Source: an uncultured Pelagibacteraceae bacterium (GTDB taxonomy: Bacteria > Pseudomonadota > Alphaproteobacteria > Pelagibacterales > Pelagibacteraceae). From it: a stretch of 64,000 nt of DNA. This document shows, piece by piece, positions 1 through 64,000 of this stretch. The DNA is taken from NCBI GenBank assembly GCA_902555945.1, contig CACDUS010000002.1, positions 1-64,000 on the forward strand, in the 5' to 3' direction. The position numbers were made by a program, and so were the translations under genes. Position 1 is the stretch's first letter. Each line of letters begins with the position of its first letter. The notes under the pieces were generated by a model, which saw nothing but the letters and a program-made list of their open reading frames with translations, made no database searches and had not been told where the DNA came from.

Positions 1-599
1 CTCATTGCAATGCAGGTTGGCTTGCAACAATAAATTGGGGTACTGCAACTTCACCAATTTATCATGCACATAAAAAAGGAATTCCAGTTCATGTCTGGGC
101 CGATGAAACAAGACCAAGAAATCAAGGTGCAAACTTAACTTCATATGAGTTAAATGAAGAAGGAATTAAGAACACAATCATAGCTGATAACACTGGTGGA
201 ATTTTAATGCAAAGAGGTGAGGTTGATATGTGTATTGTTGGAACAGATAGAACTTTAGCAAATGGAGATGTGTGTAATAAAGTTGGAACTTATTTAAAAG
301 CATTAGCCGCATATGATAACAATATTCCATTTTATGTAGCGTTACCAAGTTCCACGATTGATTGGGACATCAAAAATCACAAAGATATTCCAATTGAGGA
401 GAGAAATTCTGAGGAATTATCACATATGGAAGGATTAGATGAAAAAGGAAACATTATAAAAGTATTAATATATCCAAAAAAAAGTAAAGCTATGAATTTA
501 GCTTTCGATGTAACACCTGCAAAGTATGTGACAGGATTGATTACAGAAAAAGGTATTTGTGAAGCATCATCAGAGGGTTTAAAGAAATTATTTAAATGA
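1..599 (+). CDS. mtnA: Methylthioribose-1-phosphate isomerase, 5' truncated by window edge
   Basis: It isomerises 5-methylthioribose-1-phosphate to methylthioribulose-1-phosphate in salvage of methylthioadenosine. The frame is open from base 3, well upstream of the ORF-track Met at 207, so the real gene starts outside the window; about 199 codons are present of roughly 350-370 usual. Visible family motifs are HCNAG with the catalytic Cys, [13 protein letters not shown], and VGTDR with the catalytic Asp. The stop overlaps the ATG of the class II aldolase (ATGA), indicating one operon. The downstream SpeD-SpeE fusion generates methylthioadenosine, the precursor of this enzyme's substrate. Family assignment is firm; a function on 5-deoxyribose-1-phosphate as well is possible. 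Confidence 0.93.
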
Positions 600-1261
600 A
601 AAATATAAAAGAAAGAGAAGAGGTTATTGAATATTCAATTAAACTTAACACTACTAACTTATCTCCATTAAGATCAGGAAATATATCAGTTAGAGGAATA
701 GAGGATGGTATTGAAGGTTTTTTTATTACACCCTCAGGTAAAAAATATGAATCACTGAAGCCTGAAGATATTGTGTTTTTATCCTTAACGGAGGAAAAGG
801 ATTTTTTATCTTGGTTTAATTCAGGCAAGAATCCTTCATCGGAGTGGAGATTTCATCAAGATATTTACAAGAATAAATGGCAAGCAAAAGCAATTGTGCA
901 CGCTCACTCACCTCATGCCTCAGCTGTTTCGACTCATGGAAAATCAATTCCTGCTTTTCACTATATGATCGCTCTTGCTGGAGGTGAAGATATAAGATGT
1001 TCTGAATATGCAACCTTTGGTACTCACGAACTTTCAATGAATATTGTTAAAGCTTTAAAAGATAGAAAGGCATGTCTTATGTCAAACCACGGTCAGGTTG
1101 CATTTGGAGAAAATTTATCCAAAGCTTTTGAACTTGCACAAGAAGTAGAAAATATTTGCCAACAATATATTATTGCTTTAAAGATGGGAGAGCCCAAGAT
1201 TCTTTCTTTTGCAGAAATGAAAAAAATCTTGGAAAAAGTTAAAAATTATAAAAGTGGATAA
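596..1261 (+). CDS. Class II aldolase/adducin family protein (methylthioribulose-phosphate dehydratase or aldolase)
   Basis: A 221-residue class II aldolase-fold enzyme. The Zn site is complete: H102 and H104 in HAHSPHA, H165 in SNHGQ, and a candidate catalytic Glu at E83 (SSEW), spaced as in L-fuculose-1-phosphate aldolase. It overlaps mtnA by 4 nt and precedes speDE by 5 nt, so its substrate is very probably methylthioribulose-1-phosphate or 5-deoxyribulose-1-phosphate. Two families fit: MtnB dehydratase of the Met salvage cycle, or the aldolase of the DHAP shunt, which yields DHAP and an aldehyde. Sequence alone does not decide between them; no other mtn gene is visible downstream. Confidence 0.8.
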
Positions 1262-1266
1262 TTTTT

Positions 1267-2307
1267 ATGATAAAAGTTGGGGAGCACATCACTTTAGATA
1301 TCATTGGGACTGATAAAGAATATGATCCCTTTGTATATGAAAGAGTAATTAACGAAATTGCAAAAGCTGCAAAAGTTACAATATTAAATATATCTAAATA
1401 TAAGTTTGAACCTCAAGGTTTCACAATTTTAGCTCTATTAGCTGAAAGTCATATAAGTTTTCATACCTTTCCAGAAAAAGGTATAATTAGTTTTGATTTT
1501 TTTACTTGTGGAAAAATTAGCCCTTCTGTTGCTATTGATATAGTTAAAAAAGAGTTTAAACATAAAAGAATAGTTAAAAAAGAGTTTAATAGAGACACAA
1601 GATCTCTTTACCACGATATTTATAGCTCACCTGGATTACAAAAATCTTATGTAGTTAATGATGTTTTAGAAGATTTTAAATCTAAAGTTGGTCAACATAT
1701 AGAAATTTTAGATTTAGAACAATTTGGAAAATCATTATTTATAGATGGAGAAATTCAAGTTGCTTCAACTGATGAACATCTTTACAGTTCAACCTTTGTA
1801 GGGTCAGGATTGAAACTAAACAAATCAAATGAAAGAGCAGCTATTATTGGCGGTGGAGATGGTGGAGTTGCAAGAGAATGTATATCAAAAAAATTTAATT
1901 TTATTGACTGGTATGAACTTGATCCTGAAGTTGTAGAAGTTTGTAATAAACACTTAGGTGACATAGGAAAAAAAGCTACAGAAAAAAATTCTGTTAAGTG
2001 TGTGTGGGGAGATGCATTTGAAAGTATTAAATCAGTTAAAGAAGATACATATGATCATATTTTTGTTGATCTAAACGATGATCAGTTTTGTATAGATTTA
2101 GCTGCAAAAAATATGGATTCACTTGTTAGAATTTTAAAACCCAAGGGTGTAATTACTGCTCAAGTAGGTAGTCAGGATAAAAAACCCCAACAAGTTGAAA
2201 ACTGGTTAAATGTTTTTCACCATCATTTTGGAAATACCAAATTATCAAGGGTTTATGTGCCTAGTTTTGATTGTTCTTGGAATTTTTCTTCCTCAATAAA
2301 TCATTAA
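1267..2307 (+). CDS. speDE: S-adenosylmethionine decarboxylase-spermidine synthase fusion
   Basis: A two-domain polyamine enzyme. Residues 1-115 are bacterial AdoMet decarboxylase: the self-cleavage site is E60-S61 in LAESHISFHTFPE, with S61, H66 and C81 in the spacing known for class 1B SpeD (Ser63/His68/Cys83 in Thermotoga). Residues ~140-346 are an aminopropyltransferase with the nucleotide-binding GGGDGG loop (~195) and a VDLND segment where the catalytic Asp lies. SpeD makes decarboxylated AdoMet and SpeE uses it with a diamine, releasing methylthioadenosine. Placement after mtnA and the aldolase couples production and recycling of that by-product. The aminopropyl acceptor (putrescine or another diamine) is not determined. 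Confidence 0.92.
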   Translation: MIKVGEHITLDIIGTDKEYDPFVYERVINEIAKAAKVTILNISKYKFEPQGFTILALLAESHISFHTFPEKGIISFDFFTCGKISPSVAIDIVKKEFKHKRIVKKEFNRDTRSLYHDIYSSPGLQKSYVVNDVLEDFKSKVGQHIEILDLEQFGKSLFIDGEIQVASTDEHLYSSTFVGSGLKLNKSNERAAIIGGGDGGVARECISKKFNFIDWYELDPEVVEVCNKHLGDIGKKATEKNSVKCVWGDAFESIKSVKEDTYDHIFVDLNDDQFCIDLAAKNMDSLVRILKPKGVITAQVGSQDKKPQQVENWLNVFHHHFGNTKLSRVYVPSFDCSWNFSSSINH

Positions 2308-2364
2308 TTTTTTCTTTTTTATATCTCTAATTTATGAAATACTATTTTTTTATTAAAGGAGAGA

Positions 2365-3195
2365 ATGATGAATATATTTAAAAAAACAATTTTTTCAGTT
2401 TTACTTTCTTTATTGGTAATGGGCAATGTTCATGCTGATAAAATAAGAATTGGAACTGAAGGCGCTTACCCTCCATGGAATTCAAAAGATGAATCTGGTA
2501 AATTAATTGGATTTGAAGTTGAGTTAGCTTGGACACTTTGCAGATACATTGGTGAACAATGTACGATCGTAGAACAAGACTGGGATGGAATGATACCAGC
2601 TCTAATTATGAGAAAATTCGATGCAATAATGGCAGGAATGTCAATTACTGCAGAAAGACAAAAAGCAATTAGCTTTTCTCAAGGTTATGCTGATGAAGTT
2701 GCATCTTTAGCAGTTATGAAAGGCTCTAGTCTTGAAGGTTTAGATACTCCAGCTGGAATTAATTTAACTAAACCTAACGCAGCTGCAAAAAAAGCTTTAA
2801 AAACTCTTACAGCAGCATTAGCAGGTAAAACTGTTTGTGTTCAAACAGCTACAATTCACCAAAACTTTTTAGACTCAGGTGATGTTGGAAAAGTAAATGT
2901 AAGAACTTACAAAACACAAGATGAAGTTAATCTAGATTTAGCATCAGGACGATGTGATGCTGCATTAGCTGCTGCAGTTGCATTTAGTGATTATGCAGAA
3001 AAATCTGGTAAACCAGTTGTCTTAACTGGACCAACTTTTTCAGGTGGTGCATTTGGAAACGGTGTAGGTGTTGGTATTAGAAAAGATGATACTGAACTTT
3101 TGAAAAAGTTTAACGCTGCAATTAATAAAGCGAGAAAGAACGGAGATATTAGTAGAATAGCTACTAAGTGGTTCGGCTTCGACGCTTCTATGTAA
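2365..3195 (+). CDS. Amino-acid-type ABC transporter periplasmic substrate-binding protein
   Basis: A 276-residue family 3 solute-binding protein (PF00497). A Sec signal peptide covers about residues 1-25 (hydrophobic core, then VHADK), followed by the family opening IRIGTEGAYPPWN and later FDAIMAGMSIT. A strong Shine-Dalgarno (aaaggagag) supports the start; ATG is doubled, so Met2 is an alternative. It captures a polar or basic amino acid, or an opine-like compound, in the periplasm for the two permeases downstream. A perfect hairpin sits between it and the first permease, a common arrangement that lets binding protein exceed permease. Exact ligand cannot be read from the sequence. Confidence 0.9.
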   Translation: MMNIFKKTIFSVLLSLLVMGNVHADKIRIGTEGAYPPWNSKDESGKLIGFEVELAWTLCRYIGEQCTIVEQDWDGMIPALIMRKFDAIMAGMSITAERQKAISFSQGYADEVASLAVMKGSSLEGLDTPAGINLTKPNAAAKKALKTLTAALAGKTVCVQTATIHQNFLDSGDVGKVNVRTYKTQDEVNLDLASGRCDAALAAAVAFSDYAEKSGKPVVLTGPTFSGGAFGNGVGVGIRKDDTELLKKFNAAINKARKNGDISRIATKWFGFDASM

Positions 3196-3208
3196 TTCAA
3201 TTTTAGAT

Positions 3209-3235
3209 TTGGCGACTATCATGTATAGTCGCCAG
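3209..3235 (+). other. Intercistronic stem-loop after the binding-protein gene
   Basis: A perfect 9-bp stem, ggcgactat/atagtcgcc, with the 5-nt loop catgt lies between the binding-protein stop and the permease ATG. No T-run follows, so it looks like an mRNA-stabilising or processing hairpin rather than a full terminator. The permease ATG lies 5 nt after it and has no recognisable Shine-Dalgarno. Confidence 0.75.
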
Positions 3236-3240
3236 TCTGT

Positions 3241-3933
3241 ATGGAACTTCTAGCTTTTGGAGATACTGGTTGGGGTGACGAGTTATTTCGTGCAACCCTA
3301 ATGACAATAGCTGTATCAATTACAGCAATGTTAATAGGTTTTAGTTTTGCTGCAATTTTTACCCCATTAAAATTATCTAAATTTAAATCACTTAATCTAA
3401 TTGCAAATATTTACACAACAGTCATTAGAGGAGTGCCTGAACTTTTAGTAATATACTTATTCTTTTTTGGAGGTAGTGGAGCAATTATGTTTGTAGCCTC
3501 CATGTTTGGTTACAATGAGTACATAGAAATAAATGCATTTGTAACCGGCTCATTTGCTATTGGTATAATTTCTGGCGCTTATTCTACAGAAGTTTTTAGA
3601 GGAGCAATTCAATCAATTGATAAAGGACAATTCGAGGCAGCAAAAGTTTTAGGTTTTAGTAAATTTAAACAGTTTTATAAGATTATTCTTCCTCAAATGC
3701 TAAGACTTGCAATTCCTAATTTAAGCAATGTTTGGCAAATTACACTTAAAGATACATCATTAATTTCAGTTACGGGTTTAGTCGAAATTATGAGACAATC
3801 TTATATTGCCGCTGGATCTACAAGAGATCCATTATTTTTTTATTCTTTTGCAGCAGTTTTATATTTATTGCTAACATTCTTAAGCATGAAATTAATCAAT
3901 AAATTAGAAGTTAAATATAGCAGGGGGTATTGA
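3241..3933 (+). CDS. ABC transporter permease, HisQ/OccQ type
   Basis: A 230-residue inner-membrane permease of the polar amino acid (HisMQ/OccQ) family with about five membrane segments. The cytoplasmic EAA loop that docks the ATPase is clear: EAAKVLGFSKFKQFYKIILPQ region near residues 125-145. The family motif RGVPELL lies near residue 64. It follows the binding protein across a hairpin and overlaps the next permease by 4 nt (ATGA). No ATP-binding subunit is encoded beside it, so it must share one made elsewhere. Assignment to the histidine/lysine/arginine/octopine subgroup is by overall resemblance only. Confidence 0.9.
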   Translation: MELLAFGDTGWGDELFRATLMTIAVSITAMLIGFSFAAIFTPLKLSKFKSLNLIANIYTTVIRGVPELLVIYLFFFGGSGAIMFVASMFGYNEYIEINAFVTGSFAIGIISGAYSTEVFRGAIQSIDKGQFEAAKVLGFSKFKQFYKIILPQMLRLAIPNLSNVWQITLKDTSLISVTGLVEIMRQSYIAAGSTRDPLFFYSFAAVLYLLLTFLSMKLINKLEVKYSRGY

Positions 3934-4607
3934 TGGATTTTGAATTAATGATCAATAGTTTTCCAAAATTATTAAATGCTGCTGTAATTACTTTAAAACT
4001 TCTGTCAGTTTCTTTAATTGTCGGATTATTCATTGGTCTTTTGTTTGCAATTTTAAGATTAAATAAAAATGTTTTTATAAATAAATTTGCATATGGATAT
4101 TCATACGTTTTTAGAGGTACTCCACTTCTAGTACAGATATTCATTATTTATTTTGGATTAGGTCAAATTGAATATTTAAGATCAACATTTTTATGGGTAA
4201 TTTTAAAAGAACCTTATTGGTGTGCAATTATAGCTTTTGCATTAAACACTGGTGCTTACACATCTGAAATTTTAAGATCAGCTTTTCAAACAATTAAACC
4301 TGGTATAATTGAAGCTGGTCAAAGTCTAGGTATATCTAGCAAGATTATTTTCTATAAAATTCAAATTCCAATAGCAATTAGACAATCGTTACCAGCATAT
4401 GGAAATGAAATTATTTTGATGATGAAAGGCACCTCTCTAGCGAGCACGGTTACTATTATGGATTTAACTGGTGTTGCGAAATATATAATTTCAACCACTT
4501 TTAAACCAATAGAGGTATTTATTGTTGCAGGCGGAATATATTTATTTATGACTTTTATAATCCACAATCTGATAAAATTTTTAGAAAAAAAATACAGTTT
4601 TAATTAA
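3930..4607 (+). CDS. ABC transporter permease, HisM/OccM type
   Basis: The second permease of the heterodimer, 225 residues, with about five hydrophobic segments and the family motif FRGTPLLVQ near residue 55. Its EAA loop reads EAGQSLGISSKIIFYKIQIP. It overlaps the upstream permease by 4 nt, so the two are translationally coupled, and its last codons overlap tail-to-tail with the M24 hydrolase on the minus strand. It acts with the binding protein at 2365 and an ATPase not found in this window. Confidence 0.9.
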   Translation: MMDFELMINSFPKLLNAAVITLKLLSVSLIVGLFIGLLFAILRLNKNVFINKFAYGYSYVFRGTPLLVQIFIIYFGLGQIEYLRSTFLWVILKEPYWCAIIAFALNTGAYTSEILRSAFQTIKPGIIEAGQSLGISSKIIFYKIQIPIAIRQSLPAYGNEIILMMKGTSLASTVTIMDLTGVAKYIISTTFKPIEVFIVAGGIYLFMTFIIHNLIKFLEKKYSFN

Positions 4608-5755
4608 AGTATAACTAAATCTAGTTTTTGTTTACCAAGTCTTTCATTTCCTTTATCTGTAACCAAGTAAGTTTCCCCTAAATTCATTGCTAAACCATTA
4701 TCAGAGTCCATCAATATCATGTGCATAAAGAAAACATTTCCAGGTTCAATAGTATATGGATTACCTGTATATAGCATTGGCCAATCCATCCAATTAGGAG
4801 AGAATGTAGTTCCCAAAGAATAACCACATGCATTCATTCTAGCTTTATTGAAACCAAGATCATCAAAAGTTTTTGCGTGGGCATCGAAAACTTCTCCAAT
4901 CTTATTTCCTGGAATTAATTTATTTTCACAGTTCTTTAATGCTTCAACACAAGCTTCATGCATTTTATGATGTTTAGGATCTGCTTTACCTATAGGAATA
5001 GTTCTGAACATTGCTGAATGATAATGCCTGTAAGTTCCGGCCCATTCTACAGTTAATTGATCTTGATTATTTAAAATTTGTTTTTCTGCTTGATAACGAC
5101 AAAGAAGAGCATTTTTTCCTGAGCCAATAATAAATTCATTTGCAGGATAATCGCCACCTCCTTCGAATATAACTCTATTCATTTCAGCTAATATCTTAGA
5201 CTCACTAACACCAGATTTAGCGTGTTTCCATACTTCATCTAAAGCTTTATCAGCAAGTTCTGCAGCTTTTTTTACATAAACAATTTCTTCTTTGGATTTA
5301 ACTACTCTTAACTGTGTAATTAAGTCAGATTTATCTTCAACAGCACAATAGTTTTCTAAAGATTTGTTAAGTCTTAAAGCATTACGTCCAGTTAAACCGT
5401 ATGCTTCATATTCAACTCCCAATTTTTTTCCTTTTAGATTTAATTCTTCTAAAATAACTTTAAGATCATCAGTTGGGTTTGAACCATCTTTATCAACCCA
5501 AATTCTAATATCTTCTATGTTCGAAGTATTTTGTGCTTGTCTTAAATCAGGAGCCCTAGTTAGTAATATTGTGTTTCCATTTTTATCCAAAATTAATGTT
5601 TGGAAAAAAACATATCCAAAGGTGTCGTATCCTGTTAACCAATACATTGACTCTTGTCTAAACATTAAAAGAGCATCTATATTTTGCTTTTTCATTGAAT
5701 TTAAAACTTTAGATTTTCTTAATTTAAATTCTTCTTCTGAAAAATGAAGTCCCAT
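4604..5755 (-). CDS. M24-family hydrolase with non-canonical metal site (creatinase/ectoine hydrolase/DddP-like)
   Basis: A 383-residue pita-bread fold protein: N-terminal creatinase domain (~1-140) with YWLTGYDTFGY, then the M24 catalytic domain. The five M24 metal ligands are mostly altered: the first Asp position reads VEWAG, the second lies in YHSAMFRT where SDxTRT is usual, and the HG motif is CGYSLGTTF. It is therefore unlikely to be an ordinary dimetal aminopeptidase. Metal-free or divergent members include creatinase, ectoine hydrolase (DoeA) and DMSP lyase DddP; I cannot choose. Its start abuts the DUF6165 stop, and it converges with the ABC permease genes, suggesting it may process the imported solute. 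The true MAP at 45.2 kb keeps all ligands. Confidence 0.75.
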   Translation of the reverse strand: MGLHFSEEEFKLRKSKVLNSMKKQNIDALLMFRQESMYWLTGYDTFGYVFFQTLILDKNGNTILLTRAPDLRQAQNTSNIEDIRIWVDKDGSNPTDDLKVILEELNLKGKKLGVEYEAYGLTGRNALRLNKSLENYCAVEDKSDLITQLRVVKSKEEIVYVKKAAELADKALDEVWKHAKSGVSESKILAEMNRVIFEGGGDYPANEFIIGSGKNALLCRYQAEKQILNNQDQLTVEWAGTYRHYHSAMFRTIPIGKADPKHHKMHEACVEALKNCENKLIPGNKIGEVFDAHAKTFDDLGFNKARMNACGYSLGTTFSPNWMDWPMLYTGNPYTIEPGNVFFMHMILMDSDNGLAMNLGETYLVTDKGNERLGKQKLDLVIL

Positions 5756-6145
5756 TTAATAATTAGTGTACTCTTTAATTTCTTTGATTGCTGATCCTGT
5801 ATGATTATTAATATCTAATTTAATTTTCGCACGATCATCATTCAAAAAATGGACATCTCTTGAAAGTTTAATAAATTTTTTTCCAAAATCCTTATCTTTT
5901 TCACATTGTCTTTTGTCATCTTCAATAACCCAAAGCTTAGCATTTATTTCTTTTAGCGACTGATAAAGATTATTGAGTTTGTCGTCAGACTTAATATTTT
6001 TTTCTAATTGATCTTTAAGAATAGAGTGTTCGTTGTTGATAAATTTTAACTTTTCAGGATCTTTTATTTTTTCCTGTTTAATCTCTAAAATTGAAATTTT
6101 ATCTAAAAGTTCTCCAATTGAAACCTCTACTATAATTTTATTCAT
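5756..6145 (-). CDS. DUF6165 family protein
   Basis: A 129-residue cytosolic protein, no signal or membrane segment, largely helical and charged. It matches the conserved DUF6165 pattern: VSIGELLDKISILEIKQEKI at the start, LKEINAKLWVIEDDKR in the middle and a closing GSAIKEIKEYTNY. Function is unknown. Such proteins are typically seen beside surface-polysaccharide glycosyltransferases, and here a GT9 gene diverges from it across only 32 bp. The M24 hydrolase follows without a gap on the same strand, which suggests co-transcription but not a shared role. Confidence 0.75.
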   Translation of the reverse strand: MNKIIVEVSIGELLDKISILEIKQEKIKDPEKLKFINNEHSILKDQLEKNIKSDDKLNNLYQSLKEINAKLWVIEDDKRQCEKDKDFGKKFIKLSRDVHFLNDDRAKIKLDINNHTGSAIKEIKEYTNY

Positions 6146-6177
6146 AAAATTTAATACTGTGCTATCTTGTTATAAAT

Positions 6178-7119
6178 ATGTCTAATATTTTAATTATAAA
6201 ACACGGTTCATTAGGAGATATAGCCCAAGCAAGTGGTGCAATTCAAGATATATCTGAAAACCATAAAAATGATCAAATATTTCTGCTTACAACTAAACCT
6301 TACTTTGATTTATTTAAAAAAAATCCTTTTATTCATGAAGTGATTTTGGATAAGAGATTGCCTAGATATAATTTAATTTACCTATATCTTTTAATGCGAA
6401 AATTAAAGAAGCACAACTTCTCAAAAGTTTTTGATCTTCAAAATTCATCTAGAACTAATTTTTATAAGAACATTCTTTTCCCAAAAGCTGATAAAATAGT
6501 TTGGTCAAGTTCAGTCACAACGCTACCATCAGATCAAAATAAAGAAGAGTTTGATAAAATTTCAGTATTAGAAAGGTTTAACCATCAGCTAAAGGAATCT
6601 GACTTAAATACTTCACACACTTTAAAGCCAGACTTTAGTTGGGCTGCGACTGACATAAGTGAAATTAAAAATTTTTATAAACTTGATAAATATATTTTAT
6701 TATTTCCTTTTTGTTCACCACATTTGACTATAAAAAAATGGCCTCATTATAATAAACTTATTGAATTGATTTCTGGTAGATACGGTGATGAGTACAAAAT
6801 TGTAACTGCTCCTGGCCCATCGGAAATAAATGAGGCAAAAGATATAAATTCAATAGCATTATTGGATAACGGAAGAGCACTGGATATATCTCAATTAACT
6901 TCTTTAATCAAAGGAAGTTCATTTGTAGTTGCTAATGATACTGGTCCAGCTCACATTACAGCTCATGTAGGAGCCAAAGGTCTTACATTATTTGGTAAGC
7001 ACACAACTGCTTATAAAGTAAGTATTGAAAGAGAAAATTTTAAAGCGATTGAGGTTACAGACCTTAATAACTTAAGTGCTGAAAAAATTTTTGAGAGATT
7101 ATCTAATTCTTTATCTTAG
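6178..7119 (+). CDS. Glycosyltransferase family 9 protein (heptosyltransferase-like)
   Basis: A 313-residue GT-B transferase of the ADP-heptose:LPS heptosyltransferase family. The N-terminal domain opens with ILIIKHGSLGDIAQASGAI, the family's nucleotide-sugar/acceptor loop, and the C-terminal domain has ANDTGPAHITA (~252-262), the GT9 donor-binding signature. It probably adds a sugar to lipopolysaccharide or another envelope glycan at the cytoplasmic face. It is divergent from DUF6165 and overlaps tail-to-tail by 17 bp with the AbrB-type gene. Donor and acceptor are not determinable. Confidence 0.85.
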   Translation: MSNILIIKHGSLGDIAQASGAIQDISENHKNDQIFLLTTKPYFDLFKKNPFIHEVILDKRLPRYNLIYLYLLMRKLKKHNFSKVFDLQNSSRTNFYKNILFPKADKIVWSSSVTTLPSDQNKEEFDKISVLERFNHQLKESDLNTSHTLKPDFSWAATDISEIKNFYKLDKYILLFPFCSPHLTIKKWPHYNKLIELISGRYGDEYKIVTAPGPSEINEAKDINSIALLDNGRALDISQLTSLIKGSSFVVANDTGPAHITAHVGAKGLTLFGKHTTAYKVSIERENFKAIEVTDLNNLSAEKIFERLSNSLS

Positions 7120-8182
7120 TTTTTTCTACCAATCTTAAAATGACAGGTACTATGAATAATATAAATAATAATCTTATAATATGATGAAAAGCAACAAAGT
7201 CTGGTTCCAAATCAAAAGCAATAGCGATAACAGCTACTTCATAAATTCCACCAGGACAGAAAGATAAAATCAAACTTAAAAAATTATTATCAACAAAAAA
7301 AGTTGCAATATAAGCAGCTACAAGGCCTAATAAAACTAAAAGTATAGTTGCAACTAATCCATGAAAAGAATTATTAGCCACTTCTTTAAATGTTTTATTA
7401 GCAAATCTACACCCAACCGATGCTCCTAAAATTAATAAACAAAAATTGATAGAGGCATCTGGTAATTTGTAAGAGGCAATATCAAATATTTGCAAGACAC
7501 CACTTGCAACTAACGTTCCTGAAAGAAGCGCAGCTGGAACTTTAAATTTATCAAAAAAGAATATGAATATTAAAGAAACAATTATTAATAAAACTAAATT
7601 CCAATGGTTTTGTGACATATAATCAAATTTTTCTAATTCCAAAGCCTCAGCCGGATAGAGACTTACAATTATAAAAGGGAACAGGGTTATTATAATAATT
7701 AATCTTATTAAGTGAGCAGTTGCAACTTGAGATAAATCTGATTTTTCATATTCAGCTAAAATCATTAAAGGGCCCAAGGCACCTGGAGCAGCTGAAAATA
7801 TAGATGTTTTTTCTTTATACGCTGAAAATTTTTGTAAATATTTTGAAACAATTAAGATACTAACAACAATATAAAAAAACATGATAACAGTTGTCCAAAT
7901 CCAATTAACCATTTGACTAAAAAGATTTTGATCAATGTAATTTCCAATATGAAGTCCTAAGATAATTAATATTGAGCTTAGAGCTATTTTTGGCATTAAA
8001 ACCTGAAAACCCTTTAGAGCAATTAATGACGTTGCAATCATTGGACCGATCATCCAAGCAAGAGGAATATTAAAAAAATCAGCTACAATTGCACTTGGAA
8101 TAGAAATTAGAATTACTATTAAGAATTTTTTTGTAAATAATTGACCTAGATTTTCTCGGTCAAAGTGAATCGCTTTTAACAT
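7103..8182 (-). CDS. AbrB family membrane protein (PF05145, duplicated domain)
   Basis: A 359-residue polytopic inner-membrane protein with about ten hydrophobic segments in two related halves, matching the Gram-negative AbrB duplication family (COG3180). Typical motifs are PLAWMIGPM near residue 47, FSAAPGALGPL near 135 and a late CPGGIYEVAVIAIAF. Despite family names ('ammonia monooxygenase', 'transition-state regulator') it is a membrane protein of unproven, probably transport-related, function. It is divergent from tctC with an 80-bp shared upstream region; such genes recur next to TctCBA systems, so an accessory role is plausible but inferred. Confidence 0.8.
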   Translation of the reverse strand: MLKAIHFDRENLGQLFTKKFLIVILISIPSAIVADFFNIPLAWMIGPMIATSLIALKGFQVLMPKIALSSILIILGLHIGNYIDQNLFSQMVNWIWTTVIMFFYIVVSILIVSKYLQKFSAYKEKTSIFSAAPGALGPLMILAEYEKSDLSQVATAHLIRLIIIITLFPFIIVSLYPAEALELEKFDYMSQNHWNLVLLIIVSLIFIFFFDKFKVPAALLSGTLVASGVLQIFDIASYKLPDASINFCLLILGASVGCRFANKTFKEVANNSFHGLVATILLVLLGLVAAYIATFFVDNNFLSLILSFCPGGIYEVAVIAIAFDLEPDFVAFHHIIRLLFILFIVPVILRLVEKTKIKN

Positions 8183-8262
8183 GCATTCTATCTTTGGTTG
8201 TTGACTAGCTTACATAAAATATGTTTAATCCAAGACTTTAAATATAACAACGAGAGGAAATA

Positions 8263-9243
8263 ATGAAACTAATAAAATCTTTTTTTTCAGTTTTATTCTC
8301 AGCTCTTCTTTTATTTTCAACGACTACAGTAAACTCAATTGCAATTGAAAAATTACACTTTGTAATTGGTGGTGGTGCTGGTGGTGGTTGGGATGGAACT
8401 GCTAGAGGTACTGGAGAAGCTTTAACAAAAGCTGGCTTTTTAAAAAGCGCATCATTTGAAAATATGTCAGGTGGTGGTGGTGGTAAAGCATTAGCTTACA
8501 TGATTAATACTAAGCCTGAAAATACTATCTTAGTACAATCAACACCATTAGTTTTAAGATCAATTACAAGACACAAAGGTTATGTAAGTGGTAATGGAAC
8601 TTTATCTTATAAAGATGTTGTGCCTATTGCTGGAGTAATTGGTGACTACGGCGCAATCGCAGTTGCAAAAGACTCACCTTACAAAAACTTCCAAGATGTT
8701 GTTGATGCATACAAAGCAAACCCTAGTTCAATAAAAATGGCTGGTGGTTCTGTTAGAGGAAGTATGGACCATTTGATTGGTGCTTTAGCATTTCAAGCTG
8801 CTGGAGCAAATCCAAATGATGTAGCTTACATTCCTTACGATGCAGGTGGTAAAGCATTAGCTGGACTTTTATCTGGAGAAACACAGATTATTTCTACAGG
8901 TTTAGGTGAACTTATGGGAGCAAGAGACCAAGTAAGAATTATTGGTATTACTGCACCTGAAAGAGTTGCTGATGCACCAGATGCACCAACACTTAAAGAA
9001 CAAGGATATGATGTACAATTTGTTAACTGGAGAGGATTTTTTGGCCCTCCAGGTATGAGCAATAAAGACAAAAAAGCTATTGCTAAAATGCTAGGCGATG
9101 TACAAAAAACTCCTGAATGGGAAGAAGTAAGAGCAAGAAATGCTTGGGTTAATATTTATAACCCAGACAAAAAGTTTGTTAAGTTTTTAAAAACTCAAAC
9201 TAAAGAAATGACAGCTCTTATGAAAAAACTAGGAGTTATTTAA
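8263..9243 (+). CDS. tctC: Tripartite tricarboxylate transporter substrate-binding protein (TctC/Bug)
   Basis: A 326-residue periplasmic binding protein of the Bug/TctC family. A signal peptide covers about residues 1-27, followed by the characteristic glycine-rich ligand loop HFVIGGGAGGGWDGTAR. The mid-protein MAGGSVRGSMDHL and late GFFGPPGMS segments are also family features. Start is supported by an upstream aacgagaggaaat Shine-Dalgarno. It delivers a carboxylate-type solute to TctA/TctB. Codon choice and Gly/Ala-rich composition suggest high expression. An RNA hairpin-terminator separates it from tctB. The ligand is unknown; Bug proteins bind citrate, dicarboxylates, aromatic acids and others. 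Confidence 0.92.
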   Translation: MKLIKSFFSVLFSALLLFSTTTVNSIAIEKLHFVIGGGAGGGWDGTARGTGEALTKAGFLKSASFENMSGGGGGKALAYMINTKPENTILVQSTPLVLRSITRHKGYVSGNGTLSYKDVVPIAGVIGDYGAIAVAKDSPYKNFQDVVDAYKANPSSIKMAGGSVRGSMDHLIGALAFQAAGANPNDVAYIPYDAGGKALAGLLSGETQIISTGLGELMGARDQVRIIGITAPERVADAPDAPTLKEQGYDVQFVNWRGFFGPPGMSNKDKKAIAKMLGDVQKTPEWEEVRARNAWVNIYNPDKKFVKFLKTQTKEMTALMKKLGVI

Positions 9244-9264
9244 TCCTTTTGGGTTAATTAATTT

Positions 9265-9314
9265 AAAGAGCAGTGAATATAAATACTACAAAAATTATAT
9301 CACTGCTCTTTTTT
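9265..9314 (+). terminator. Intrinsic terminator/attenuator overlapping the tctB start
   Basis: A perfect 12-bp stem, aaagagcagtga/tcactgctcttt, with a 23-nt loop is followed directly by a run of six T. The GTG start of tctB (9273) lies inside the 5' arm, and the 3' arm plus T-run encode part of its first membrane helix. It therefore should end most transcripts after tctC while also being able to mask the tctB start. Confidence 0.8.
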
Positions 9315-9743
9315 ATTTTTTCAGCATTTTATTTATATACAGCTTATCAAATCCAAGTTTTCGCATTTGATGAAAATGCACCTTTTAATGCCAGAACATT
9401 TCCAATTTATTTAGGGTATGCTGGTTTATTTTTCTCTGGTCTAAAATTAATTTTACCAGACCCAGATACTATTAAAGTTGAACATAAAACTTTAGAATAT
9501 AAAAAAACAGGAATATTAATTCTTATTGCAATTATATATGGAGCAACAATTTTAAAAGTTGGGTACTTTTTAACGACATCTTTGTTTTTATTTGCTTCTT
9601 ATTATTTTTTAGGTGAAAGAAGATGGATACTAATGTTTTTATTATCATTTCCATTTGTTGCAGCATTTATGTATTTGTTGCATGGAATTCTTGATATCTA
9701 TTTAAGAGATCCTTTTTTAAAATATATTGGAGTGATGGGATGA
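9273..9743 (+). CDS. tctB: Tripartite tricarboxylate transporter small membrane subunit (TctB)
   Basis: A 156-residue inner-membrane protein with four hydrophobic segments and the TctB-like FDENAPFNARTFPIYLGYAGL segment after the first helix. The start is GTG; no later Met precedes the first helix, so this start is the likely one. The start lies inside a terminator-like hairpin, which probably limits expression relative to tctC. The last codons overlap the tctA ATG by 4 nt. TctB is the poorly conserved partner that forms the membrane part of the carrier with TctA. Confidence 0.85.
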   Translation: MNINTTKIISLLFFIFSAFYLYTAYQIQVFAFDENAPFNARTFPIYLGYAGLFFSGLKLILPDPDTIKVEHKTLEYKKTGILILIAIIYGATILKVGYFLTTSLFLFASYYFLGERRWILMFLLSFPFVAAFMYLLHGILDIYLRDPFLKYIGVMG

Positions 9744-11242
9744 TCGAAGGAATACTAATTGGTTTAACAACAGCTCTTACATTTCAAAATATTTTTATGG
9801 TAATGATTGGTTGTTTCTTCGGAACAATTATTGGAATGCTACCAGGCTTAGGCCCAATGACTGCAATTGCTTTAATGATACCTATTACTTATGGTTTTGA
9901 TCCTGCTACTGGATTAATTTTAATGGCAGGAGTTTATTATGGTGCTGTTTTTGGTGGTTCAACATCATCAATTTTATTAAACGCACCAGGTGTTCCAGGA
10001 ACAGTTGCTACATCATTTGATGGTTATCCAATGGCTCAACAAGGTAAAGCTGGAAAAGCTTTAGCAATTGCAGCATGGAGTTCATTTGCAGGAGGAACCT
10101 TATCTGCAATTTATTTATTATTTATGGCACCAAGTTTATCTAAAGTGAGTTTATCATTTAGATCGCCCGATTATTTTGCCCTAATGATTTTAGGATTAAC
10201 AGCTATTGCAGCATTTTCATCAAAAGGGCAGTTTTTGAAAGCAATGATGATGGTAGTACTTGGTTTAATGTTAGCATCAGTTGGTCAAGATTCTTTATCA
10301 GATATTACAAGATTTACATTCAATAACATGAATTTAACAGATGGAATAAGCTTCGTTCTTGTGGTGATGGCAACTTTTGCAATGAGTGAAGCGTTGACAA
10401 TTATCTTAAAAAGAAATGATCCAACAGCTGCTGCCAAGCAAGTTTCATTGACAGAATTAGGCTCAATAAAAATTAATAAAGAGGAACGAGGAAAAATGTA
10501 CAAAACTATTCCAAGGTCGTCAGTTATTGGTTTTTTAATAGGTGTCTTGCCAGGTGCTGGAGCAACTATCGCATCATTCTTAGCTTATGGAATGGAAAGA
10601 AATTTAGTTAAGGATGAAGAAAAAGAGAAGTTTGGAAAGGGTAGTGTAAACGGATTGTCTGCTCCTGAAACAGCAAACAATGCAGCATGTTCTGGTTCAT
10701 TTGTTCCAATGTTAACTTTAGGTATCCCAGGAAGTGGAACTACAGCCGTTATGCTGGGAGCACTTTTAGGATTTGGAATACAGCCCGGTCCACGACTATA
10801 TATGACCAACCCTGAAATTTTTTGGTCAGTGATTATGTCAATGTACATTGGAATGGTTATCTTATTGATACTTAACCTCCCATTGATTCCTTATATCGCT
10901 AGAATTCTTGCAGTTCCAAAAAATTATTTGATTCCATTAATTTTATTTTTTTCAATCACAGGAATTTATGTAATGTCATTTAATAATTTTGATATTTATT
11001 TAATGATTGGTATAGCAGTTGTTGCAACTTTTTTGAGATTATATGATTTTCCAATGCCTCCATTAATATTAGCTTTCGTGCTTGGTGGACTAATGGAGGA
11101 AAATTTGAGAAGATCATTGCTATTAAGTAATGGATCTTGGGAATTTTTGTGGGACAGAACCTTAACTGTTTGTATATTGGTTACAACAATACTGATCGTT
11201 CTTTGGCATATCTATAAAACTTTAACGAAAAAGAAATCTTAA
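9740..11242 (+). CDS. tctA: Tripartite tricarboxylate transporter large permease (TctA)
   Basis: The 500-residue transport subunit, with about ten to twelve membrane segments. Diagnostic TctA motifs are GMLPGLGPMTAIALMIPITYG near residue 33 and STSSILLNAPGVPGTVAT near residue 75, with the second half repeating a related GVLPGAGATIASFLAYG element. It couples solute import to a cation gradient together with TctB and the binding protein TctC. It overlaps tctB by 4 nt and its stop overlaps the convergent GT4 gene by 4 bp. Confidence 0.93.
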   Translation: MIEGILIGLTTALTFQNIFMVMIGCFFGTIIGMLPGLGPMTAIALMIPITYGFDPATGLILMAGVYYGAVFGGSTSSILLNAPGVPGTVATSFDGYPMAQQGKAGKALAIAAWSSFAGGTLSAIYLLFMAPSLSKVSLSFRSPDYFALMILGLTAIAAFSSKGQFLKAMMMVVLGLMLASVGQDSLSDITRFTFNNMNLTDGISFVLVVMATFAMSEALTIILKRNDPTAAAKQVSLTELGSIKINKEERGKMYKTIPRSSVIGFLIGVLPGAGATIASFLAYGMERNLVKDEEKEKFGKGSVNGLSAPETANNAACSGSFVPMLTLGIPGSGTTAVMLGALLGFGIQPGPRLYMTNPEIFWSVIMSMYIGMVILLILNLPLIPYIARILAVPKNYLIPLILFFSITGIYVMSFNNFDIYLMIGIAVVATFLRLYDFPMPPLILAFVLGGLMEENLRRSLLLSNGSWEFLWDRTLTVCILVTTILIVLWHIYKTLTKKKS

Positions 11243-12321
11243 TTAAGAATTTTTTTGTATTCTTCTACAATTTTTTCCCACTGAAACTTAGAAACATATT
11301 CTTTAGCATTTTTACCAAGCATATGATATTTTTTGTTTTCAATCATTGAGTTCAATGATGAATAGATATCATCTAGATTGTTTCCATCACAAATTAAACC
11401 TGTTTTGTCATGACTGATTGCATCTGATGCACCACCATCTTTACCTCCAAGAGATGCAACACCATATTGAGCTGCCTCTACATAAGCTATTCCAAATCCT
11501 TCAACAGAAGTTTTATGTATTATAGATGGCATGACAAAAATATTTGATTTAGCTATTAAAGCATTCTTTAAATCATCGCCAATGTCTTTGAAAAACATAA
11601 CCTGAGTTTCTAAATTAAGTTCTTTAACTAATTCTTTTAAATTTTCTTCTTCTTCCCCATAACCAATACAAATATAAACAATATCAGGATATATTTGTTT
11701 TAAATTTCTTAATGCCATTAATACTTTTTCGTGGTTTTTTCTCTTATCAAATCGAGAAACAGTAATTAACCGTGGTGTTTTTATTTTTAGCAAACTTTCT
11801 ACTTTATTTAACGATTCTTTATTAAGTTCTTTAGCTGGATTAACCCCCGGATTAATCACTACTATCCTAGCTTGATCAACGCCAATATTGATTGCTAAAT
11901 TTTTTGTATATTCTGAATTAGCAATTACTTTTTCAACATTATTTAAAACTTTTACTATTTTTTTATTTTGGAAGCTCCCTTTGGGATGGTTGATTTCTTT
12001 TCCATGAATTAAACAATATTTCTTTTTTATAGTTTTAATTAATTCTAAACTTTTCCAATGGTCAGCAATTATTCCTTGAACTTTATTTTCTTTCAAAAAT
12101 TCATTTATTAATTGAGCTTTTCTTATTTTTCGTAAAAACTTAATACCTCCAACTCTTTCTATTGAAAAATTAACTTCTTTATCAAATTCTTTATGATTTT
12201 CTTGATAGTCCGCAAAAACTTTAATCATAAAGTTTTTGGACATTTCTTTAGCAAGACCCCACATTAGACTTTGCATACCACCTAATTCAGGTGGGAAAGA
12301 TCTTGTTGCGATTAAATACAT
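11239..12321 (-). CDS. Glycosyltransferase family 4 protein
   Basis: A 360-residue GT-B glycosyltransferase. The N-terminal half begins RSFPPELGGMQSLMWGLA, typical of GT4 acceptor domains; the C-terminal half has TVSRFDKRKNHEKV and the retaining-enzyme EGFGIAYVEAAQYGV segment (E-x7-E motif) that contacts the nucleotide sugar. It probably builds a surface polysaccharide or glycolipid. It lies directly downstream of the thioredoxin-like gene, sharing one base with it, and converges with tctA. Sugar specificity is unknown. Confidence 0.88.
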   Translation of the reverse strand: MYLIATRSFPPELGGMQSLMWGLAKEMSKNFMIKVFADYQENHKEFDKEVNFSIERVGGIKFLRKIRKAQLINEFLKENKVQGIIADHWKSLELIKTIKKKYCLIHGKEINHPKGSFQNKKIVKVLNNVEKVIANSEYTKNLAINIGVDQARIVVINPGVNPAKELNKESLNKVESLLKIKTPRLITVSRFDKRKNHEKVLMALRNLKQIYPDIVYICIGYGEEEENLKELVKELNLETQVMFFKDIGDDLKNALIAKSNIFVMPSIIHKTSVEGFGIAYVEAAQYGVASLGGKDGGASDAISHDKTGLICDGNNLDDIYSSLNSMIENKKYHMLGKNAKEYVSKFQWEKIVEEYKKILN

Positions 12322-12875
12322 TAATTATTTTTCCACTTAATGCTGCACCCAGCGCTTGGAGTTTGTTGCTCTGGCCCTTTACCAGTATCAGCAATTTGTT
12401 TCATTGCTTTAAATAAATCACTTTCACCTTCTCTTACTGGAATTAACTTTTTAAGTTCTCTTAACCTACCTCTGTACTGAAGTTCTAATTCTTTATTATA
12501 ACCAAAGAAATCTGGTGTACATACCGCATTATAAGTTTTAGCAATTTCTTGTGTTTCATCGACTAAATAAGGAAAATCAAACTGATTTTTTTTTGCAAAC
12601 AAAATCATGTTATCAAATGAATCTTCTGGATAGTTTTCAGCATCATTTGCACAAATTGCAACAGAGTTAATACCTAAATCTTTTAATTTTTTACAATCCT
12701 CAACAATGTCTTTGGTAACTGCTTTAACGTAAGGACAATGGTTACAGATAAACATTATCAAAGTTCCATTTTCACCTTTTACATCATCAAGAGAGATTAT
12801 TTTGTTATCAGTTGATTTAAGCTTAAAGTCATGTGCCTTTTGGCCGAAATCACATATTGGAGTTTGTATTGGCAT
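12321..12875 (-). CDS. Thioredoxin-family/peroxiredoxin-like protein
   Basis: A 184-residue AhpC/TSA-redoxin fold protein with no signal peptide. The active site is CNHC (C44-C47) in FICNHCPYVKA, and a second cysteine segment VCTPDFFGYN lies near residue 117. This arrangement is typical of cytosolic redoxin domain proteins often annotated as thioredoxin family. It probably reduces a disulfide or peroxide; the partner is unknown. It is divergent from the gamma-carbonic anhydrase gene with 20 bp between starts and leads a two-gene unit with the GT4 transferase. Confidence 0.82.
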   Translation of the reverse strand: MPIQTPICDFGQKAHDFKLKSTDNKIISLDDVKGENGTLIMFICNHCPYVKAVTKDIVEDCKKLKDLGINSVAICANDAENYPEDSFDNMILFAKKNQFDFPYLVDETQEIAKTYNAVCTPDFFGYNKELELQYRGRLRELKKLIPVREGESDLFKAMKQIADTGKGPEQQTPSAGCSIKWKNN

Positions 12876-12895
12876 AATGTAATAATATATAAATT

Positions 12896-13408
12896 ATGTT
12901 TTACGATTTAAAAGATAAAAAACCAAAAAACTCTGGCGAAAATTGGGTAGCACCAAATGCAACTATAATAGGTGATGTTACTTTAGAAAAGAATTCTAGT
13001 GTTTGGTTTAATGCAACCTTAAGAGGAGATATTGAAAATATTCACGTTGGTGAAGGTTCAAATATTCAAGATGGTAGTGTTTTACATACTGATCCAGGCT
13101 ATCCATTAAAAATTGGAAAGAATGTAACTGTGGGTCATATGGTTATGCTTCATGGATGTACGATAGGGGACAATAGTTTAATTGGAATTGGTGCAGTAAT
13201 TCTTAACAATGCTAAGATTGGAAAGAATTGTATCATAGGTGCAAAAGCTTTAATCACAGAGAACAAAGAAATACCAGATAACTCATTAGTAATAGGTTCA
13301 CCTGGCAAAGTTGCTAGAGAAGTTACAGAAGAAGAAAAGAAAGCTGTAGCAGAAAATACTCGACACTATCAAGATAACTGGAAAAAATATTCTAAATCAA
13401 TCTTTTAA
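12896..13408 (+). CDS. Gamma-carbonic anhydrase family protein (YrdA/PaaY-like)
   Basis: A 170-residue left-handed beta-helix protein built from hexapeptide repeats, ending in a short helix. The three Zn-binding histidines of the family are present: H64 (VLHTD), H81 and H86 (GHMVMLHGCTIG). Cytosolic, trimeric by analogy. Reversible CO2 hydration is the family activity, but many YrdA-type members lack proven activity. The gene has a very AT-rich, 20-bp upstream gap shared with the divergent thioredoxin-like gene and is followed 7 bp later by the serine hydrolase. Confidence 0.88.
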   Translation: MFYDLKDKKPKNSGENWVAPNATIIGDVTLEKNSSVWFNATLRGDIENIHVGEGSNIQDGSVLHTDPGYPLKIGKNVTVGHMVMLHGCTIGDNSLIGIGAVILNNAKIGKNCIIGAKALITENKEIPDNSLVIGSPGKVAREVTEEEKKAVAENTRHYQDNWKKYSKSIF

Positions 13409-13415
13409 TTATATA

Positions 13416-14687
13416 ATGAGAATTCTTTTTACCATTTTTATTATATCTTTATTTCTAAATTCTAATAACGTTACTTTTGCTGGTCATGCTAACGAAAAAT
13501 ACTGTTTTAATTGTAGTTATAAATACAAAATCGGTGATAAAGAAAATGATACGTATGAGTTTGAGTTTGATTTACAAACTACAATCCTCGTTAATTACAG
13601 AAACAGTATCGGAAGAATACAGACTAACGATTTATCTAAATTAGTTGAAGAACAACTTAAAGATAAAAAAACTGGTTTAGTTTCTTACATCTTATTTGAA
13701 AACAACAAAATTTTAGTTGATCAAAATAGAAAAAGTAAATACAGAGGACCATATCCTTCACACTCAGTTGGTAAATCTCTAGTATCTTTAGTTACAGGTT
13801 ATGCTATGTGTGGTGGTTATATTAATCATACAGTTTTTGATAGAATTGATTATCCAACTGTTGCTGGCACTTTATATGAAAATCAAAAATTAATTAACTT
13901 GCTTAACATGCAAGCAGGTGATGACGAAATAATTGGTGATAGGATTGGTATTTGGGATAGCAGAATAACGAAAGATAAACAAAGTATTAACATTATACCT
14001 ATTAAAAAAGCTATGAAAAAATACTTTAAAGGCAAAAATGGTTTAGAACCTGGTAAGTATTTTAATTATAGTGCCATGACAACAAATGTAATTATGAACT
14101 ATGTTATTTACAAAACTGGTGATAATTGGGAAAAATTACTACACAAAGTATTTGTTGAAGACGCTAAAGTTGCTAAAAGAGTTTATTTTCATAAGACTTT
14201 AGAAAAAAATAAAACTGGTAATAGAAAATCAGGTGAATACGGTAGATATTCTTTTTATGCTGACAGATATGATTATGTAAGAATTGCCAACATGATGATG
14301 AAACATTGGAAGAATGATACTTGCGTTGGAAAGTATTTAAAAACAATGTATGAAAATAGAGTTGATAGACAACGTGTTGAGTACAGAAATAATGATGGCA
14401 ACCATAACGCTGCACAAACTTATGGTGGTCAGTTTCTATGGGATGCTATTGGTTTAGAAGATAGACCAATTTTAATGATGGATGGTTTTGCTGGCCAACA
14501 AGTAGTAATAGATTTTGATAATAACAGAATTATTACTGCTCACTCTACAGATAGACACTACGACTATTATAGTTTGATATATTCACAATTGGAACCAGAT
14601 ACATCATACAAATCAAATGGACAATCTGAAAGACCGAAATGTAGAAAATACATTAACGCAGAACAATTTGTATTAGAACCTTGTTAA
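13416..14687 (+). CDS. Secreted serine hydrolase, beta-lactamase/class C family
   Basis: A 423-residue protein with an N-terminal signal peptide (~1-22, ending TFAGHA), so periplasmic. The penicillin-binding/beta-lactamase (PF00144) motifs are present: SxxK as S117-V-G-K120 and the Y-x-A/S motif as Y218-S-A. A KTG-like third motif is not obvious; HSTDR near residue 385 may occupy that place. Two paired cysteine segments (CFNC at 30-33 and C-terminal CRKY...EPC) suggest a disulfide. Activity could be esterase, peptidase or amidase; antibiotic resistance is not implied. Confidence 0.8.
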   Translation: MRILFTIFIISLFLNSNNVTFAGHANEKYCFNCSYKYKIGDKENDTYEFEFDLQTTILVNYRNSIGRIQTNDLSKLVEEQLKDKKTGLVSYILFENNKILVDQNRKSKYRGPYPSHSVGKSLVSLVTGYAMCGGYINHTVFDRIDYPTVAGTLYENQKLINLLNMQAGDDEIIGDRIGIWDSRITKDKQSINIIPIKKAMKKYFKGKNGLEPGKYFNYSAMTTNVIMNYVIYKTGDNWEKLLHKVFVEDAKVAKRVYFHKTLEKNKTGNRKSGEYGRYSFYADRYDYVRIANMMMKHWKNDTCVGKYLKTMYENRVDRQRVEYRNNDGNHNAAQTYGGQFLWDAIGLEDRPILMMDGFAGQQVVIDFDNNRIITAHSTDRHYDYYSLIYSQLEPDTSYKSNGQSERPKCRKYINAEQFVLEPC

Positions 14688-14703
14688 TTAATTATCTTTT
14701 TTA

Positions 14704-15303
14704 CTAGGGAACTAACCAAACATTCTTATTAGTTTCTAAATTGAATTTGGCTCTTCGATGTCCTTTAGCTGCAAGATAAAGCCATTCAATAGATTTAATT
14801 TTACATTTTATAACAGTAAAATTTTTATAACCTTCTTCACTTTGTTCCATTGTATAATCAAAATCTTCTAGTTTAGATATCATCCCAGAAGTAGGATTTT
14901 CTGATGTAGTTCCTGGAGGACTATCAGTTAAATAACAACGTCTACTTATATGCTGCGTTTTTTTCCATGATTCTTCAGTTCTAGAATTTTGATTATTAAC
15001 TTCACATTCTACTTTTACTCTTAATTGTATCTTTTCTTCTTTATCGTAGAAAACTAAAGAAGCATTCTTATTTTTTTTAAGAATATCCACTTTTGGAGAT
15101 CTTAAATCAGTGTGAAATTGTAATAGATTGTTTGCTCTATCTGATTTACGTAAAACAACAATTCTACCATCTACTTCATCTTGGTGAGCACAAATAAAGA
15201 CAGGAATTCTAAACGGTGAACCTCTATTGGTCACTGCGTCATCTAACATAGACCAATACTTATTTTGAATCTCCTCTAGGTTTTCATAGTATGCCGGCTG
15301 CAT
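14704..15303 (-). CDS. FMN-binding split-barrel protein, Alr4036/PNPOx-like
   Basis: A 199-residue pyridoxamine-phosphate-oxidase-like fold protein. The segment GRIVVLRKSDRANNLLQFHTDLRS fits the FMN-binding first strand pair, and the C-terminal REAKxNLE-like GHRRAKFN segment fits the Alr4036 subgroup rather than true PdxH. It probably binds FMN and reduces or oxidises an unknown small molecule. The gene follows the hydroxyacid dehydrogenase on the same strand with a 3-bp gap, so the two are probably co-transcribed. Confidence 0.75.
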   Translation of the reverse strand: MQPAYYENLEEIQNKYWSMLDDAVTNRGSPFRIPVFICAHQDEVDGRIVVLRKSDRANNLLQFHTDLRSPKVDILKKNKNASLVFYDKEEKIQLRVKVECEVNNQNSRTEESWKKTQHISRRCYLTDSPPGTTSENPTSGMISKLEDFDYTMEQSEEGYKNFTVIKCKIKSIEWLYLAAKGHRRAKFNLETNKNVWLVP

Positions 15304-15306
15304 ACA

Positions 15307-16176
15307 TTACTTTCTAAATCTTTTAATTAGACTTGATGTATCCCATCTATTTCCACCCAAATCTTGAACTTCTTCATAAAATTTATCAACAAGTTCTGTT
15401 ACAGGTAATAGTGAACCATTGTTTTTAGCTTCATCCATTGCAATCTTTAAATCTTTTCTCATCCAATCAACTGCAAAACCAAAATCAAATTTATCATCAA
15501 TCATTGTTTTGTATCTGTTTTCCATTTGCCAAGATTGAGCAGCGCCTTTCGAAATAACTTCAATTACATCTTCCATGTTTAATCCAGCTTTCATTCCAAA
15601 ATTTATTCCTTCAGACAATCCTTGAACAAGTCCTGCTATACAAATTTGATTAACCATCTTAGCTAATTGTCCACATCCAGCTTTACCAAGGAGCTTCATT
15701 TTTTTGCTGTAGCAATCAATTTTATCTTTCGCTTTATCAAAGTCAGCTTGATCACCCCCAATCATAACTGTAAGTGCACCATTTTCTGCACCAGCCTGTC
15801 CACCAGATACCGGAGCATCTAATGCACCAAATCCATTTTTCTTAGCATGTTCATAAATTTCTCTAGCAATTGTTGCTGATGCTGTGGTGTTATCAATATA
15901 GATTGCACCTTTTTTAATAGTTTTAAATGCACCATTATCACCAAAAGTAACTTCTCTTAAGTCATTGTCGTTTCCAACACATGTAAATACATACTCTGCA
16001 TCTTTTGAGGCTTCCGCTGGAGTCTCTGCCATTTTACCTTTGTATTCTTTAATCCATTTTTCTGCTTTAGATTTTGTTCTGTTAAAAACAGTTACATTGT
16101 GACCACCTTTTGATATATAACCAGCCATTGGATAACCCATGACACCAAGACCTATGAAAGCAACATTACAACTCAT
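15307..16176 (-). CDS. NAD(P)-dependent beta-hydroxyacid dehydrogenase (3-hydroxyisobutyrate dehydrogenase family)
   Basis: A 289-residue beta-hydroxyacid dehydrogenase. It has the Rossmann opening FIGLGVMGYPMAGYI (8-22), the substrate motif APVSGGQAGA (121-130) and catalytic Lys K173 in GQLAKMVNQ. Substrates in this family include 3-hydroxyisobutyrate, tartronate semialdehyde and succinate semialdehyde; the sequence does not settle which. N33-R34 at the end of the second beta strand (VFNRTK) favours NADP(H). It is divergent from the MFS gene with only 8 bp between start codons. Confidence 0.85.
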   Translation of the reverse strand: MSCNVAFIGLGVMGYPMAGYISKGGHNVTVFNRTKSKAEKWIKEYKGKMAETPAEASKDAEYVFTCVGNDNDLREVTFGDNGAFKTIKKGAIYIDNTTASATIAREIYEHAKKNGFGALDAPVSGGQAGAENGALTVMIGGDQADFDKAKDKIDCYSKKMKLLGKAGCGQLAKMVNQICIAGLVQGLSEGINFGMKAGLNMEDVIEVISKGAAQSWQMENRYKTMIDDKFDFGFAVDWMRKDLKIAMDEAKNNGSLLPVTELVDKFYEEVQDLGGNRWDTSSLIKRFRK

Positions 16177-16184
16177 AATTTTTT

Positions 16185-17393
16185 ATGTTTAATAGTTTAA
16201 GTTTAAAAGTAATTATATTTGGATTTATTTTTACATTTTTTTCTAGTTTTGGACAGAGTTTTTTTTTAGGTTTATTTAATTCTAGCATTAGAGAAACACT
16301 TTCTATCACTCATGGACAATTTGGCTCAATTTATGCTTCAGCTACATTACTAAGTAGTTTTCTTTTAATTTGGGTTGGAAAAAAAATTGATGATATCAAC
16401 ATCTTTAAATTTGCTTTTTATGTAACATTGCTCCTATCATTTTCTTGTTTTTTCTTTTCAAAGATTTCATCAATAGCTTTTTTATTTATAGCTGTTTTTT
16501 TAATGAGATTTTCTGGGCAAGGATTAATGTCTCATACAGCAACAACGACTATTACAAGATACTTTACAATATCAAGGGGTAAAGCTCTTAGTGCTGGATG
16601 GTTTGGTCTTTCAACAGCAGAATTTATTTTACCTGTGCTGACTGTTTATCTACTTACAATTACTGCTTGGCAGAATATTTGGGTTTTTATTTCTATCTTT
16701 ATATTGTTTTTTTTACCGTTAGCTTCATTTTTTTTAATTAAAAAATTAGATTTTAATACTAGAGAACAAGTCGATTCCAAAGATTCTGAAATCAAAGAAA
16801 TTAAACAATGGAAAAGACTTGAAGTTATCAAAGATTATAGATTTTATATTGTATGTTTAAATATGTTAGCAATGCCATGGATTGCAACTGGTGTTTTTGT
16901 TTACCAATCTTTTATTACTGAAGCAAAAGAATGGGGCTCTTTTGTTATTGCTCAATCATTTATGGTTTATTCAATATTGTCAGTGGTTACTTTATTAGGA
17001 TCTGGATTCTTAATTGATAAATTTACTAGCAGAAAACTTTTAATCTTTATGAATATACCTTTATTGATTTCTACTTTAGTTTTATTTTACTTTGATAATC
17101 CAATTACTTCTTTTGTTTTTCTAGGGTTAATAGGTATCTCTAATGGTCTAGCCAATGTTTTAGGCTCATCAACATGGGCTGAAATTTATGGTGTAAAATT
17201 TATTGGGTCAATTAAAGCATTAACCACTGCGTTGATGGTTTTTTCCACTGCTTTTGGTACAGCTTTATTTGGTTTTTTGATAGACAGAGGTTTTTCCATA
17301 GAGCAAATAGCCATGGTTTCATTTATTTATATTTTGATCTCCTTGATCTTATTATTTCTTGTAAAAAAGAAGCTAAATCCAGAATATATTTAG
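16185..17393 (+). CDS. Major facilitator superfamily transporter
   Basis: A 402-residue polytopic protein with twelve predicted hydrophobic helices in two six-helix halves joined by a charged cytoplasmic loop (~185-210, DSKDSEIKEIKQWKRLE). The loop-2 motif WVGKKIDD and the RFSGQGLMSH segment are MFS-like. It probably exchanges or symports an organic acid (closest in feel to the oxalate/formate-type MFS group), but substrate is unassigned. The start lies 8 bp from the divergent dehydrogenase start, so its promoter must sit inside that gene. Confidence 0.83.
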   Translation: MFNSLSLKVIIFGFIFTFFSSFGQSFFLGLFNSSIRETLSITHGQFGSIYASATLLSSFLLIWVGKKIDDINIFKFAFYVTLLLSFSCFFFSKISSIAFLFIAVFLMRFSGQGLMSHTATTTITRYFTISRGKALSAGWFGLSTAEFILPVLTVYLLTITAWQNIWVFISIFILFFLPLASFFLIKKLDFNTREQVDSKDSEIKEIKQWKRLEVIKDYRFYIVCLNMLAMPWIATGVFVYQSFITEAKEWGSFVIAQSFMVYSILSVVTLLGSGFLIDKFTSRKLLIFMNIPLLISTLVLFYFDNPITSFVFLGLIGISNGLANVLGSSTWAEIYGVKFIGSIKALTTALMVFSTAFGTALFGFLIDRGFSIEQIAMVSFIYILISLILLFLVKKKLNPEYI

Positions 17394-17402
17394 AAAATCT
17401 GC

Positions 17403-17429
17403 TTGATTTTTTTTTGTTCACTGTATAGA
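17403..17429 (+). promoter_or_regulatory. Candidate sigma-70 promoter for rpoZ
   Basis: ttgatt and tatagat are separated by about 15 bp of mostly T, with a TGn extension before the -10. The -10 ends 8 bp before the ATG, which would give a leaderless or nearly leaderless mRNA. Spacing is short, so this is tentative. Confidence 0.4.
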
Positions 17430-17437
17430 TACTGCGC

Positions 17438-17974
17438 ATGGCAAGAGTTACTGTAGAAGATTGCATAGATAAAGTAGATAGTCCTTACGAATTAGTCTTA
17501 GTTGCTAAAGAGAGAGCGACTCAACTAAACTCAGGTATAGAACCAACTTTAGATAGAGACAACGACAAGAATACTGTGATTGCATTGAGAGAAATTGCAG
17601 ACGAAAATATTAAAGTTCAAGATTTAACTGAAAGTGCAGTTTACAAGTTAAGAAAACATGTGGAACAAGTTGATGATAGTGCTGAGGCTGATGAAGATAT
17701 AGGTGATGATTTTGAAAACTTATACAAAGGTGAGATTTCAAAAAGTGGAACTCCAATACTACCTTCTAAGAGAGCAAGAAAATCTCCAGAAAAAATTCAA
17801 GTTTCAAAAGAAGATTTAGCTGAACTATCACAAACAAGTCAAACAGATGTAGCTAATTCTCTAGAGGAAGAAACTCAAGGTGATCAAGCAGATGTTTCAT
17901 TAGATGAAGTTTCTGAAAGTGAAAATACAGAAGCAAATGATGAAACCCCAGATTCAGATACTTCAAATACATAA
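17438..17974 (+). CDS. rpoZ: RNA polymerase omega subunit with long acidic tail
   Basis: The N-terminal ~65 residues match omega: [30 protein letters not shown] then [14 protein letters not shown]. Omega chaperones the beta' subunit of RNA polymerase. The protein is 178 residues, longer than the usual 70-130, because residues ~85-178 form an acidic, Ser/Thr-rich, probably disordered tail with runs of Asp and Glu. The tail function is unknown. No spoT/relA follows, unlike the enterobacterial arrangement; dusA starts 22 bp later. Confidence 0.93.
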
Positions 17975-17996
17975 TAAAATAATATAAAGTCAAATC

Positions 17997-18989
17997 ATGA
18001 ATAGGAAAGTATCAGTTGCTCCTATGATGGATTGCACAGATCGTCATGAAAGATATTTTTTAAGATTAATTTCAAAAAATATTCTTTTATATACTGAGAT
18101 GATCGTTGATGAGGCAATCAGTAGAGGTGATAAAAAAAAATTATTGGAATTTAACGTAAATGAAAAACCAGTTGCATTACAAATCGGTGGATCATCTCCA
18201 AAATTATTAGCAGAAGCAACAAAAATTGGCGAAGACTTTGGTTATGATGAAATAAATTTGAATTTAGGCTGTCCAAGTAGAAAAGTTGAAAAAAATAAAT
18301 TTGGTGCTTGTTTAATGAAAGAGCCAAACTTAGTTGCGGATTGTTTAAGCAAGATGCAAGCTGTTACAAATCTTCCTGTAACAATTAAGACTAGAATTGG
18401 ATATGACAATGTAGAGGACTATGAAAATTTTTATAAATTTATAAGCATCCTAAAATTAACTGGAATTAAAACTTTTATAATACATGCTAGAAAAGCAATG
18501 TTAGGAAAATTTACTCCAAAGCAAAATTTAAATATACCACCTTTAAAATATGATTATGTATATAATCTTAAAAAAGATTTTCCAAATGAAGAAATAATTA
18601 TTAATGGTGGTATTTCTTCTACAGAGGAAATTAGCACTCATTTAAATAAAGTAGATGGTGTTATGATTGGAAGAGCAGCATATCATACACCTTATTTATT
18701 AGCCGATATTGAAAGAGAAATTTTTAAAAACGAAAATATACCTAGTAGACAAGAGGTGATTGAAAAATTGATACCATATGTAAAAGATGAACTAAAAAAA
18801 GGAACAAGATTAAATCAAATTATGAGACATACTTTGGGACTTTTTCATGGACAAACGGGCTCAAGTCATTGGAAAAGATATTTGAGTGAAAATATGTGTG
18901 TTCGAAATGCAGATGTTCAAAAAATAGATCATATAATGGATAAAGTAAAATATAACAATATTGACAGAACTGTGGGTGAATCTGCTTAA
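17997..18989 (+). CDS. dusA: tRNA-dihydrouridine synthase A
   Basis: A 330-residue FMN-dependent TIM-barrel enzyme that reduces uridine to dihydrouridine in the tRNA D-loop. It shows the Dus opening VAPMMDCTDRHERYFLR (DusA-specific CTDRH), the LNLGCPSRKV motif (C92) and the catalytic Cys C105 in GACLM. The length and these motifs favour DusA over DusB/C. Its 3' end overlaps the proposed TTG start of the TauE/SafE gene by 29 bp. Confidence 0.93.
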   Translation: MNRKVSVAPMMDCTDRHERYFLRLISKNILLYTEMIVDEAISRGDKKKLLEFNVNEKPVALQIGGSSPKLLAEATKIGEDFGYDEINLNLGCPSRKVEKNKFGACLMKEPNLVADCLSKMQAVTNLPVTIKTRIGYDNVEDYENFYKFISILKLTGIKTFIIHARKAMLGKFTPKQNLNIPPLKYDYVYNLKKDFPNEEIIINGGISSTEEISTHLNKVDGVMIGRAAYHTPYLLADIEREIFKNENIPSRQEVIEKLIPYVKDELKKGTRLNQIMRHTLGLFHGQTGSSHWKRYLSENMCVRNADVQKIDHIMDKVKYNNIDRTVGESA

Positions 18990-19815
18990 TACAATTCTAT
19001 CAAATCAATATTCTATTTATATCTTTTTAATGATAGCAACAGCTTTTCCTGTAGGTTTTTTTGCAGGTTTATTTGGTATAGGAGGTGGATTAATCACGGT
19101 ACCATTTCTTTTTTTTATATTTGAAGCATTAGGAGTAGATAAAAACTATTTGATGCATTTAGCTGTTGGAACTTCATTTGCAATTATTATTCCAACTTCA
19201 ATGGTTTCTGTTTACACTCACAACAAACATGGGTCAGTAGATCCAAGTATAGTCAAAACTTATGGCCTATTTGTAATTATTGGAGTTTTACTTGGAACAA
19301 CTTTCGCAGCATTGGCAAAAACAAAGCTATTAGTAGTTTTCTTTACAGTGGTAGTATTTTTTCTTGGCACATATTTGTTAATTAATTCAAATCAACAAAA
19401 AATAAATAGGAATAAATTTAAACTACACTTTCGTATTCTTTTTGGTTTAATTTCAGGCTTTATTTCAGCACCAATGGGTATTGGAGGTGCAGTAATGAAT
19501 GTACCAATATTAAAATATTTTGGATATCCAATCAAAAAAGCAATAGGTAGTGCTGCAACAATAGGTTTTATTATAGCTTTATGTGGAGCAATAGGCTTTT
19601 GGTACTCAGGAATAGTTTTAAATGCTAAACTTCCTTTGAGTTTGGGATTTATAAATATACCAGCATTTTTGATTTTTATTCCAATTACAATGTTTATGGC
19701 AAAAGTTGGAGCAAACTTAGCACACAAAATTGATAAAACTAAACTTCAAGTATTTTTCGGAATTTTTTTATACGTTATTGGAACTATATTTGTTTTTAGA
19801 TATTCTGGCTTATAA
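18961..19815 (+). CDS. TauE/SafE family anion exporter-like membrane protein
   Basis: A 284-residue membrane protein with about eight helices and the family glycine motif GLFGIGGGLITVPFLF in the first helix pair, repeated as APMGIGGAVMNVPIL in the second half. TauE/SafE proteins move sulfite, sulfoacetate or other small anions; substrate is open here. The start is uncertain: the track uses TTG at 18961 overlapping dusA; GTG at 18976 or ATG at 19030 are possible, but the last would cut into the first helix. Translational coupling to dusA is likely. Confidence 0.85.
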   Translation: MTELWVNLLNTILSNQYSIYIFLMIATAFPVGFFAGLFGIGGGLITVPFLFFIFEALGVDKNYLMHLAVGTSFAIIIPTSMVSVYTHNKHGSVDPSIVKTYGLFVIIGVLLGTTFAALAKTKLLVVFFTVVVFFLGTYLLINSNQQKINRNKFKLHFRILFGLISGFISAPMGIGGAVMNVPILKYFGYPIKKAIGSAATIGFIIALCGAIGFWYSGIVLNAKLPLSLGFINIPAFLIFIPITMFMAKVGANLAHKIDKTKLQVFFGIFLYVIGTIFVFRYSGL

Positions 19816-19852
19816 AAAAAAAGGGCGGCTTCAGTCTCCCTCTACCACCCTT
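19814..19852 (-). terminator. Rho-independent terminator for the minus-strand lipoprotein gene
   Basis: On the minus strand AAGGGUGG pairs with CCGCCCUU (8 bp, one G-U) around a 16-nt loop and is followed by a T-run of seven or more. On the plus strand the same stem has a C-A mismatch and no T-run, so it serves the minus-strand transcript. The T-run reaches into the stop codon of the TauE/SafE gene. Confidence 0.8.
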
Positions 19853-19929
19853 AATAAAATTTATAATTGATTCGATGCTAAAAAATAATCTCGTAATAAT
19901 TGAAAATTAAACTTATTAACTTAGTAGAT

Positions 19930-20247
19930 TTAAGGCAATGGTTCTGGTTCATAAACTTCAGATGTTTCAATTTTATTTACTTTGTATGATAAAAGGATAA
20001 TTGGATCTTTATCGACATAAGGAATATCTAGAAAAATAGAATTTTTATTTAATTCTTTCTTATCGAAAATTTTAAAATTTTCTTTTAATTTTACTTTTTC
20101 AATAATTTGGTTTGTACTATATGATAAAGAAGCTTGATAAACGCTTCCAGTTTTGGCTCCAGTAAATATAGGTCCTAATAAAGCTGTGCCAGGAGCAGAA
20201 CAACTTGAAAGAAAAAATAAAGTTAGAAATAATATTTTTTTATTCAT
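19930..20247 (-). CDS. Small lipoprotein of unknown function
   Basis: A 105-residue protein with a lipoprotein signal: positively charged MNKK, hydrophobic stretch, then a lipobox-like LSSCSA with Cys16 as the lipidation site. The mature part starts with a glycine-rich PGTALLGPIFTGAKTGSVYQ segment, then a short beta-prone region and a Pro/Glu C-terminus. I do not recognise the family. It stands alone, has a clear downstream terminator, and diverges from the charged helical protein gene across about 180 bp. Probably anchored in the inner or outer membrane. Confidence 0.72.
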   Translation of the reverse strand: MNKKILFLTLFFLSSCSAPGTALLGPIFTGAKTGSVYQASLSYSTNQIIEKVKLKENFKIFDKKELNKNSIFLDIPYVDKDPIILLSYKVNKIETSEVYEPEPLP

Positions 20248-20428
20248 TACTGATTAAGCTGATATATGATTCTTTTGTAATTAGCGTATTTTTTTATACA
20301 CGTAAAAATTGAAAATAAAAATTTTTTTCAATTTACTTCGATATTTGATTTAAATTTAATTTTTTTAAACTCAATATAAACACTTCAAATATTTTTAAAA
20401 TTGTTCAAAGTTGTTACTTTTAAGATTA

Positions 20429-21568
20429 ATGAAAACTAAAAAGATTAAAATAAAAAAAAATTTAGGATTAAAAAAATTTCAATCTCTGGTTTTAAAAAAT
20501 TTAAATGTAAATAAACTTAATCCCTCAAATTTAATTGACGATACAAAAAATAAATTAAGTAATTTTTATACAAATCTTAAAATTGAAAGAGAAAAAAATA
20601 AAAAGATATTAGAAAAGAAAAGAAAACTTGAGGAAAAAAGAGAAGAACAAAAACAAAAGAAACAAGCTCAAAAAGAGAAGTTAAATAAAATTAGGGAAGA
20701 AAAGCGCCAAATATTAGCCCAAAAAAAATTAATTATTGAGAATGAAAAACAAGTAAGGAAAAACGAAGAAAAAAGAAGAAAAATTGAGGCTAAAAGAATT
20801 AAAATTGAACAACAAAAGATTAAAGATGAAGAAAGCAGAAAAATTAGAGAGGATGCAAGAAGACTTAAAGAGGAAGAGTTGAGATTAAAAATGCTTGAAA
20901 GACAAAGAGTTCGAGAGGAAAAAATTAAGATTAAACAAGAGGCTTTAAAAGCAAAAGAAATAGAAAATCAAAAAATTAGAGAAGAAAAAGAGAGGATTAG
21001 ACAAGAAAATAATAAACTTAAGGAAATAGAAAGACAAAAAAGGTTAGATGAAGAGCAAAAAATTAGAGAGGCAGCTAGAAAATTGAAATATGAAGAAGAA
21101 AAATTAAGAGAAACTGAAAATAGGCTTAGACAACTTGAATTAGAAAGACAACAAGAGATAGAGAGACAATTACTCAAAGAACAAGCTGAACAAAGAGCAA
21201 AAGAAGAAGAGTTAAGATTAAAAGAAGAAAAACTTAAAGAAGCAGAAAATGAAAGATTATTAAAAGAAAAAGAACAAAGAGAAAAAGCTGAAGAGTTAAG
21301 AAAAGAAGAGGAAAAACAAAGAAAAATTGAAGAGGAAAAAGCGATAGCTTTAAAACATAAGCAGGAAGAAGAAGAGAGAATAAGAGAGGAAAACCGAAGA
21401 ATCAAAGAATGGGAAGATAAGTTTGATCAAGAACAAAAGTTAAAAGAAGAAGCAATGATTAAAAAGTTTTATAGTGATCAATTAACTGATGAAAATATTT
21501 TGGAAGTATCAGAAAACAAAAATCAAGAAAATGATTTAAATGATAATGAAAATAAAAAGGACAGTTGA
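20429..21568 (+). CDS. Highly charged Lys/Glu/Arg-rich helical protein, function unknown
   Basis: About 379 residues from the ATG at 20429 (the track's TTG at 20411 adds MLLLRL and is less likely). After a basic N-terminus, residues ~55-345 are almost entirely E, K, R, Q, L and I in patterns such as REEKxRIRQE, consistent with a long single alpha-helix or coiled coil. The C-terminal ~30 residues are acidic and Asn-rich. There is no signal peptide, membrane helix or recognisable domain. It resembles the helical stalk of TolA or other spacer proteins in composition only. It ends flush against the convergent phosphohexomutase. Confidence 0.7.
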   Translation: MKTKKIKIKKNLGLKKFQSLVLKNLNVNKLNPSNLIDDTKNKLSNFYTNLKIEREKNKKILEKKRKLEEKREEQKQKKQAQKEKLNKIREEKRQILAQKKLIIENEKQVRKNEEKRRKIEAKRIKIEQQKIKDEESRKIREDARRLKEEELRLKMLERQRVREEKIKIKQEALKAKEIENQKIREEKERIRQENNKLKEIERQKRLDEEQKIREAARKLKYEEEKLRETENRLRQLELERQQEIERQLLKEQAEQRAKEEELRLKEEKLKEAENERLLKEKEQREKAEELRKEEEKQRKIEEEKAIALKHKQEEEERIREENRRIKEWEDKFDQEQKLKEEAMIKKFYSDQLTDENILEVSENKNQENDLNDNENKKDS

Positions 21569-23023
21569 TTATATCTTTTGGTCGTAATCTCCAATTTTTC
21601 CAGTTTTTTGAAGCATTTCATCAATAAACCTAAATATTTTTACTTTTCTTTCTTCTGATGTAGGACTTTCAGTTACGATAACTAATGATGGTTTATTTGA
21701 TGATGCTCTTATCAAACCCCAAGAACCATCTTCAAAAGAAAATCTTATTCCATTAACAGTTAATATTTCTTTTATTTCTTGATTATCTATTTTATTTTTT
21801 TCATCTTTAATTTTTTTTAATTGATTAGTGATTTCTTCAACCACTTTATATTTTTCTTGATCTTTGCAAAAAGGTGCCATGGTAGGTGATTGAAATGTTT
21901 TTGGAAGTTCATCTACTATACCACTTATTTTTTTATTTTGTTTGTCTAGTAAATGACAAATTTGAATTGCAGAATTTATTCCATCATCATACCCATATCC
22001 TAGTGGTTCATTAAAGAAAAAATGTCCACTTTTTTCAAATCCAGCTAATGCTTTTTCATCATGAACTTTTCTTTTAATGTGAGAATGTCCAGTTTTCCAA
22101 TAAATTGTTTCACATTGATTTTTTTTTAAAATTTTATCATTGGCATAAAGCCCAGTTGATTTTACATCTACTATAAATTTTGAATTTTTGTGAGAAACAG
22201 ATAAATTTCTCGCAATTAATAAACCAATTTTATCAGAGAAAATTTCATTGCCATTATCGTCAATTACTCCAACTCGATCACCATCACCATCAAACCCAAA
22301 ACCCACATCTGCATTATTTTCTTTTACTGCTTTAGATATTTCATGTAACATTTCTAAATCTTCAGGATTTGGGTTATATTTAGGAAATGTCCAATCAAGA
22401 TTACAATCCAGTTCTATGACATCACATCCGATTTTTCTTAAAATATCTGGTGCAAATATTCCAGCAGTTCCATTACCGCAAGCCACAACTACCTTAATGT
22501 TTTTATGAATTTTATTTTTTTTAATTAAATTTTCTTTATAAGTATTTTGATAATTGTTTATTTTTTTTTCATTTCCCTCATTAATTATAAATTTTTGATT
22601 TAAAGTAATTTCTTTTAATTCACTCATCTCTTCTGGTGCATGAGTTAAACCCTTTTTAATACCCATTTTTACACCAGTCCATCCATTTTCATTATGACTT
22701 GCGGTGACCATTGCTACCGCATCACTATCAAGATCAAATTGAGCGTAGTAGACCATTGGAGACAGGGATAATCCTATATCTTCTACAAAGCATCCTGTAG
22801 AAATTAGTCCTTTTTTTAGAGCAACTTTAATTTCTTCACTATAAGATCTATAATCTTGTCCAACAATTACTCTCGGGTTCTTTTTTTGTGTGTGTTTAAT
22901 AATTTGTGTTCCAAAACCTTTTCCAAGGTTTATGATTCCCTCAGCATTAATATCTTTTCCATAAACCCATCGTGCGTCATATTCTCTAAAACCATAGGGG
23001 TCTATTTTTAATGATTGATTCAT
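21569..23023 (-). CDS. Phosphomannomutase/phosphoglucomutase
   Basis: A 484-residue alpha-D-phosphohexomutase that interconverts hexose 1- and 6-phosphates via a phosphoserine. Catalytic S109 lies in TASHNENGWTG, the Mg loop is DGDGDRVGV near residue 245, the sugar-specificity loop GFEKSGHFFF is near 335, and the phosphate-binding C-terminal domain is present. Length and GFEKSGH-type loop fit the AlgC/ManB dual-specificity group. Products feed nucleotide sugars for the envelope glycosyltransferases found in this window. GlmM function is less likely. Confidence 0.88.
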   Translation of the reverse strand: MNQSLKIDPYGFREYDARWVYGKDINAEGIINLGKGFGTQIIKHTQKKNPRVIVGQDYRSYSEEIKVALKKGLISTGCFVEDIGLSLSPMVYYAQFDLDSDAVAMVTASHNENGWTGVKMGIKKGLTHAPEEMSELKEITLNQKFIINEGNEKKINNYQNTYKENLIKKNKIHKNIKVVVACGNGTAGIFAPDILRKIGCDVIELDCNLDWTFPKYNPNPEDLEMLHEISKAVKENNADVGFGFDGDGDRVGVIDDNGNEIFSDKIGLLIARNLSVSHKNSKFIVDVKSTGLYANDKILKKNQCETIYWKTGHSHIKRKVHDEKALAGFEKSGHFFFNEPLGYGYDDGINSAIQICHLLDKQNKKISGIVDELPKTFQSPTMAPFCKDQEKYKVVEEITNQLKKIKDEKNKIDNQEIKEILTVNGIRFSFEDGSWGLIRASSNKPSLVIVTESPTSEERKVKIFRFIDEMLQKTGKIGDYDQKI

Positions 23024-23133
23024 GCTGTTAATTACTTACCTTTTTTTCAATTTTATAGTTGAATTATTTTACCACTGTTCTATAAATGTTCTGTTGATTT
23101 ACTGATTATATAGTATATTAAATAAAAGCGCAT

Positions 23134-23148
23134 ACAACATGTAGTTGT
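23134..23148. promoter_or_regulatory. NrdR-box-like inverted repeat upstream of nrdA
   Basis: acaac and gttgt flank the 5-bp core atgta in the 158-bp region before nrdA. The layout and terminal ACA/TGT resemble an NrdR box, but only one clear copy is seen and NrdR boxes normally occur in pairs. A possible -10 (tatatt) lies about 16 bp upstream, so a bound repressor would block the start site. Confidence 0.4.
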
Positions 23149-23181
23149 TTTCGTAAAAATAACAAAATATAATACTAAATT

Positions 23182-25122
23182 ATGAATAAGATTCTATCTC
23201 AAGCCCTCAAGAAAGCTGTCTCCGAATATAGCCCTGAGGTTAATGAAGTTTCAAAAAATAATAGACCTGACCTTTTCTCATTAAACAATGAAACCGAGCT
23301 TTTTCAAAACGACAAAGGTATTATCATTAAGATTGATAGATCTAGGGATTCAAATTTAACTGATTTTGGTAAAGCAACTTTAAAAGACAGATATTTAGGT
23401 CATAATGAATCCTTTCAAGATTTGTTTGCAAGAGTGGCAAGCACATATGCTGATGACAATTTGCATGCACAAAGAATTTACAATTATATAAGTAATCTCT
23501 GGTTCATGCCAGCAACACCAGTATTATCTAATGGTGGAACAAAAAGAGGATTGCCGATTTCATGTTTTCTAAACGAAGCATCTGATAGTTTAGGAGGTAT
23601 CTTAGATCTTTGGAGTGAGAATGTTTGGTTAGCTGCTAAAGGTGGTGGTATTGGAAGTTACTGGGGTAATTTAAGATCGATTGGTGAAAAAATTGGTAGA
23701 GTTGGAAAAACTTCAGGGATAATTCCTTTCATCAAAGTTATGGATTCATTAACTATGGCAATAAGCCAAGGTTCTTTAAGAAGAGGTTCAGCTGCATGTT
23801 ATCTTCCAATAGATCATCCAGAAATTGAAGAGTTTATTGAAATGAGAAGACCAACTGGTGGTGATCCAAATAGAAAAGCTTTAAATTTACATCACGGTGT
23901 TTTAGTTTCAGATGCATTTATGCGTGCAGTTGAAACTGATGAACAATGGGCTTTAAAAAGTCCTGTAGACGGATCAATTCAACAAACTATATCAGCAAGA
24001 AATTTATGGATTAGATTATTAACTGCAAGAATTGAAACAGGAGAACCTTATATAATTTATATCGATACAGTTAATAGACAAATTCCACAGCATCATAAAT
24101 TAGCAAACCTTACAGTTAAAACTTCTAATTTATGTAGCGAAATAACTTTACCTACAGGAATTGATAAAGATGGTAGAGACAGAACAGCTGTTTGTTGTTT
24201 ATCTTCTTTAAACATTGAAAAATATGATGAGTGGAAAGATGATCCAAATATGATTAATGATGTAATGAGATTTCTTGACAATGTCTTGTCTGATTTTATC
24301 AATAAAGCTCCAGAACAATTCAAAGATGCCAAATATTCAGCTGAAAGAGAAAGAAGTGTTGGTTTAGGAGTAATGGGCTTTCATTCTTTTCTACAAAAAA
24401 ATAGAATTCCACTTGAGTCAGTGATGGCTAAAGCTTGGAATAAAAAAATATTTAAAAATATTCATGAAAAAGTTAATCAAGCTTCAAAAGATTTAGCGGA
24501 TGAAAGAGGATCATGTCCTGATGCTGAAGAGTATGGTTTCAAAGAAAGATTTTCAAATAAAACTGCAATAGCTCCAACAGCGTCTATTTCAATTATTTGT
24601 GGTGGTGCCTCACCAGGTGTTGAGCCAATAGCGGCTAATAGCTATACACATAAAACTTTATCTGGATCATTTAATGTTAGAAATAGATATTTAGAAGAAA
24701 TTTTAGAAAGTCATGGTAAAAATGATAATGAAACTTGGTCTACTATTACAACTAATCAAGGTTCAGTTTCACATTTAGATTTTTTAACAGATTTAGAAAA
24801 AGATGTTTTCAAAACTGCTTTTGAATTAAATCAACATTGGATTATTGATTTAAGTGGAGATAGAACTCCTTTCATTTCTCAAGCTCAATCAATTAATTTA
24901 TTCTTGCCAGCAGACGTTCATAAGAAAGAATTACACAAAATTCATTTTGATGCTTGGAAAAAAGGTTTAAAAAGCCTTTATTATTGTAGATCAAAATCAA
25001 TTCAAAGAGCTGAAAATATCAATGATGCAAAATCAACTGATATCACAGCTAATGTATATAAATCAAAAAATCAACAATCAAACGACCAACCAGAATACGA
25101 GGAATGTTTATCATGTCAGTAG
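23182..25122 (+). CDS. nrdA: Class I ribonucleotide reductase, large (alpha) subunit
   Basis: A 646-residue catalytic subunit that reduces ribonucleoside diphosphates to deoxy forms. Active-site residues are visible: C128 (PISCF), N316-x-C318-x-E320 in SNLCSE with the thiyl-radical Cys, and the C-terminal shuttle pair CLSC (642-645). The N-terminus lacks a recognisable ATP-cone, and the protein is about 110 residues shorter than E. coli NrdA, so dATP feedback by a cone appears absent. It overlaps nrdB and has an NrdR-like dyad upstream. Confidence 0.93.
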   Translation: MNKILSQALKKAVSEYSPEVNEVSKNNRPDLFSLNNETELFQNDKGIIIKIDRSRDSNLTDFGKATLKDRYLGHNESFQDLFARVASTYADDNLHAQRIYNYISNLWFMPATPVLSNGGTKRGLPISCFLNEASDSLGGILDLWSENVWLAAKGGGIGSYWGNLRSIGEKIGRVGKTSGIIPFIKVMDSLTMAISQGSLRRGSAACYLPIDHPEIEEFIEMRRPTGGDPNRKALNLHHGVLVSDAFMRAVETDEQWALKSPVDGSIQQTISARNLWIRLLTARIETGEPYIIYIDTVNRQIPQHHKLANLTVKTSNLCSEITLPTGIDKDGRDRTAVCCLSSLNIEKYDEWKDDPNMINDVMRFLDNVLSDFINKAPEQFKDAKYSAERERSVGLGVMGFHSFLQKNRIPLESVMAKAWNKKIFKNIHEKVNQASKDLADERGSCPDAEEYGFKERFSNKTAIAPTASISIICGGASPGVEPIAANSYTHKTLSGSFNVRNRYLEEILESHGKNDNETWSTITTNQGSVSHLDFLTDLEKDVFKTAFELNQHWIIDLSGDRTPFISQAQSINLFLPADVHKKELHKIHFDAWKKGLKSLYYCRSKSIQRAENINDAKSTDITANVYKSKNQQSNDQPEYEECLSCQ

Positions 25123-26129
25123 CAGAAAAAATAAAGGTAGAAAAAAAAGAAATAATACAACCAAAAAAAATGGGATTATTAACTGAAAATCCGGTCTATA
25201 AACCATTCAGATATCCATGGTGTTATGATGCCTGGTTAACACAACAAAGAATTCACTGGCTACCAGAAGAAGTTCCACTTGGTGACGATGTTAGAGATTG
25301 GCAAAAAAATCTATCACAGCCTGAAAAAAATTTATTAACACAAATATTTAGGTTTTTTACTCAAGCAGATGTTGAAGTTAACAATTGTTATTTAAGACAT
25401 TACACAACTGTTTTTAAACCTACTGAAGTTTTGATGATGATGACTGCTTTTGCTGCAATGGAAACAGTTCATGTTGCTGCTTATTCTCATTTATTAGATA
25501 CTATTGGAATGCCAGAGTCTGAATATTCTGCTTTCATGAAATATAAAGAAATGAAGGATAAGTATGACTACATGCAAGGTTTTAATGTAAATTCTAAAGA
25601 AGATATTGCAAAAACAGTTGCAGTGTTTAGTGCGTTTACTGAAGGATTACAATTGTTTGCAAGTTTTGCAATTCTTTTAAATTTTCCAAGACACAACAAA
25701 ATGAAAGGTATGGGTCAAATTGTTACTTGGTCAGTTAGAGACGAAACACTTCATTGCAATTCAATGATAAGAATTTTTAGAGAATTCATAAAAGAGAATC
25801 CTGAAATATGGACACCCAAACTAAAAAAAGAACTTTATGAAGCATGCAGAATAATTGTTGAACATGAAGATGCTTTCATTGATTTAGCTTTTGAAATGGG
25901 ACCAATGGAAGGTTTAACAGCACAAGAAGTAAAAGATTATATTAGATTCATTGCTAATAGAAGATTAGATCAACTTGGTTTAGAACCAATTTACAAGGTT
26001 GAAAAAAATCCTCTTGGCTGGTTAGATACAATGTTAAATGCTGTTGAGCATATGAACTTCTTCGAAGGTCGTGCAACTGAATATTCTAAAGCATCTACAC
26101 AGGGAACTTGGGCTGAAGCTTTTAGTTAA
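25113..26129 (+). CDS. nrdB: Class I ribonucleotide reductase, small (beta) subunit
   Basis: The radical-carrying ferritin-like subunit, 338 residues from the ATG at 25113, which has gagga at good spacing (the track's ATG at 25104 lies only 1 bp after it). Metal and radical residues by pattern: D86 in FFTQADVEVN, E117 and H120 in METVHVAAY, candidate radical Tyr Y124, and the second ExxH in DETLHCNSM. These spacings equal E. coli D84/E115/H118/Y122. It overlaps the end of nrdA by 10 bp and is translated with it. Metal type (Fe, Mn or mixed) cannot be told. Confidence 0.93.
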   Translation: MSVAEKIKVEKKEIIQPKKMGLLTENPVYKPFRYPWCYDAWLTQQRIHWLPEEVPLGDDVRDWQKNLSQPEKNLLTQIFRFFTQADVEVNNCYLRHYTTVFKPTEVLMMMTAFAAMETVHVAAYSHLLDTIGMPESEYSAFMKYKEMKDKYDYMQGFNVNSKEDIAKTVAVFSAFTEGLQLFASFAILLNFPRHNKMKGMGQIVTWSVRDETLHCNSMIRIFREFIKENPEIWTPKLKKELYEACRIIVEHEDAFIDLAFEMGPMEGLTAQEVKDYIRFIANRRLDQLGLEPIYKVEKNPLGWLDTMLNAVEHMNFFEGRATEYSKASTQGTWAEAFS

Positions 26130-26133
26130 TTAA

Positions 26134-27258
26134 TTACCTTTGATTTAATTCTAAAACTTTTCTATGTTTGTTACCTTTATAACTAGCTAAAGGTCTAATT
26201 AATTTATTTGCAGCATGCTGCTCCATAATGTGCGCAGACCAACCAGTTATCCTTGAAATAACAAATATTGGCGTAAAGAAGTCTGTATCAAAACCCATTA
26301 AGTGATATGTTGGTCCAGTAGGGTAATCCACATTTGGATGAATATTTTTTCTTTCAATCATAACTTTTTCAACAATATCGTAAATTTTTTCAAACTTTTT
26401 ATCTTTTTTAACTTTAGCTACTTTAGCAAAATATTCTCTCATAGTTGGAACTCTCGAGTCTCCAGATTTATAAACTCTATGTCCAAAACCCATTACCACT
26501 TCTTTGTTATTTAATGCATTATTTATCCATTTAAGTGCATTTTCTGGTTTTTTTATTTTATTCATCATATGCATAACTTCTTCATTTGCTCCTCCGTGCA
26601 ATGGACCTTTTAAACTTGCAATAGCACCAGTTATAGCTCCATGAATATCAGATAAACTACTTGTTATAGTTCTTGCAGTGAATGTTGAAACATTGAAACT
26701 ATGTTCAGCATATAAAATTAAAGATACATCAAATGCTTTTACAATTTCTTTTTGAGGTACTTTTCCAAAACACATATAAAAAAAATTTTCAGCAAAAGTT
26801 AAATCTTTTTTGGGTTTAATTAATTTTTTACCTTTTCTAATCCTATAAAAAGCAGCTAAAGCAGTTGGTGTTTTTGCGAAAATTCTAAGCGCTTTTCTCA
26901 TATTAGCCTCTGGAGAAGAGTCTGGAGTTTCTTTATCTTCTAAACCCATCACGCTTACAGCTGTTCTAGCAACATCCATTGGATGAGATTTCTTAGGCAT
27001 ATGTTTAATTATCTCATATAAATTTTTTGATAACTCTCTATTTGCTCTTTCTTCTTTTTCAAATTTCTTAAGTTGAATAGAATTAGGTAAATCTTTATTT
27101 AAAATAAGATAAGCTACTTCTTCAAATCTACAATATTCACACAAGTCTTGAGCCGCATAACCTCTATAAGTTAGAGAATTTATTTCTGGCATCACCTTTG
27201 AAACTTCAGTTTCATCAACGACTATTCCAAGTAAACCTTTTTTTATTTCATCACTCAT
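26134..27258 (-). CDS. prpC: 2-methylcitrate synthase/citrate synthase family
   Basis: A 374-residue citrate-synthase-fold enzyme. Catalytic elements are HGGANEEV (His), VMGFGHRVYKSGDSR (His and Arg) and a late GFDTDFFTP (Asp). It condenses propionyl-CoA (or acetyl-CoA) with oxaloacetate. Its place as third gene after prpD and prpB, starting at the last base of prpB, and its short PrpC-like length make 2-methylcitrate synthase the best call; it probably has some citrate synthase activity too. It converges with nrdB with only 4 bp between stops. Confidence 0.9.
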   Translation of the reverse strand: MSDEIKKGLLGIVVDETEVSKVMPEINSLTYRGYAAQDLCEYCRFEEVAYLILNKDLPNSIQLKKFEKEERANRELSKNLYEIIKHMPKKSHPMDVARTAVSVMGLEDKETPDSSPEANMRKALRIFAKTPTALAAFYRIRKGKKLIKPKKDLTFAENFFYMCFGKVPQKEIVKAFDVSLILYAEHSFNVSTFTARTITSSLSDIHGAITGAIASLKGPLHGGANEEVMHMMNKIKKPENALKWINNALNNKEVVMGFGHRVYKSGDSRVPTMREYFAKVAKVKKDKKFEKIYDIVEKVMIERKNIHPNVDYPTGPTYHLMGFDTDFFTPIFVISRITGWSAHIMEQHAANKLIRPLASYKGNKHRKVLELNQR

Positions 27259-28154
27259 TACTCATGTCCTTCAGTACTAAAATTAAAAATTTTCTCATCT
27301 AAACTGTTATATTTTTCGTAATCAACTAACTCATATAATCTTTTTCTAGTTTGCATTTTATCAATAATGTTATTTTGATGTCCATTTGCATAAATGTCTC
27401 TTAATCCATCCTCTACATTTTTCATTGCTAACCTTTGAGTTGTAACAGGATAAATAACTATATTGTAACCAAATTGCTCTAACTCTTTATAATTGAATAG
27501 CTTAGTTTTTCCAAATTCTGTCATATTAGCAAGTAAATAACATGAGAGTTTTTTCCTTACTTTTTCAAAATCTTTTTCATCATGTAGTGCCTCTGGAAAA
27601 ATAATCTCAGCACCTGCATCAATGTATGCTTTACATCTTTCAATCATCTTATCAATTCCTTCTACACTTTTTGCATCAGATCTTGCAATAATCTTAAAAT
27701 TTTCATCTTTTTTTGCAGCTACGCATTCTTTAATTTTTTTAACCATTGCATCAGTTGAAATTAGTTCTTTATTATCAAGGTGACCACATCGTTTTCTTTC
27801 AATTTGATCCTCTAAATGAACTGAGGAAATTCCAAACTCTTCAAAAGTTTCAATTGTTTCTTTACAAGATTTAAATCCAGTATCTATATCAACAATCGTT
27901 GGAAGATTAGTTACTCTTGAAATTAAATATGATCGAGTACTTACATCTTGTAATGTTGTTAAACCAATATCAGGAAACCCAAGATCATTTGCCATAACTC
28001 CGCCTGAAACATAAACAGCATCATACCCAATTTCTTCAATTAATTTTGCTGTTAGAGGATTATAGGCACCAGGAACTCTTAAGATTTTGTTTGATTTTAA
28101 TTTATTAACAAAATCTTCTCTTTTTTGAATTGGTTCCTTTTCAATAAAATGCAT
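27258..28154 (-). CDS. prpB: Methylisocitrate lyase
   Basis: A 298-residue isocitrate-lyase/PEP-mutase superfamily TIM barrel. It cleaves 2-methylisocitrate into pyruvate and succinate. Visible motifs: YVSGGVMANDLG, metal-binding DIDTGF near residue 86, HLEDQ near 116 and the catalytic-loop KRCGHLD with the active Cys. It lies between prpD and prpC with single-base overlaps, so all three are one transcript for propionate use. A broader C-C lyase role is possible but the context is strong. Confidence 0.92.
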   Translation of the reverse strand: MHFIEKEPIQKREDFVNKLKSNKILRVPGAYNPLTAKLIEEIGYDAVYVSGGVMANDLGFPDIGLTTLQDVSTRSYLISRVTNLPTIVDIDTGFKSCKETIETFEEFGISSVHLEDQIERKRCGHLDNKELISTDAMVKKIKECVAAKKDENFKIIARSDAKSVEGIDKMIERCKAYIDAGAEIIFPEALHDEKDFEKVRKKLSCYLLANMTEFGKTKLFNYKELEQFGYNIVIYPVTTQRLAMKNVEDGLRDIYANGHQNNIIDKMQTRKRLYELVDYEKYNSLDEKIFNFSTEGHE

Positions 28155-29656
28155 TAAAAAATTCCTTTTTTTAAATTTCTTTTAAGTTTATTTTTTTTTA
28201 CTTCTATATTTAATTTATTTAGTTGACCTGATTTTAATTTTTTTAAATTTTGAACTGTCTTCAAAAACCTATTACTTTCTTTTTCACTTAATATATTTTC
28301 AGTTAAAGTTAAAAACTTATTGATATAGTTTTTTCTCTTAAAAGGGCGTGTTCCATAAGGATGAGCATCAGCAACTCCCTGTTCTTCACTTATTCTTTTA
28401 CCATTTTTGAGAGTAATTATTACTTTTGCACCAAATGCTTTCTTTTTAGGGTCTGGATCATGATATCGTTTTGTCCATTTTTTATCTTCATGAGTTTTTA
28501 TTGATCTCCAAATCTTAATTGTACTTTTTCTTTTAGCTCTAGCTTTTGTATAAGATTTTACATGATGCCAAGTACCATCCTCTAGGGCGACGGCAAATAT
28601 ATACATTATTGAGTGATCTAAAGTTTCTCTACTTGCATTAGGATCCATTTTTTGAGGATCATTTGCACCAGTACCGATTACATAGTGAGTGTGATGACTA
28701 GTATAAATATCTATTTTTTTTATTTGACCCAAATTTTTAATTTTCTTTTTTAGTTTTTTTGCTAGATCAATTAATGCTTGTGATTGGTATTCAGCTGAAT
28801 ATTCTTTTGTATAAGTTTCAAGTATTGCTTTTTTTGACTCATTTTTTTTTGGTAGAGGAACTTTATAAAATGCGTTTTTGCCATCGAGAATTCTTGCTAC
28901 TACACTATCTTCACCTTCATAAATTGGACTTGGAGCACCTTCACCACGCATAACTCTATCGACAGCCTCTATTGCTAGCTTTCCAGCATGTGCAGGAGCA
29001 TAAGCTTTCCAACTTGATATTTCACCTTTTCTAGATTGTCTCGTAGAAATTGTTGTATGAAGAGCCTGTTGTACTGCTTGATAAATTGTTTCAGTATTTA
29101 GTCTTAACATTGAACCTATTCCTGCTGCAACACTTGGACCTAAATGAGCTATATGATCGACCTTATGTTTATGTAAACAAATTCCTTTAACTAAATTAAC
29201 CTGAACTTCATAGGCAGTTATAATTCCTCTTAAAAGATCAAGACCACTTTTTTTATTTTGTTGAGCTACACTAATTAGGGGAGGAATGTTATCTCCTGGA
29301 TGACTATAATCAGCAGCTAAAAAAGTATCATGAAAATCTAATTCTCTAACAGCAGTTCCATTAGACCAAGCTACCCATTCACAATCAAATTTTAACTTAC
29401 TGTCTACTCCAAATAATGTGGCACCATTTTTTCTTGAATGTTTTAATGCCATCTCCCTTGATGAAATCACTGGCCTTCTATTAAGGGATGCAATTGCAAC
29501 TGAAGCATTATCAATAATTCTATTAATAACCATTTCAATAGCATCTTTATTTAATTTTGCTTTGTCACTTGCAATTTCCGCAATTTTCCATGCAAGTTGA
29601 TTCTTTTTAGGCAAATGTTTTTTAGATGGAAAAACTTTTACATTATGAACTATCAA
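28154..29656 (-). CDS. prpD: 2-methylcitrate dehydratase, MmgE/PrpD family
   Basis: A 500-residue MmgE/PrpD protein, first gene of the methylcitrate operon, that dehydrates 2-methylcitrate toward methylaconitate. Family segments include [19 protein letters not shown] near residue 115, [18 protein letters not shown] near 205 and HATxG-like GAxHVS positions in the C-terminal domain. Length fits the ~480-500 norm. No separate AcnD/PrpF is visible, consistent with the PrpBCD-only version of the cycle, where aconitase supplies the hydration step. Confidence 0.92.
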
Positions 29657-29710
29657 AATAACTCCTAATTAACGAAATTGTTTTTAATAGTTAAAAAAAA
29701 ATAATCAATA

Positions 29711-30394
29711 TTAAAGATATTTTGATACTATTTTTTCAATACCTATGAAGTCTTTTACAAGGTGATTATGATAAATTTCGGTTGTATTTTTTTCGGTATA
29801 TCCATCCTCAAGCAAAATAACTGGTATGCCAGCATTTTTGGCCGCATTAGCATCAGTCTCACTATCACCAATCATTAGTGTTTTTTTTAAATCTCCATCT
29901 AATATTTCCACAACAGATGTTAGGTGTCTTGGGTCAGGTTTACAATAATCAAAAGTATTATGACCAGCTACATATTCAAAAAAATCATATATGCCAATTT
30001 TTTTTAAAAGGTCGATTGCCAAATGTTCTTGTTTGTTTGTACAAACTGCCATTGAAATATTATTTTTCTTTGACCAAATTAAAAAGTCTTTCACTCCTTT
30101 TATAAGAGTACTTTCATTAACAATATTTTTTCCATAGAATTCTACAAAATCTTTTACCATTTCTTTTTTAATCTTATCATTTTCTACTTTTCCAAACTCT
30201 TTTTTAGCCTGACCCCATATCGAACGTCCAAGCATAGCTCCTGCACCCTGACCAACTAGGTTTCTAATTTCATCAGTTGATTTTGTTGGGTAACCATATT
30301 TTTTCATTACATGATTATGAGCGTGCATCAAGTCTGGTGCGGTATCTACCAAAGTGCCATCTAAATCAAATAGAATTGTAAAATTTTGTTTCAT
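29711..30394 (-). CDS. HAD-family phosphatase (phosphoglycolate phosphatase-like)
   Basis: A 227-residue HAD hydrolase from the ATG at 30394 (the track's TTG at 30400 adds two residues). Motif I is FDLDGTLVD with nucleophile D10 and acid D12; motif II is CTNK; motif III/IV is K...MIGDSETDANAA. The helical cap (type C1) matches Gph-type phosphoglycolate phosphatases, which detoxify 2-phosphoglycolate from DNA repair or oxygenation. The same subfamily contains N-acetylmuramate-6-phosphate phosphatase (MupP), and its position next to the amino-sugar genes glmU/glmS makes that a real alternative. Confidence 0.82.
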   Translation of the reverse strand: MKQNFTILFDLDGTLVDTAPDLMHAHNHVMKKYGYPTKSTDEIRNLVGQGAGAMLGRSIWGQAKKEFGKVENDKIKKEMVKDFVEFYGKNIVNESTLIKGVKDFLIWSKKNNISMAVCTNKQEHLAIDLLKKIGIYDFFEYVAGHNTFDYCKPDPRHLTSVVEILDGDLKKTLMIGDSETDANAAKNAGIPVILLEDGYTEKNTTEIYHNHLVKDFIGIEKIVSKYL

Positions 30395-30465
30395 AATCAA
30401 AAGTATTTTTAAGAAATATTTTGTGAATTAAGAATTATATATACTTAATATAAAGAATTTCATAG

Positions 30466-31089
30466 ATGAAACAGTTAAATTTGCAAAAACTTCAAAATAA
30501 CCTAAGAATTAAATTTTCTAAATTAGGTGTTAAAATGATTGGACCTGAGACAATTTATTTTTCAAATGATACTAAAATTGGAAAGAATGTAACAATAGAA
30601 CCTTATGTCGTTTTCGGAACAAAAGTAAAAATAGGAAATAATGTAACTATAAAATCTTTTTCTCACTTAGAAAATTGTAAAGTTGAAAATAAAGTTGATA
30701 TAGGACCTTATGCTCGAATAAGACCTGGAACCATTTTAAAAGAGGGGTCTAAAGTTGGTAACTTTGTAGAAATAAAAAAAAGTATTCTAGGAAAAAAATC
30801 TAAAGTAAATCATTTAACTTACATTGGAGATACATCTGTTGGAAAATCTGTAAATGTTGGAGCAGGTACTATTACTTGTAATTATGATGGAGTTAAAAAA
30901 AGTAAAACTAAAATTAAGGACAATGTTTTTATAGGTTCAAATTCATCTTTAGTAGCTCCCTTAACTATTCAAGAAGATAGTGTGATTGGTGCTGGTTCTG
31001 TTATTACAAAAAATGTAAGAAAAAAATCTTTAGCCCTTACAAGAAGTTCACAAACTGAAATTAAAAATTATAAAAGAAAATTAAAATAG
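30466..31089 (+). CDS. GlmU acetyltransferase domain only (glucosamine-1-phosphate N-acetyltransferase)
   Basis: A 207-residue left-handed beta-helix protein equal to the C-terminal half of GlmU. It has the GlmU signatures YARIRPGTILKEGSKVGNFVEIKK, HLTYIGD, NVGAGTITCNYDG with the conserved catalytic region, and FIGSNSSLVAPL. The N-terminal uridylyltransferase Rossmann domain (about 230 residues in normal GlmU) is absent, and the gene starts cleanly with its own ATG, so this is a genuine single-domain protein. It should acetylate glucosamine-1-phosphate; UTP transfer must come from another gene. It is 2 bp upstream of glmS. Confidence 0.88.
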   Translation: MKQLNLQKLQNNLRIKFSKLGVKMIGPETIYFSNDTKIGKNVTIEPYVVFGTKVKIGNNVTIKSFSHLENCKVENKVDIGPYARIRPGTILKEGSKVGNFVEIKKSILGKKSKVNHLTYIGDTSVGKSVNVGAGTITCNYDGVKKSKTKIKDNVFIGSNSSLVAPLTIQEDSVIGAGSVITKNVRKKSLALTRSSQTEIKNYKRKLK

Positions 31090-31091
31090 TT

Positions 31092-32912
31092 ATGTGTGGT
31101 ATAATTGGAATAAATAGCAATAAACCTGTATCAGCAACAATAGTTAACTCTTTAAAAAAATTAGAGTACAGAGGATATGACTCTGCAGGTATAGCAACTC
31201 TTTCAAGTGGATTGATTAATGAAGTTAAATCTGAGGGCAGAGTAGATAATCTTGAAAAAAATTCTTTAGTTCAAAATATGCAAGGCACTATTGGAATTGG
31301 TCATGTTAGATGGGCAACTCATGGATTGCCAAATAGTATTAATGCGCATCCACACTCATCACAAAATGTTTCTGTAGTTCATAATGGAATAATTGAAAAT
31401 TCAACTTTATTAAAAAAATTTTTAGTGGGCAAAGGTCATAAATTTAAATCACAAACAGATACAGAAGTGATAGTTCATTTGATCACAGAAAACTTAAAAA
31501 CAGAAAATATCGTTAATTCAATTAAAAAAACTTTAAAATCTTTACATGGAAGTTTTGCGCTTGGAATTATATTTAAAGATCAACCAGATTTAATTGTTGG
31601 AGCCAGAAGAGGCTCTCCTCTAGCAGTTGGTTATGGTCCAAATGAAAATTATTTAGGATCAGATTCTTATGCTCTCAAATCAATGACTAATAAAATTACT
31701 TATTTAAATGATGGTGAATTCTGTATAATTAAAAAAGATCACGTAGAGTTTTTTAATGAAGATGGAGTTAAGATAAATAAAAAAGTTTTAGAATTGTCTT
31801 CTTCTGAAGAAAAATATGACAAAGGTGATTATAAACATTTCATGGCAAAAGAAATAGAGGAACAACCCATTACTCTTAAAAATGGAATCAATGAATATTT
31901 AGATACATCTAATAACAATATAAATATTTATAATTTCCCGTGGAAAATTGAAGAAATTTCATCTGTAACTTTAATCGGTTGTGGAACAGCATATCATTCA
32001 TGCTTGATGGCTAAATATTGGTTTGAAGAATTATCATCTTTAGATGTAAATGTAGATATAGCATCAGAATTTAGATACAGAAAAAATAGATTTAAAAAAG
32101 ATACTTTATATGTATTTGTATCCCAATCTGGAGAAACTGCAGACACTTATGCTGCTTTAGACTTGTGTAATCAAAATAAAATGAAAACTTGTGCAGTTGT
32201 AAATGTTATTGAAAGCTCAATTGCAAGGGATTCTCAGTTTGTTTTGCCAATTCATTGTGGAACTGAAATAGGTGTAGCTTCTACCAAGGCTTTCCTAGGT
32301 CAAATTTTAATTTTATACATTTTAGCATTAAAAATTGGATTATTGAGAAAAGATATTGATAAAAAAACTTTTGAGAAAAAGCTCAAAGATCTTAAAGAAT
32401 TACCTAAATTAGTAGAGCAAACACTATTAATAGATAATAAAATACAAACAATTTCTGGCACTTTTAATGAGGCTAAAGGATCTATGTTTTTAGGGAGAGG
32501 TTTTTCTTATCCTATTGCACTTGAAGGTGCATTAAAATTAAAAGAATTATCATATGTGCATGCAGAAGGATATCCTGCTGGCGAAATGAAACATGGACCA
32601 TTAGCATTAATAGAAGAAGGAATGCCTGTGGTAGTTTTAGCTCCAAGAGATAATTATTATAAAAAAACAATTTCTAACATGCAGGAAGTAATCGCGAGAG
32701 GAGCAAAAGTTTTACTAATCACAAATAAAAGCAAAGATGAAGTAGTTTCAGAAAATATTTGGGAAAAAATAGAAGTTGAGAGCACTAATGAAGATCTTCT
32801 TCCATTTCTATTAACAGTTCCTTTGCAAAAATTAGCTTATTATTCAGCACTAAAAAAAGGTTATGATATAGATAAGCCAAGAAATTTAGCTAAATCTGTA
32901 ACCGTTGAATAA
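31092..32912 (+). CDS. glmS: Glutamine-fructose-6-phosphate aminotransferase
   Basis: A 606-residue full-length GlmS that makes glucosamine-6-phosphate. The start is fixed by the N-terminal nucleophile: MCGIIGI, where Cys becomes residue 1 after Met removal. The glutaminase domain (~1-235) has RGYDSAG, RWATHG and HNGIIEN; two SIS domains follow with SQSGETADT (~350) and GRGFSYPIALEGALKLKELSY, ending KSVTVE. It forms a unit with the acetyltransferase-only GlmU for UDP-GlcNAc synthesis. No glmS ribozyme-like leader exists because the upstream gap is 2 bp. Confidence 0.95.
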   Translation: MCGIIGINSNKPVSATIVNSLKKLEYRGYDSAGIATLSSGLINEVKSEGRVDNLEKNSLVQNMQGTIGIGHVRWATHGLPNSINAHPHSSQNVSVVHNGIIENSTLLKKFLVGKGHKFKSQTDTEVIVHLITENLKTENIVNSIKKTLKSLHGSFALGIIFKDQPDLIVGARRGSPLAVGYGPNENYLGSDSYALKSMTNKITYLNDGEFCIIKKDHVEFFNEDGVKINKKVLELSSSEEKYDKGDYKHFMAKEIEEQPITLKNGINEYLDTSNNNINIYNFPWKIEEISSVTLIGCGTAYHSCLMAKYWFEELSSLDVNVDIASEFRYRKNRFKKDTLYVFVSQSGETADTYAALDLCNQNKMKTCAVVNVIESSIARDSQFVLPIHCGTEIGVASTKAFLGQILILYILALKIGLLRKDIDKKTFEKKLKDLKELPKLVEQTLLIDNKIQTISGTFNEAKGSMFLGRGFSYPIALEGALKLKELSYVHAEGYPAGEMKHGPLALIEEGMPVVVLAPRDNYYKKTISNMQEVIARGAKVLLITNKSKDEVVSENIWEKIEVESTNEDLLPFLLTVPLQKLAYYSALKKGYDIDKPRNLAKSVTVE

Positions 32913-32947
32913 TCGCAAAACTCTGATACAACAATTCTGAGTTGAAT

Positions 32948-34327
32948 ATGAAAAATTGGAAAATAAATAGCTGGAGAAAATATCCAGTAAAACATATTCC
33001 GGAATATCCGGATAAAAAAGAGTTAGATCAAGTTTTAAATAAAATTAAAACTTTTCCACCTCTTGTTTTTGCTGGTGAAACAAGACATTTAAAACAACAG
33101 CTTGCAGATGTTGTTGATGGAAAAGCTTTTTTATTGCAAGGAGGGGATTGTGCAGAAAGTTTTGCAGAATTTCACCCAGATAATATAAGAGACACATTTA
33201 AAGTTATACTACAGATGTCATTAGTATTAACTTACTCAGCTTCCTTACCAGTTGTTAAACTTGGAAGAATAGCTGGACAGTTTTCAAAACCAAGAAGTGC
33301 ACCTACAGAGAAACAAGGTGATAAAGAATTACCAAGTTACTTAGGTGATAATATTAATGCAATTGATTTTACAGATAAAGCAAGAAAACCTGATCCAAAA
33401 AGATTATTTAAAGCTTACTCACAATCAGCTTCAACTTTAAATATTTTAAGAGCATTTTCTAAAGGTGGTTTTGCAGATTTAAATAAAGTTCATTTATGGA
33501 ATTTAGATTATATTAAGAAAAGTCCTCAAGCTAAAAAGTTTAAAGAATTAGAAGATAAAATAGCAGATGCTTTAGCATTTATGGAAGCATGCGGAATAAC
33601 TTCAGACTTCAACAATAGATTATACACAGTAAATTTCTGGACATCGCATGAAGCATTATTATTACCTTTTGAAGAAGCAATGACTAGAACAGATTCTACA
33701 ACAGGTGAAAATCATGATACTTCAGCTCATTTTGTCTGGATTGGAGATAGAACAAGACAATTAGATGGTGGACATGTTGAATTTTGTAGAGGAATTGAAA
33801 ATCCAATTGGAATTAAATGTGGTCCAACATCAAAGCCTGATGAAATTGCAAAAATTTGTGAAGTATTAAACCCAAAAAATGAAAAAGGTAAAATAACCTT
33901 AATTTCTAGATTTGGTTATAAAAATGTAGAAAAATTTTTACCAAAGTTAATTAGAGGAATTAAAAAAGAAGGTTTAAATGTTGTTTGGTCATGCGATCCA
34001 ATGCATGGAAACACAATTAAATCAACAACTGGATTTAAAACAAGACCATTTAATGATGTTGTTAGTGAAGTAAAAAATGTTTTTGCTGTTCATCAAGCTG
34101 AAGGCTCATATGCTGGAGGTTTACATGTTGAAATGACTGGACAAGATGTTACTGAATGTACAGGAGGAGCAAGAAAAATATCTGATGCGGATTTATCAAG
34201 TAGATATCATACACATTGTGATCCTCGATTAAATTCAGATCAAGCTCTTGAGCTAGCATTTTTAATTTCAGATGAGATAAAAAAGAATAGCAGCTATTCT
34301 AAAAATGATATTCAAGCGGCATCTTAA
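32948..34327 (+). CDS. 3-deoxy-7-phosphoheptulonate synthase, class II
   Basis: The first enzyme of the shikimate pathway, condensing PEP and erythrose-4-phosphate. About 459 residues from the ATG at 32948 (track start TTG is 6 bp upstream). It is the plant/class II type: WRKYPVKHIPEYP at the start, LLQGGDCAESFAEF (conserved metal Cys), RIAGQFSKPRS, HFVWIGDRTRQLDGGH and the metal-binding HxxxGGLHVEMTGQDVTEC segment. No regulatory N-terminal extension is visible. It lies between glmS and nadE on one strand. Confidence 0.94.
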   Translation: MKNWKINSWRKYPVKHIPEYPDKKELDQVLNKIKTFPPLVFAGETRHLKQQLADVVDGKAFLLQGGDCAESFAEFHPDNIRDTFKVILQMSLVLTYSASLPVVKLGRIAGQFSKPRSAPTEKQGDKELPSYLGDNINAIDFTDKARKPDPKRLFKAYSQSASTLNILRAFSKGGFADLNKVHLWNLDYIKKSPQAKKFKELEDKIADALAFMEACGITSDFNNRLYTVNFWTSHEALLLPFEEAMTRTDSTTGENHDTSAHFVWIGDRTRQLDGGHVEFCRGIENPIGIKCGPTSKPDEIAKICEVLNPKNEKGKITLISRFGYKNVEKFLPKLIRGIKKEGLNVVWSCDPMHGNTIKSTTGFKTRPFNDVVSEVKNVFAVHQAEGSYAGGLHVEMTGQDVTECTGGARKISDADLSSRYHTHCDPRLNSDQALELAFLISDEIKKNSSYSKNDIQAAS

Positions 34328-34365
34328 GCCATTGTTTTCTAGCATTAGGTGATTAAATATAAAGT

Positions 34366-35103
34366 ATGAGTCCTTCAGAAAAAGTAAAATATATATCGAA
34401 TTGGATCAAATCATATGTTGATCAAATGCCTACTAAAGCAAAATCTTTAGTCATTGGTATATCTGGAGGAATTGACTCTTCAGTATCAAGTACATTAAGT
34501 GCAATGACAGGTATAAAAACAATCGTTTTATCTATGCCAATTAAACAAAAAGAAAATCAGCATGATTTAAGTTTAAAGCATCAAGATTGGTTAATAAAAA
34601 AATTTAATAATGTGGAAGCTCATACAATAAGTTTAGACAAATTATTTGAATCATTTTCTTCCACACTTAATAAATTTGATAATGAACATGGATTTGCAAA
34701 TTCTAGAGCAAGATTAAGAATGGCGACTTTGTATCAAGTCGCAGCAGCCAACAAAGGAATAGTAGTTGGGACTGGAAATAAAGTTGAAGATTTTGGTGTT
34801 GGTTTTTATACAAAATATGGTGATGGTGGTGTGGATATCTCACCTATAGCAGATTGTAACAAAACCCAGGTTTGGGAACTTGGAAAAGAATTAGGTATTT
34901 TAAAAGAAATAATTGATGCTCCACCAACTGATGGTCTTTGGGATGATGGAAGAACTGATGAAGGGCAATTAGGTTTTAAATATCAAGATTTAGAAGACGC
35001 AATGGTAAATCCCGATTCACCTCATAAAGTAGAGTACGAAAAAATTAGAAAACAAAATTTGCATAAAATGGAGCCAATTCCAGTGTGCAAAATTCCTAGT
35101 TAA
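34366..35103 (+). CDS. nadE: NH3-dependent NAD+ synthetase
   Basis: A 245-residue adenine-nucleotide alpha-hydrolase that amidates nicotinic acid adenine dinucleotide with ammonia. The PP-loop reads GISGGIDSSVS (~32-42), and GTGNKVEDFGVGFYTKYGDGGVDI (~135-160) is the deamido-NAD site. It lacks the N-terminal nitrilase/glutaminase domain of glutamine-dependent NadE, so free ammonia or a separate amidase is needed. C-terminal DGLWDDGRTDEGQLG is also diagnostic. Confidence 0.94.
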   Translation: MSPSEKVKYISNWIKSYVDQMPTKAKSLVIGISGGIDSSVSSTLSAMTGIKTIVLSMPIKQKENQHDLSLKHQDWLIKKFNNVEAHTISLDKLFESFSSTLNKFDNEHGFANSRARLRMATLYQVAAANKGIVVGTGNKVEDFGVGFYTKYGDGGVDISPIADCNKTQVWELGKELGILKEIIDAPPTDGLWDDGRTDEGQLGFKYQDLEDAMVNPDSPHKVEYEKIRKQNLHKMEPIPVCKIPS

Positions 35104-35154
35104 TCAATTAGATTAACAAATCACTAAATAAGGTATATTTCTTAATCAATTTAT

Positions 35155-36498
35155 ATGGATATTTTTTTAACAAATAATTTAACTAATAAAAAAGAACAAT
35201 TTGTTCCAAAAGATAACAAAAATATTGGAATGTATGTTTGTGGACCAACTGTTTATGATGATCCTCATATAGGAAATGCTAGACCATTAGTTATTTTTGA
35301 TATTCTTTTTAAATTGCTTAAAAATAATTTTTCAAATGTTACCTATGTAAGAAATATTACTGATATTGATGATAAAATAATAAAATCTTCACAAGATCAA
35401 AAAATATCTACAAAAGAATTGACAGAAAAAGTAACATCTACCTTTTTTGAAGACTGTAAGTTTTTAAATTGTGAAGATCCTACTTATCAACCGAAAGCTA
35501 CAGATCATATTGATTTAATGGTTGAAATGATAAATCATTTAATCAAAAAGGGTTTTGCGTATGAAAATAATAAACATGTTTATTTTGAAGTAAAAAAATT
35601 TTCTGATTATGGAAAATTATCTAATAAGAAGTTAGAGGATTTAATAGCTGGATCGAGAATAGAAGTTAGTGATAACAAAAAAAATTCAGAGGATTTTGTT
35701 TTATGGAAACCATCGGATAAAAATGAACCTTCATGGGACTCTCCATGGGGGAAAGGTAGACCAGGATGGCATTTAGAATGTTCTGCAATGTCAAAAAAAT
35801 TTTTAGGAAATGAATTTGATATTCATGGTGGAGGTATTGATTTAATTTTTCCCCATCATGAGAATGAAATAGCTCAATCTAGGTGTGCAAATGACTCAAA
35901 AGTTTTTGCAAACTATTGGGTTCATAATGCATTTATTACAATGTCCAATGAAAAAATGGCAAAGTCTCAAGGAAATATTTTGAAGATTAAAGATTTTAGA
36001 AACAAGTTTAGTGGTCAAGTAATTAGATTAGCATTAATGAGCGCACATTATAGACAACCATTAGATTGGAATGATAAATTAATAAATGACTGTCAGAATA
36101 CTTTAGATAAATGGTATCGTATTTATTCTTCAGAGATTAAGCTTGTTCAAATAACGAATGAAGTTTTAAAACCTTTATATGAAGATTTAAATACACCAGG
36201 ATATATTGCAAACTTGCATCAACTTTATGAGAAAGCAAGCAAGGGCGATGGCAAAGAATTATTTATATCAGCCTGTAAGTTTATAGGCTTATTTAATGAA
36301 GATAACAAACAATGGGAAAAATATAAGAAAGATAAAGCTGCAATAAGTGAAACTGAAATTCATAATAAAATAGATTTAAGAAATAAAGCTAGGGCAAATA
36401 AAGATTATAAAGAAGCTGACAGAATTAGAGATGAGCTTTTTAATAAAGGTGTTTTAATAGAAGACAAAGATGGTAAAACACTCTGGAAATTTAAATGA
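35155..36498 (+). CDS. cysS: Cysteinyl-tRNA synthetase
   Basis: A 447-residue class I synthetase. The HIGH signature appears as PHIGNAR (38-44), KMSKS as EKMAKSQGN (~262), and Zn ligands include C29 (YVCGPTVYDDP), a second Cys in WHLECSAMS and the HGGGIDLIFPHHENEIAQS segment. Length is slightly below the usual 460-500. The last codons overlap the cimA ATG by 4 nt, so translation is coupled. Confidence 0.95.
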   Translation: MDIFLTNNLTNKKEQFVPKDNKNIGMYVCGPTVYDDPHIGNARPLVIFDILFKLLKNNFSNVTYVRNITDIDDKIIKSSQDQKISTKELTEKVTSTFFEDCKFLNCEDPTYQPKATDHIDLMVEMINHLIKKGFAYENNKHVYFEVKKFSDYGKLSNKKLEDLIAGSRIEVSDNKKNSEDFVLWKPSDKNEPSWDSPWGKGRPGWHLECSAMSKKFLGNEFDIHGGGIDLIFPHHENEIAQSRCANDSKVFANYWVHNAFITMSNEKMAKSQGNILKIKDFRNKFSGQVIRLALMSAHYRQPLDWNDKLINDCQNTLDKWYRIYSSEIKLVQITNEVLKPLYEDLNTPGYIANLHQLYEKASKGDGKELFISACKFIGLFNEDNKQWEKYKKDKAAISETEIHNKIDLRNKARANKDYKEADRIRDELFNKGVLIEDKDGKTLWKFK

Positions 36499-38096
36499 GT
36501 AAAGAGCGATTATATATTTTTGATACAACACTTAGAGATGGTGCTCAAACACAAGGCGTGGACTTTTCTATTGAGGATAAGGAAAAAATTGCATCTGCTC
36601 TAGATAATCTTGGTGTTGATTATATTGAGGGTGGATGGCCTGGTGCTAATCCAACTGATACTGAGTTTTTTCAAAAAAAACATAATTTCAAAAATTCTAA
36701 ACTTACATGTTTTGGAATGACAAAAAGATCTGGTCGAAGTGCTGAAAATGATACAGGATTATCTGCATTAATGAATTCTAATTCTCCTGCAGTGTGTCTG
36801 GTTGGAAAATCATGGGATTTTCACGTTGATGTTGCATTAGGAATTACGAATGAAGAAAATTTAGAAAACATTGGTGAAAGTACTAAGCATTTTGTTAAAG
36901 CAAAAAAAGAATTTATGTTTGATGCAGAGCATTTTTTTGATGGTTATAAATCAAATCCGAAATATGCACTTTCTTGTATCAAAACTGCTTTTGATCAAGG
37001 AGCAAGATGGATTGTTTTATGCGATACAAATGGAGGAACACTTCCACATGAGATTTCTAAAATTGTATCTGAAGTAACGAAAGTAATACCAGGAAAAAAT
37101 TTAGGTATTCATGCACATAATGATACAGGTAATGCTGTTGCCAATTCTCTAGCTGCAGTATTGTCTGGTGTACGCCAAATTCAAGGTACTATAAATGGAT
37201 TAGGTGAAAGATGTGGTAATGCAAATTTGATGTCATTGATACCAACATTTTTTTTAAAAAAAGATTTTACATCTCAATTTGAAATAGGAATAAATGGTAA
37301 AAATATTAAAAATTTAACTGAATGTTCAAGATTGTTAGATGAAATTTTAAACAAAAAACCTAATCAACACTTACCTTATGTAGGAGCCGCAGCTTTTTCT
37401 CATAAGGGAGGATTACATGTATCAGCTGTTCAAAAAGATCCAAAGACTTATGAACATATAAATCCTGAAGAAGTAGGCAATACGAGAAATATTGTTGTTT
37501 CTGATCAATCGGGTAAATCAAACATTATTTCAAGATTAAAAAGTATCAAAATTGATATTGAGGAAAATGATCCAAAAATTAAAAAATTATTAGATGAAGT
37601 AAAAGATAGAGAGTTCATCGGTTATAGTTATGACGGCGCTGATGCATCATTTGAGTTATTAGCTAGAAGAATTATTGGTGAAATTCCAAGATATATATCA
37701 ATTAATGAATATGATGTATCAGTAAAAAAGAATAAATCAGGCGACATAGTTTCATCTGCAAAAGCTCAATTAGAAGTTGATGGTGAAAAGATTATTTGTG
37801 AAGGACAGGGTAATGGACCAGTAAATGCTTTAGATAATGCAATTAGACAAAATGTTGATCGACTGGCAAAATACTCAAAGTATTTGAAAGATTTAAAATT
37901 AGTAGATTATAAAGTGAGAATTTTAAATACGGGTACAGAAGCTGTTACTAGAGTATCAATCGAAAGCACAGACTCCAAAGGAAAAAATTGGTTTACTATT
38001 GGCGTATCTACAAACATAATTGATGCTTCATTTAAAGCATTGATTGATAGTTTAGATTATAAACTGTTTAAAGATAATGCCCCTGCAAGTAAATAA
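36495..38096 (+). CDS. cimA: (R)-citramalate synthase
   Basis: A 533-residue HMGL-type TIM-barrel synthase with C-terminal LeuA regulatory dimer domain. It condenses pyruvate and acetyl-CoA to citramalate, giving 2-oxobutyrate for isoleucine without threonine deaminase. FDTTLRDGAQTQGVDFS at the start, VDYIEGGWPGANPTD and HAHNDTGNAVANSLAA (metal) are typical; the GGWPGANP segment distinguishes CimA from 2-isopropylmalate synthase. The C-terminal ~130 residues probably bind isoleucine for feedback. It overlaps cysS by 4 nt and the methyltransferase by one base. Confidence 0.92.
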   Translation: MSKERLYIFDTTLRDGAQTQGVDFSIEDKEKIASALDNLGVDYIEGGWPGANPTDTEFFQKKHNFKNSKLTCFGMTKRSGRSAENDTGLSALMNSNSPAVCLVGKSWDFHVDVALGITNEENLENIGESTKHFVKAKKEFMFDAEHFFDGYKSNPKYALSCIKTAFDQGARWIVLCDTNGGTLPHEISKIVSEVTKVIPGKNLGIHAHNDTGNAVANSLAAVLSGVRQIQGTINGLGERCGNANLMSLIPTFFLKKDFTSQFEIGINGKNIKNLTECSRLLDEILNKKPNQHLPYVGAAAFSHKGGLHVSAVQKDPKTYEHINPEEVGNTRNIVVSDQSGKSNIISRLKSIKIDIEENDPKIKKLLDEVKDREFIGYSYDGADASFELLARRIIGEIPRYISINEYDVSVKKNKSGDIVSSAKAQLEVDGEKIICEGQGNGPVNALDNAIRQNVDRLAKYSKYLKDLKLVDYKVRILNTGTEAVTRVSIESTDSKGKNWFTIGVSTNIIDASFKALIDSLDYKLFKDNAPASK

Positions 38097-38809
38097 TGAG
38101 TAAAAACAATATTTCTTTTATTCTAAATAAGCCTCAACTATCAGAAAATATTGGTGCGTGTGCAAGAGCAATAAAAAACTTTAATTTCAAGAAATTAGTG
38201 TTGATTAATCCAAAACCAATTTTTCCAAATGATAAAATTTTAGCTACATCTGTTGGAGCTAAAGATATTATCAGGCAAAGTAAAAATTATGACACTTTAG
38301 AGAAAGCTATAAGCAAAATTGATATAGTTATTGCTACTTCAGCGAGATTTAGAAATAAAAATATTAAACATATTAATTTAGAAGACTTAAAAAAGATAAA
38401 TTTTAAAAAAAAGATTGCTTTTTTATTTGGATCAGAGGCATCAGGTTTATCAAATGATGAGATTAGTTATGCTAATTATAGTCTACAAATCCCTACAAAC
38501 CCTGATTTTAAATCTCTTAATTTATCTCATAGTTTAATAATTATTGCTCAATTTGTTGCTAGCGTCATAAAATTAAACAATGTGCCATATGAAAAATCAA
38601 AGAAAGTTAAGCCAGCTAGTAAAATAGAAATTCAATCAATGTTAAGTCTTTGTATTAGAAATTTAGATGAAATAAATTTTTTTAGGCCTAAAGAAAAGAG
38701 ACCAAAAATGCTTGAGAACCTAAGAAATATTTTTTATAAAATGGACTTATCTAGTAAAGAAACACGTATATTATCAGGTGTATTCGCAGGTTTAGGGAAA
38801 AAACGTTGA
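38096..38809 (+). CDS. SPOUT RNA 2'-O-methyltransferase, TrmJ-like
   Basis: A 237-residue SpoU/TrmH superfamily enzyme. Motif 1 is LSENIGACARAIKNF, motif 2 is LFGSEASGLSNDEI, motif 3 is LNLSHSLIIIAQF, giving the SAM-binding knot. The PQLSENIG opening and helical C-terminal extension fit TrmJ, which methylates position 32 of tRNAs. It begins at the last base of cimA and is followed by the rpsD promoter. Target RNA is inferred from subfamily resemblance. Confidence 0.86.
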   Translation: MSKNNISFILNKPQLSENIGACARAIKNFNFKKLVLINPKPIFPNDKILATSVGAKDIIRQSKNYDTLEKAISKIDIVIATSARFRNKNIKHINLEDLKKINFKKKIAFLFGSEASGLSNDEISYANYSLQIPTNPDFKSLNLSHSLIIIAQFVASVIKLNNVPYEKSKKVKPASKIEIQSMLSLCIRNLDEINFFRPKEKRPKMLENLRNIFYKMDLSSKETRILSGVFAGLGKKR

Positions 38810-38837
38810 TTGACAAAATAAGGAGTAAGTTTATAAA
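38810..38837 (+). promoter_or_regulatory. Consensus sigma-70 promoter for rpsD
   Basis: ttgaca and tataaa are separated by 16 bp directly after the methyltransferase stop. The -10 ends 12 bp before the rpsD ATG, leaving an untranslated leader of only a few bases. An aggag that looks like a Shine-Dalgarno lies inside the spacer and could not be in the mRNA from this promoter. Confidence 0.7.
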
Positions 38838-38849
38838 GCCCTCTATTAA

Positions 38850-39467
38850 ATGACAAAAAGATTAAACTCTAAACATAAAGTAGACAGAAGACTTAGGGTA
38901 AACCTTTGGGGAAGACCCAAAAGTCCTTTTAACACAAGAGCATATGGTCCAGGTCAACATGGTCAATCAAAAACTTCAAAACCATCAGATTACGGAATTC
39001 AATTACAAGCAAAACAAAAATTAAAAGCATACTATGGAAATATCAATGAAAGACAATTTAGAAATATTTACAAAAAAGCAAGTATGCTTAAAGGTGATAC
39101 AAGTGAAAATTTAATTGGATTATTAGAAAGAAGACTTGATGCTGTTATTTATAGAGCAAAATTTGCCACAACTATATTTTCAGCAAGACAATTAATCAAT
39201 CACGGGCACGTTAAAGTAAATGGAAAAAAAGTTAATATAGCTAGCTATTCTGTTAAAGAGGAAGACACAATCGAAATTAGAGATAAATCAAAGCAATTAG
39301 CAATAATTGATATTGCTCTTGCAAATAAAGAAAGAGAAACTCCAGAATATATTCAAATGGATGAAAAAAATAAAAAATTTAAATTTATAAGAATTCCTAA
39401 ATTTGAAGAAGTTCCTTATCCAATAGTTATGGAGCCAAATCTTGTAATTGAATATTATTCTAGATAA
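38850..39467 (+). CDS. rpsD: 30S ribosomal protein S4
   Basis: A 205-residue S4 that nucleates 30S assembly on 16S rRNA. It opens with [19 protein letters not shown] and PYGPGQHGQ-like [11 protein letters not shown], and has the S4 RNA-binding domain [32 protein letters not shown] (~95-130). As in many alphaproteobacteria it stands apart from the main ribosomal operons, here with its own promoter. It converges with grxD with a 3-bp gap. The zinc-ribbon cysteines of some S4 proteins are absent. Confidence 0.96.
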
Positions 39468-39470
39468 TAT

Positions 39471-39803
39471 TTATTTTTTGTAACTTATTTCTTTATCGTC
39501 AAAAACTTTTTTAAGCTCACCACTTTCATACATTTCTTTTACGATGTCACAACCACCTACAAATTCTTTTTTTATATAAAGTTGAGGGATTGTTGGCCAG
39601 TCACTAAATATTTTTATACCTTCACGAAGAGATTGATTTTCTAAAACATTTATTCCTTTAAAATTTACCTCTAAAATTTTAAGCATATTTGAAACTGCCA
39701 TAGAAAATCCACACTGTGGAGCATCTGGAGTTCCTTTCATAAATAGACATACATCATTCTCATCAATGTGATTTTGAATTAAATTTTTAGTTTGATCATC
39801 CAT
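39471..39803 (-). CDS. grxD: Monothiol glutaredoxin, Grx4 type
   Basis: A 110-residue CGFS glutaredoxin: C31-GFS in APQCGFSMAV with KGTPD upstream (glutathione site), and later WPTIPQLYIKKEFVGGCDI. These proteins bind and deliver [2Fe-2S] clusters with BolA partners. The bolA gene lies immediately upstream, sharing one base, which matches the known physical complex. It is the last gene of the sfsA-map-pur-bolA-grxD run. Confidence 0.95.
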   Translation of the reverse strand: MDDQTKNLIQNHIDENDVCLFMKGTPDAPQCGFSMAVSNMLKILEVNFKGINVLENQSLREGIKIFSDWPTIPQLYIKKEFVGGCDIVKEMYESGELKKVFDDKEISYKK

Positions 39804-40033
39804 TATTGTTCCTTTGTTTTTATTGCTAAAGCGTGAAGTTCATTTCCCATTTTTCCCTTTAAAGAATTATAGACCATTTTGTGCTGTTCAATTTTACTTT
39901 TTCCAGAAAATTGTGAGGATGTAACTGTTGCAGAATAATGATTTCCATCTCCTGCTAAATCTTGAATTTCAATTACAGCATCAGGCATAGCTTCTTTAAT
40001 ATACTTCTCAATTTCTTTTAAATCCATTGCCAT
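39803..40033 (-). CDS. BolA-family protein
   Basis: About 76 residues from the ATG at 40033, which overlaps the purL stop as TAATG; the track's longer start inside purL is unlikely. It has the class II KH-like BolA fold pattern AVIEIQDLAGDGNHYSATVTS with the conserved His used for cluster binding, and HKMVYNSLKGKMGNELHALAI. It partners with the adjacent monothiol glutaredoxin in Fe-S handling. IbaG/BolA subgroup is not resolved. Confidence 0.93.
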   Translation of the reverse strand: MAMDLKEIEKYIKEAMPDAVIEIQDLAGDGNHYSATVTSSQFSGKSKIEQHKMVYNSLKGKMGNELHALAIKTKEQ

Positions 40034-42225
40034 TATGCATCCATAAAATCTTTTAACCAATTTGTATTATAAGATCTTAATTCGTCAATTGTAAGTTTTG
40101 TCTTTTCATTAATAATTATTTCTTTATCGATTATTACCCCTAATTCTTCATGAAATACTGAGTTTTTATCTAAAATTTTACTGACATTTTTTAAGTCTTG
40201 AGGGTTAACTTCAATTAAGTATCTACCTTGGTCTTCAGCAAAAAGATATTCTATATCATTAATTAAATTTTTTGGTTTTTTTAATTTTATTCCTTTATCA
40301 CCTTTTATACACATTTTACTTATTGCAGTAATTAGACCACCTAGAGAAATATCATGTGCACTTTTAATATAATCTTTTTCAATTAAATTTAGCAGCGACT
40401 CACCATTATTTTTTTCATTAAATAAATTTATTTCAGGCGGTGGACCATTTTTTTCATCTAAAATTGTTCTTGCAAACAAACTCTGATCGATATGTCCTTC
40501 AGTTTTACCAATTATTAAAACTAAATTATTAATTTCTTTTAAATCCATAGTGATCATCTTTTTATAATTTTTAATTAAACCCACGCCACCAATTGAAGGA
40601 GTGGGTTTAATTCCTATTTCTTTTGTTTGATTGTAAAAAGATACATTTCCAGAAACTACTGGAAAATTTAGATATTTGCTTGCTTCACCAATTCCTTGAA
40701 CACATTCCACAAATTCACCCATATTTTCTTCATTCTCAGGACTCCCAAAATTTAAACAATTTGTGATTGCTATAGGAGTTGCGCCAACTGAAATTAAATT
40801 TCTCCAACTTTCAGCTACAACTTGTTTACCTCCAGTGAGTGGATGAGCCCAACAATATACCGCTGAAGAATCTACTGTTGCCGCTACTGCTTTATCTGTA
40901 CCATGCACTCTAACGACACCAGAGTCACCACCTGGCTTTTGAATAGTGTCTCCCATAACAGTGTGATCGTATTGTTGCCAAATCCATTCTTTACTGCAGA
41001 TGTTGTGGTTTGATAAAATCTTTTTTAAAATATCTTTAATTTTTAATTTATTTAAAACATCTTTTTTTATTTTATTTTTTTTTGGCAATTTTGATTTTTT
41101 CCATTTTCGATCATACATTGGTGAATTTTCGACTAAAGTATTCACTGGTATGTTAGCTACTTGCTCATTATTAAAAAATAATTCTATATTTTTTGAGTCT
41201 GTAGTTTTGCCAATTACTGCAAAATCTAAATTCCATTTATCAAAAATTTTTTTTGCATAATCTTCTTTTCCATTTTCTAAAACAATCAACATTCTTTCTT
41301 GACTTTCTGAAAGCATGATTTCGTATGGAGTCATTTTTGTCTCTCTGCATGGAACTTTATTTAGGTTAATTTCAATTCCTAAATTTCCTTTTGATGCCAT
41401 TTCTATACTAGAAGAAGTAAGTCCTGCAGCTCCCATATCTTGAATGGCTATGATCGAGTCTCCTGACATCAACTCTAAACATGCTTCAAGTAGAAGTTTT
41501 TCCGTAAAAGGATCACCCACTTGGACTGTTGGTTTTTTCTCTTCAATTTTTTCATCAAAGCTAGCTGAGGCCATGCTCGCACCATGAATTCCATCTCTAC
41601 CTGTTTTAGATCCCACATAAATTACAGGTTTATTTAATCCTGCAGCTTTAGAGTAAAAAATTTTATTCTTTTTAACCAAACCTAATGTCATTGTATTAAC
41701 TAAAATATTTCCATTATACGAGCTATCAAAAGATGTTTGTCCTGCAATAGTTGGTACCCCCATACAATTTCCATAGCCACCAATACCGTGAACAACTCCT
41801 CTTAATAAATTTTTTGTTTTTTTATGTTGTGGGGACCCAAAATGTATCGAATTTAAATTAGCAATTGGTCTTGCTCCCATTGTAAATACATCTCTCATAA
41901 TTCCACCAACACCAGTAGCTGCACCTTGATATGGTTCGATAAATGATGGATGATTGTGACTTTCTATTTTAAAAACTATCGCATCGCCATCATCAATATC
42001 TATTACCCCAGCATTTTCTCCAGGTCCCTGAATAACTTTTTTTCCTTTTATCGGTAATTTTTTTAAATGTAATCTTGAGGATTTATAAGAACAATGTTCA
42101 TTCCACATAGCTGAAAAAATTCCAAGCTCAGTAATATTTGGAGTTCTTTTTAGGAGGTCGCAAATTTTTTTGTATTCATCAGCTTTAAGCCCATGATCTA
42201 TTGCTACTTTTTCATTTACTAGCAT
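40033..42225 (-). CDS. purL: Phosphoribosylformylglycinamidine synthase subunit PurL
   Basis: The 730-residue small-form PurL, which needs separate PurS and PurQ, both present just upstream. It catalyses FGAR to FGAM with ATP and ammonia delivered from PurQ. Features include WNEHCSYKSS near the N-terminus, IESHNHPSFIEPYQGAATGVGG (Mg/ATP site) and duplicated AIRS-like halves, the second with PGGDSGVVRVHG. Single-base overlap with purQ and TAATG overlap with bolA place it in the operon. Confidence 0.96.
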   Translation of the reverse strand: MLVNEKVAIDHGLKADEYKKICDLLKRTPNITELGIFSAMWNEHCSYKSSRLHLKKLPIKGKKVIQGPGENAGVIDIDDGDAIVFKIESHNHPSFIEPYQGAATGVGGIMRDVFTMGARPIANLNSIHFGSPQHKKTKNLLRGVVHGIGGYGNCMGVPTIAGQTSFDSSYNGNILVNTMTLGLVKKNKIFYSKAAGLNKPVIYVGSKTGRDGIHGASMASASFDEKIEEKKPTVQVGDPFTEKLLLEACLELMSGDSIIAIQDMGAAGLTSSSIEMASKGNLGIEINLNKVPCRETKMTPYEIMLSESQERMLIVLENGKEDYAKKIFDKWNLDFAVIGKTTDSKNIELFFNNEQVANIPVNTLVENSPMYDRKWKKSKLPKKNKIKKDVLNKLKIKDILKKILSNHNICSKEWIWQQYDHTVMGDTIQKPGGDSGVVRVHGTDKAVAATVDSSAVYCWAHPLTGGKQVVAESWRNLISVGATPIAITNCLNFGSPENEENMGEFVECVQGIGEASKYLNFPVVSGNVSFYNQTKEIGIKPTPSIGGVGLIKNYKKMITMDLKEINNLVLIIGKTEGHIDQSLFARTILDEKNGPPPEINLFNEKNNGESLLNLIEKDYIKSAHDISLGGLITAISKMCIKGDKGIKLKKPKNLINDIEYLFAEDQGRYLIEVNPQDLKNVSKILDKNSVFHEELGVIIDKEIIINEKTKLTIDELRSYNTNWLKDFMDA

Positions 42226-42911
42226 TATTTGATATTATTAATTAAGTTTTTAAAAAATAAAGAACCATCTTCCCCAGATAAACTTTGATCAATCATTCTT
42301 TCTGGATGTGGCATCATACCTAAAACATTCTTTTCTTTGTTAAATATACCAGCAATATTCTTAAGTGAACCATTAGGATTATATTGATCTTCAATTTGTC
42401 CTTCTTTATTACAATAATAAATTGCTATTTGATTATTATCTTCAATTTCTTTTAATTGATCTGGAGTACAGAAAAAATTTCCTTCATTATGAGCTATATG
42501 AAATTCTAAAACTTCTTTATTTAGATTTTTAAAATAAATATTTTCTTTATTATCTGATTTTACAAAAACATTTTTACAAATAAATTCTAAATATTTATTT
42601 CTTAATAATACCCCTGGCACCAAACCTGCCTCAACTAATATTTGAAAACCATTACAGATACCCATAACCAGACCACCAGATTTTGCAAAATTTATTACAG
42701 ATTGCATTATTTTTGATTTGGAAGCCATGCTTCCACAACGAAGATAATCGCCATAAGAAAAACCACCAGGCAAAACAATTAGATCACTTTTTGGTAACTC
42801 ATTGTCATTATGCCAAACCATCTCATTTTTGAATCCAAATTTTTTAAGAGCAACATCCATGTCTCTATCACAATTTGAACCAGGAAAGGTTATTACAGAT
42901 GATTTCATCAA
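42225..42911 (-). CDS. purQ: Phosphoribosylformylglycinamidine synthase subunit PurQ
   Basis: A 228-residue class I glutamine amidotransferase that makes ammonia for PurL. The nucleophile Cys is in MGICNGFQIL, the oxyanion region is LPGGFSYGDYLRCG, and His-Glu are in MMPHPERM near the C-terminus. It starts right after purS and shares a base with purL. FPGSNCDRD at the N-terminus is PurQ-specific. Confidence 0.96.
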   Translation of the reverse strand: MMKSSVITFPGSNCDRDMDVALKKFGFKNEMVWHNDNELPKSDLIVLPGGFSYGDYLRCGSMASKSKIMQSVINFAKSGGLVMGICNGFQILVEAGLVPGVLLRNKYLEFICKNVFVKSDNKENIYFKNLNKEVLEFHIAHNEGNFFCTPDQLKEIEDNNQIAIYYCNKEGQIEDQYNPNGSLKNIAGIFNKEKNVLGMMPHPERMIDQSLSGEDGSLFFKNLINNIK

Positions 42912-43154
42912 TTATTGTGTCTCAATAATTTTAAAATTTTCAATAACTAAATTTGCTAAAAGTTTTGAGCACATGTTTTCAACAATCTCTCTAGCTTTTT
43001 TTGGGTCATTTTCATCAACATCTATTTCAAAATACTTTCCTTGTCTAACTTCATTTATACTATTGAAACCCATCCCATCTAAAGCTTGGTGAATAACTTT
43101 ACCTTGAGGATCCAATACGTCTTTCTTTAATGTAATTATCGCTGAAATTTTCAT
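42912..43154 (-). CDS. purS: Phosphoribosylformylglycinamidine synthase subunit PurS
   Basis: An 80-residue PurS, the small structural subunit that bridges PurL and PurQ. Pattern: [24 protein letters not shown] then [13 protein letters not shown]. It overlaps purC by 4 nt and abuts purQ. Only organisms with short PurL encode it, in agreement with the 730-residue PurL here. Confidence 0.95.
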
Positions 43155-43936
43155 TTACTCTTTTTTTTTACAGACGATAATTTTGTTACATTTACTGCTG
43201 ATACATTGGATTGTTCATGGAGAATACCTAATCTTTTAGCAACCTCTGTATAAGCTGGAATTAAATCCCCTAAATCTTTTCTAAATCTATCTTTATCAAG
43301 CTTTTTGTCAGTAAGGGCATCCCACAATCTACATGTATCTGGACTGATTTCATCAGCTAAAATAACTTCATTTTTTCCATTATTTTTTAATCTACCGAAT
43401 TCGAGTTTAAAATCTATCAATTTAATACCGATACCTCTAAACATTCCGATCATAAAATCATTTATTCTTAATATCATTTTTTTTATTTTGTTAATCTCTT
43501 CTTTTGTTGCCCAATCAAATGAATATATGTGTTCTTCTGCAATTAATGGATCACCTAAATCATCATTCTTTAAACAGTATTCAATTAGAGGTTCTTTTAA
43601 AACTGTACCATCTTCAATTCCTAATCTTTTAGTAATTGATCCAGTAGCTATATTTCTAACAACAAATTCGATCGGAATGATTTCCACTAATTTAATAACC
43701 TGCTCTCTCATATTAAGTCGTTTTATTAAATGATTTTCAATTCCAATTTGAGATAAATTTGAAAGAATGTGTTCAGAGATACGGTTATTTAAAACACCTT
43801 TTCCTTCAATAATGCTTTTTTTTTGATTATTAAATGCAGTTGCATCATCTTTAAAATATTGAATTACTAATCCTTTTTCAGACGTGGCGTAGATAATTTT
43901 TGCCTTACCCTCGTAAAGTTTTTTCCCTTTTTTCAT
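43151..43936 (-). CDS. purC: SAICAR synthetase
   Basis: A 261-residue phosphoribosylaminoimidazole-succinocarboxamide synthase that ligates aspartate to CAIR. It has [42 protein letters not shown] and the late [14 protein letters not shown] motif. It shares one base with purB and overlaps purS by 4 nt. The C-terminus carries a ~15-residue basic extension rich in Ser and Lys. Confidence 0.95.
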
Positions 43937-45228
43937 TATTTAAAAACTCTCCTAAAAATGAAATTTACATTTTTAAAATGTTTAGAATAATCAAATATAG
44001 ATCTTAATTTTTTTGATGAAATTTTACTCATTATATATTTATCTGATTGTATGACATTAAACAAATCTAAGTTTTCAGCAAAACATTTTTTGGCGTATGT
44101 TTGAACCATTTTATATGATTTTTCTCTACTGAGGCCTGTTTTTGTTAACTCAAGCATAAGTTCTTGTGAAAAGATTAATCCTTTAGTTAATTTTAAATTT
44201 TCAATCATTTTTTTTGGATAAACAATCATATTATCCAGAATATTTGTTAGTCTAACTAAAGCAAAATCAAGAGTAATGTTAGCATCAGGACCTATGTTTC
44301 TCTCCACACTTGAATGTGAAATATCTCTTTCATGCCATAATGCAATATTTTCTAGGGCAGGGGTTACAGTGCTTCTAACCATTCTAGCTAGTCCTGTTAA
44401 ATTTTCACTTAAAATTGGATTTTTTTTGTGTGGCATTGCAGAGGAGCCTTTTTGATTTTTTGAAAAATATTCTTGTAATTCATAAACCTCAGTTCTTTGT
44501 AAATGTCTGATTTCTGTAGCAACTCTTTCAATTGATCCAGCAATAATTCCTAAAACTGAGAAATAAAAAGCATGACGATCTCTTGGAATAACTTGAGTTG
44601 AAATAGGTTCAACTTTTAAACCAAGTTTTTGAGCAACATATTTTTCAACATTTGGATTTATATTTGCAAAAGTTCCGACAGCGCCGGATATGGCGCAAGT
44701 AGATACTTCGTGAATTGCATTTATTAATCTTATTTTATTTCTTTTAAACTCTTCATAAAAAGATGCTAATTTTAAACCAAAAGTAATAGGCTCTGCATGA
44801 ATTCCATGGCTTCTGCCCATACAAGGAGTAAATTTATATTTTTTTGCTTGTTTTTTTAAAACTTTAAGAATTTGATCTAGGTCTTTTAAAAGTATTTTTC
44901 CAGATTGAATAAGCTGAATATTAAAACTTGTATCTAGTACGTCAGAAGATGTCATACCTTGATGAAGATATCTTGCTTTGATACCTGCCTTTTCCGTAAC
45001 AGATGTTAGAAAAGCAATTACATCATGTTTAACTTGACTTTCAATTTGATGAATTCTTTTAACGTTTATTCTTGCTTTTTTTCGTACAGTAGATGAAACG
45101 CCTTTTGGTATTTGACCAAATTTTTCCATCGCCTGTGCAGCAGCAATTTCTACATCTAGCCAAATTCTATATTTATTTTCTTCTGACCAAATATCAGTAA
45201 GTTCTTTTCTCGAATATCTTTTTATCAT
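43936..45228 (-). CDS. purB: Adenylosuccinate lyase
   Basis: A 430-residue fumarase/aspartase superfamily lyase used twice in purine synthesis. The signature loop is [16 protein letters not shown] (~265) with catalytic Ser, and [12 protein letters not shown] and [14 protein letters not shown] are the other active-site segments. It follows map by 3 bp and overlaps purC by one base. Confidence 0.96.
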
Positions 45229-45231
45229 TAA

Positions 45232-46005
45232 TTATAAATACGGAGGTTTTGAATAACCTTTAGCAGATTCTGTAAAGATTTCATAACCATTTTCTGTAAT
45301 TCCTACTGTGTGTTCGAATTGTGCTGAAAGAGATTTGTCTTTAGTTACAGCTGTCCAACCATCATTGAGCATTTTAACAGCGAATTTCCCGGCGTTAATC
45401 ATCGGTTCGATTGTAAAAGTCATTCCAGGTTTTAATTCCATTCCAGTATTTTTAGATCCATAATGTAAAATATTTGGAGGCTCGTGAAATGTTGTGCTAA
45501 TGCCATGACCACAAAAATCTCTGACCACTGAAAAACCTTTTTCCTCAACATAAGATTGAATTTCATAACCTATATCTCCAAGTTTAATTCCAGGTTTTAA
45601 AATTTTGATTGCCCTCATCATTGATTCATGTGTAGCGTCAATTAAATTATTTAATTTTACAGAGGTTTTACCAATACAGAACATTCTACTGGTGTCACCG
45701 TAATGTTTATCTACAATAGCTGTAACATCAACATTAATAGCATCACCCTCTACTAAAACTCTATCTTCGGTTGGTATCCCATGACAAACAACATGATTAA
45801 GAGATGTACATAACGATTTTTTAAATCCCCTGTAAAAGAGCGGAGCAGAATATCCACCATTGTCTCTAATAAATTCATATCCAAGTTTATCAATATGTGC
45901 AGTTGAAATACCTTCTTTAATGTTACCAGTAAGCATATCTAAAGTTTTTGCAGCTAAATTTCCTGCAATTCTCATTTTCTCAAACTTTTCTAAATAATCA
46001 CTCAT
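45232..46005 (-). CDS. map: Methionine aminopeptidase, type I
   Basis: A 257-residue M24A peptidase that removes initiator Met. All five metal ligands are present: Asp in NVDVTAIVD, Asp in YGDTSRM, His in CGHGISTTFHEPP, Glu in TIEPMI and Glu in QFEHTV. It overlaps sfsA by 8 bp. It contrasts with the divergent M24 protein at 4.6 kb, which lacks most of these residues. Confidence 0.96.
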   Translation of the reverse strand: MSDYLEKFEKMRIAGNLAAKTLDMLTGNIKEGISTAHIDKLGYEFIRDNGGYSAPLFYRGFKKSLCTSLNHVVCHGIPTEDRVLVEGDAINVDVTAIVDKHYGDTSRMFCIGKTSVKLNNLIDATHESMMRAIKILKPGIKLGDIGYEIQSYVEEKGFSVVRDFCGHGISTTFHEPPNILHYGSKNTGMELKPGMTFTIEPMINAGKFAVKMLNDGWTAVTKDKSLSAQFEHTVGITENGYEIFTESAKGYSKPPYL

Positions 46006-46696
46006 CTAAAATTTTTATTTTTTTATCAATATATATTTTTTTTGTACTTATATTACATCTATAAGCCAAAAAATTAACACCTGCTTTTTTTGCAATCAAA
46101 TAATTCTTATAATATTCAGCATCTATATCTTTAGCTATTTTGAAATATTCCATCTTTTGGATCTGAACTAAAAAAATTAAGTAACTTTTATAACCTTTTT
46201 TTATGGCATCAATAAGGGTAAGTAAATGTTTTGAACCTCTAGATGTAATTGCATCTGGAAATTCAGCAGTTTTATCTTCTCTAAATAGAGTAACATTTTT
46301 AACTTCTATAAAACTTTTTTGTTTTCCTTTTTCTATCAAAAAATCAAATCTTGTTTCTTTATTAAAAAATACTTCTGGACTAATAATATCGTTGTCTTCT
46401 AACTCCTTTATTAGATTATTAATTAATCCATGATTTACAATTTTATTTGCCATGTGGGTATTAACTCCAACTAAATTTTTTCTAGTTTTGATTATTTCTA
46501 ATCCATATTTTAATTTTCTTTTTGGGTCATCGTGTTTAAGTAAAAAAACCTCGTTGCCCTCATCTAGAAGACCTTTCATAGAACCTGTATTAGGACAATG
46601 TGCTGTTACAATTTCTTTATTTAATTTAATATCAACAAAAAAACGTTTATATCTTTTGATTAATTTGCCTTTTATTAAAGACTTGGTAAATTCCAT
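45998..46696 (-). CDS. sfsA: SfsA family nuclease/sugar fermentation stimulation protein
   Basis: About 232 residues from the ATG at 46696 (MEFTKSLIKGKL); the longer track start would run through the divergent gene's start. SfsA features: RYKRFFVDI, AHCPNTGSMKGL, and a nuclease-like DFLIEKGKQKSFIEVKNVTL plus FPDAITSRGSKHL. It has an N-terminal OB-like domain and a PD-(D/E)xK-type C-terminal domain. Cellular role is poorly known. It heads the purine run and diverges from the CinA-N-like gene with a 20-bp gap. Confidence 0.9.
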   Translation of the reverse strand: MEFTKSLIKGKLIKRYKRFFVDIKLNKEIVTAHCPNTGSMKGLLDEGNEVFLLKHDDPKRKLKYGLEIIKTRKNLVGVNTHMANKIVNHGLINNLIKELEDNDIISPEVFFNKETRFDFLIEKGKQKSFIEVKNVTLFREDKTAEFPDAITSRGSKHLLTLIDAIKKGYKSYLIFLVQIQKMEYFKIAKDIDAEYYKNYLIAKKAGVNFLAYRCNISTKKIYIDKKIKILDE

Positions 46697-46716
46697 ATTC
46701 AAAATATATATACAAA

Positions 46717-47466
46717 ATGAGCAAAAAAACAAAAGTTAATGCTGCAATATTAATTATTGGAAATGAAATTCTTTCAGGAAGAACTCAAGATACTAACACA
46801 AGTACTTTAGCAAATTGGCTCAATTCAATTGGAGTTAAAGTAAATGAAGTAAGAGTAGTTCCTGATGATGAAAAAAAAATTGTAGATACACTCAATATTC
46901 TTAGAAAGGAAAACAATTATGTTTTTACAACTGGAGGTATTGGTCCCACTCATGATGATATAACAGCAGCGTCTGTTTCAAAAGCTTTTGGTTTAAAATA
47001 TGAGATACACAAAGAAGCATTTAAGATTTTAGAGGCATACTATAACCCTGGTGAATTTAATGAAGGAAGACAAAAAATGGTATGGATGCCAGAAAATGCT
47101 GAACTCATTTTAAATCCAACAAGTGGAGCACCTGGATTTAATGTTGAAAATGTATTTTGCCTACCAGGAGTTCCCTCTATCTTAAAATCAATGTTAGGTG
47201 GGTTAAAAAATAGAATAGTCGGGGGTGATCCTATTTTAAGCCATACAATAAGTTTGAGAACAGTTGAAAGCGAGATAGCAAACTCTTTAACTAAAGTTCA
47301 AAACCAAAATAAAGATGTTGAAATAGGAAGTTACCCTTTTTTTCATGCTGGTAAATTGGGTGTTTCAATTGTTTTACGTTCTGAAAATAAATCTAAAATT
47401 GAAGCTTGCAATTCACAAATTTTAGAATTCGTTAATAAAAAAAAAATTGAAGTTGTAGATAGATAA
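46717..47466 (+). CDS. CinA N-terminal/MoaB-like molybdopterin-binding domain protein
   Basis: A 249-residue protein with the MoCF-biosynthesis (PF00994) fold: IIGNEILSGRTQDTNTSTLA at the start and VFTTGGIGPTHDDITAASVSKAFG near residues 70-95. This matches the N-terminal half of CinA; the C-terminal nicotinamide-nucleotide amidase domain is missing. Related stand-alone proteins are annotated as competence/damage-inducible A-like or FAD pyrophosphatase-like; activity here is unproven. One stop-base gap separates it from the GGCT-like gene. Confidence 0.86.
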   Translation: MSKKTKVNAAILIIGNEILSGRTQDTNTSTLANWLNSIGVKVNEVRVVPDDEKKIVDTLNILRKENNYVFTTGGIGPTHDDITAASVSKAFGLKYEIHKEAFKILEAYYNPGEFNEGRQKMVWMPENAELILNPTSGAPGFNVENVFCLPGVPSILKSMLGGLKNRIVGGDPILSHTISLRTVESEIANSLTKVQNQNKDVEIGSYPFFHAGKLGVSIVLRSENKSKIEACNSQILEFVNKKKIEVVDR

Positions 47467-47868
47467 ATGCTTTATTTTGCATATGGAAGTAATCTTCATC
47501 ATTTTCAAATGAAAAGAAGATGTAAAGATAGCATTTTTATTAAAAAGATTAATTTAAAAAATTTTAGATTAACTTTTAGAAGCAAATATAGAGCAGCTGA
47601 CATCGAACCTAAAAAAAACTCAATTGTTCCAGGAGGATTATTTGAAATATCAAGAAGCGATGAAAAAAAACTTGATATCTATGAAGATTTCCCAATTTTA
47701 TATAAAAAATTTTATTTTAATTACTATGGAAAAAAAGTTATGACTTACACTATGGTTAAAAAATCTGTTTTTGCCTTCCCAACTGAAAGATATTTAAATA
47801 TAGTAAAAAAAGGATACAAAGATTGTAAATTAGATAAAAAATATCTTAATAGGGCTTTGTTAGGATAA
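47467..47868 (+). CDS. Gamma-glutamylcyclotransferase (AIG2-like) family protein
   Basis: A 133-residue GGCT-fold protein. It opens with LYFAYGSNLHHFQMKRRC, the family YGSNL substrate loop, followed by PGGLFEISRSDEKKLDIYEDFP where the Glu is the likely catalytic acid/base. Family members cyclise gamma-glutamyl amines or peptides to 5-oxoproline; substrate is unknown. It follows directly on the MoaB-like gene and precedes the GT2 gene by 4 bp. Confidence 0.85.
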   Translation: MLYFAYGSNLHHFQMKRRCKDSIFIKKINLKNFRLTFRSKYRAADIEPKKNSIVPGGLFEISRSDEKKLDIYEDFPILYKKFYFNYYGKKVMTYTMVKKSVFAFPTERYLNIVKKGYKDCKLDKKYLNRALLG

Positions 47869-47872
47869 AATT

Positions 47873-48565
47873 ATGAAATTAAGTATAATAATTCCTTGTT
47901 ATAATGAACAATCAACAATTAAAGAAATTATTAATAAAATAAACTCTCAATCTAATATAGATAAAGAAATAATCGTTGTTGATGATAGTTCTCAAGATAA
48001 AACTAGAGAAATTCTACAAAATGAACTTAAAAATGATGTTAATAAAATAATTTTGAATGATAAAAATTATGGAAAAGGTTACTCAATTAAAAAAGGAATA
48101 GAGGTTGCTTCAGGTGATTGTATTTTAATTCAAGATGCTGATTTAGAATACGATCCATCAGATTACAGTAAGTTACTAAACCCAATTATTAATAATGTTG
48201 CAGATGTTGTTTATGGCTCTAGATTCATAGGATCAAATGAGAAAAGAGTTTTGTATTTTTGGCATTCTGTTGGTAATAAATTTTTAACAATTCTATCAAA
48301 TATGTTTTCAAATTTAAATTTGACAGATATGGAAGTTGGTTACAAAGTATTTAGATCTAGTGTGCTAAAAGATATTCAATTGGAAGAAAATAGGTTTGGC
48401 TTTGAACCAGAAATTACTGCTAAAATTGCAAAAAAAAATATTAGAATATATGAGGTAGGAATTAGTTATTTTGGCAGAAAATATAGTGACGGAAAGAAAA
48501 TTACTTGGAAAGATGGATTTAGCGCTTTAAGGTGTATTGTTTTATATAACTTAATTAAAAAATAG
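47873..48565 (+). CDS. Glycosyltransferase family 2 protein
   Basis: A 230-residue GT-A transferase, most like the dolichyl/polyprenyl-phosphate sugar transferase group: SIIIPCYNEQSTIKEI, VVDDSSQDKT (nucleotide binding) and QDADLEYDP (metal DxD). Without C-terminal membrane helices it is probably a peripheral enzyme making a lipid-phosphate sugar. That would suit the two adjacent polytopic membrane proteins, which look like users of lipid-linked sugars. The next gene starts immediately at its stop. Confidence 0.88.
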   Translation: MKLSIIIPCYNEQSTIKEIINKINSQSNIDKEIIVVDDSSQDKTREILQNELKNDVNKIILNDKNYGKGYSIKKGIEVASGDCILIQDADLEYDPSDYSKLLNPIINNVADVVYGSRFIGSNEKRVLYFWHSVGNKFLTILSNMFSNLNLTDMEVGYKVFRSSVLKDIQLEENRFGFEPEITAKIAKKNIRIYEVGISYFGRKYSDGKKITWKDGFSALRCIVLYNLIKK

Positions 48566-50185
48566 TTGATAACAATAATTTCACATTTTTTTTTGTTTTT
48601 ATTTGTTGTTTATTACAACGGTCTTTTTTTTTCTAAACAATTCAATAATAAAATAATAAAAAATAATTTTTTTGAAATTTCATTTATTGGATTAATAATT
48701 ACTTTATTTTTAGCTCAAATTTTAAATATTCTTATTCCACTTAACAATTATACGATTTATTTTAATATAATTTTGATATGTTTGTTACTATTTAAGAATA
48801 AGAAAATTGAATTAGATATTTCAAAAAATGATTTATTTATATTTGTAATTATTTTTTTTATTTCAATTGCTAACATTTATTCTAGTAATTTTTCAGATGA
48901 TTTAAATCATTATCATTATAGTTCTATATTAAATGCTGATACTTCAAATTTAATTTGGGGTCTTGGCTCTTTGCATCCATTATATGGCACCTCATCAATT
49001 TGGCTTATTGGACAATCATATTTGAATTTTGATAGCACTAGACTTCAAGATATTCATATAACTAATGGATTAATATTTTTTATATTTTTAAGTATTTTTC
49101 TCTCAGAATTATTTAATAAGCTTCACGAAAAAAAAAAATATTTACCAATTTTATTTTCATTATTTATTTTTGTATTGATAAAATACACCAGATTAAAAGA
49201 GTTTGGAATTGATAGACCATTATTTCTTATATTTTATTTTTTAATTTATTATTATTTCAAATATATCAATGAAATAAAAAATGATCATCTAAATTGGCAT
49301 TTTTTTATCTTTTGCTTAGTTCTAATAGGTATCATTTATATTAAAGTTATTTTTTTATTCTTATTATTTATACCATTGTATATTTGTTATTTTAAAAAAT
49401 TAAATTTTAGATTTTTTGATAACAAATATTATCTGATTTTTTTCATATTAATTATCTATTTAATCAAAAATATTTTGATAAGTGGTTGTCTAGTTTATCC
49501 TTTAGTTTTAAGTTGCTTTGACTTTATTCCTTGGCACAATCCACAATTAGTTAAAGAATTTGTTTTCTCTAATGAAGTATTTAATAAGAGTTTTCCTTCA
49601 TATGAGGGATTATTGAGTAATAATGATTACATTAAAAATTTTAATTGGTTTAATACATGGATTGTAAGGCATAAAGTAGAAATTATTGAATTTTTAGCTA
49701 CAATTTTTTTAACATTTATTTTAACTTATTTATCTTTTTCTAAATCAATTACTTTGATTAAAAAAAATTTTATTAGTAAGAATATATTTATAATTTTATT
49801 CATAATTTTATTTTTTTCTGTCTCAATATTTTTTTTGAAAAATCCAAATATTAGAATGAATCATCATATTTTTGTCATTTTATTGTTGCTCTCAATTTTT
49901 TACTTAATAAATAAATTTGAGTTAAAAATTCATAAAAAAATTTTTACTTCAATTATTATAATTATACTTGTTTTTAATTTTTCAAAAAATATAAAGAGAA
50001 TACATCAGATGGGTTATGAAAATAATCCTGTTAAACTAATATCCAGTAAAATTTCTAATCAAAAAATTTATTATCTTGATAGTTTTAAATATTATGTTGG
50101 ATGGTATGGAAAAGGACCAGTTTCTAATAAAGAACTAAAAGAAAATAATTTCAAAAAAATATTTATATTTAAAATTATATATTAG
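48566..50185 (+). CDS. Polytopic membrane protein, possible GT-C-like transferase (paralog A)
   Basis: A 539-residue, extremely AT-rich gene with about ten to twelve hydrophobic helices and a TTG start directly after the GT2 stop. After the second or third helix there is a polar loop with NFSDDLNHYHYS, a DD pair where GT-C enzymes carry their catalytic acidic residues. Motifs KYTRLKEFGIDRP and KNILISGCLVYPLVLSCFDF are shared with the convergent protein at 50245-52005, so the two are paralogs. The C-terminal soluble tail is short. It resembles 'LIC_10190'-type membrane proteins from memory only; function is unknown, probably surface glycan assembly. Confidence 0.75.
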   Translation: MITIISHFFLFLFVVYYNGLFFSKQFNNKIIKNNFFEISFIGLIITLFLAQILNILIPLNNYTIYFNIILICLLLFKNKKIELDISKNDLFIFVIIFFISIANIYSSNFSDDLNHYHYSSILNADTSNLIWGLGSLHPLYGTSSIWLIGQSYLNFDSTRLQDIHITNGLIFFIFLSIFLSELFNKLHEKKKYLPILFSLFIFVLIKYTRLKEFGIDRPLFLIFYFLIYYYFKYINEIKNDHLNWHFFIFCLVLIGIIYIKVIFLFLLFIPLYICYFKKLNFRFFDNKYYLIFFILIIYLIKNILISGCLVYPLVLSCFDFIPWHNPQLVKEFVFSNEVFNKSFPSYEGLLSNNDYIKNFNWFNTWIVRHKVEIIEFLATIFLTFILTYLSFSKSITLIKKNFISKNIFIILFIILFFSVSIFFLKNPNIRMNHHIFVILLLLSIFYLINKFELKIHKKIFTSIIIIILVFNFSKNIKRIHQMGYENNPVKLISSKISNQKIYYLDSFKYYVGWYGKGPVSNKELKENNFKKIFIFKIIY

Positions 50186-50208
50186 CTTTTTAAAAAACCT
50201 TGTTAATT

Positions 50209-50246
50209 AATAGTTTTTAAAAAAAATTAGTAGATAAAAAACTATT
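50209..50246. terminator. AT-rich bidirectional hairpin between convergent genes
   Basis: aatagttttt and aaaaactatt form a 10-bp stem in the 59-bp gap between the two convergent membrane-protein genes. A- and T-runs on both sides could allow termination in both directions. The stem is AT-only apart from one G-C, so strength is doubtful. Confidence 0.4.
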
Positions 50247-52005
50247 AGAAATTATTTGTATTGTAGGCCCAGTTTTGCTCAATCTTAATACTTTCAATTT
50301 GCTTTTCTTTAATTCCCTCAAAAAACAAATAACCATTTATAATTTTTACATCTTTAATTGCATTAAAGTGAGATCTTTCTAAACATGGGAATTTAATGTC
50401 CCCACATCTTTTTAAATTTTCTGTCACTCTAAATATCTTATTATTCAATCTTTCTATTTCAAAATTTTGATATTTGTATGTTGGTAAAGGGTAACTTTGT
50501 TTTGAATATTCTAGACTATTATATTCACTATTAATCCTATCAATATTTTTTCCAAAAAAATAAATGATACATATGACCATGATAACATTTAATTGTTTAA
50601 AACTCATAAATGTTAATAATTTGAAATAAATACAAAAAGAGAAAATACCAAATAATAAATAAGCATAACCTCCATATTTAGAGATAGGTATAAGTATCCA
50701 CCACAAAATCATTGGAACAATAAAGATTATAAATTGAAAAAGATTTAATCTTAATAAATTAAGTTTTTCTGCATTAGGAATTATTTTTCTAAATTTATTT
50801 ATCAAAGAAATAAAAATAAATATTAAAAATATTAAAACTACAACTAAAAGCCTCTCAAAATCTGGATCCTTGATAACATTTAAATGATATGAATATTTAA
50901 ATTCTTTTAAATATTCATCTGCTGAAATTATGCTTTCAGATCTTTCATTGTTTCTAATAAAAGCTTTTATACCTTTGGATCCAGCAACTAATCCTTTATT
51001 TCTTAAATCTACAACTTCATGTCCATTTGCCCAACTCAAAATATGTTTATCAAAGCATGTAATTTTAATTGGATAAGCTACACAGCCGCTATGAGCTATA
51101 TTCTTAAAAGAAGATACAATTATAATTATGAATACTAAAACAAAAGAATTTATATATTTATGATTTGATTGGAAAAATTCTTTAATATTTTTAAAAAAAA
51201 CCATTAAATATAGAGCTGCTAAAACTGAATAAGCCTTTAAAAAAAAAGAAAATGTAAGGAATATAATTATCTTATTAATCAAATTATAATCTTTATTTTC
51301 AAAAAATTTTAATACATAAAATTGAATTAAAAAAATTATAGCAATTACTGGAATATCAGTACCAAATTCTTTTGACCTAGTAAATTTTAACAATGATAAA
51401 ATTAGTATACTGTAAATAAATAAGTTTAAAATTTTTGAGTTTTGATTTAATTTTTCTGTTAAAAATATACAAAAAAACATAAAGAAAATTGTAGGTATCA
51501 AATAAATTGATTGATTGTTTATAAGAGGAAATTTAAACAAACTCATGATATCGTAAAAAGAATTTGAGTAGGCTGTAAATTCATTAACATTCACTAAACC
51601 AAATACTAATTTTTCATTTTGGATATAGCTTATATAAGGCAATTGATATAGATAAACATCATCATGAGGATTGTTAGAAGCTCCTAAAATTAAAAATAAC
51701 AATATTAATGGTACTAGAATTTTTTTTGGGTAGTGAATTAGCTGAATTTTTTTGAAAGATATTATTGATAAAATAAATCCTAAGATTAATATTGTTAAAG
51801 TGAGATTTAAATTTAGGCTTATGAAGAAATGAAAAATTACTGAAATTAGATATAAAAATATAAACCCAAATAATCCATACTCACCAATACTTTCCTCTTT
51901 ATCATTGATTAAAATTTTCTTAAATTGATAGCCATAACCAAAAATGCTTAAGGAAAAAAAAGTAAATAAAAAAATATAAATAAAAATATTTATGTATAGT
52001 TCCAT
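50245..52005 (-). CDS. Polytopic membrane protein, possible GT-C-like transferase (paralog B)
   Basis: A 586-residue membrane protein with about eleven hydrophobic helices. It shares KFTRSKEFGTDIP and KNIAHSGCVAYPIKITCFDK with the convergent paralog A, plus a similarly placed NNPHDDVYLYQL loop bearing an acidic DD pair. A C-terminal ~70-residue soluble tail includes two Cys (RCGDIKFPCLE). I do not know its function; the GT2 neighbour and the shared DD loop suggest transfer of a lipid-linked sugar. The gene lies 5 bp beyond the CCA end of tRNA-Thr on the same strand. Confidence 0.75.
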   Translation of the reverse strand: MELYINIFIYIFLFTFFSLSIFGYGYQFKKILINDKEESIGEYGLFGFIFLYLISVIFHFFISLNLNLTLTILILGFILSIISFKKIQLIHYPKKILVPLILLFLILGASNNPHDDVYLYQLPYISYIQNEKLVFGLVNVNEFTAYSNSFYDIMSLFKFPLINNQSIYLIPTIFFMFFCIFLTEKLNQNSKILNLFIYSILILSLLKFTRSKEFGTDIPVIAIIFLIQFYVLKFFENKDYNLINKIIIFLTFSFFLKAYSVLAALYLMVFFKNIKEFFQSNHKYINSFVLVFIIIIVSSFKNIAHSGCVAYPIKITCFDKHILSWANGHEVVDLRNKGLVAGSKGIKAFIRNNERSESIISADEYLKEFKYSYHLNVIKDPDFERLLVVVLIFLIFIFISLINKFRKIIPNAEKLNLLRLNLFQFIIFIVPMILWWILIPISKYGGYAYLLFGIFSFCIYFKLLTFMSFKQLNVIMVICIIYFFGKNIDRINSEYNSLEYSKQSYPLPTYKYQNFEIERLNNKIFRVTENLKRCGDIKFPCLERSHFNAIKDVKIINGYLFFEGIKEKQIESIKIEQNWAYNTNNF

Positions 52006-52010
52006 TGTTA

Positions 52011-52086
52011 TGGTGCCCCCGCACGGATTCGAACCGCGGACCTATTGATTACAAATCAATTGCTCTACCAGCTGAGCTACAAGGGC
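52011..52086 (-). tRNA. tRNA-Thr (anticodon UGU)
   Basis: A complete 76-nt tRNA on the minus strand. Acceptor GCCCTTG pairs with CGGGGGC (two G-U), anticodon stem ATTGA/TCAAT encloses loop TTTGTAA with anticodon TGT, the T arm is CGCGG-TTCGAAT-CCGTG, and ACCA at the 3' end is encoded. Its first 42 nt plus 2 upstream bases recur exactly at 61757-61800, marking an integration site. Its present 5' flank is island DNA. Confidence 0.97.
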
Positions 52087-52088
52087 AT
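52045..52088. repeat. 44-bp direct repeat, copy 1 (within intact tRNA-Thr), att-like
   Basis: Runs from the 3' side of the anticodon stem through the 5' end of tRNA-Thr and 2 bases beyond. Identical to 61757-61800; sequence diverges on both sides in the two copies. Confidence 0.9.
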
Positions 52089-52207
52089 TCGTATCAACGA
52101 AGTTTTTAATGTTAAAAGTCAATTAAATCAACACTAAAAAGAATTGGTCATTAAAAGGTAATTCTCTAATTCGTAACTTTGTAGCTTGTTGTAGACCATT
52201 TGTGACC

Positions 52208-52272
52208 AATCTGTCGGTGTGGCTGTCGGTTTCTCGTCGGTATAAGGATTTGATCTAATAATTTAAAAATTT
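52208..52272. repeat. TCGGT-box repeat, copy R1
   Basis: Contains three gtcggt boxes starting at 52213, 52225 and 52236, spaced 12 and 11 bp, followed by a ggatttgatct...aatttaaaaattta tail. It aligns with R2 (54114) over the boxes and the AT tail, and with R3 (61658) over the second and third boxes. Confidence 0.65.
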
Positions 52273-52308
52273 AGACTCATGCTTCAGATTTTGGTAATCT
52301 TAATTCGA

Positions 52309-53034
52309 ATGTTATGTCCATCATGTAAAAAAGAAATGACATCCATAATTAAGGATGTTTTCTTGAAAAAAACAAATACAGTTAGAAGAGATAGATATTG
52401 CAAATGTGGATTTTTATTTTCCACTTTTGAAAAATTTAAAATAGATCGAAGTAATAGAAAAATCAGACCAGATACGTATTGGAAAAGAGAAAGAATGTAT
52501 TTTTATGGATTATATAGATACCAGGCCGCAGTAGATGCTTTTGAAAAATTATTGATTAAAAATAAACTACCAATTTTTAGATTTGAGGGAAAAAAAGGAA
52601 TTAAACATTTATCTTTTTCAAAACAAATTAAATCAAAAGAGGATTTAGAAAATATTCATTCCAGAAGGAAGAAATACAAATTTGAAAATATAAAACTCCA
52701 CTACAAAGAAAATAAAGGAAAGGCTTTATTTTGTGTAGAAATAGACAATAAAAAAATATTTCATCCAGTTGAATCCAAGAAGGAAACTATTGAAAAAATT
52801 GTTCTTGAGGAGGAGTATTGGTCGATAAGGGAAAACATTATGGGTAAAAATTTTAAAGACTCTGAAAATAAGGACAAGGTAAGAAGAGAAGTTAGCGAAT
52901 ATTACAAGTCAGCCTGTTCTTATATTAAAAACAAAGAATTCGATCAAAAATTTTTTATTAAAATGAGTGTTTCTGAAGGAAAATTGCTTTGGAAAAATAA
53001 ACAAGTTTGGGACATCTATTCTGTAGTTAGATAA
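52309..53034 (+). CDS. NrdR-type zinc-ribbon protein with unknown C-terminal domain
   Basis: About 241 residues from the ATG at 52309 (MLCPSCKK); the track start 30 bp upstream is less likely. The N-terminus matches the NrdR zinc ribbon in layout: CPSC, a 26-residue spacer ending in VRRDRYCKCG, then FSTFEKF. Instead of a clear ATP-cone the rest is a charged, Lys-rich region with no domain I know. It may be a DNA-binding regulator carried by the island. It is the first gene after tRNA-Thr and repeat R1, transcribed away from them. Confidence 0.65.
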   Translation: MLCPSCKKEMTSIIKDVFLKKTNTVRRDRYCKCGFLFSTFEKFKIDRSNRKIRPDTYWKRERMYFYGLYRYQAAVDAFEKLLIKNKLPIFRFEGKKGIKHLSFSKQIKSKEDLENIHSRRKKYKFENIKLHYKENKGKALFCVEIDNKKIFHPVESKKETIEKIVLEEEYWSIRENIMGKNFKDSENKDKVRREVSEYYKSACSYIKNKEFDQKFFIKMSVSEGKLLWKNKQVWDIYSVVR

Positions 53035-53042
53035 TTTTATTA

Positions 53043-53062
53043 TTCGGCGAAGTTTCACCGAA
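53043..53062. other. Stem-loop after the zinc-ribbon gene
   Basis: ttcggcgaa and ttcaccgaa form a near-perfect inverted repeat (one C-A on the plus strand, G-U on the minus) 8 bp after the stop. No good T-run follows. It may be a weak terminator separating this gene from the tiny-gene cassette. Confidence 0.4.
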
Positions 53063-53107
53063 CGTCTTATATCTTTCAAAATTTCTTTAAATAATTATTT
53101 TCAATTT

Positions 53108-53275
53108 ATGAAGAAAAAAATGACTATTAAAAATCAATTGAAAATCATCAATGATGCTACTGACTTTGCAATTAAGCAGGTTGAAAGAGAAAGAGGCAAT
53201 AAACGAAACTATATAAATGAGTGGTTTAGATACATTGAGATTTCAAGTCAAAAATTAAGAAAGTATCTTAATTAA
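53108..53275 (+). CDS. Small protein, 55 residues, function unknown (not in ORF track)
   Basis: ATG at 53108 to TAA at 53275 encodes a basic, helical 55-residue protein beginning MKKKMTIKNQLKIIND and ending RKYLN. A second Met at residue 5 could be the true start. The next gene's strong Shine-Dalgarno (aaaggaggaa) begins immediately after its stop. No family recognised. Its membership in a run of five tightly packed small ORFs supports it being real. Confidence 0.55.
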   Translation: MKKKMTIKNQLKIINDATDFAIKQVERERGNKRNYINEWFRYIEISSQKLRKYLN

Positions 53276-53285
53276 AGGAGGAAAT

Positions 53286-53462
53286 ATGATTGAAGAAAAA
53301 AAAGGGATCAAAACATACAAATATCTAAGACAGACACATTGTTTTAATTGTAAACAGGATATCAATTCACAACAATATGAAGAGTGTAATGATTGCAAAG
53401 GAATAGTATGCAGTTGTGGATCTTGCTTTTGTGAATGGGAGGGAGATAGATATGATTTCTAA
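53286..53462 (+). CDS. Small Cys-rich (zinc-ribbon-like) protein, 58 residues (not in ORF track)
   Basis: A perfect Shine-Dalgarno aaaggaggaa precedes the ATG at 53286. The 58-residue product has eight cysteines in CFNC, CNDC, CSCGSC and CFC patterns, enough for one or two structural zinc sites. It ends 11 bp inside the next gene. Such tiny Cys-rich proteins are common in phages and mobile islands; function is unknown. Confidence 0.7.
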   Translation: MIEEKKGIKTYKYLRQTHCFNCKQDINSQQYEECNDCKGIVCSCGSCFCEWEGDRYDF

Positions 53463-53685
53463 TATGATCTCTAATGTCAAAGATAGCTCTAAAAAATTTA
53501 TAAGAAAACAAGCTATCGAACAGGTCAAAGAAAATATTACTTACCAACAAAAAAATATTTCGGATTACACAAAAGAGGAGCTTAGAGGATTCATTCTAAA
53601 AGAGGAAAAAAGAATAATTAAAGGTGCAAGCTTGAAGAGTGTTTTAGTGGCCGCTGCTGCAATGTTTGGGATAACATATATCTAA
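53452..53685 (+). CDS. Small protein with C-terminal hydrophobic segment, 77 residues
   Basis: I prefer the ATG at 53452 (MISNMISNVKDSS), which has gggaggga at good spacing, over the track's 53416. The protein has a charged helical body (KQAIEQVKENITYQQ, EELRGFILKEEKR) and ends in a hydrophobic KSVLVAAAAMFGITYI, a possible membrane anchor or insertion segment. It overlaps the genes on both sides (11 bp and 1 bp). Family unknown. Confidence 0.6.
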   Translation: MISNMISNVKDSSKKFIRKQAIEQVKENITYQQKNISDYTKEELRGFILKEEKRIIKGASLKSVLVAAAAMFGITYI

Positions 53686-54035
53686 TGGTTAAGTTTTTTG
53701 TAAAACAATTTATTTATGGAAGAGTTTACTTGTGGCTTAAACCTAAAATTTATGGTTTGTTATTTTTATTATTAGCCATTAGTTCAATCTTTTATCTTCA
53801 TAATGAATATTTAAGATATTTAGAAATTAATGATGATAACTACCTAATTGGAATATCTTTTGTAGTAAAAAATATTCTAATTATTTGCTTAGCTGTTGGA
53901 TATCTAATTTTTCAATATTTTTTAAACAAATCAAATAATAAAATTGAAAAGTTAGAAAGAGAGATTATTGATAATCAAAACTCTGTATCTTCCTTAGATC
54001 AATTTTTAGAACCAGAGGAATTAAATAGAGAATGA
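53685..54035 (+). CDS. Small two-helix membrane protein, 116 residues
   Basis: Residues ~22-42 and ~65-88 are hydrophobic helices; the basic N-terminus and a C-terminal coiled-coil-like tail (NKIEKLEREIIDNQNS) face the cytoplasm by the positive-inside rule. It begins at the last base of the preceding ORF and ends over the start of a 23-codon ORF. No family recognised; a phage- or island-type accessory protein is plausible. Confidence 0.6.
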   Translation: MVKFFVKQFIYGRVYLWLKPKIYGLLFLLLAISSIFYLHNEYLRYLEINDDNYLIGISFVVKNILIICLAVGYLIFQYFLNKSNNKIEKLEREIIDNQNSVSSLDQFLEPEELNRE

Positions 54036-54103
54036 TTGAGCTTTGGGTAGCAATAGAAGTTATTTCTTTATTCACCTTTTTATATTTTAAGCTAATTGAT
54101 TAG
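54032..54103 (+). CDS. Putative 23-residue membrane peptide (not in ORF track)
   Basis: ATGA overlap with the preceding gene; encodes MIELWVAIEVISLFTFLYFKLID, a single hydrophobic helix with charged ends. Translational coupling and position directly before repeat R2 are the only support. Confidence 0.35.
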   Translation: MIELWVAIEVISLFTFLYFKLID

Positions 54104-54113
54104 ACTTTTTATT

Positions 54114-54170
54114 AATCTATCGGTTTGGCTATAGGTATGAGTATTTGATTTATAAATTTAAAAATTTTAA
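54114..54170. repeat. TCGGT-box repeat, copy R2
   Basis: aatctatcggt, a second box ataggt 12 bp on, then gtatttgattt...aaatttaaaaatttta. It aligns with R1 apart from an ~11-bp gap corresponding to R1's extra box. It divides the small-gene cassette from the transporter cargo. Confidence 0.6.
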
Positions 54171-54184
54171 CTTATTATCTACGA

Positions 54185-55147
54185 TTAAATGTTAGGAAAA
54201 AAACATTTATATTTTCTATTATCATTAATGGTTTCTGTAGGATTAGAATCTTTACATTTTTCAGTTTTATTTTCACACCTAGTATAAAATGAGCATCCTT
54301 TAGGTGGATTAATTGGATCAGGTAACTCTGTTTCAAATAAATTTTTAATTTCCATTTTTTGATTGATTTTTGGCACACTTTTTAAAAGTAAATTTGTGTA
54401 TGGGTGATAAGGTTTTTGAAATAATTCTTTAGCATCAGATTTTTCAACTATATCTCCAAAATACATAACCATTACTCTGTCACAAATGGCTTCTATTACT
54501 GCAAGATCATGACTAATTACAATGTAAGATAATTCAAATTTTTTTTGTAAATCGTTCAATAGATTTAATATTTGTGATTGAATCGAAACATCTAGAGCAG
54601 AAACTGGTTCATCTAAAATTATAATTTTAGCTTTTGAAAGTAATACTCTTGCAATACCAATTCTTTGAGCTTGACCTCCTGAAAATTCATGCGGGAAACG
54701 ATTTAAAAATTCTTCTTTTAAATTAACTTCTTTAATTATGGTTTTAATCTCTTTTTCAATCTCTTTTTCATCGAGCTTTCTAAGATATTTTAATGGTGCT
54801 GCTAAAGATTGATAGATTGTTTTTCTTGGATTGAGACTACTGATTGGGTCTTGGAACATGTATTGTATATGATTAGGCAATTCATGCTTTTTATAATTAT
54901 TTATGTCTTTTTCTTCTATCTTTACCTCACCAGAAGAAGGTGTAACTAATCCTGCTAACATTTTTGCTAATGTTGATTTACCACAGCCAGACTCTCCGAC
55001 AATCCCGAGCGATTCTTTCGATTTTAAATTAATATTAATATTGTTCACGGCTCTTAAATTTATTGATTGTTTATTAAATAACCCTTTATTTTTTGAATAA
55101 AATTTTGAGAGATTGTATGCAGATAAAATGTCCATTGTATTATTCAT
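54185..55147 (-). CDS. Dipeptide/oligopeptide ABC transporter ATP-binding protein (DppF/OppF type)
   Basis: About 320 residues from the ATG at 55147 (MNNTMDIL); MDIL at 55135 is an alternative. Walker A is GESGCGKST, Q-loop FQDPISSLNPR, signature SGGQAQRIGIARVL and Walker B IIILDEPVSALD. The C-terminal oligopeptide-type extension includes the four-Cys region CSFYTRCENKTEKC...KCFF typical of Fe-S-bearing Dpp/Opp ATPases. It is the last gene of the dpp-like unit and overlaps the DppC-DppD fusion. Confidence 0.9.
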   Translation of the reverse strand: MNNTMDILSAYNLSKFYSKNKGLFNKQSINLRAVNNININLKSKESLGIVGESGCGKSTLAKMLAGLVTPSSGEVKIEEKDINNYKKHELPNHIQYMFQDPISSLNPRKTIYQSLAAPLKYLRKLDEKEIEKEIKTIIKEVNLKEEFLNRFPHEFSGGQAQRIGIARVLLSKAKIIILDEPVSALDVSIQSQILNLLNDLQKKFELSYIVISHDLAVIEAICDRVMVMYFGDIVEKSDAKELFQKPYHPYTNLLLKSVPKINQKMEIKNLFETELPDPINPPKGCSFYTRCENKTEKCKDSNPTETINDNRKYKCFFPNI

Positions 55148-57002
55148 GAGGATATAAACACCTAACCTCACTATCTCCTTTCTGAACTATTTTGATATCT
55201 TCATTTAGGCAGTTATCTTTTTTAATTAAACATCGACTAGAAAATGAACATCCAATTTCTTTCTTATATGTAATTGATGGAGGACTACCTGATATCGTTG
55301 GAAGCTCTCTCTTACCAAATCCAATATGGGGAACACATTTCATCAACTGACTTGTATAAGGATGCCTTGGTTTGCTCATTATATTTTCTGTTTTACCTTC
55401 CTCAACGATTTGGCCTCCATACATTACAATTACCCGATCACAAATTTGTGAAACAACTCCAAAATCATGTGAAATAAATAAAACTGATAACCCTCTTTCT
55501 TTCCTTAAGGTATCCAGTAATAATAATATTTGAGCTTGGACTGTTACATCTAAAGCAGTTGTTGGTTCATCTGCAATAATTAATTCTGGATCATTAGTTA
55601 ATGCCATTGCAATTGAAATTCTTTGTCTCATCCCACCAGATAGTTCATGAGGATATGAATTCCATACATTTTCAATGTTAGGAATTTGAACTAGCTTTAA
55701 TAACTCTTTCCCTTTAAACGTGGCTTCTTTATTTTTTTGATGATTGTGTTCAATAAATGCTTCTTCAAGCTGTTTTCCAATCTTAATCAATGGATGTAGG
55801 GTAGAAAGAGGATCTTGGAAGATATATGAAATTTTATTTCCTCTTAACTCTCTAATTTGTTCATAGTTCATTTTTAAAATATCATCACCTTGAAATTTTA
55901 CTGATCCATCAACAATTACTCCTGGAGGAGAGGCAACAAGACAAGTAACTGATAATGCAGTTACCGATTTTCCTGAACCACTTTCACCAATTAATCCTAA
56001 ACATTCACCTTTTTTAATATCAAACGAAACATCTTTAGATGCTAGGTGTAATTTGTTATCAAATTCAAAAGCTGTAGTTAAATTTTGTACTGATAAAAAA
56101 GAATTGCTGTTATTTTTGACATTTTTATTTAATTTAATTTGTGTAACAGGCTGAGGTTTAACTAATTCTCCCTTACTTAATCTTGGATCTAACGCATCTC
56201 TAATACCATCACCAAATAAATTAACTCCAATAACAATTAAAAAAATCATAGCCCCAGGTACATATGATGTATGAGGATTTACAATTAGTGAACTTCTTCC
56301 TTCACCAAGCATTGAACCTAAATCAGCTTGTGGAGGTTGTGATCCTAAACCTAAAAAAGATAGACCAGCTGTCTCTAATATCATCCAGCCAACAGTTGTT
56401 GAAATTGTAACAACTATTACTGGAAGAATATTTGGAAAAATTTCATAAATAATAATTTTAAAATTACTCATCCCAGATAATCTTGCAGCATCAATGAATT
56501 CTTTGTTAGCAATCGTGACAGTGACACCTCTGATGTTTCTTGCAAAAAAAGGAATGTTAACTAAAGCAACTGCAATCATAGCATTGAAAAGACCTGGTCC
56601 TAAAACGGCAACTATTGCAAGTGCTAACAAAATATAAGGAAATGCCATCAATACATCTATGATACGCATAATAACGTTGTCAGTTTTATTTCCATAAAAC
56701 CCAGCAATAGTTCCAAGTATTGATCCAATGGTTGCAGAAATCAAAGCTGCTGATATTCCAACCAATAAACTTAATCTAGTTCCCCATAATAATCTTGATA
56801 ACAAGTCTCTACCTAAGTGGTCTGTACCCAGCAAATATCCTTCTGAAAAAGGTAAAAGAAATCTGTCACTAGTTTTAATGACATCAGGATCTTTTAATGG
56901 CAACAAAGGGCTTAAAAATGAAACTACAAAAATAATTACTAATAAAATCCCGCCAAATAAAGCAAGTTTATTTCTTGAAATTAATTTTAAAAAATTAATC
57001 AT
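55140..57002 (-). CDS. Fused ABC permease-ATPase (DppC-DppD type)
   Basis: A 620-residue fusion. Residues 1-~285 are a DppC/OppC permease: LGTDHLGRDLLSRLLWGTRLSL, the EAA-like DAARLSGMSNFKIIIYEIFPN and about six helices. After a ~25-residue Lys/Asn/Ser linker, residues ~305-620 are a DppD-type ATPase with GESGSGKS, SGGMRQRISIAMAL, DEPTTALD and a C-terminal Cys cluster (CSFSSRCLIKKDNC...RCLYP). The reading frame is continuous, with no sign of a sequencing join. The fusion fixes one permease to one ATPase; DppB and DppF complete the complex. Confidence 0.92.
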   Translation of the reverse strand: MINFLKLISRNKLALFGGILLVIIFVVSFLSPLLPLKDPDVIKTSDRFLLPFSEGYLLGTDHLGRDLLSRLLWGTRLSLLVGISAALISATIGSILGTIAGFYGNKTDNVIMRIIDVLMAFPYILLALAIVAVLGPGLFNAMIAVALVNIPFFARNIRGVTVTIANKEFIDAARLSGMSNFKIIIYEIFPNILPVIVVTISTTVGWMILETAGLSFLGLGSQPPQADLGSMLGEGRSSLIVNPHTSYVPGAMIFLIVIGVNLFGDGIRDALDPRLSKGELVKPQPVTQIKLNKNVKNNSNSFLSVQNLTTAFEFDNKLHLASKDVSFDIKKGECLGLIGESGSGKSVTALSVTCLVASPPGVIVDGSVKFQGDDILKMNYEQIRELRGNKISYIFQDPLSTLHPLIKIGKQLEEAFIEHNHQKNKEATFKGKELLKLVQIPNIENVWNSYPHELSGGMRQRISIAMALTNDPELIIADEPTTALDVTVQAQILLLLDTLRKERGLSVLFISHDFGVVSQICDRVIVMYGGQIVEEGKTENIMSKPRHPYTSQLMKCVPHIGFGKRELPTISGSPPSITYKKEIGCSFSSRCLIKKDNCLNEDIKIVQKGDSEVRCLYPHE

Positions 57003-57940
57003 TTAATCCTTGGATCTAAATATCTTTGTAACAAATCAACTGCGATATTGAATAATACATAACAAGCAGCAACAAACATGACGCCACCTTGAACAAGTAA
57101 AATATCTCTTTTTAAAATTGCATCGACCAACATCCTTCCAACACCCGGCCATTGAAAAACAATTTCAATAAAAACAGATCCAGATAAAACAAATCCAGCT
57201 TGTAAACCTAAAATTGGAAGAATAGTGACAATTGCAATTCTTAAAACATGTTTGAAAAGTACATTTCCTTCTCTAACTCCTTTAGCTCTTGCTGTTCTAA
57301 TATAATCTTGTCTAAGTATTTCTAAAACAGAGTTTCTAGTTATTCTTGCAACTACCCCAGTTGCAACTAATGCCAGTGCTATTGCAGGCATGATTAAATG
57401 ATGAATTAGATCTAAAAAATCACCTCCACCATAAATTGCATACATTCCTGATACAGGGAGCCATTGAAGATTAACTGCAAATAATAAAATCATCATCATT
57501 CCTAAAAAAAATGATGGCAATGAAATTCCAGTTAAAACAGTAAAAGTGATTATCTTATCTGTAATGGTGTATTGTTTAAATGCAGAGATTGTTCCAATTA
57601 AAACCCCTACAACAGAACATAAAATAAAAGCAGTTCCTGATAAAATTAATGTAGCATTAAATCTTTCTAAAATTTCATCTAATACAGGACGATTAAGAGC
57701 AAACGATCTTCCAAGATCACCTTGAACTAAATTGCCGAGCCAAATGAAATATCTTTGAATTAATCCCTTATCTAAACCAAGTTGTTCATTAAGAAGTTTT
57801 ACATTTTCAGGTGTTGCATATGAACCAAGTATTGCTGTTGCAGGATCACCAGGAATAAGTGAAATAATAAAAAAAACTATAATTGTAATACCCAAAAGTA
57901 CTGGAATTGCAGATAGTAATCTTTGAATGAAATAATTCAT
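56999..57940 (-). CDS. dppB: Dipeptide-type ABC transporter permease (DppB)
   Basis: A 313-residue inner-membrane permease with about six helices. It opens MNYFIQRLLSAIPVLLGITIIVFF, has the DppB GDLGRSFALNRPV loop and an EAA region RTARAKGVREGNVLFKHVLRIA, and ends DLLQRYLDPRIK. It overlaps the DppC-DppD fusion by 4 bp and is separated from dppA by a strong hairpin. Substrate could be di- or oligopeptides, or peptide-like N-carbamoyl compounds given the neighbouring hydrolase. Confidence 0.92.
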   Translation of the reverse strand: MNYFIQRLLSAIPVLLGITIIVFFIISLIPGDPATAILGSYATPENVKLLNEQLGLDKGLIQRYFIWLGNLVQGDLGRSFALNRPVLDEILERFNATLILSGTAFILCSVVGVLIGTISAFKQYTITDKIITFTVLTGISLPSFFLGMMMILLFAVNLQWLPVSGMYAIYGGGDFLDLIHHLIMPAIALALVATGVVARITRNSVLEILRQDYIRTARAKGVREGNVLFKHVLRIAIVTILPILGLQAGFVLSGSVFIEIVFQWPGVGRMLVDAILKRDILLVQGGVMFVAACYVLFNIAVDLLQRYLDPRIK

Positions 57941-57947
57941 AATAATA

Positions 57948-57971
57948 CCCTAGGCTTTTTTAAGCCTAGGG
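57948..57971 (-). other. Strong intercistronic stem-loop between dppA and dppB
   Basis: ccctaggctt and aagcctaggg form a perfect 10-bp stem with a 4-nt loop, between the dppA stop and the dppB ATG on the minus strand. No T-run follows on that strand, so it is likely an mRNA 3'-end stabiliser/processing site or weak attenuator. Confidence 0.8.
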
Positions 57972-57995
57972 CAACTATTATAATTCTTAACTTTT

Positions 57996-59570
57996 TTATT
58001 TTTTCTTAACGTCTTTTAATAAAAGCAAGAATGAAGGTTGAAGTGAAAAATTACTCACTTTGTTGCTAGTAACTGCGTTTTGTTTCCAGTTAGCAACAAA
58101 TACCCATGGAGCATCTTCTTGAACAATTTCTTGCATCTTTTTATACAATTTTGCTCTTTCCTTTTGGTTAGTAGATGATCTTGCTTTATTTAAAAGTTCA
58201 TCAACTTCAGGGTTTGAATAATATCCAGAGTTAAATCCTCCTTTATCTGGCCAAGATTCTGTTCTAAGTGCCAAGAAAGGAAGTGTATCAGGATCGTTGG
58301 TCATCCATGCCATTTCTGCCATGTCTGCTTTTCCTTCTAAACCTGGGTTTACTTCACCTAAGAACGAGTTCCATTCAAAAGTTTTGATTTCAACATCAAA
58401 ACCTACAGCTTTAAGATCTGCTTGTATTGCAGTTCCCATTGCAACAGGATCTAACATTCCAGAACCACCTTCAGTAACATAGAAAGTAAGTTTTGCACCC
58501 TCAACACCTGCTTCTTTAATTAAAGCTTTAGCTTTAGCAGGGTCATAAGGATATGGTTGTAAACTATTGTTATACGCCCAAGCAAATGCAGGAGGTGTTG
58601 GTCCAGCAGCTATCGCAGCTGTTCCTTCTAACACGTCATTTACAATTGCTTGTTTGTTAATTGCATAGTTAGCAGCTTGTCTTACTTTCTTATTAGCAAA
58701 AGGACCTTCTTTTGCATTTAAGATCAAGAACCAAACGTGAGGTCCAGCTTGTTCAACTACGCTAAATTTACTTCCACTAAATTTACTTAATGATGCAGGA
58801 GGAACTTCAACCATCATGTCAATTCCACCTGAAAGCATTTCAGCAACTCTAGTGTTAGCATCAGTTATAGGTCTAAAAACAACTGCGTCTGTTCCAGCTT
58901 TTCCATCCCAATAACCAGAATTTTTGTCTACAACAACTCTTTCATTTGATTTCCATTCATTAAATTTGAATGCACCAGTACCAGAAGGATTTCTTCCAAA
59001 ATCTTTTCCGTGTTTTTTAACACTTGCTGGTGAAACAATTAAACCTGTTGGATACGCTAAGTTAGATAAAAAAGGAGCGTAAGGCTCATTCAATGTAAAC
59101 TTAACAGTATTAGCATTTACTACATCAACTGATTTGATTGCTGAAAAAAAGAAAGATAGCGGGAAAGGTCCTGTATTGTGATAAGGATGATCTTTGTTTA
59201 ACATTCTATCAAAGTTAAACTTCACAGCATCAGCATTAAAGTCTGATCCATCATGAAACTTAATTCCTGATCTTAAATTGAATGTATAAACTGTTCCGTC
59301 GCTACTAATGTCCCAACTTTTTGCTAGAGCTGGTTCGACTTCTAATTTTCCGTCTGTATATCTTACAAGTCCATCATAGATATTCATAACTATTCTAAAG
59401 TCATTTACAGCCGTAACTGTACTTGGATCTAAAGATTTAGGTTCAGCTATTTGACCAACAACTAAAGTTTTAGCGTTAGCTGTTACAGCAAAACCAGTTA
59501 TGAATATTAATGATAAAAGACTAATAAAAAGTTTTCTTAACTTTTTAACATGTTCTCTGTATTTTAACAT
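57996..59570 (-). CDS. dppA: Peptide-type ABC transporter substrate-binding protein (DppA)
   Basis: A family 5 (SBP_bac_5) binding protein of about 524 residues from the ATG at 59570, which has gagagaggg as Shine-Dalgarno; the track's start 45 bp upstream is rejected. Signal peptide ~1-33 ends VTANAKT. Family features: GQIAEPKSLDPSTVTAVND, YTFNLRSGIKFHDGSDFNADAVKFNFDRM and RQAANYAINKQAIVND. It captures the substrate in the periplasm for the permeases downstream. High Ala/Gly content compared with neighbours suggests strong expression. Confidence 0.93.
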   Translation of the reverse strand: MLKYREHVKKLRKLFISLLSLIFITGFAVTANAKTLVVGQIAEPKSLDPSTVTAVNDFRIVMNIYDGLVRYTDGKLEVEPALAKSWDISSDGTVYTFNLRSGIKFHDGSDFNADAVKFNFDRMLNKDHPYHNTGPFPLSFFFSAIKSVDVVNANTVKFTLNEPYAPFLSNLAYPTGLIVSPASVKKHGKDFGRNPSGTGAFKFNEWKSNERVVVDKNSGYWDGKAGTDAVVFRPITDANTRVAEMLSGGIDMMVEVPPASLSKFSGSKFSVVEQAGPHVWFLILNAKEGPFANKKVRQAANYAINKQAIVNDVLEGTAAIAAGPTPPAFAWAYNNSLQPYPYDPAKAKALIKEAGVEGAKLTFYVTEGGSGMLDPVAMGTAIQADLKAVGFDVEIKTFEWNSFLGEVNPGLEGKADMAEMAWMTNDPDTLPFLALRTESWPDKGGFNSGYYSNPEVDELLNKARSSTNQKERAKLYKKMQEIVQEDAPWVFVANWKQNAVTSNKVSNFSLQPSFLLLLKDVKKK

Positions 59571-59714
59571 TATACCCTCTCTCTGTTTTATATTTATTAT
59601 TAGAAATGGTAACAATTGATAAATTTTAGTTCAATTAAAGATTTGATTGTTTTGGTTTTTACTGATTAAAAAACTATAAAAATTAGAAAAAATTTGTAGT
59701 AGATTATTGATTAT

Positions 59715-60350
59715 ATGACATTTTCAATTTTAGCGAGAAATCCAAAAACTGGAGAAATAGGAGGAGCGGCAGCAACAGGAAATCTTTGTGTTGGAGGATG
59801 GGTTTTAAGAGGAGATATAAAAAAGGGTGTTACAGCTTCTCAAGGATTTTATCCTAGTACAATATGGGGAGAGAGTATTCTAAACAATTTGAATAGATTT
59901 TCACCAATTACAGCGACAAATAAAGTGATTAAAAATGATAAGAATAAACATTTTAGACAAGTTTCTTGCTTAAACTTATCAGGTAACGGATTTTCATTTT
60001 CAGGAAAAAAAAATATTAATTATTGTAATCATGTAGTTTTGCCTAATTTGGTTGTAAGTGGAAATATGCTAAAGAATGATAAGGTAATAGATAAAATTGT
60101 AGATAATTTTAAATTAAAAGATGAGCCACTAGCAAATACACTTCTAGAAGCGCTTAAAATAGGTAAAAAGTTTGGCAGTGATAAGAGAGGTTTAATGTCC
60201 GCTGCATTATTAGTTTTTAAAAAAAACAATCCACTATTAAATATAAGAGTAGACTATGATACAAATCCATTATTAAAACTAGAACAAATTTTAAAAATGA
60301 CTAATAAAAAAAAATATAAAGCGTGGTTAAAAAAACTTCCAACTAAATAA
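59715..60350 (+). CDS. DUF1028 family (Ntn-hydrolase-like) protein
   Basis: A 211-residue protein with the DUF1028 opening MTFSILARNPKTGEIGGAAATG, in which the residue after Met or a near Ser/Thr may serve as nucleophile, and a middle SQGFYPSTIWGESIL. It is classed as an uncharacterised Ntn-hydrolase, presumably cleaving amides. It directly precedes the M20 hydrolase with no gap and diverges from the dpp operon, so it probably acts on imported peptide-like or ureido compounds. Its exact reaction is unknown. Confidence 0.85.
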   Translation: MTFSILARNPKTGEIGGAAATGNLCVGGWVLRGDIKKGVTASQGFYPSTIWGESILNNLNRFSPITATNKVIKNDKNKHFRQVSCLNLSGNGFSFSGKKNINYCNHVVLPNLVVSGNMLKNDKVIDKIVDNFKLKDEPLANTLLEALKIGKKFGSDKRGLMSAALLVFKKNNPLLNIRVDYDTNPLLKLEQILKMTNKKKYKAWLKKLPTK

Positions 60351-61556
60351 ATGATTATACAAAATTACATAGAAAAAATTGCAAAGTGCTCAAAACCTGC
60401 AGAAGGGGTGACCAGGTTACCTTTTACTAAAGAACATTATTCTGCAAACAATCTTTTAAAGCAATGGATGAGTGATGCGGGATTAAAAATTAGTTTAGAT
60501 GCAGCAGGAACTTTAATTGGTAAATACGTCAGTCCTAAAAAAGATGCTAAAACTTTATTGATAGGTTCACATCAAGATAGTGGTTACAACTCTGGAAGAT
60601 ATGATGGTATCATGGGCGTGATACTTCCAATTTTAGCTTTAAAAGTATTAAAGAAAAAAAAAATTATTCTTCCTTATAATGTAGAAATTTTAGCTTTTGC
60701 AGATGAAGAAGGTGTTAGATTTCCAACAGCGTTGATGGGACCAAGATCATTAGCAGGAACATTTAACAAAAAAGATTTAAAACTTAAAGATAAAAATAAT
60801 ATTTCTATTGGACAAGCTTTAAAAAGTTTTGGATGCAATCCATTAAAAATTAGTTCATTAAAAAGAAACAAAAAAGATTTATTAGGTTTTTTTGAAGTTC
60901 ATATTGAACAAGGACCAGTTTTAGAAAGTAAAAACTTAGCAGTTGGAATAGTGAATGGTATTTCTGGAATATCTAGATTTAAACTTGAAATCGAAGGTTA
61001 TGCTTCTCATGCAGGTACCACTCCAATGCATCTTAGAAAAGATTCATTAGCAGCAACTGCAGAAGTTATAAACGCTGTAGAAAATTTAGCAAAAAAAAAT
61101 AAAAACTTTTTAGCAACAATGGCATCAATTGAGAATAAACCGAATAGTGTAAACGCTATTCCAGCAAAATCTTTATCATTTGTAGAATGTAGAAGTGTCG
61201 ATGATAAAAAAAGAAAAAAAGTTGAAAAAGAGATTTCCAAAAAAATTCAGCTAATTTGTAAGAAAAGAGGTCTTAAATTTAATTTAAACAAAACTTATGA
61301 CCAAGGTGCTGTTAGTTGTGATAAGAAAATGATGAGTAAACTTAAAAAATCATTTCAAAATTTAAAACTAAATCCGTTTGTATTGATGTCAGGAGCAACA
61401 CATGATGCATCAGCAATGTCTGACTTATGTCCTATTTCAATGCTTTTTGTAAGAAGTCAAAAAGGTTTAAGTCATAATCCAAAAGAATTTACTATCGAGA
61501 AGGATATGCAAATAGCAGTCAAAGTTATTGAAAAGTTTTTAATTAATTTTAATTAA
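60351..61556 (+). CDS. M20-family N-carbamoyl-amino-acid hydrolase/allantoate amidohydrolase-type enzyme
   Basis: A 401-residue Zn amidohydrolase of the carbamoylase (hydantoinase/carbamoylase) subgroup. Metal ligands by pattern: H74 in GSHQDS, D85 in GRYDGIMG, E119/E120 in FADEEGVRF, H184 in FEVHIEQGP and a late His in LSHNPKEF; GATHDASAMS is also typical. The lid/dimer domain starts near residue 205 (GYASHAGTTPM). It should release ammonia and/or CO2 from N-carbamoyl or ureido acids. The start lies right after the DUF1028 stop. Which substrate (allantoate, N-carbamoyl amino acid, ureidopropionate) cannot be told. Confidence 0.88.
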   Translation: MIIQNYIEKIAKCSKPAEGVTRLPFTKEHYSANNLLKQWMSDAGLKISLDAAGTLIGKYVSPKKDAKTLLIGSHQDSGYNSGRYDGIMGVILPILALKVLKKKKIILPYNVEILAFADEEGVRFPTALMGPRSLAGTFNKKDLKLKDKNNISIGQALKSFGCNPLKISSLKRNKKDLLGFFEVHIEQGPVLESKNLAVGIVNGISGISRFKLEIEGYASHAGTTPMHLRKDSLAATAEVINAVENLAKKNKNFLATMASIENKPNSVNAIPAKSLSFVECRSVDDKKRKKVEKEISKKIQLICKKRGLKFNLNKTYDQGAVSCDKKMMSKLKKSFQNLKLNPFVLMSGATHDASAMSDLCPISMLFVRSQKGLSHNPKEFTIEKDMQIAVKVIEKFLINFN

Positions 61557-61657
61557 TCAAAAAAAAATACAGATATTTACAGTCTTTAAAAATAAAAATT
61601 AAACTATTCTATTTCAATTGCTTTGAAAAATATTTCTAAAAAGAATTATAATTTGTG

Positions 61658-61697
61658 AATCTATCGGTTTCTAATAGGTATTAAAAATATCGGATCT
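61658..61697. repeat. TCGGT-box repeat, copy R3
   Basis: aatctatcggt, then ataggt 11 bp later and atcgga 15 bp after that. It shares tgtgaa/atctatcggtttct with R1 and lies about 60 bp from the truncated tRNA copy, mirroring R1's position about 120 bp from the intact tRNA. Confidence 0.55.
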
Positions 61698-61756
61698 TTT
61701 TTGTTCAAATTATGCTAGTGTTTACTTGATGTTAAATGCGTTGAAGATGAAGTCTT

Positions 61757-61800
61757 TTGATTACAAATCAATTGCTCTACCAGCTGAGCTACAAGGGCAT
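61757..61800 (-). pseudogene. Truncated tRNA-Thr (5' half only), second att-like repeat copy
   Basis: The 44 bases equal 52045-52088. On the minus strand they give the tRNA 5' end, D arm, and anticodon stem-loop through most of its 3' strand, then diverge; variable loop, T arm and acceptor 3' strand are absent. It lies 31 bp after rlmB in the same orientation, the likely original position of the tRNA 5' end before island insertion. Confidence 0.88.
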
Positions 61801-61831
61801 GCGCAATAATTATTAAGTATTTATCAAATAA

Positions 61832-62575
61832 TTAACTCTTTTTTTTTAGATAACTTAAATGATGAAATACAATTGCTGCACTATTAGATATGTTTAAGCT
61901 TTCTACTCTCTCGCTTATATCTATTTTAACTAAAAAATCTGCATATTTGGAAGTGTGTTGATGCATACCAAAACCTTCAGATCCAAATACAAGGATATTA
62001 TTTCCTTTCCATTCTACATTAGTAAAATTCTTTTTTCCATTTCCATCAAAACCATATACCCAGAAATTTTTATCTTTTAAGTTTTTCAAAGTTGAATTGA
62101 TATTTGATACCTGAAATATATTCATATACTCAATAGCTCCACTTGCAGCTTTATACATAAGTTTACTTTCACTAGGAAAATTTCTTTCTTTAATCAAAAT
62201 GCCATCAATATCAAATGAAGCTGCACTTCTAATTAAGGATCCTATATTTCTAGGATCTGTTACACCATCTAAACAAACTAGTGTTATGTCGATTTTTTCT
62301 TTTATAAATTCTTTCAGGATTGGCTTTTCGAGGTGCTCTATTTCAGCAACATAACCTTGGTGGAGTAAATTTTCTTTAGTACTGTATTTGTCTAACTCTT
62401 TTTTAGTTTTGAAATATACTTTTACATCATTTAATAAATTTTTATTTGGATTTTTTCTGTGGATATTTTTTTTACTTTCTTCCGTTAGAAACACTCTTAA
62501 AACCTTTCTTTTTGGATTTTTAAGAGCTTCCATTACAGCATGTTGACCAATGATGAAAAAAGATGATTTATTCAT
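61832..62575 (-). CDS. rlmB: 23S rRNA 2'-O-ribose methyltransferase, RlmB/TrmH family
   Basis: A 247-residue SPOUT methyltransferase with an N-terminal L30e-like substrate domain (FFIIGQHAVMEALKNPKRKVLRVFL). Motif 1 is DGVTDPRNIGSLIRSAASF, motif 2 is LVFGSEGFGM, motif 3 is SLNISNSAAIVFHHL. It methylates a guanosine of 23S rRNA by family analogy (G2251). The truncated tRNA-Thr follows on the same strand; it diverges from the tRNA-Tyr/tRNA-Gly/tuf unit. Confidence 0.9.
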   Translation of the reverse strand: MNKSSFFIIGQHAVMEALKNPKRKVLRVFLTEESKKNIHRKNPNKNLLNDVKVYFKTKKELDKYSTKENLLHQGYVAEIEHLEKPILKEFIKEKIDITLVCLDGVTDPRNIGSLIRSAASFDIDGILIKERNFPSESKLMYKAASGAIEYMNIFQVSNINSTLKNLKDKNFWVYGFDGNGKKNFTNVEWKGNNILVFGSEGFGMHQHTSKYADFLVKIDISERVESLNISNSAAIVFHHLSYLKKKS

Positions 62576-62629
62576 AAAATTTCCACTATTTTACACGTTT
62601 TTTTCAATATTTTCTCATTAAAACACGTG

Positions 62630-62657
62630 TTGCATTTAGGTAAATAAAATATATAAA
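62630..62657 (+). promoter_or_regulatory. Promoter for tRNA-Tyr/tRNA-Gly/tuf
   Basis: ttgcat and tataaa are separated by 16 bp in the 130-bp region between rlmB and tRNA-Tyr. Start of transcription would fall near 62664, about 40 nt before tRNA-Tyr. The palindrome acacgtgt overlaps the upstream edge of the -35. Confidence 0.6.
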
Positions 62658-62686
62658 ACGCATGTTGTTTGAAGCTTTATTGAACA

Positions 62687-62702
62687 AGGGGACACTTCCC
62701 CT
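62687..62702 (+). other. Leader hairpin immediately 5' of tRNA-Tyr
   Basis: aggggacacttcccct forms a perfect 6-bp stem with a cact loop, ending 3 nt before the first base of tRNA-Tyr, so it would sit at the RNase P cleavage site of the precursor. Confidence 0.55.
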
Positions 62703-62705
62703 AAG

Positions 62706-62791
62706 GGAGGGGTTCCAGAGCGGTCAAATGGGGCGGGCTGTAAACCCGTTGACTTCGGTCTTCGAAAGTTCGAATCTTTCCCCCTCCACCA
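62706..62791 (+). tRNA. tRNA-Tyr (anticodon GUA)
   Basis: An 86-nt class II tRNA. Acceptor GGAGGGG pairs with CCCCTCC, anticodon loop CTGTAAA holds GTA, a long variable arm (gacttcggtctt region) is present, T arm is GAAAG-TTCGAAT-CTTTC, and ACCA is encoded. Confidence 0.96.
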
Positions 62792-62837
62792 TTCAGTAAA
62801 ACTGTAAATAACACTGGAGTGTTACTCTTGGGGTTGT

Positions 62838-62911
62838 GCGGGTGTAGTTCAATGGTAGAACGCTAGCCTTCCAAGCTGGATGTAAGGGTTCGATTCCCTT
62901 TACCCGCTCCA
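62838..62911 (+). tRNA. tRNA-Gly (anticodon UCC)
   Basis: A 74-nt tRNA. Acceptor GCGGGTG pairs with TACCCGC, anticodon loop CTTCCAA holds TCC, T arm AAGGG-TTCGATT-CCCTT, and CCA is encoded after discriminator T. It lies 46 bp after tRNA-Tyr and 42 bp before tuf, so all three are probably co-transcribed. Confidence 0.97.
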
Positions 62912-62953
62912 AGAAAATAAGATTATAAAAATAAAAAGTGAGGATAAAAAGTA

Positions 62954-64000
62954 ATGTCAAAAGAAAAATTTGTAAGAAATAAACCACATTGTAACATTGG
63001 TACAATTGGCCATGTCGACCATGGTAAAACAACTTTAACTGCAGCTATAACTAAAGTTTTGTCAGAAACTGGTGGAGCTAAAGCAGTAGCTTATGATCAA
63101 ATTGATAAAGCTCCAGAGGAAAAAGAAAGAGGAATAACAATTTCTACTGCGCATGTTGAGTATGAAACAGAAAAAAGACACTACGCACACGTAGACTGTC
63201 CAGGTCACGCTGACTATGTAAAAAATATGATTACTGGTGCTGCACAAATGGATGGTGCAATATTAGTTGTTAATGCTGCTGATGGTCCTATGCCACAAAC
63301 TAGAGAGCATATTCTTTTAGCAAGACAAGTAGGTGTTCCTGCAATTTGTGTTTACTTAAATAAAGTAGACCAAGTAGATGATAAAGAAATGATTGATCTA
63401 GTTGAGGAAGAGATTAAAGAGTTATTAACTTCATATAAATTCCCTGGAGACAAAACTCCAATTGCTAAAGGTTCTGCATTGGCCGCTGTTGAGGGCAGAG
63501 ATGATGAAATTGGAAAAAATTCAATTTTAGAATTAATGAAGAATGTTGATGAATTTATTCCACAACCTGACAGACCAAAAGATAAAGACTTTTTGATGCC
63601 TGTTGAGGATGTTTTCTCAATTTCAGGAAGAGGTACTGTTGCAACTGGAAGAGTAGAGTCCGGTGTGCTTAAAACGGGTGATGAACTTGAAATAGTTGGA
63701 ATAAGAGAAACTAAAAAATCAGTTTGTACTGGCGTTGAAATGTTTAGAAAACTTCTAGACTCAGGTGAAGCTGGTGATAACGTAGGAGTGCTTTTAAGAG
63801 GTGTGGAAAGAACTGATATTGAAAGAGGCCAAGTTCTTTGTAAACCAGGCTCTGTTACACCACATACTAAATTTGAAGCACAAGCATATGTATTAAAAAA
63901 AGAAGAGGGTGGAAGACACACTCCTTTTTTTACTAAGTATAGACCTCAGTTTTATTTCAGAACAACAGATGTAACTGGCGAAGTAGAATTACCGGCAGGT
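62954..64000 (+). CDS. tuf: Elongation factor Tu, 3' truncated by window edge (not in ORF track)
   Basis: Delivers aminoacyl-tRNA to the ribosome. The ATG at 62954 opens an uninterrupted frame of 349 codons to the window end, of about 395 expected. It begins [28 protein letters not shown], with P-loop GHVDHGKT, switch I RGITIST, G3 DCPGHADYV and G4 NKVD; domain 2 ([18 protein letters not shown]) is complete and domain 3 is cut. The ORF track missed it because no stop lies in the window and lists only antisense shadows. It is preceded by two tRNA genes, a classic tRNA-tufB arrangement. Confidence 0.98.

Follow-up and report, generated by a model that had tools for sequence, protein, structure and literature searches.

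Cassettes on the 5' side of a SAR11 tRNA-Thr gene, probably integrated site-specifically in the anticodon arm and most likely moved in trans

The analysed stretch of 64,000 nucleotides, which we refer to as the window, stems from an AT-rich, SAR11-type (Pelagibacteraceae) assembly of 1.14 Mb and contains an intact tRNA-Thr(UGU) gene, i.e. tRNA-Thr(tgt), which ARAGORN places on the minus strand at 52011-52086. The 5' part of this gene is duplicated: the segment 52045-52088 (minus strand) is identical over 44 nt to a repeat that spans 61754-61803 with 96% identity over 50 nt, and the chance expectation for a 39-nt stretch of this repeat is 0.00. Repeat comparison and BLAST define the second copy as a displaced 5' half at 61754-61799 (minus strand) covering tRNA positions 1-45, which agrees with the original prediction that the duplicated part runs from the 5' end of the tRNA through the anticodon arm. 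No other fragment of tRNA-Thr(UGU) was detected by BLAST within the window. The displaced half is followed by a short leader (61800-61831, minus strand) and by the gene for an rlmB-like SpoU rRNA methyltransferase (61832-62575, minus strand; Pfam PF00588 and PF08032), which stands beside tRNA-Thr in relatives and thus represents the conserved host flank; in the BLAST comparison, 37 nt separate the end of the rlmB match from the displaced half.

The island between the two tRNA sequences holds two blocks of cargo genes. The first (52279-54035, plus strand) comprises an NrdR-type zinc-ribbon protein (251 aa) together with four small open reading frames (ORFs), the Pfam assignment, PF22811, applying to the first ORF only. 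The second (about 54183-61557) comprises peptide ABC transporter genes on the minus strand as well as a DUF1028 protein and an M20 peptidase on the plus strand, the latter two assigned by Pfam. A block 91% identical to this second one is located elsewhere in the complete genome G012 (L300 4700-12063), where it has neither arms nor a tRNA and ends at gene stops.

The polarity of the arrangement can be derived from genomes of the genus in which both rlmB and tRNA-Thr could be placed. In 23 of these 35 genomes rlmB is followed by tRNA-Thr at a distance of 37-52 nt without any insert, i.e. attB is uninterrupted in these relatives, as is demanded of islands by Islander; DNA separates the two genes in the remaining 12, and three of those, the window, G019 and G026, have a 5'-half remnant beside rlmB. 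The leaders of the empty sites match what lies beside rlmB in the window and do not match the region upstream of the intact gene (52.09-52.2 kb). Thus, what is stranded at 61.75-61.83 kb is the host 5' half with its ancestral leader, and the element supplied the intact gene with its 5' half and leader. Moreover, the leader of the intact gene matches cassette ends in other genomes. Taken together, these sequence comparisons support the view that the tRNA-Thr(UGU) gene is a hybrid of an element-borne 5' half and a host 3' half. The replacement of the 5' half rather than the 3' half, and the delivery of this half together with a new upstream region, had both been predicted originally and are borne out, as no ancestral leader matching 52.09-52.2 kb was found among the empty sites. 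The prediction had also taken 50-52 kb as the chromosome side, but this region is variable DNA and not conserved backbone.

The element-derived leader, the presumed promoter of the tRNA, lies at 52087-52141 (minus strand; TTGATTTAATTGACTTTTAACATTAAAAACTTCGTTGATACGAAT). The left end of the cassettes is conserved for ~135-170 bp from the tRNA and most strongly in the leader, the mean pairwise identity of 17 loci being 93% at positions 21-52 and 53% beyond position 170. We infer from this conservation that the leader would serve as a working tRNA promoter; a strict sigma-70 scan of the leader found no site. As each of the six genomes checked has one full-length copy of tRNA-Thr(UGU), transcription of this tRNA should depend on the cassette leader.

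In addition, both ends carry arm-like motifs, i.e. a repeated motif on the left (52208-52243; AATCTGTCGGTGTGGCTGTCGGTTTCTCGTCGGTAT), which is conserved in most left ends, and a doubled motif on the right (61658-61681; AATCTATCGGTTTCTAATAGGTAT), which is conserved in 10 right ends. The arm pattern has two matches in the window, namely the left and the right motif, with 0.09 expected. The doubled motif (AATCTGTCGGTT..GTCGGT) is co-oriented at the two ends and located, according to its coordinates in the window, ~167 and 95 bp from the anticodon. Possible integrase arm sites have been proposed for helper-embedded satellites in the form of a doubled, co-oriented motif that lies 81 and 132 bp from the centre of attP (PMC10111431), and by analogy the motifs described here, being placed like integrase arm sites, are candidate arms. 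A relic copy of the left arm, recognised from a direct repeat and the motif, lies between the two cargo blocks (54114-54175), where the segment 52239-52280 is repeated directly at 54134-54175 with 81% identity. This relic suggests that two cassettes were stacked, a younger one (52.1-54.1 kb) seemingly having been placed on top of an older one (54.1-61.75 kb) with loss of the junction between them. As the island of the window seems to combine two cassettes, this particular copy may have lost its mobility.

We searched about 400 genomes of the genus with each end of the island and then read the loci. Both homologous ends are present in the genome of the window and in G019, G374, G421, G406, G375, G412, G242 and G195, and AG-325-D03 and AG-435-N04 emerged from an additional pattern scan, i.e. 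two-ended cassettes of 2.5-9.7 kb with unrelated cargo occupy the tRNA-Thr site in at least 11 genomes. The same ends also occur in records named uncultured Pelagibacteraceae, in line with a SAR11-type origin of the window. The cargo of the family includes a protein of 712-724 aa of no assigned function, a DNA methylase together with a restriction subunit of type III (Pfam) and, named from their sequence only, an apparent ABC transporter with a hydrolase and an apparent tripartite tricarboxylate transporter. In G406 and G412 the remnant tRNA half adjoins another leader instead of rlmB, an arrangement as would be expected under stacking of cassettes. There are further end types as well, one of which is common to G116 and G225.

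A cassette of 4.1 kb is 96.5-98.5% identical among G375, G026, AG-325-D03 and AG-435-N04, whereas the identity of rlmB among these four hosts is 73-83%. The cassette being far more alike than the adjacent host gene, whole cassettes move. The divergence of a 2.5-kb cassette, in contrast, tracks that of its hosts, and thus not all copies are recent.

None of the cassettes examined encodes an integrase, as judged from searches with PF00589 and phage-integrase HMMs and from the ORF lists. Among viral contigs with the 5' core of tRNA-Thr, 36 carry the 5' half only, and 28 of these encode a homologue of one tyrosine integrase beside the half tRNA, its nearest edge being 0.2-1.7 kb away and always on the leader side; the one such integrase that was tested matches PF00589. 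The G116 cassette type has, at +88, an 18-nt motif that differs by one mismatch from a motif at +90 in the phages L169 and L201, and 300 simulated sets never gave anything better than three mismatches. Scans of the viral contigs for the leader, the right end and the arm motif of the window's cassette found none of them; viral contig L075, which matches one cassette end, contains no tRNA and was rejected as a chance match. For the att region and integrase of one 5'-half viral contig, no close relative was found among named phages, and a search of this integrase against 61 relatives, run without a positive control, gave no match. A single PF00589 protein of 323-325 aa is present in 9 of 14 genomes searched (e.g. 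G000:C14:136-633), and these chromosomal proteins are possibly a lone Xer-like recombinase and not the integrase of an element. In L159, L165, L204, L214, L226 and viral contigs like them, a hairpin directly precedes the phage-borne half tRNA, and the tRNA half read backwards gives rise to an antisense ORF with the reading ITNQLLYQLSYKG.

Based on these findings, we are highly confident that the cassette integrated site-specifically in the anticodon arm of tRNA-Thr and was most likely moved in trans. Its attachment site would consist of the tRNA-Thr 5' half, the leader and the doubled arm motifs, and site-specific recombination within the anticodon arm of tRNA-Thr(UGU) would insert the cassette, leaving the host 5' half and its leader stranded beside rlmB and rebuilding a working gene from element leader, element 5' half and host 3' half. 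The mover is most likely a tyrosine integrase like that beside the 5'-half tRNA-Thr site of marine, probably SAR11-infecting, phages. As no phage with the arm motif of the window's cassette type was found, movement in trans is likely but inferred, and we consider mobilisation by a phage integrase acting in trans more probable than not. In a wider reading, to which we give even chances, SAR11 would possess an integrase-less system of an attachment site with swappable cargo that is served in trans by pelagiphage integrases, the expression of a single-copy tRNA riding on the newest cassette.

The cassettes might also have no site-specific mobility today, an old 5'-half integration being followed by exchange of the cargo through homologous recombination between the conserved ends, tRNA-Thr and rlmB. 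This would be in line with cassettes that contain no integrase, with the 2.5-kb cassette that diverges alongside its hosts and with the resemblance of the window's block to two fused cassettes. Nevertheless, we regard it as unlikely, since the 4.1-kb cassette is nearly identical in hosts whose adjacent rlmB differs by 17-27%, the block of identity is bounded by the tRNA fragment and does not run into the flank, the arm motifs have retained their fixed spacing from the core, and there are phages that use the same half site. Those phages could in turn point to a loss of the integrase from the original element, i.e. to decayed prophages or islands instead of cassettes built for movement in trans, given that their integrase lies on the leader side, where a simple deletion could remove it. 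However, the HMM search detected no integrase remnant in any cassette, many unrelated cargos are found between the same ends, and one integrase-less cassette has recently spread between distant hosts, making such a loss improbable.

The opposite polarity, with 52.09-52.2 kb being ancestral and the rlmB-side half being derived from the insert, and an error of assembly have next to no probability: the rlmB-side leader is ancestral in all 23 empty-site genomes, and no fewer than 11 separate assemblies show the same junctions, including G195 (3 contigs, 99% complete). We thus consider both ruled out by the empty sites and the many independent assemblies.

The cassettes can be compared with several known systems. 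Of the 3,919 islands in Islander (PMC4383910), 3,760 have a 3' fragment and 159 a 5' fragment; the geometry is thus already known, though rare. As in Islander's 5'-fragment islands, the intact tRNA gene lies at one end and a 5' fragment of the same orientation at the other, i.e. an intact tDNA and a displaced, co-oriented fragment flank the island, the fragment being upstream of the minus-strand gene. The fragment ends in the anticodon arm, similar to the anticodon-centred crossover of those islands (PMC4383910). Islander, however, requires an integrase inside the island, none of which was found in these cassettes, and here a single tRNA is repeatedly occupied by a family whose ends are shared. 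The cassettes resemble phage satellites, such as PICIs, helper-embedded PICIs (PMC10111431), marine VEIMEs and tycheposons (PMC11389934), in being small, variable and seemingly dependent on another element, and they share with satellites the variable cargo at one site in different hosts and, with helper-embedded PICIs, the doubled co-oriented motif on either side of the attP centre. Helper-embedded PICIs, unlike the cassettes, have an integrase of their own, and the cassettes yielded no hallmark genes of satellites. CALIN arrays, i.e. integron cassettes without an integrase (PMC11389934), likewise carry cargo that relies on an integrase elsewhere, but their sites are attC, whereas the target here is a tRNA gene with phage-type arms, so that this comparison concerns the mode of working only. 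The SAR11 phages HTVC019P and HTVC011P also combine a tyrosine integrase with an adjoining tRNA-like sequence, but what these isolates show is an anticodon arm resembling that of tRNA-Cys and an entire tRNA-Leu-like gene instead of a tRNA-Thr 5' half; the phages with the 5' half of tRNA-Thr are known here from metagenomic contigs alone. In the literature examined, integrase-less 5' cassettes of SAR11 and their link to phages are new; the 5'-half sites of pelagiphages may have been described earlier.

Members of SAR11 rank among the ocean's most abundant cells and have very streamlined genomes, and little is understood of the ways in which they acquire accessory genes. With its defined ends, its known target and its candidate phage enzymes, such a vehicle opens this acquisition to direct testing. 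Moreover, the locus is a natural case of mobile DNA that repeatedly replaces the 5' half and the leader of a single-copy tRNA gene, and island finders that demand an internal integrase would miss such cassettes.

The 3' side of tRNA-Thr is variable as well. Compared with the complete genome G012, the shared backbone left of tRNA-Thr corresponds to 43.2-47.85 kb of the window, and the DNA at 47.87-52.0 kb, on the 3' side of the gene, is variable with a GC content of about 18-22%. Fragments of the tRNA-Thr 3' half that start at positions 23-30 are found downstream of the gene in many genomes and occur together with a 5' cassette in G421, G375, G286, G035 and G269; tRNA-Thr(UGU) is thus an integration site used from both sides. 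As the 5' and 3' fragments overlap only in or next to the anticodon arm, they fit a crossover there. The genes at 47870-52005 encode a glycosyltransferase-like protein and two large membrane proteins, the last ORF starting 5 nt past the tRNA, and in relatives a tRNA-Leu(TAA) lies near the equivalent region. Short classical 3'-half insertions of ~0.8-4 kb, some of them in tandem, lie downstream of this tRNA-Thr gene at L046, L049, L059, L063, L137, L139, L144, L145 and L150.
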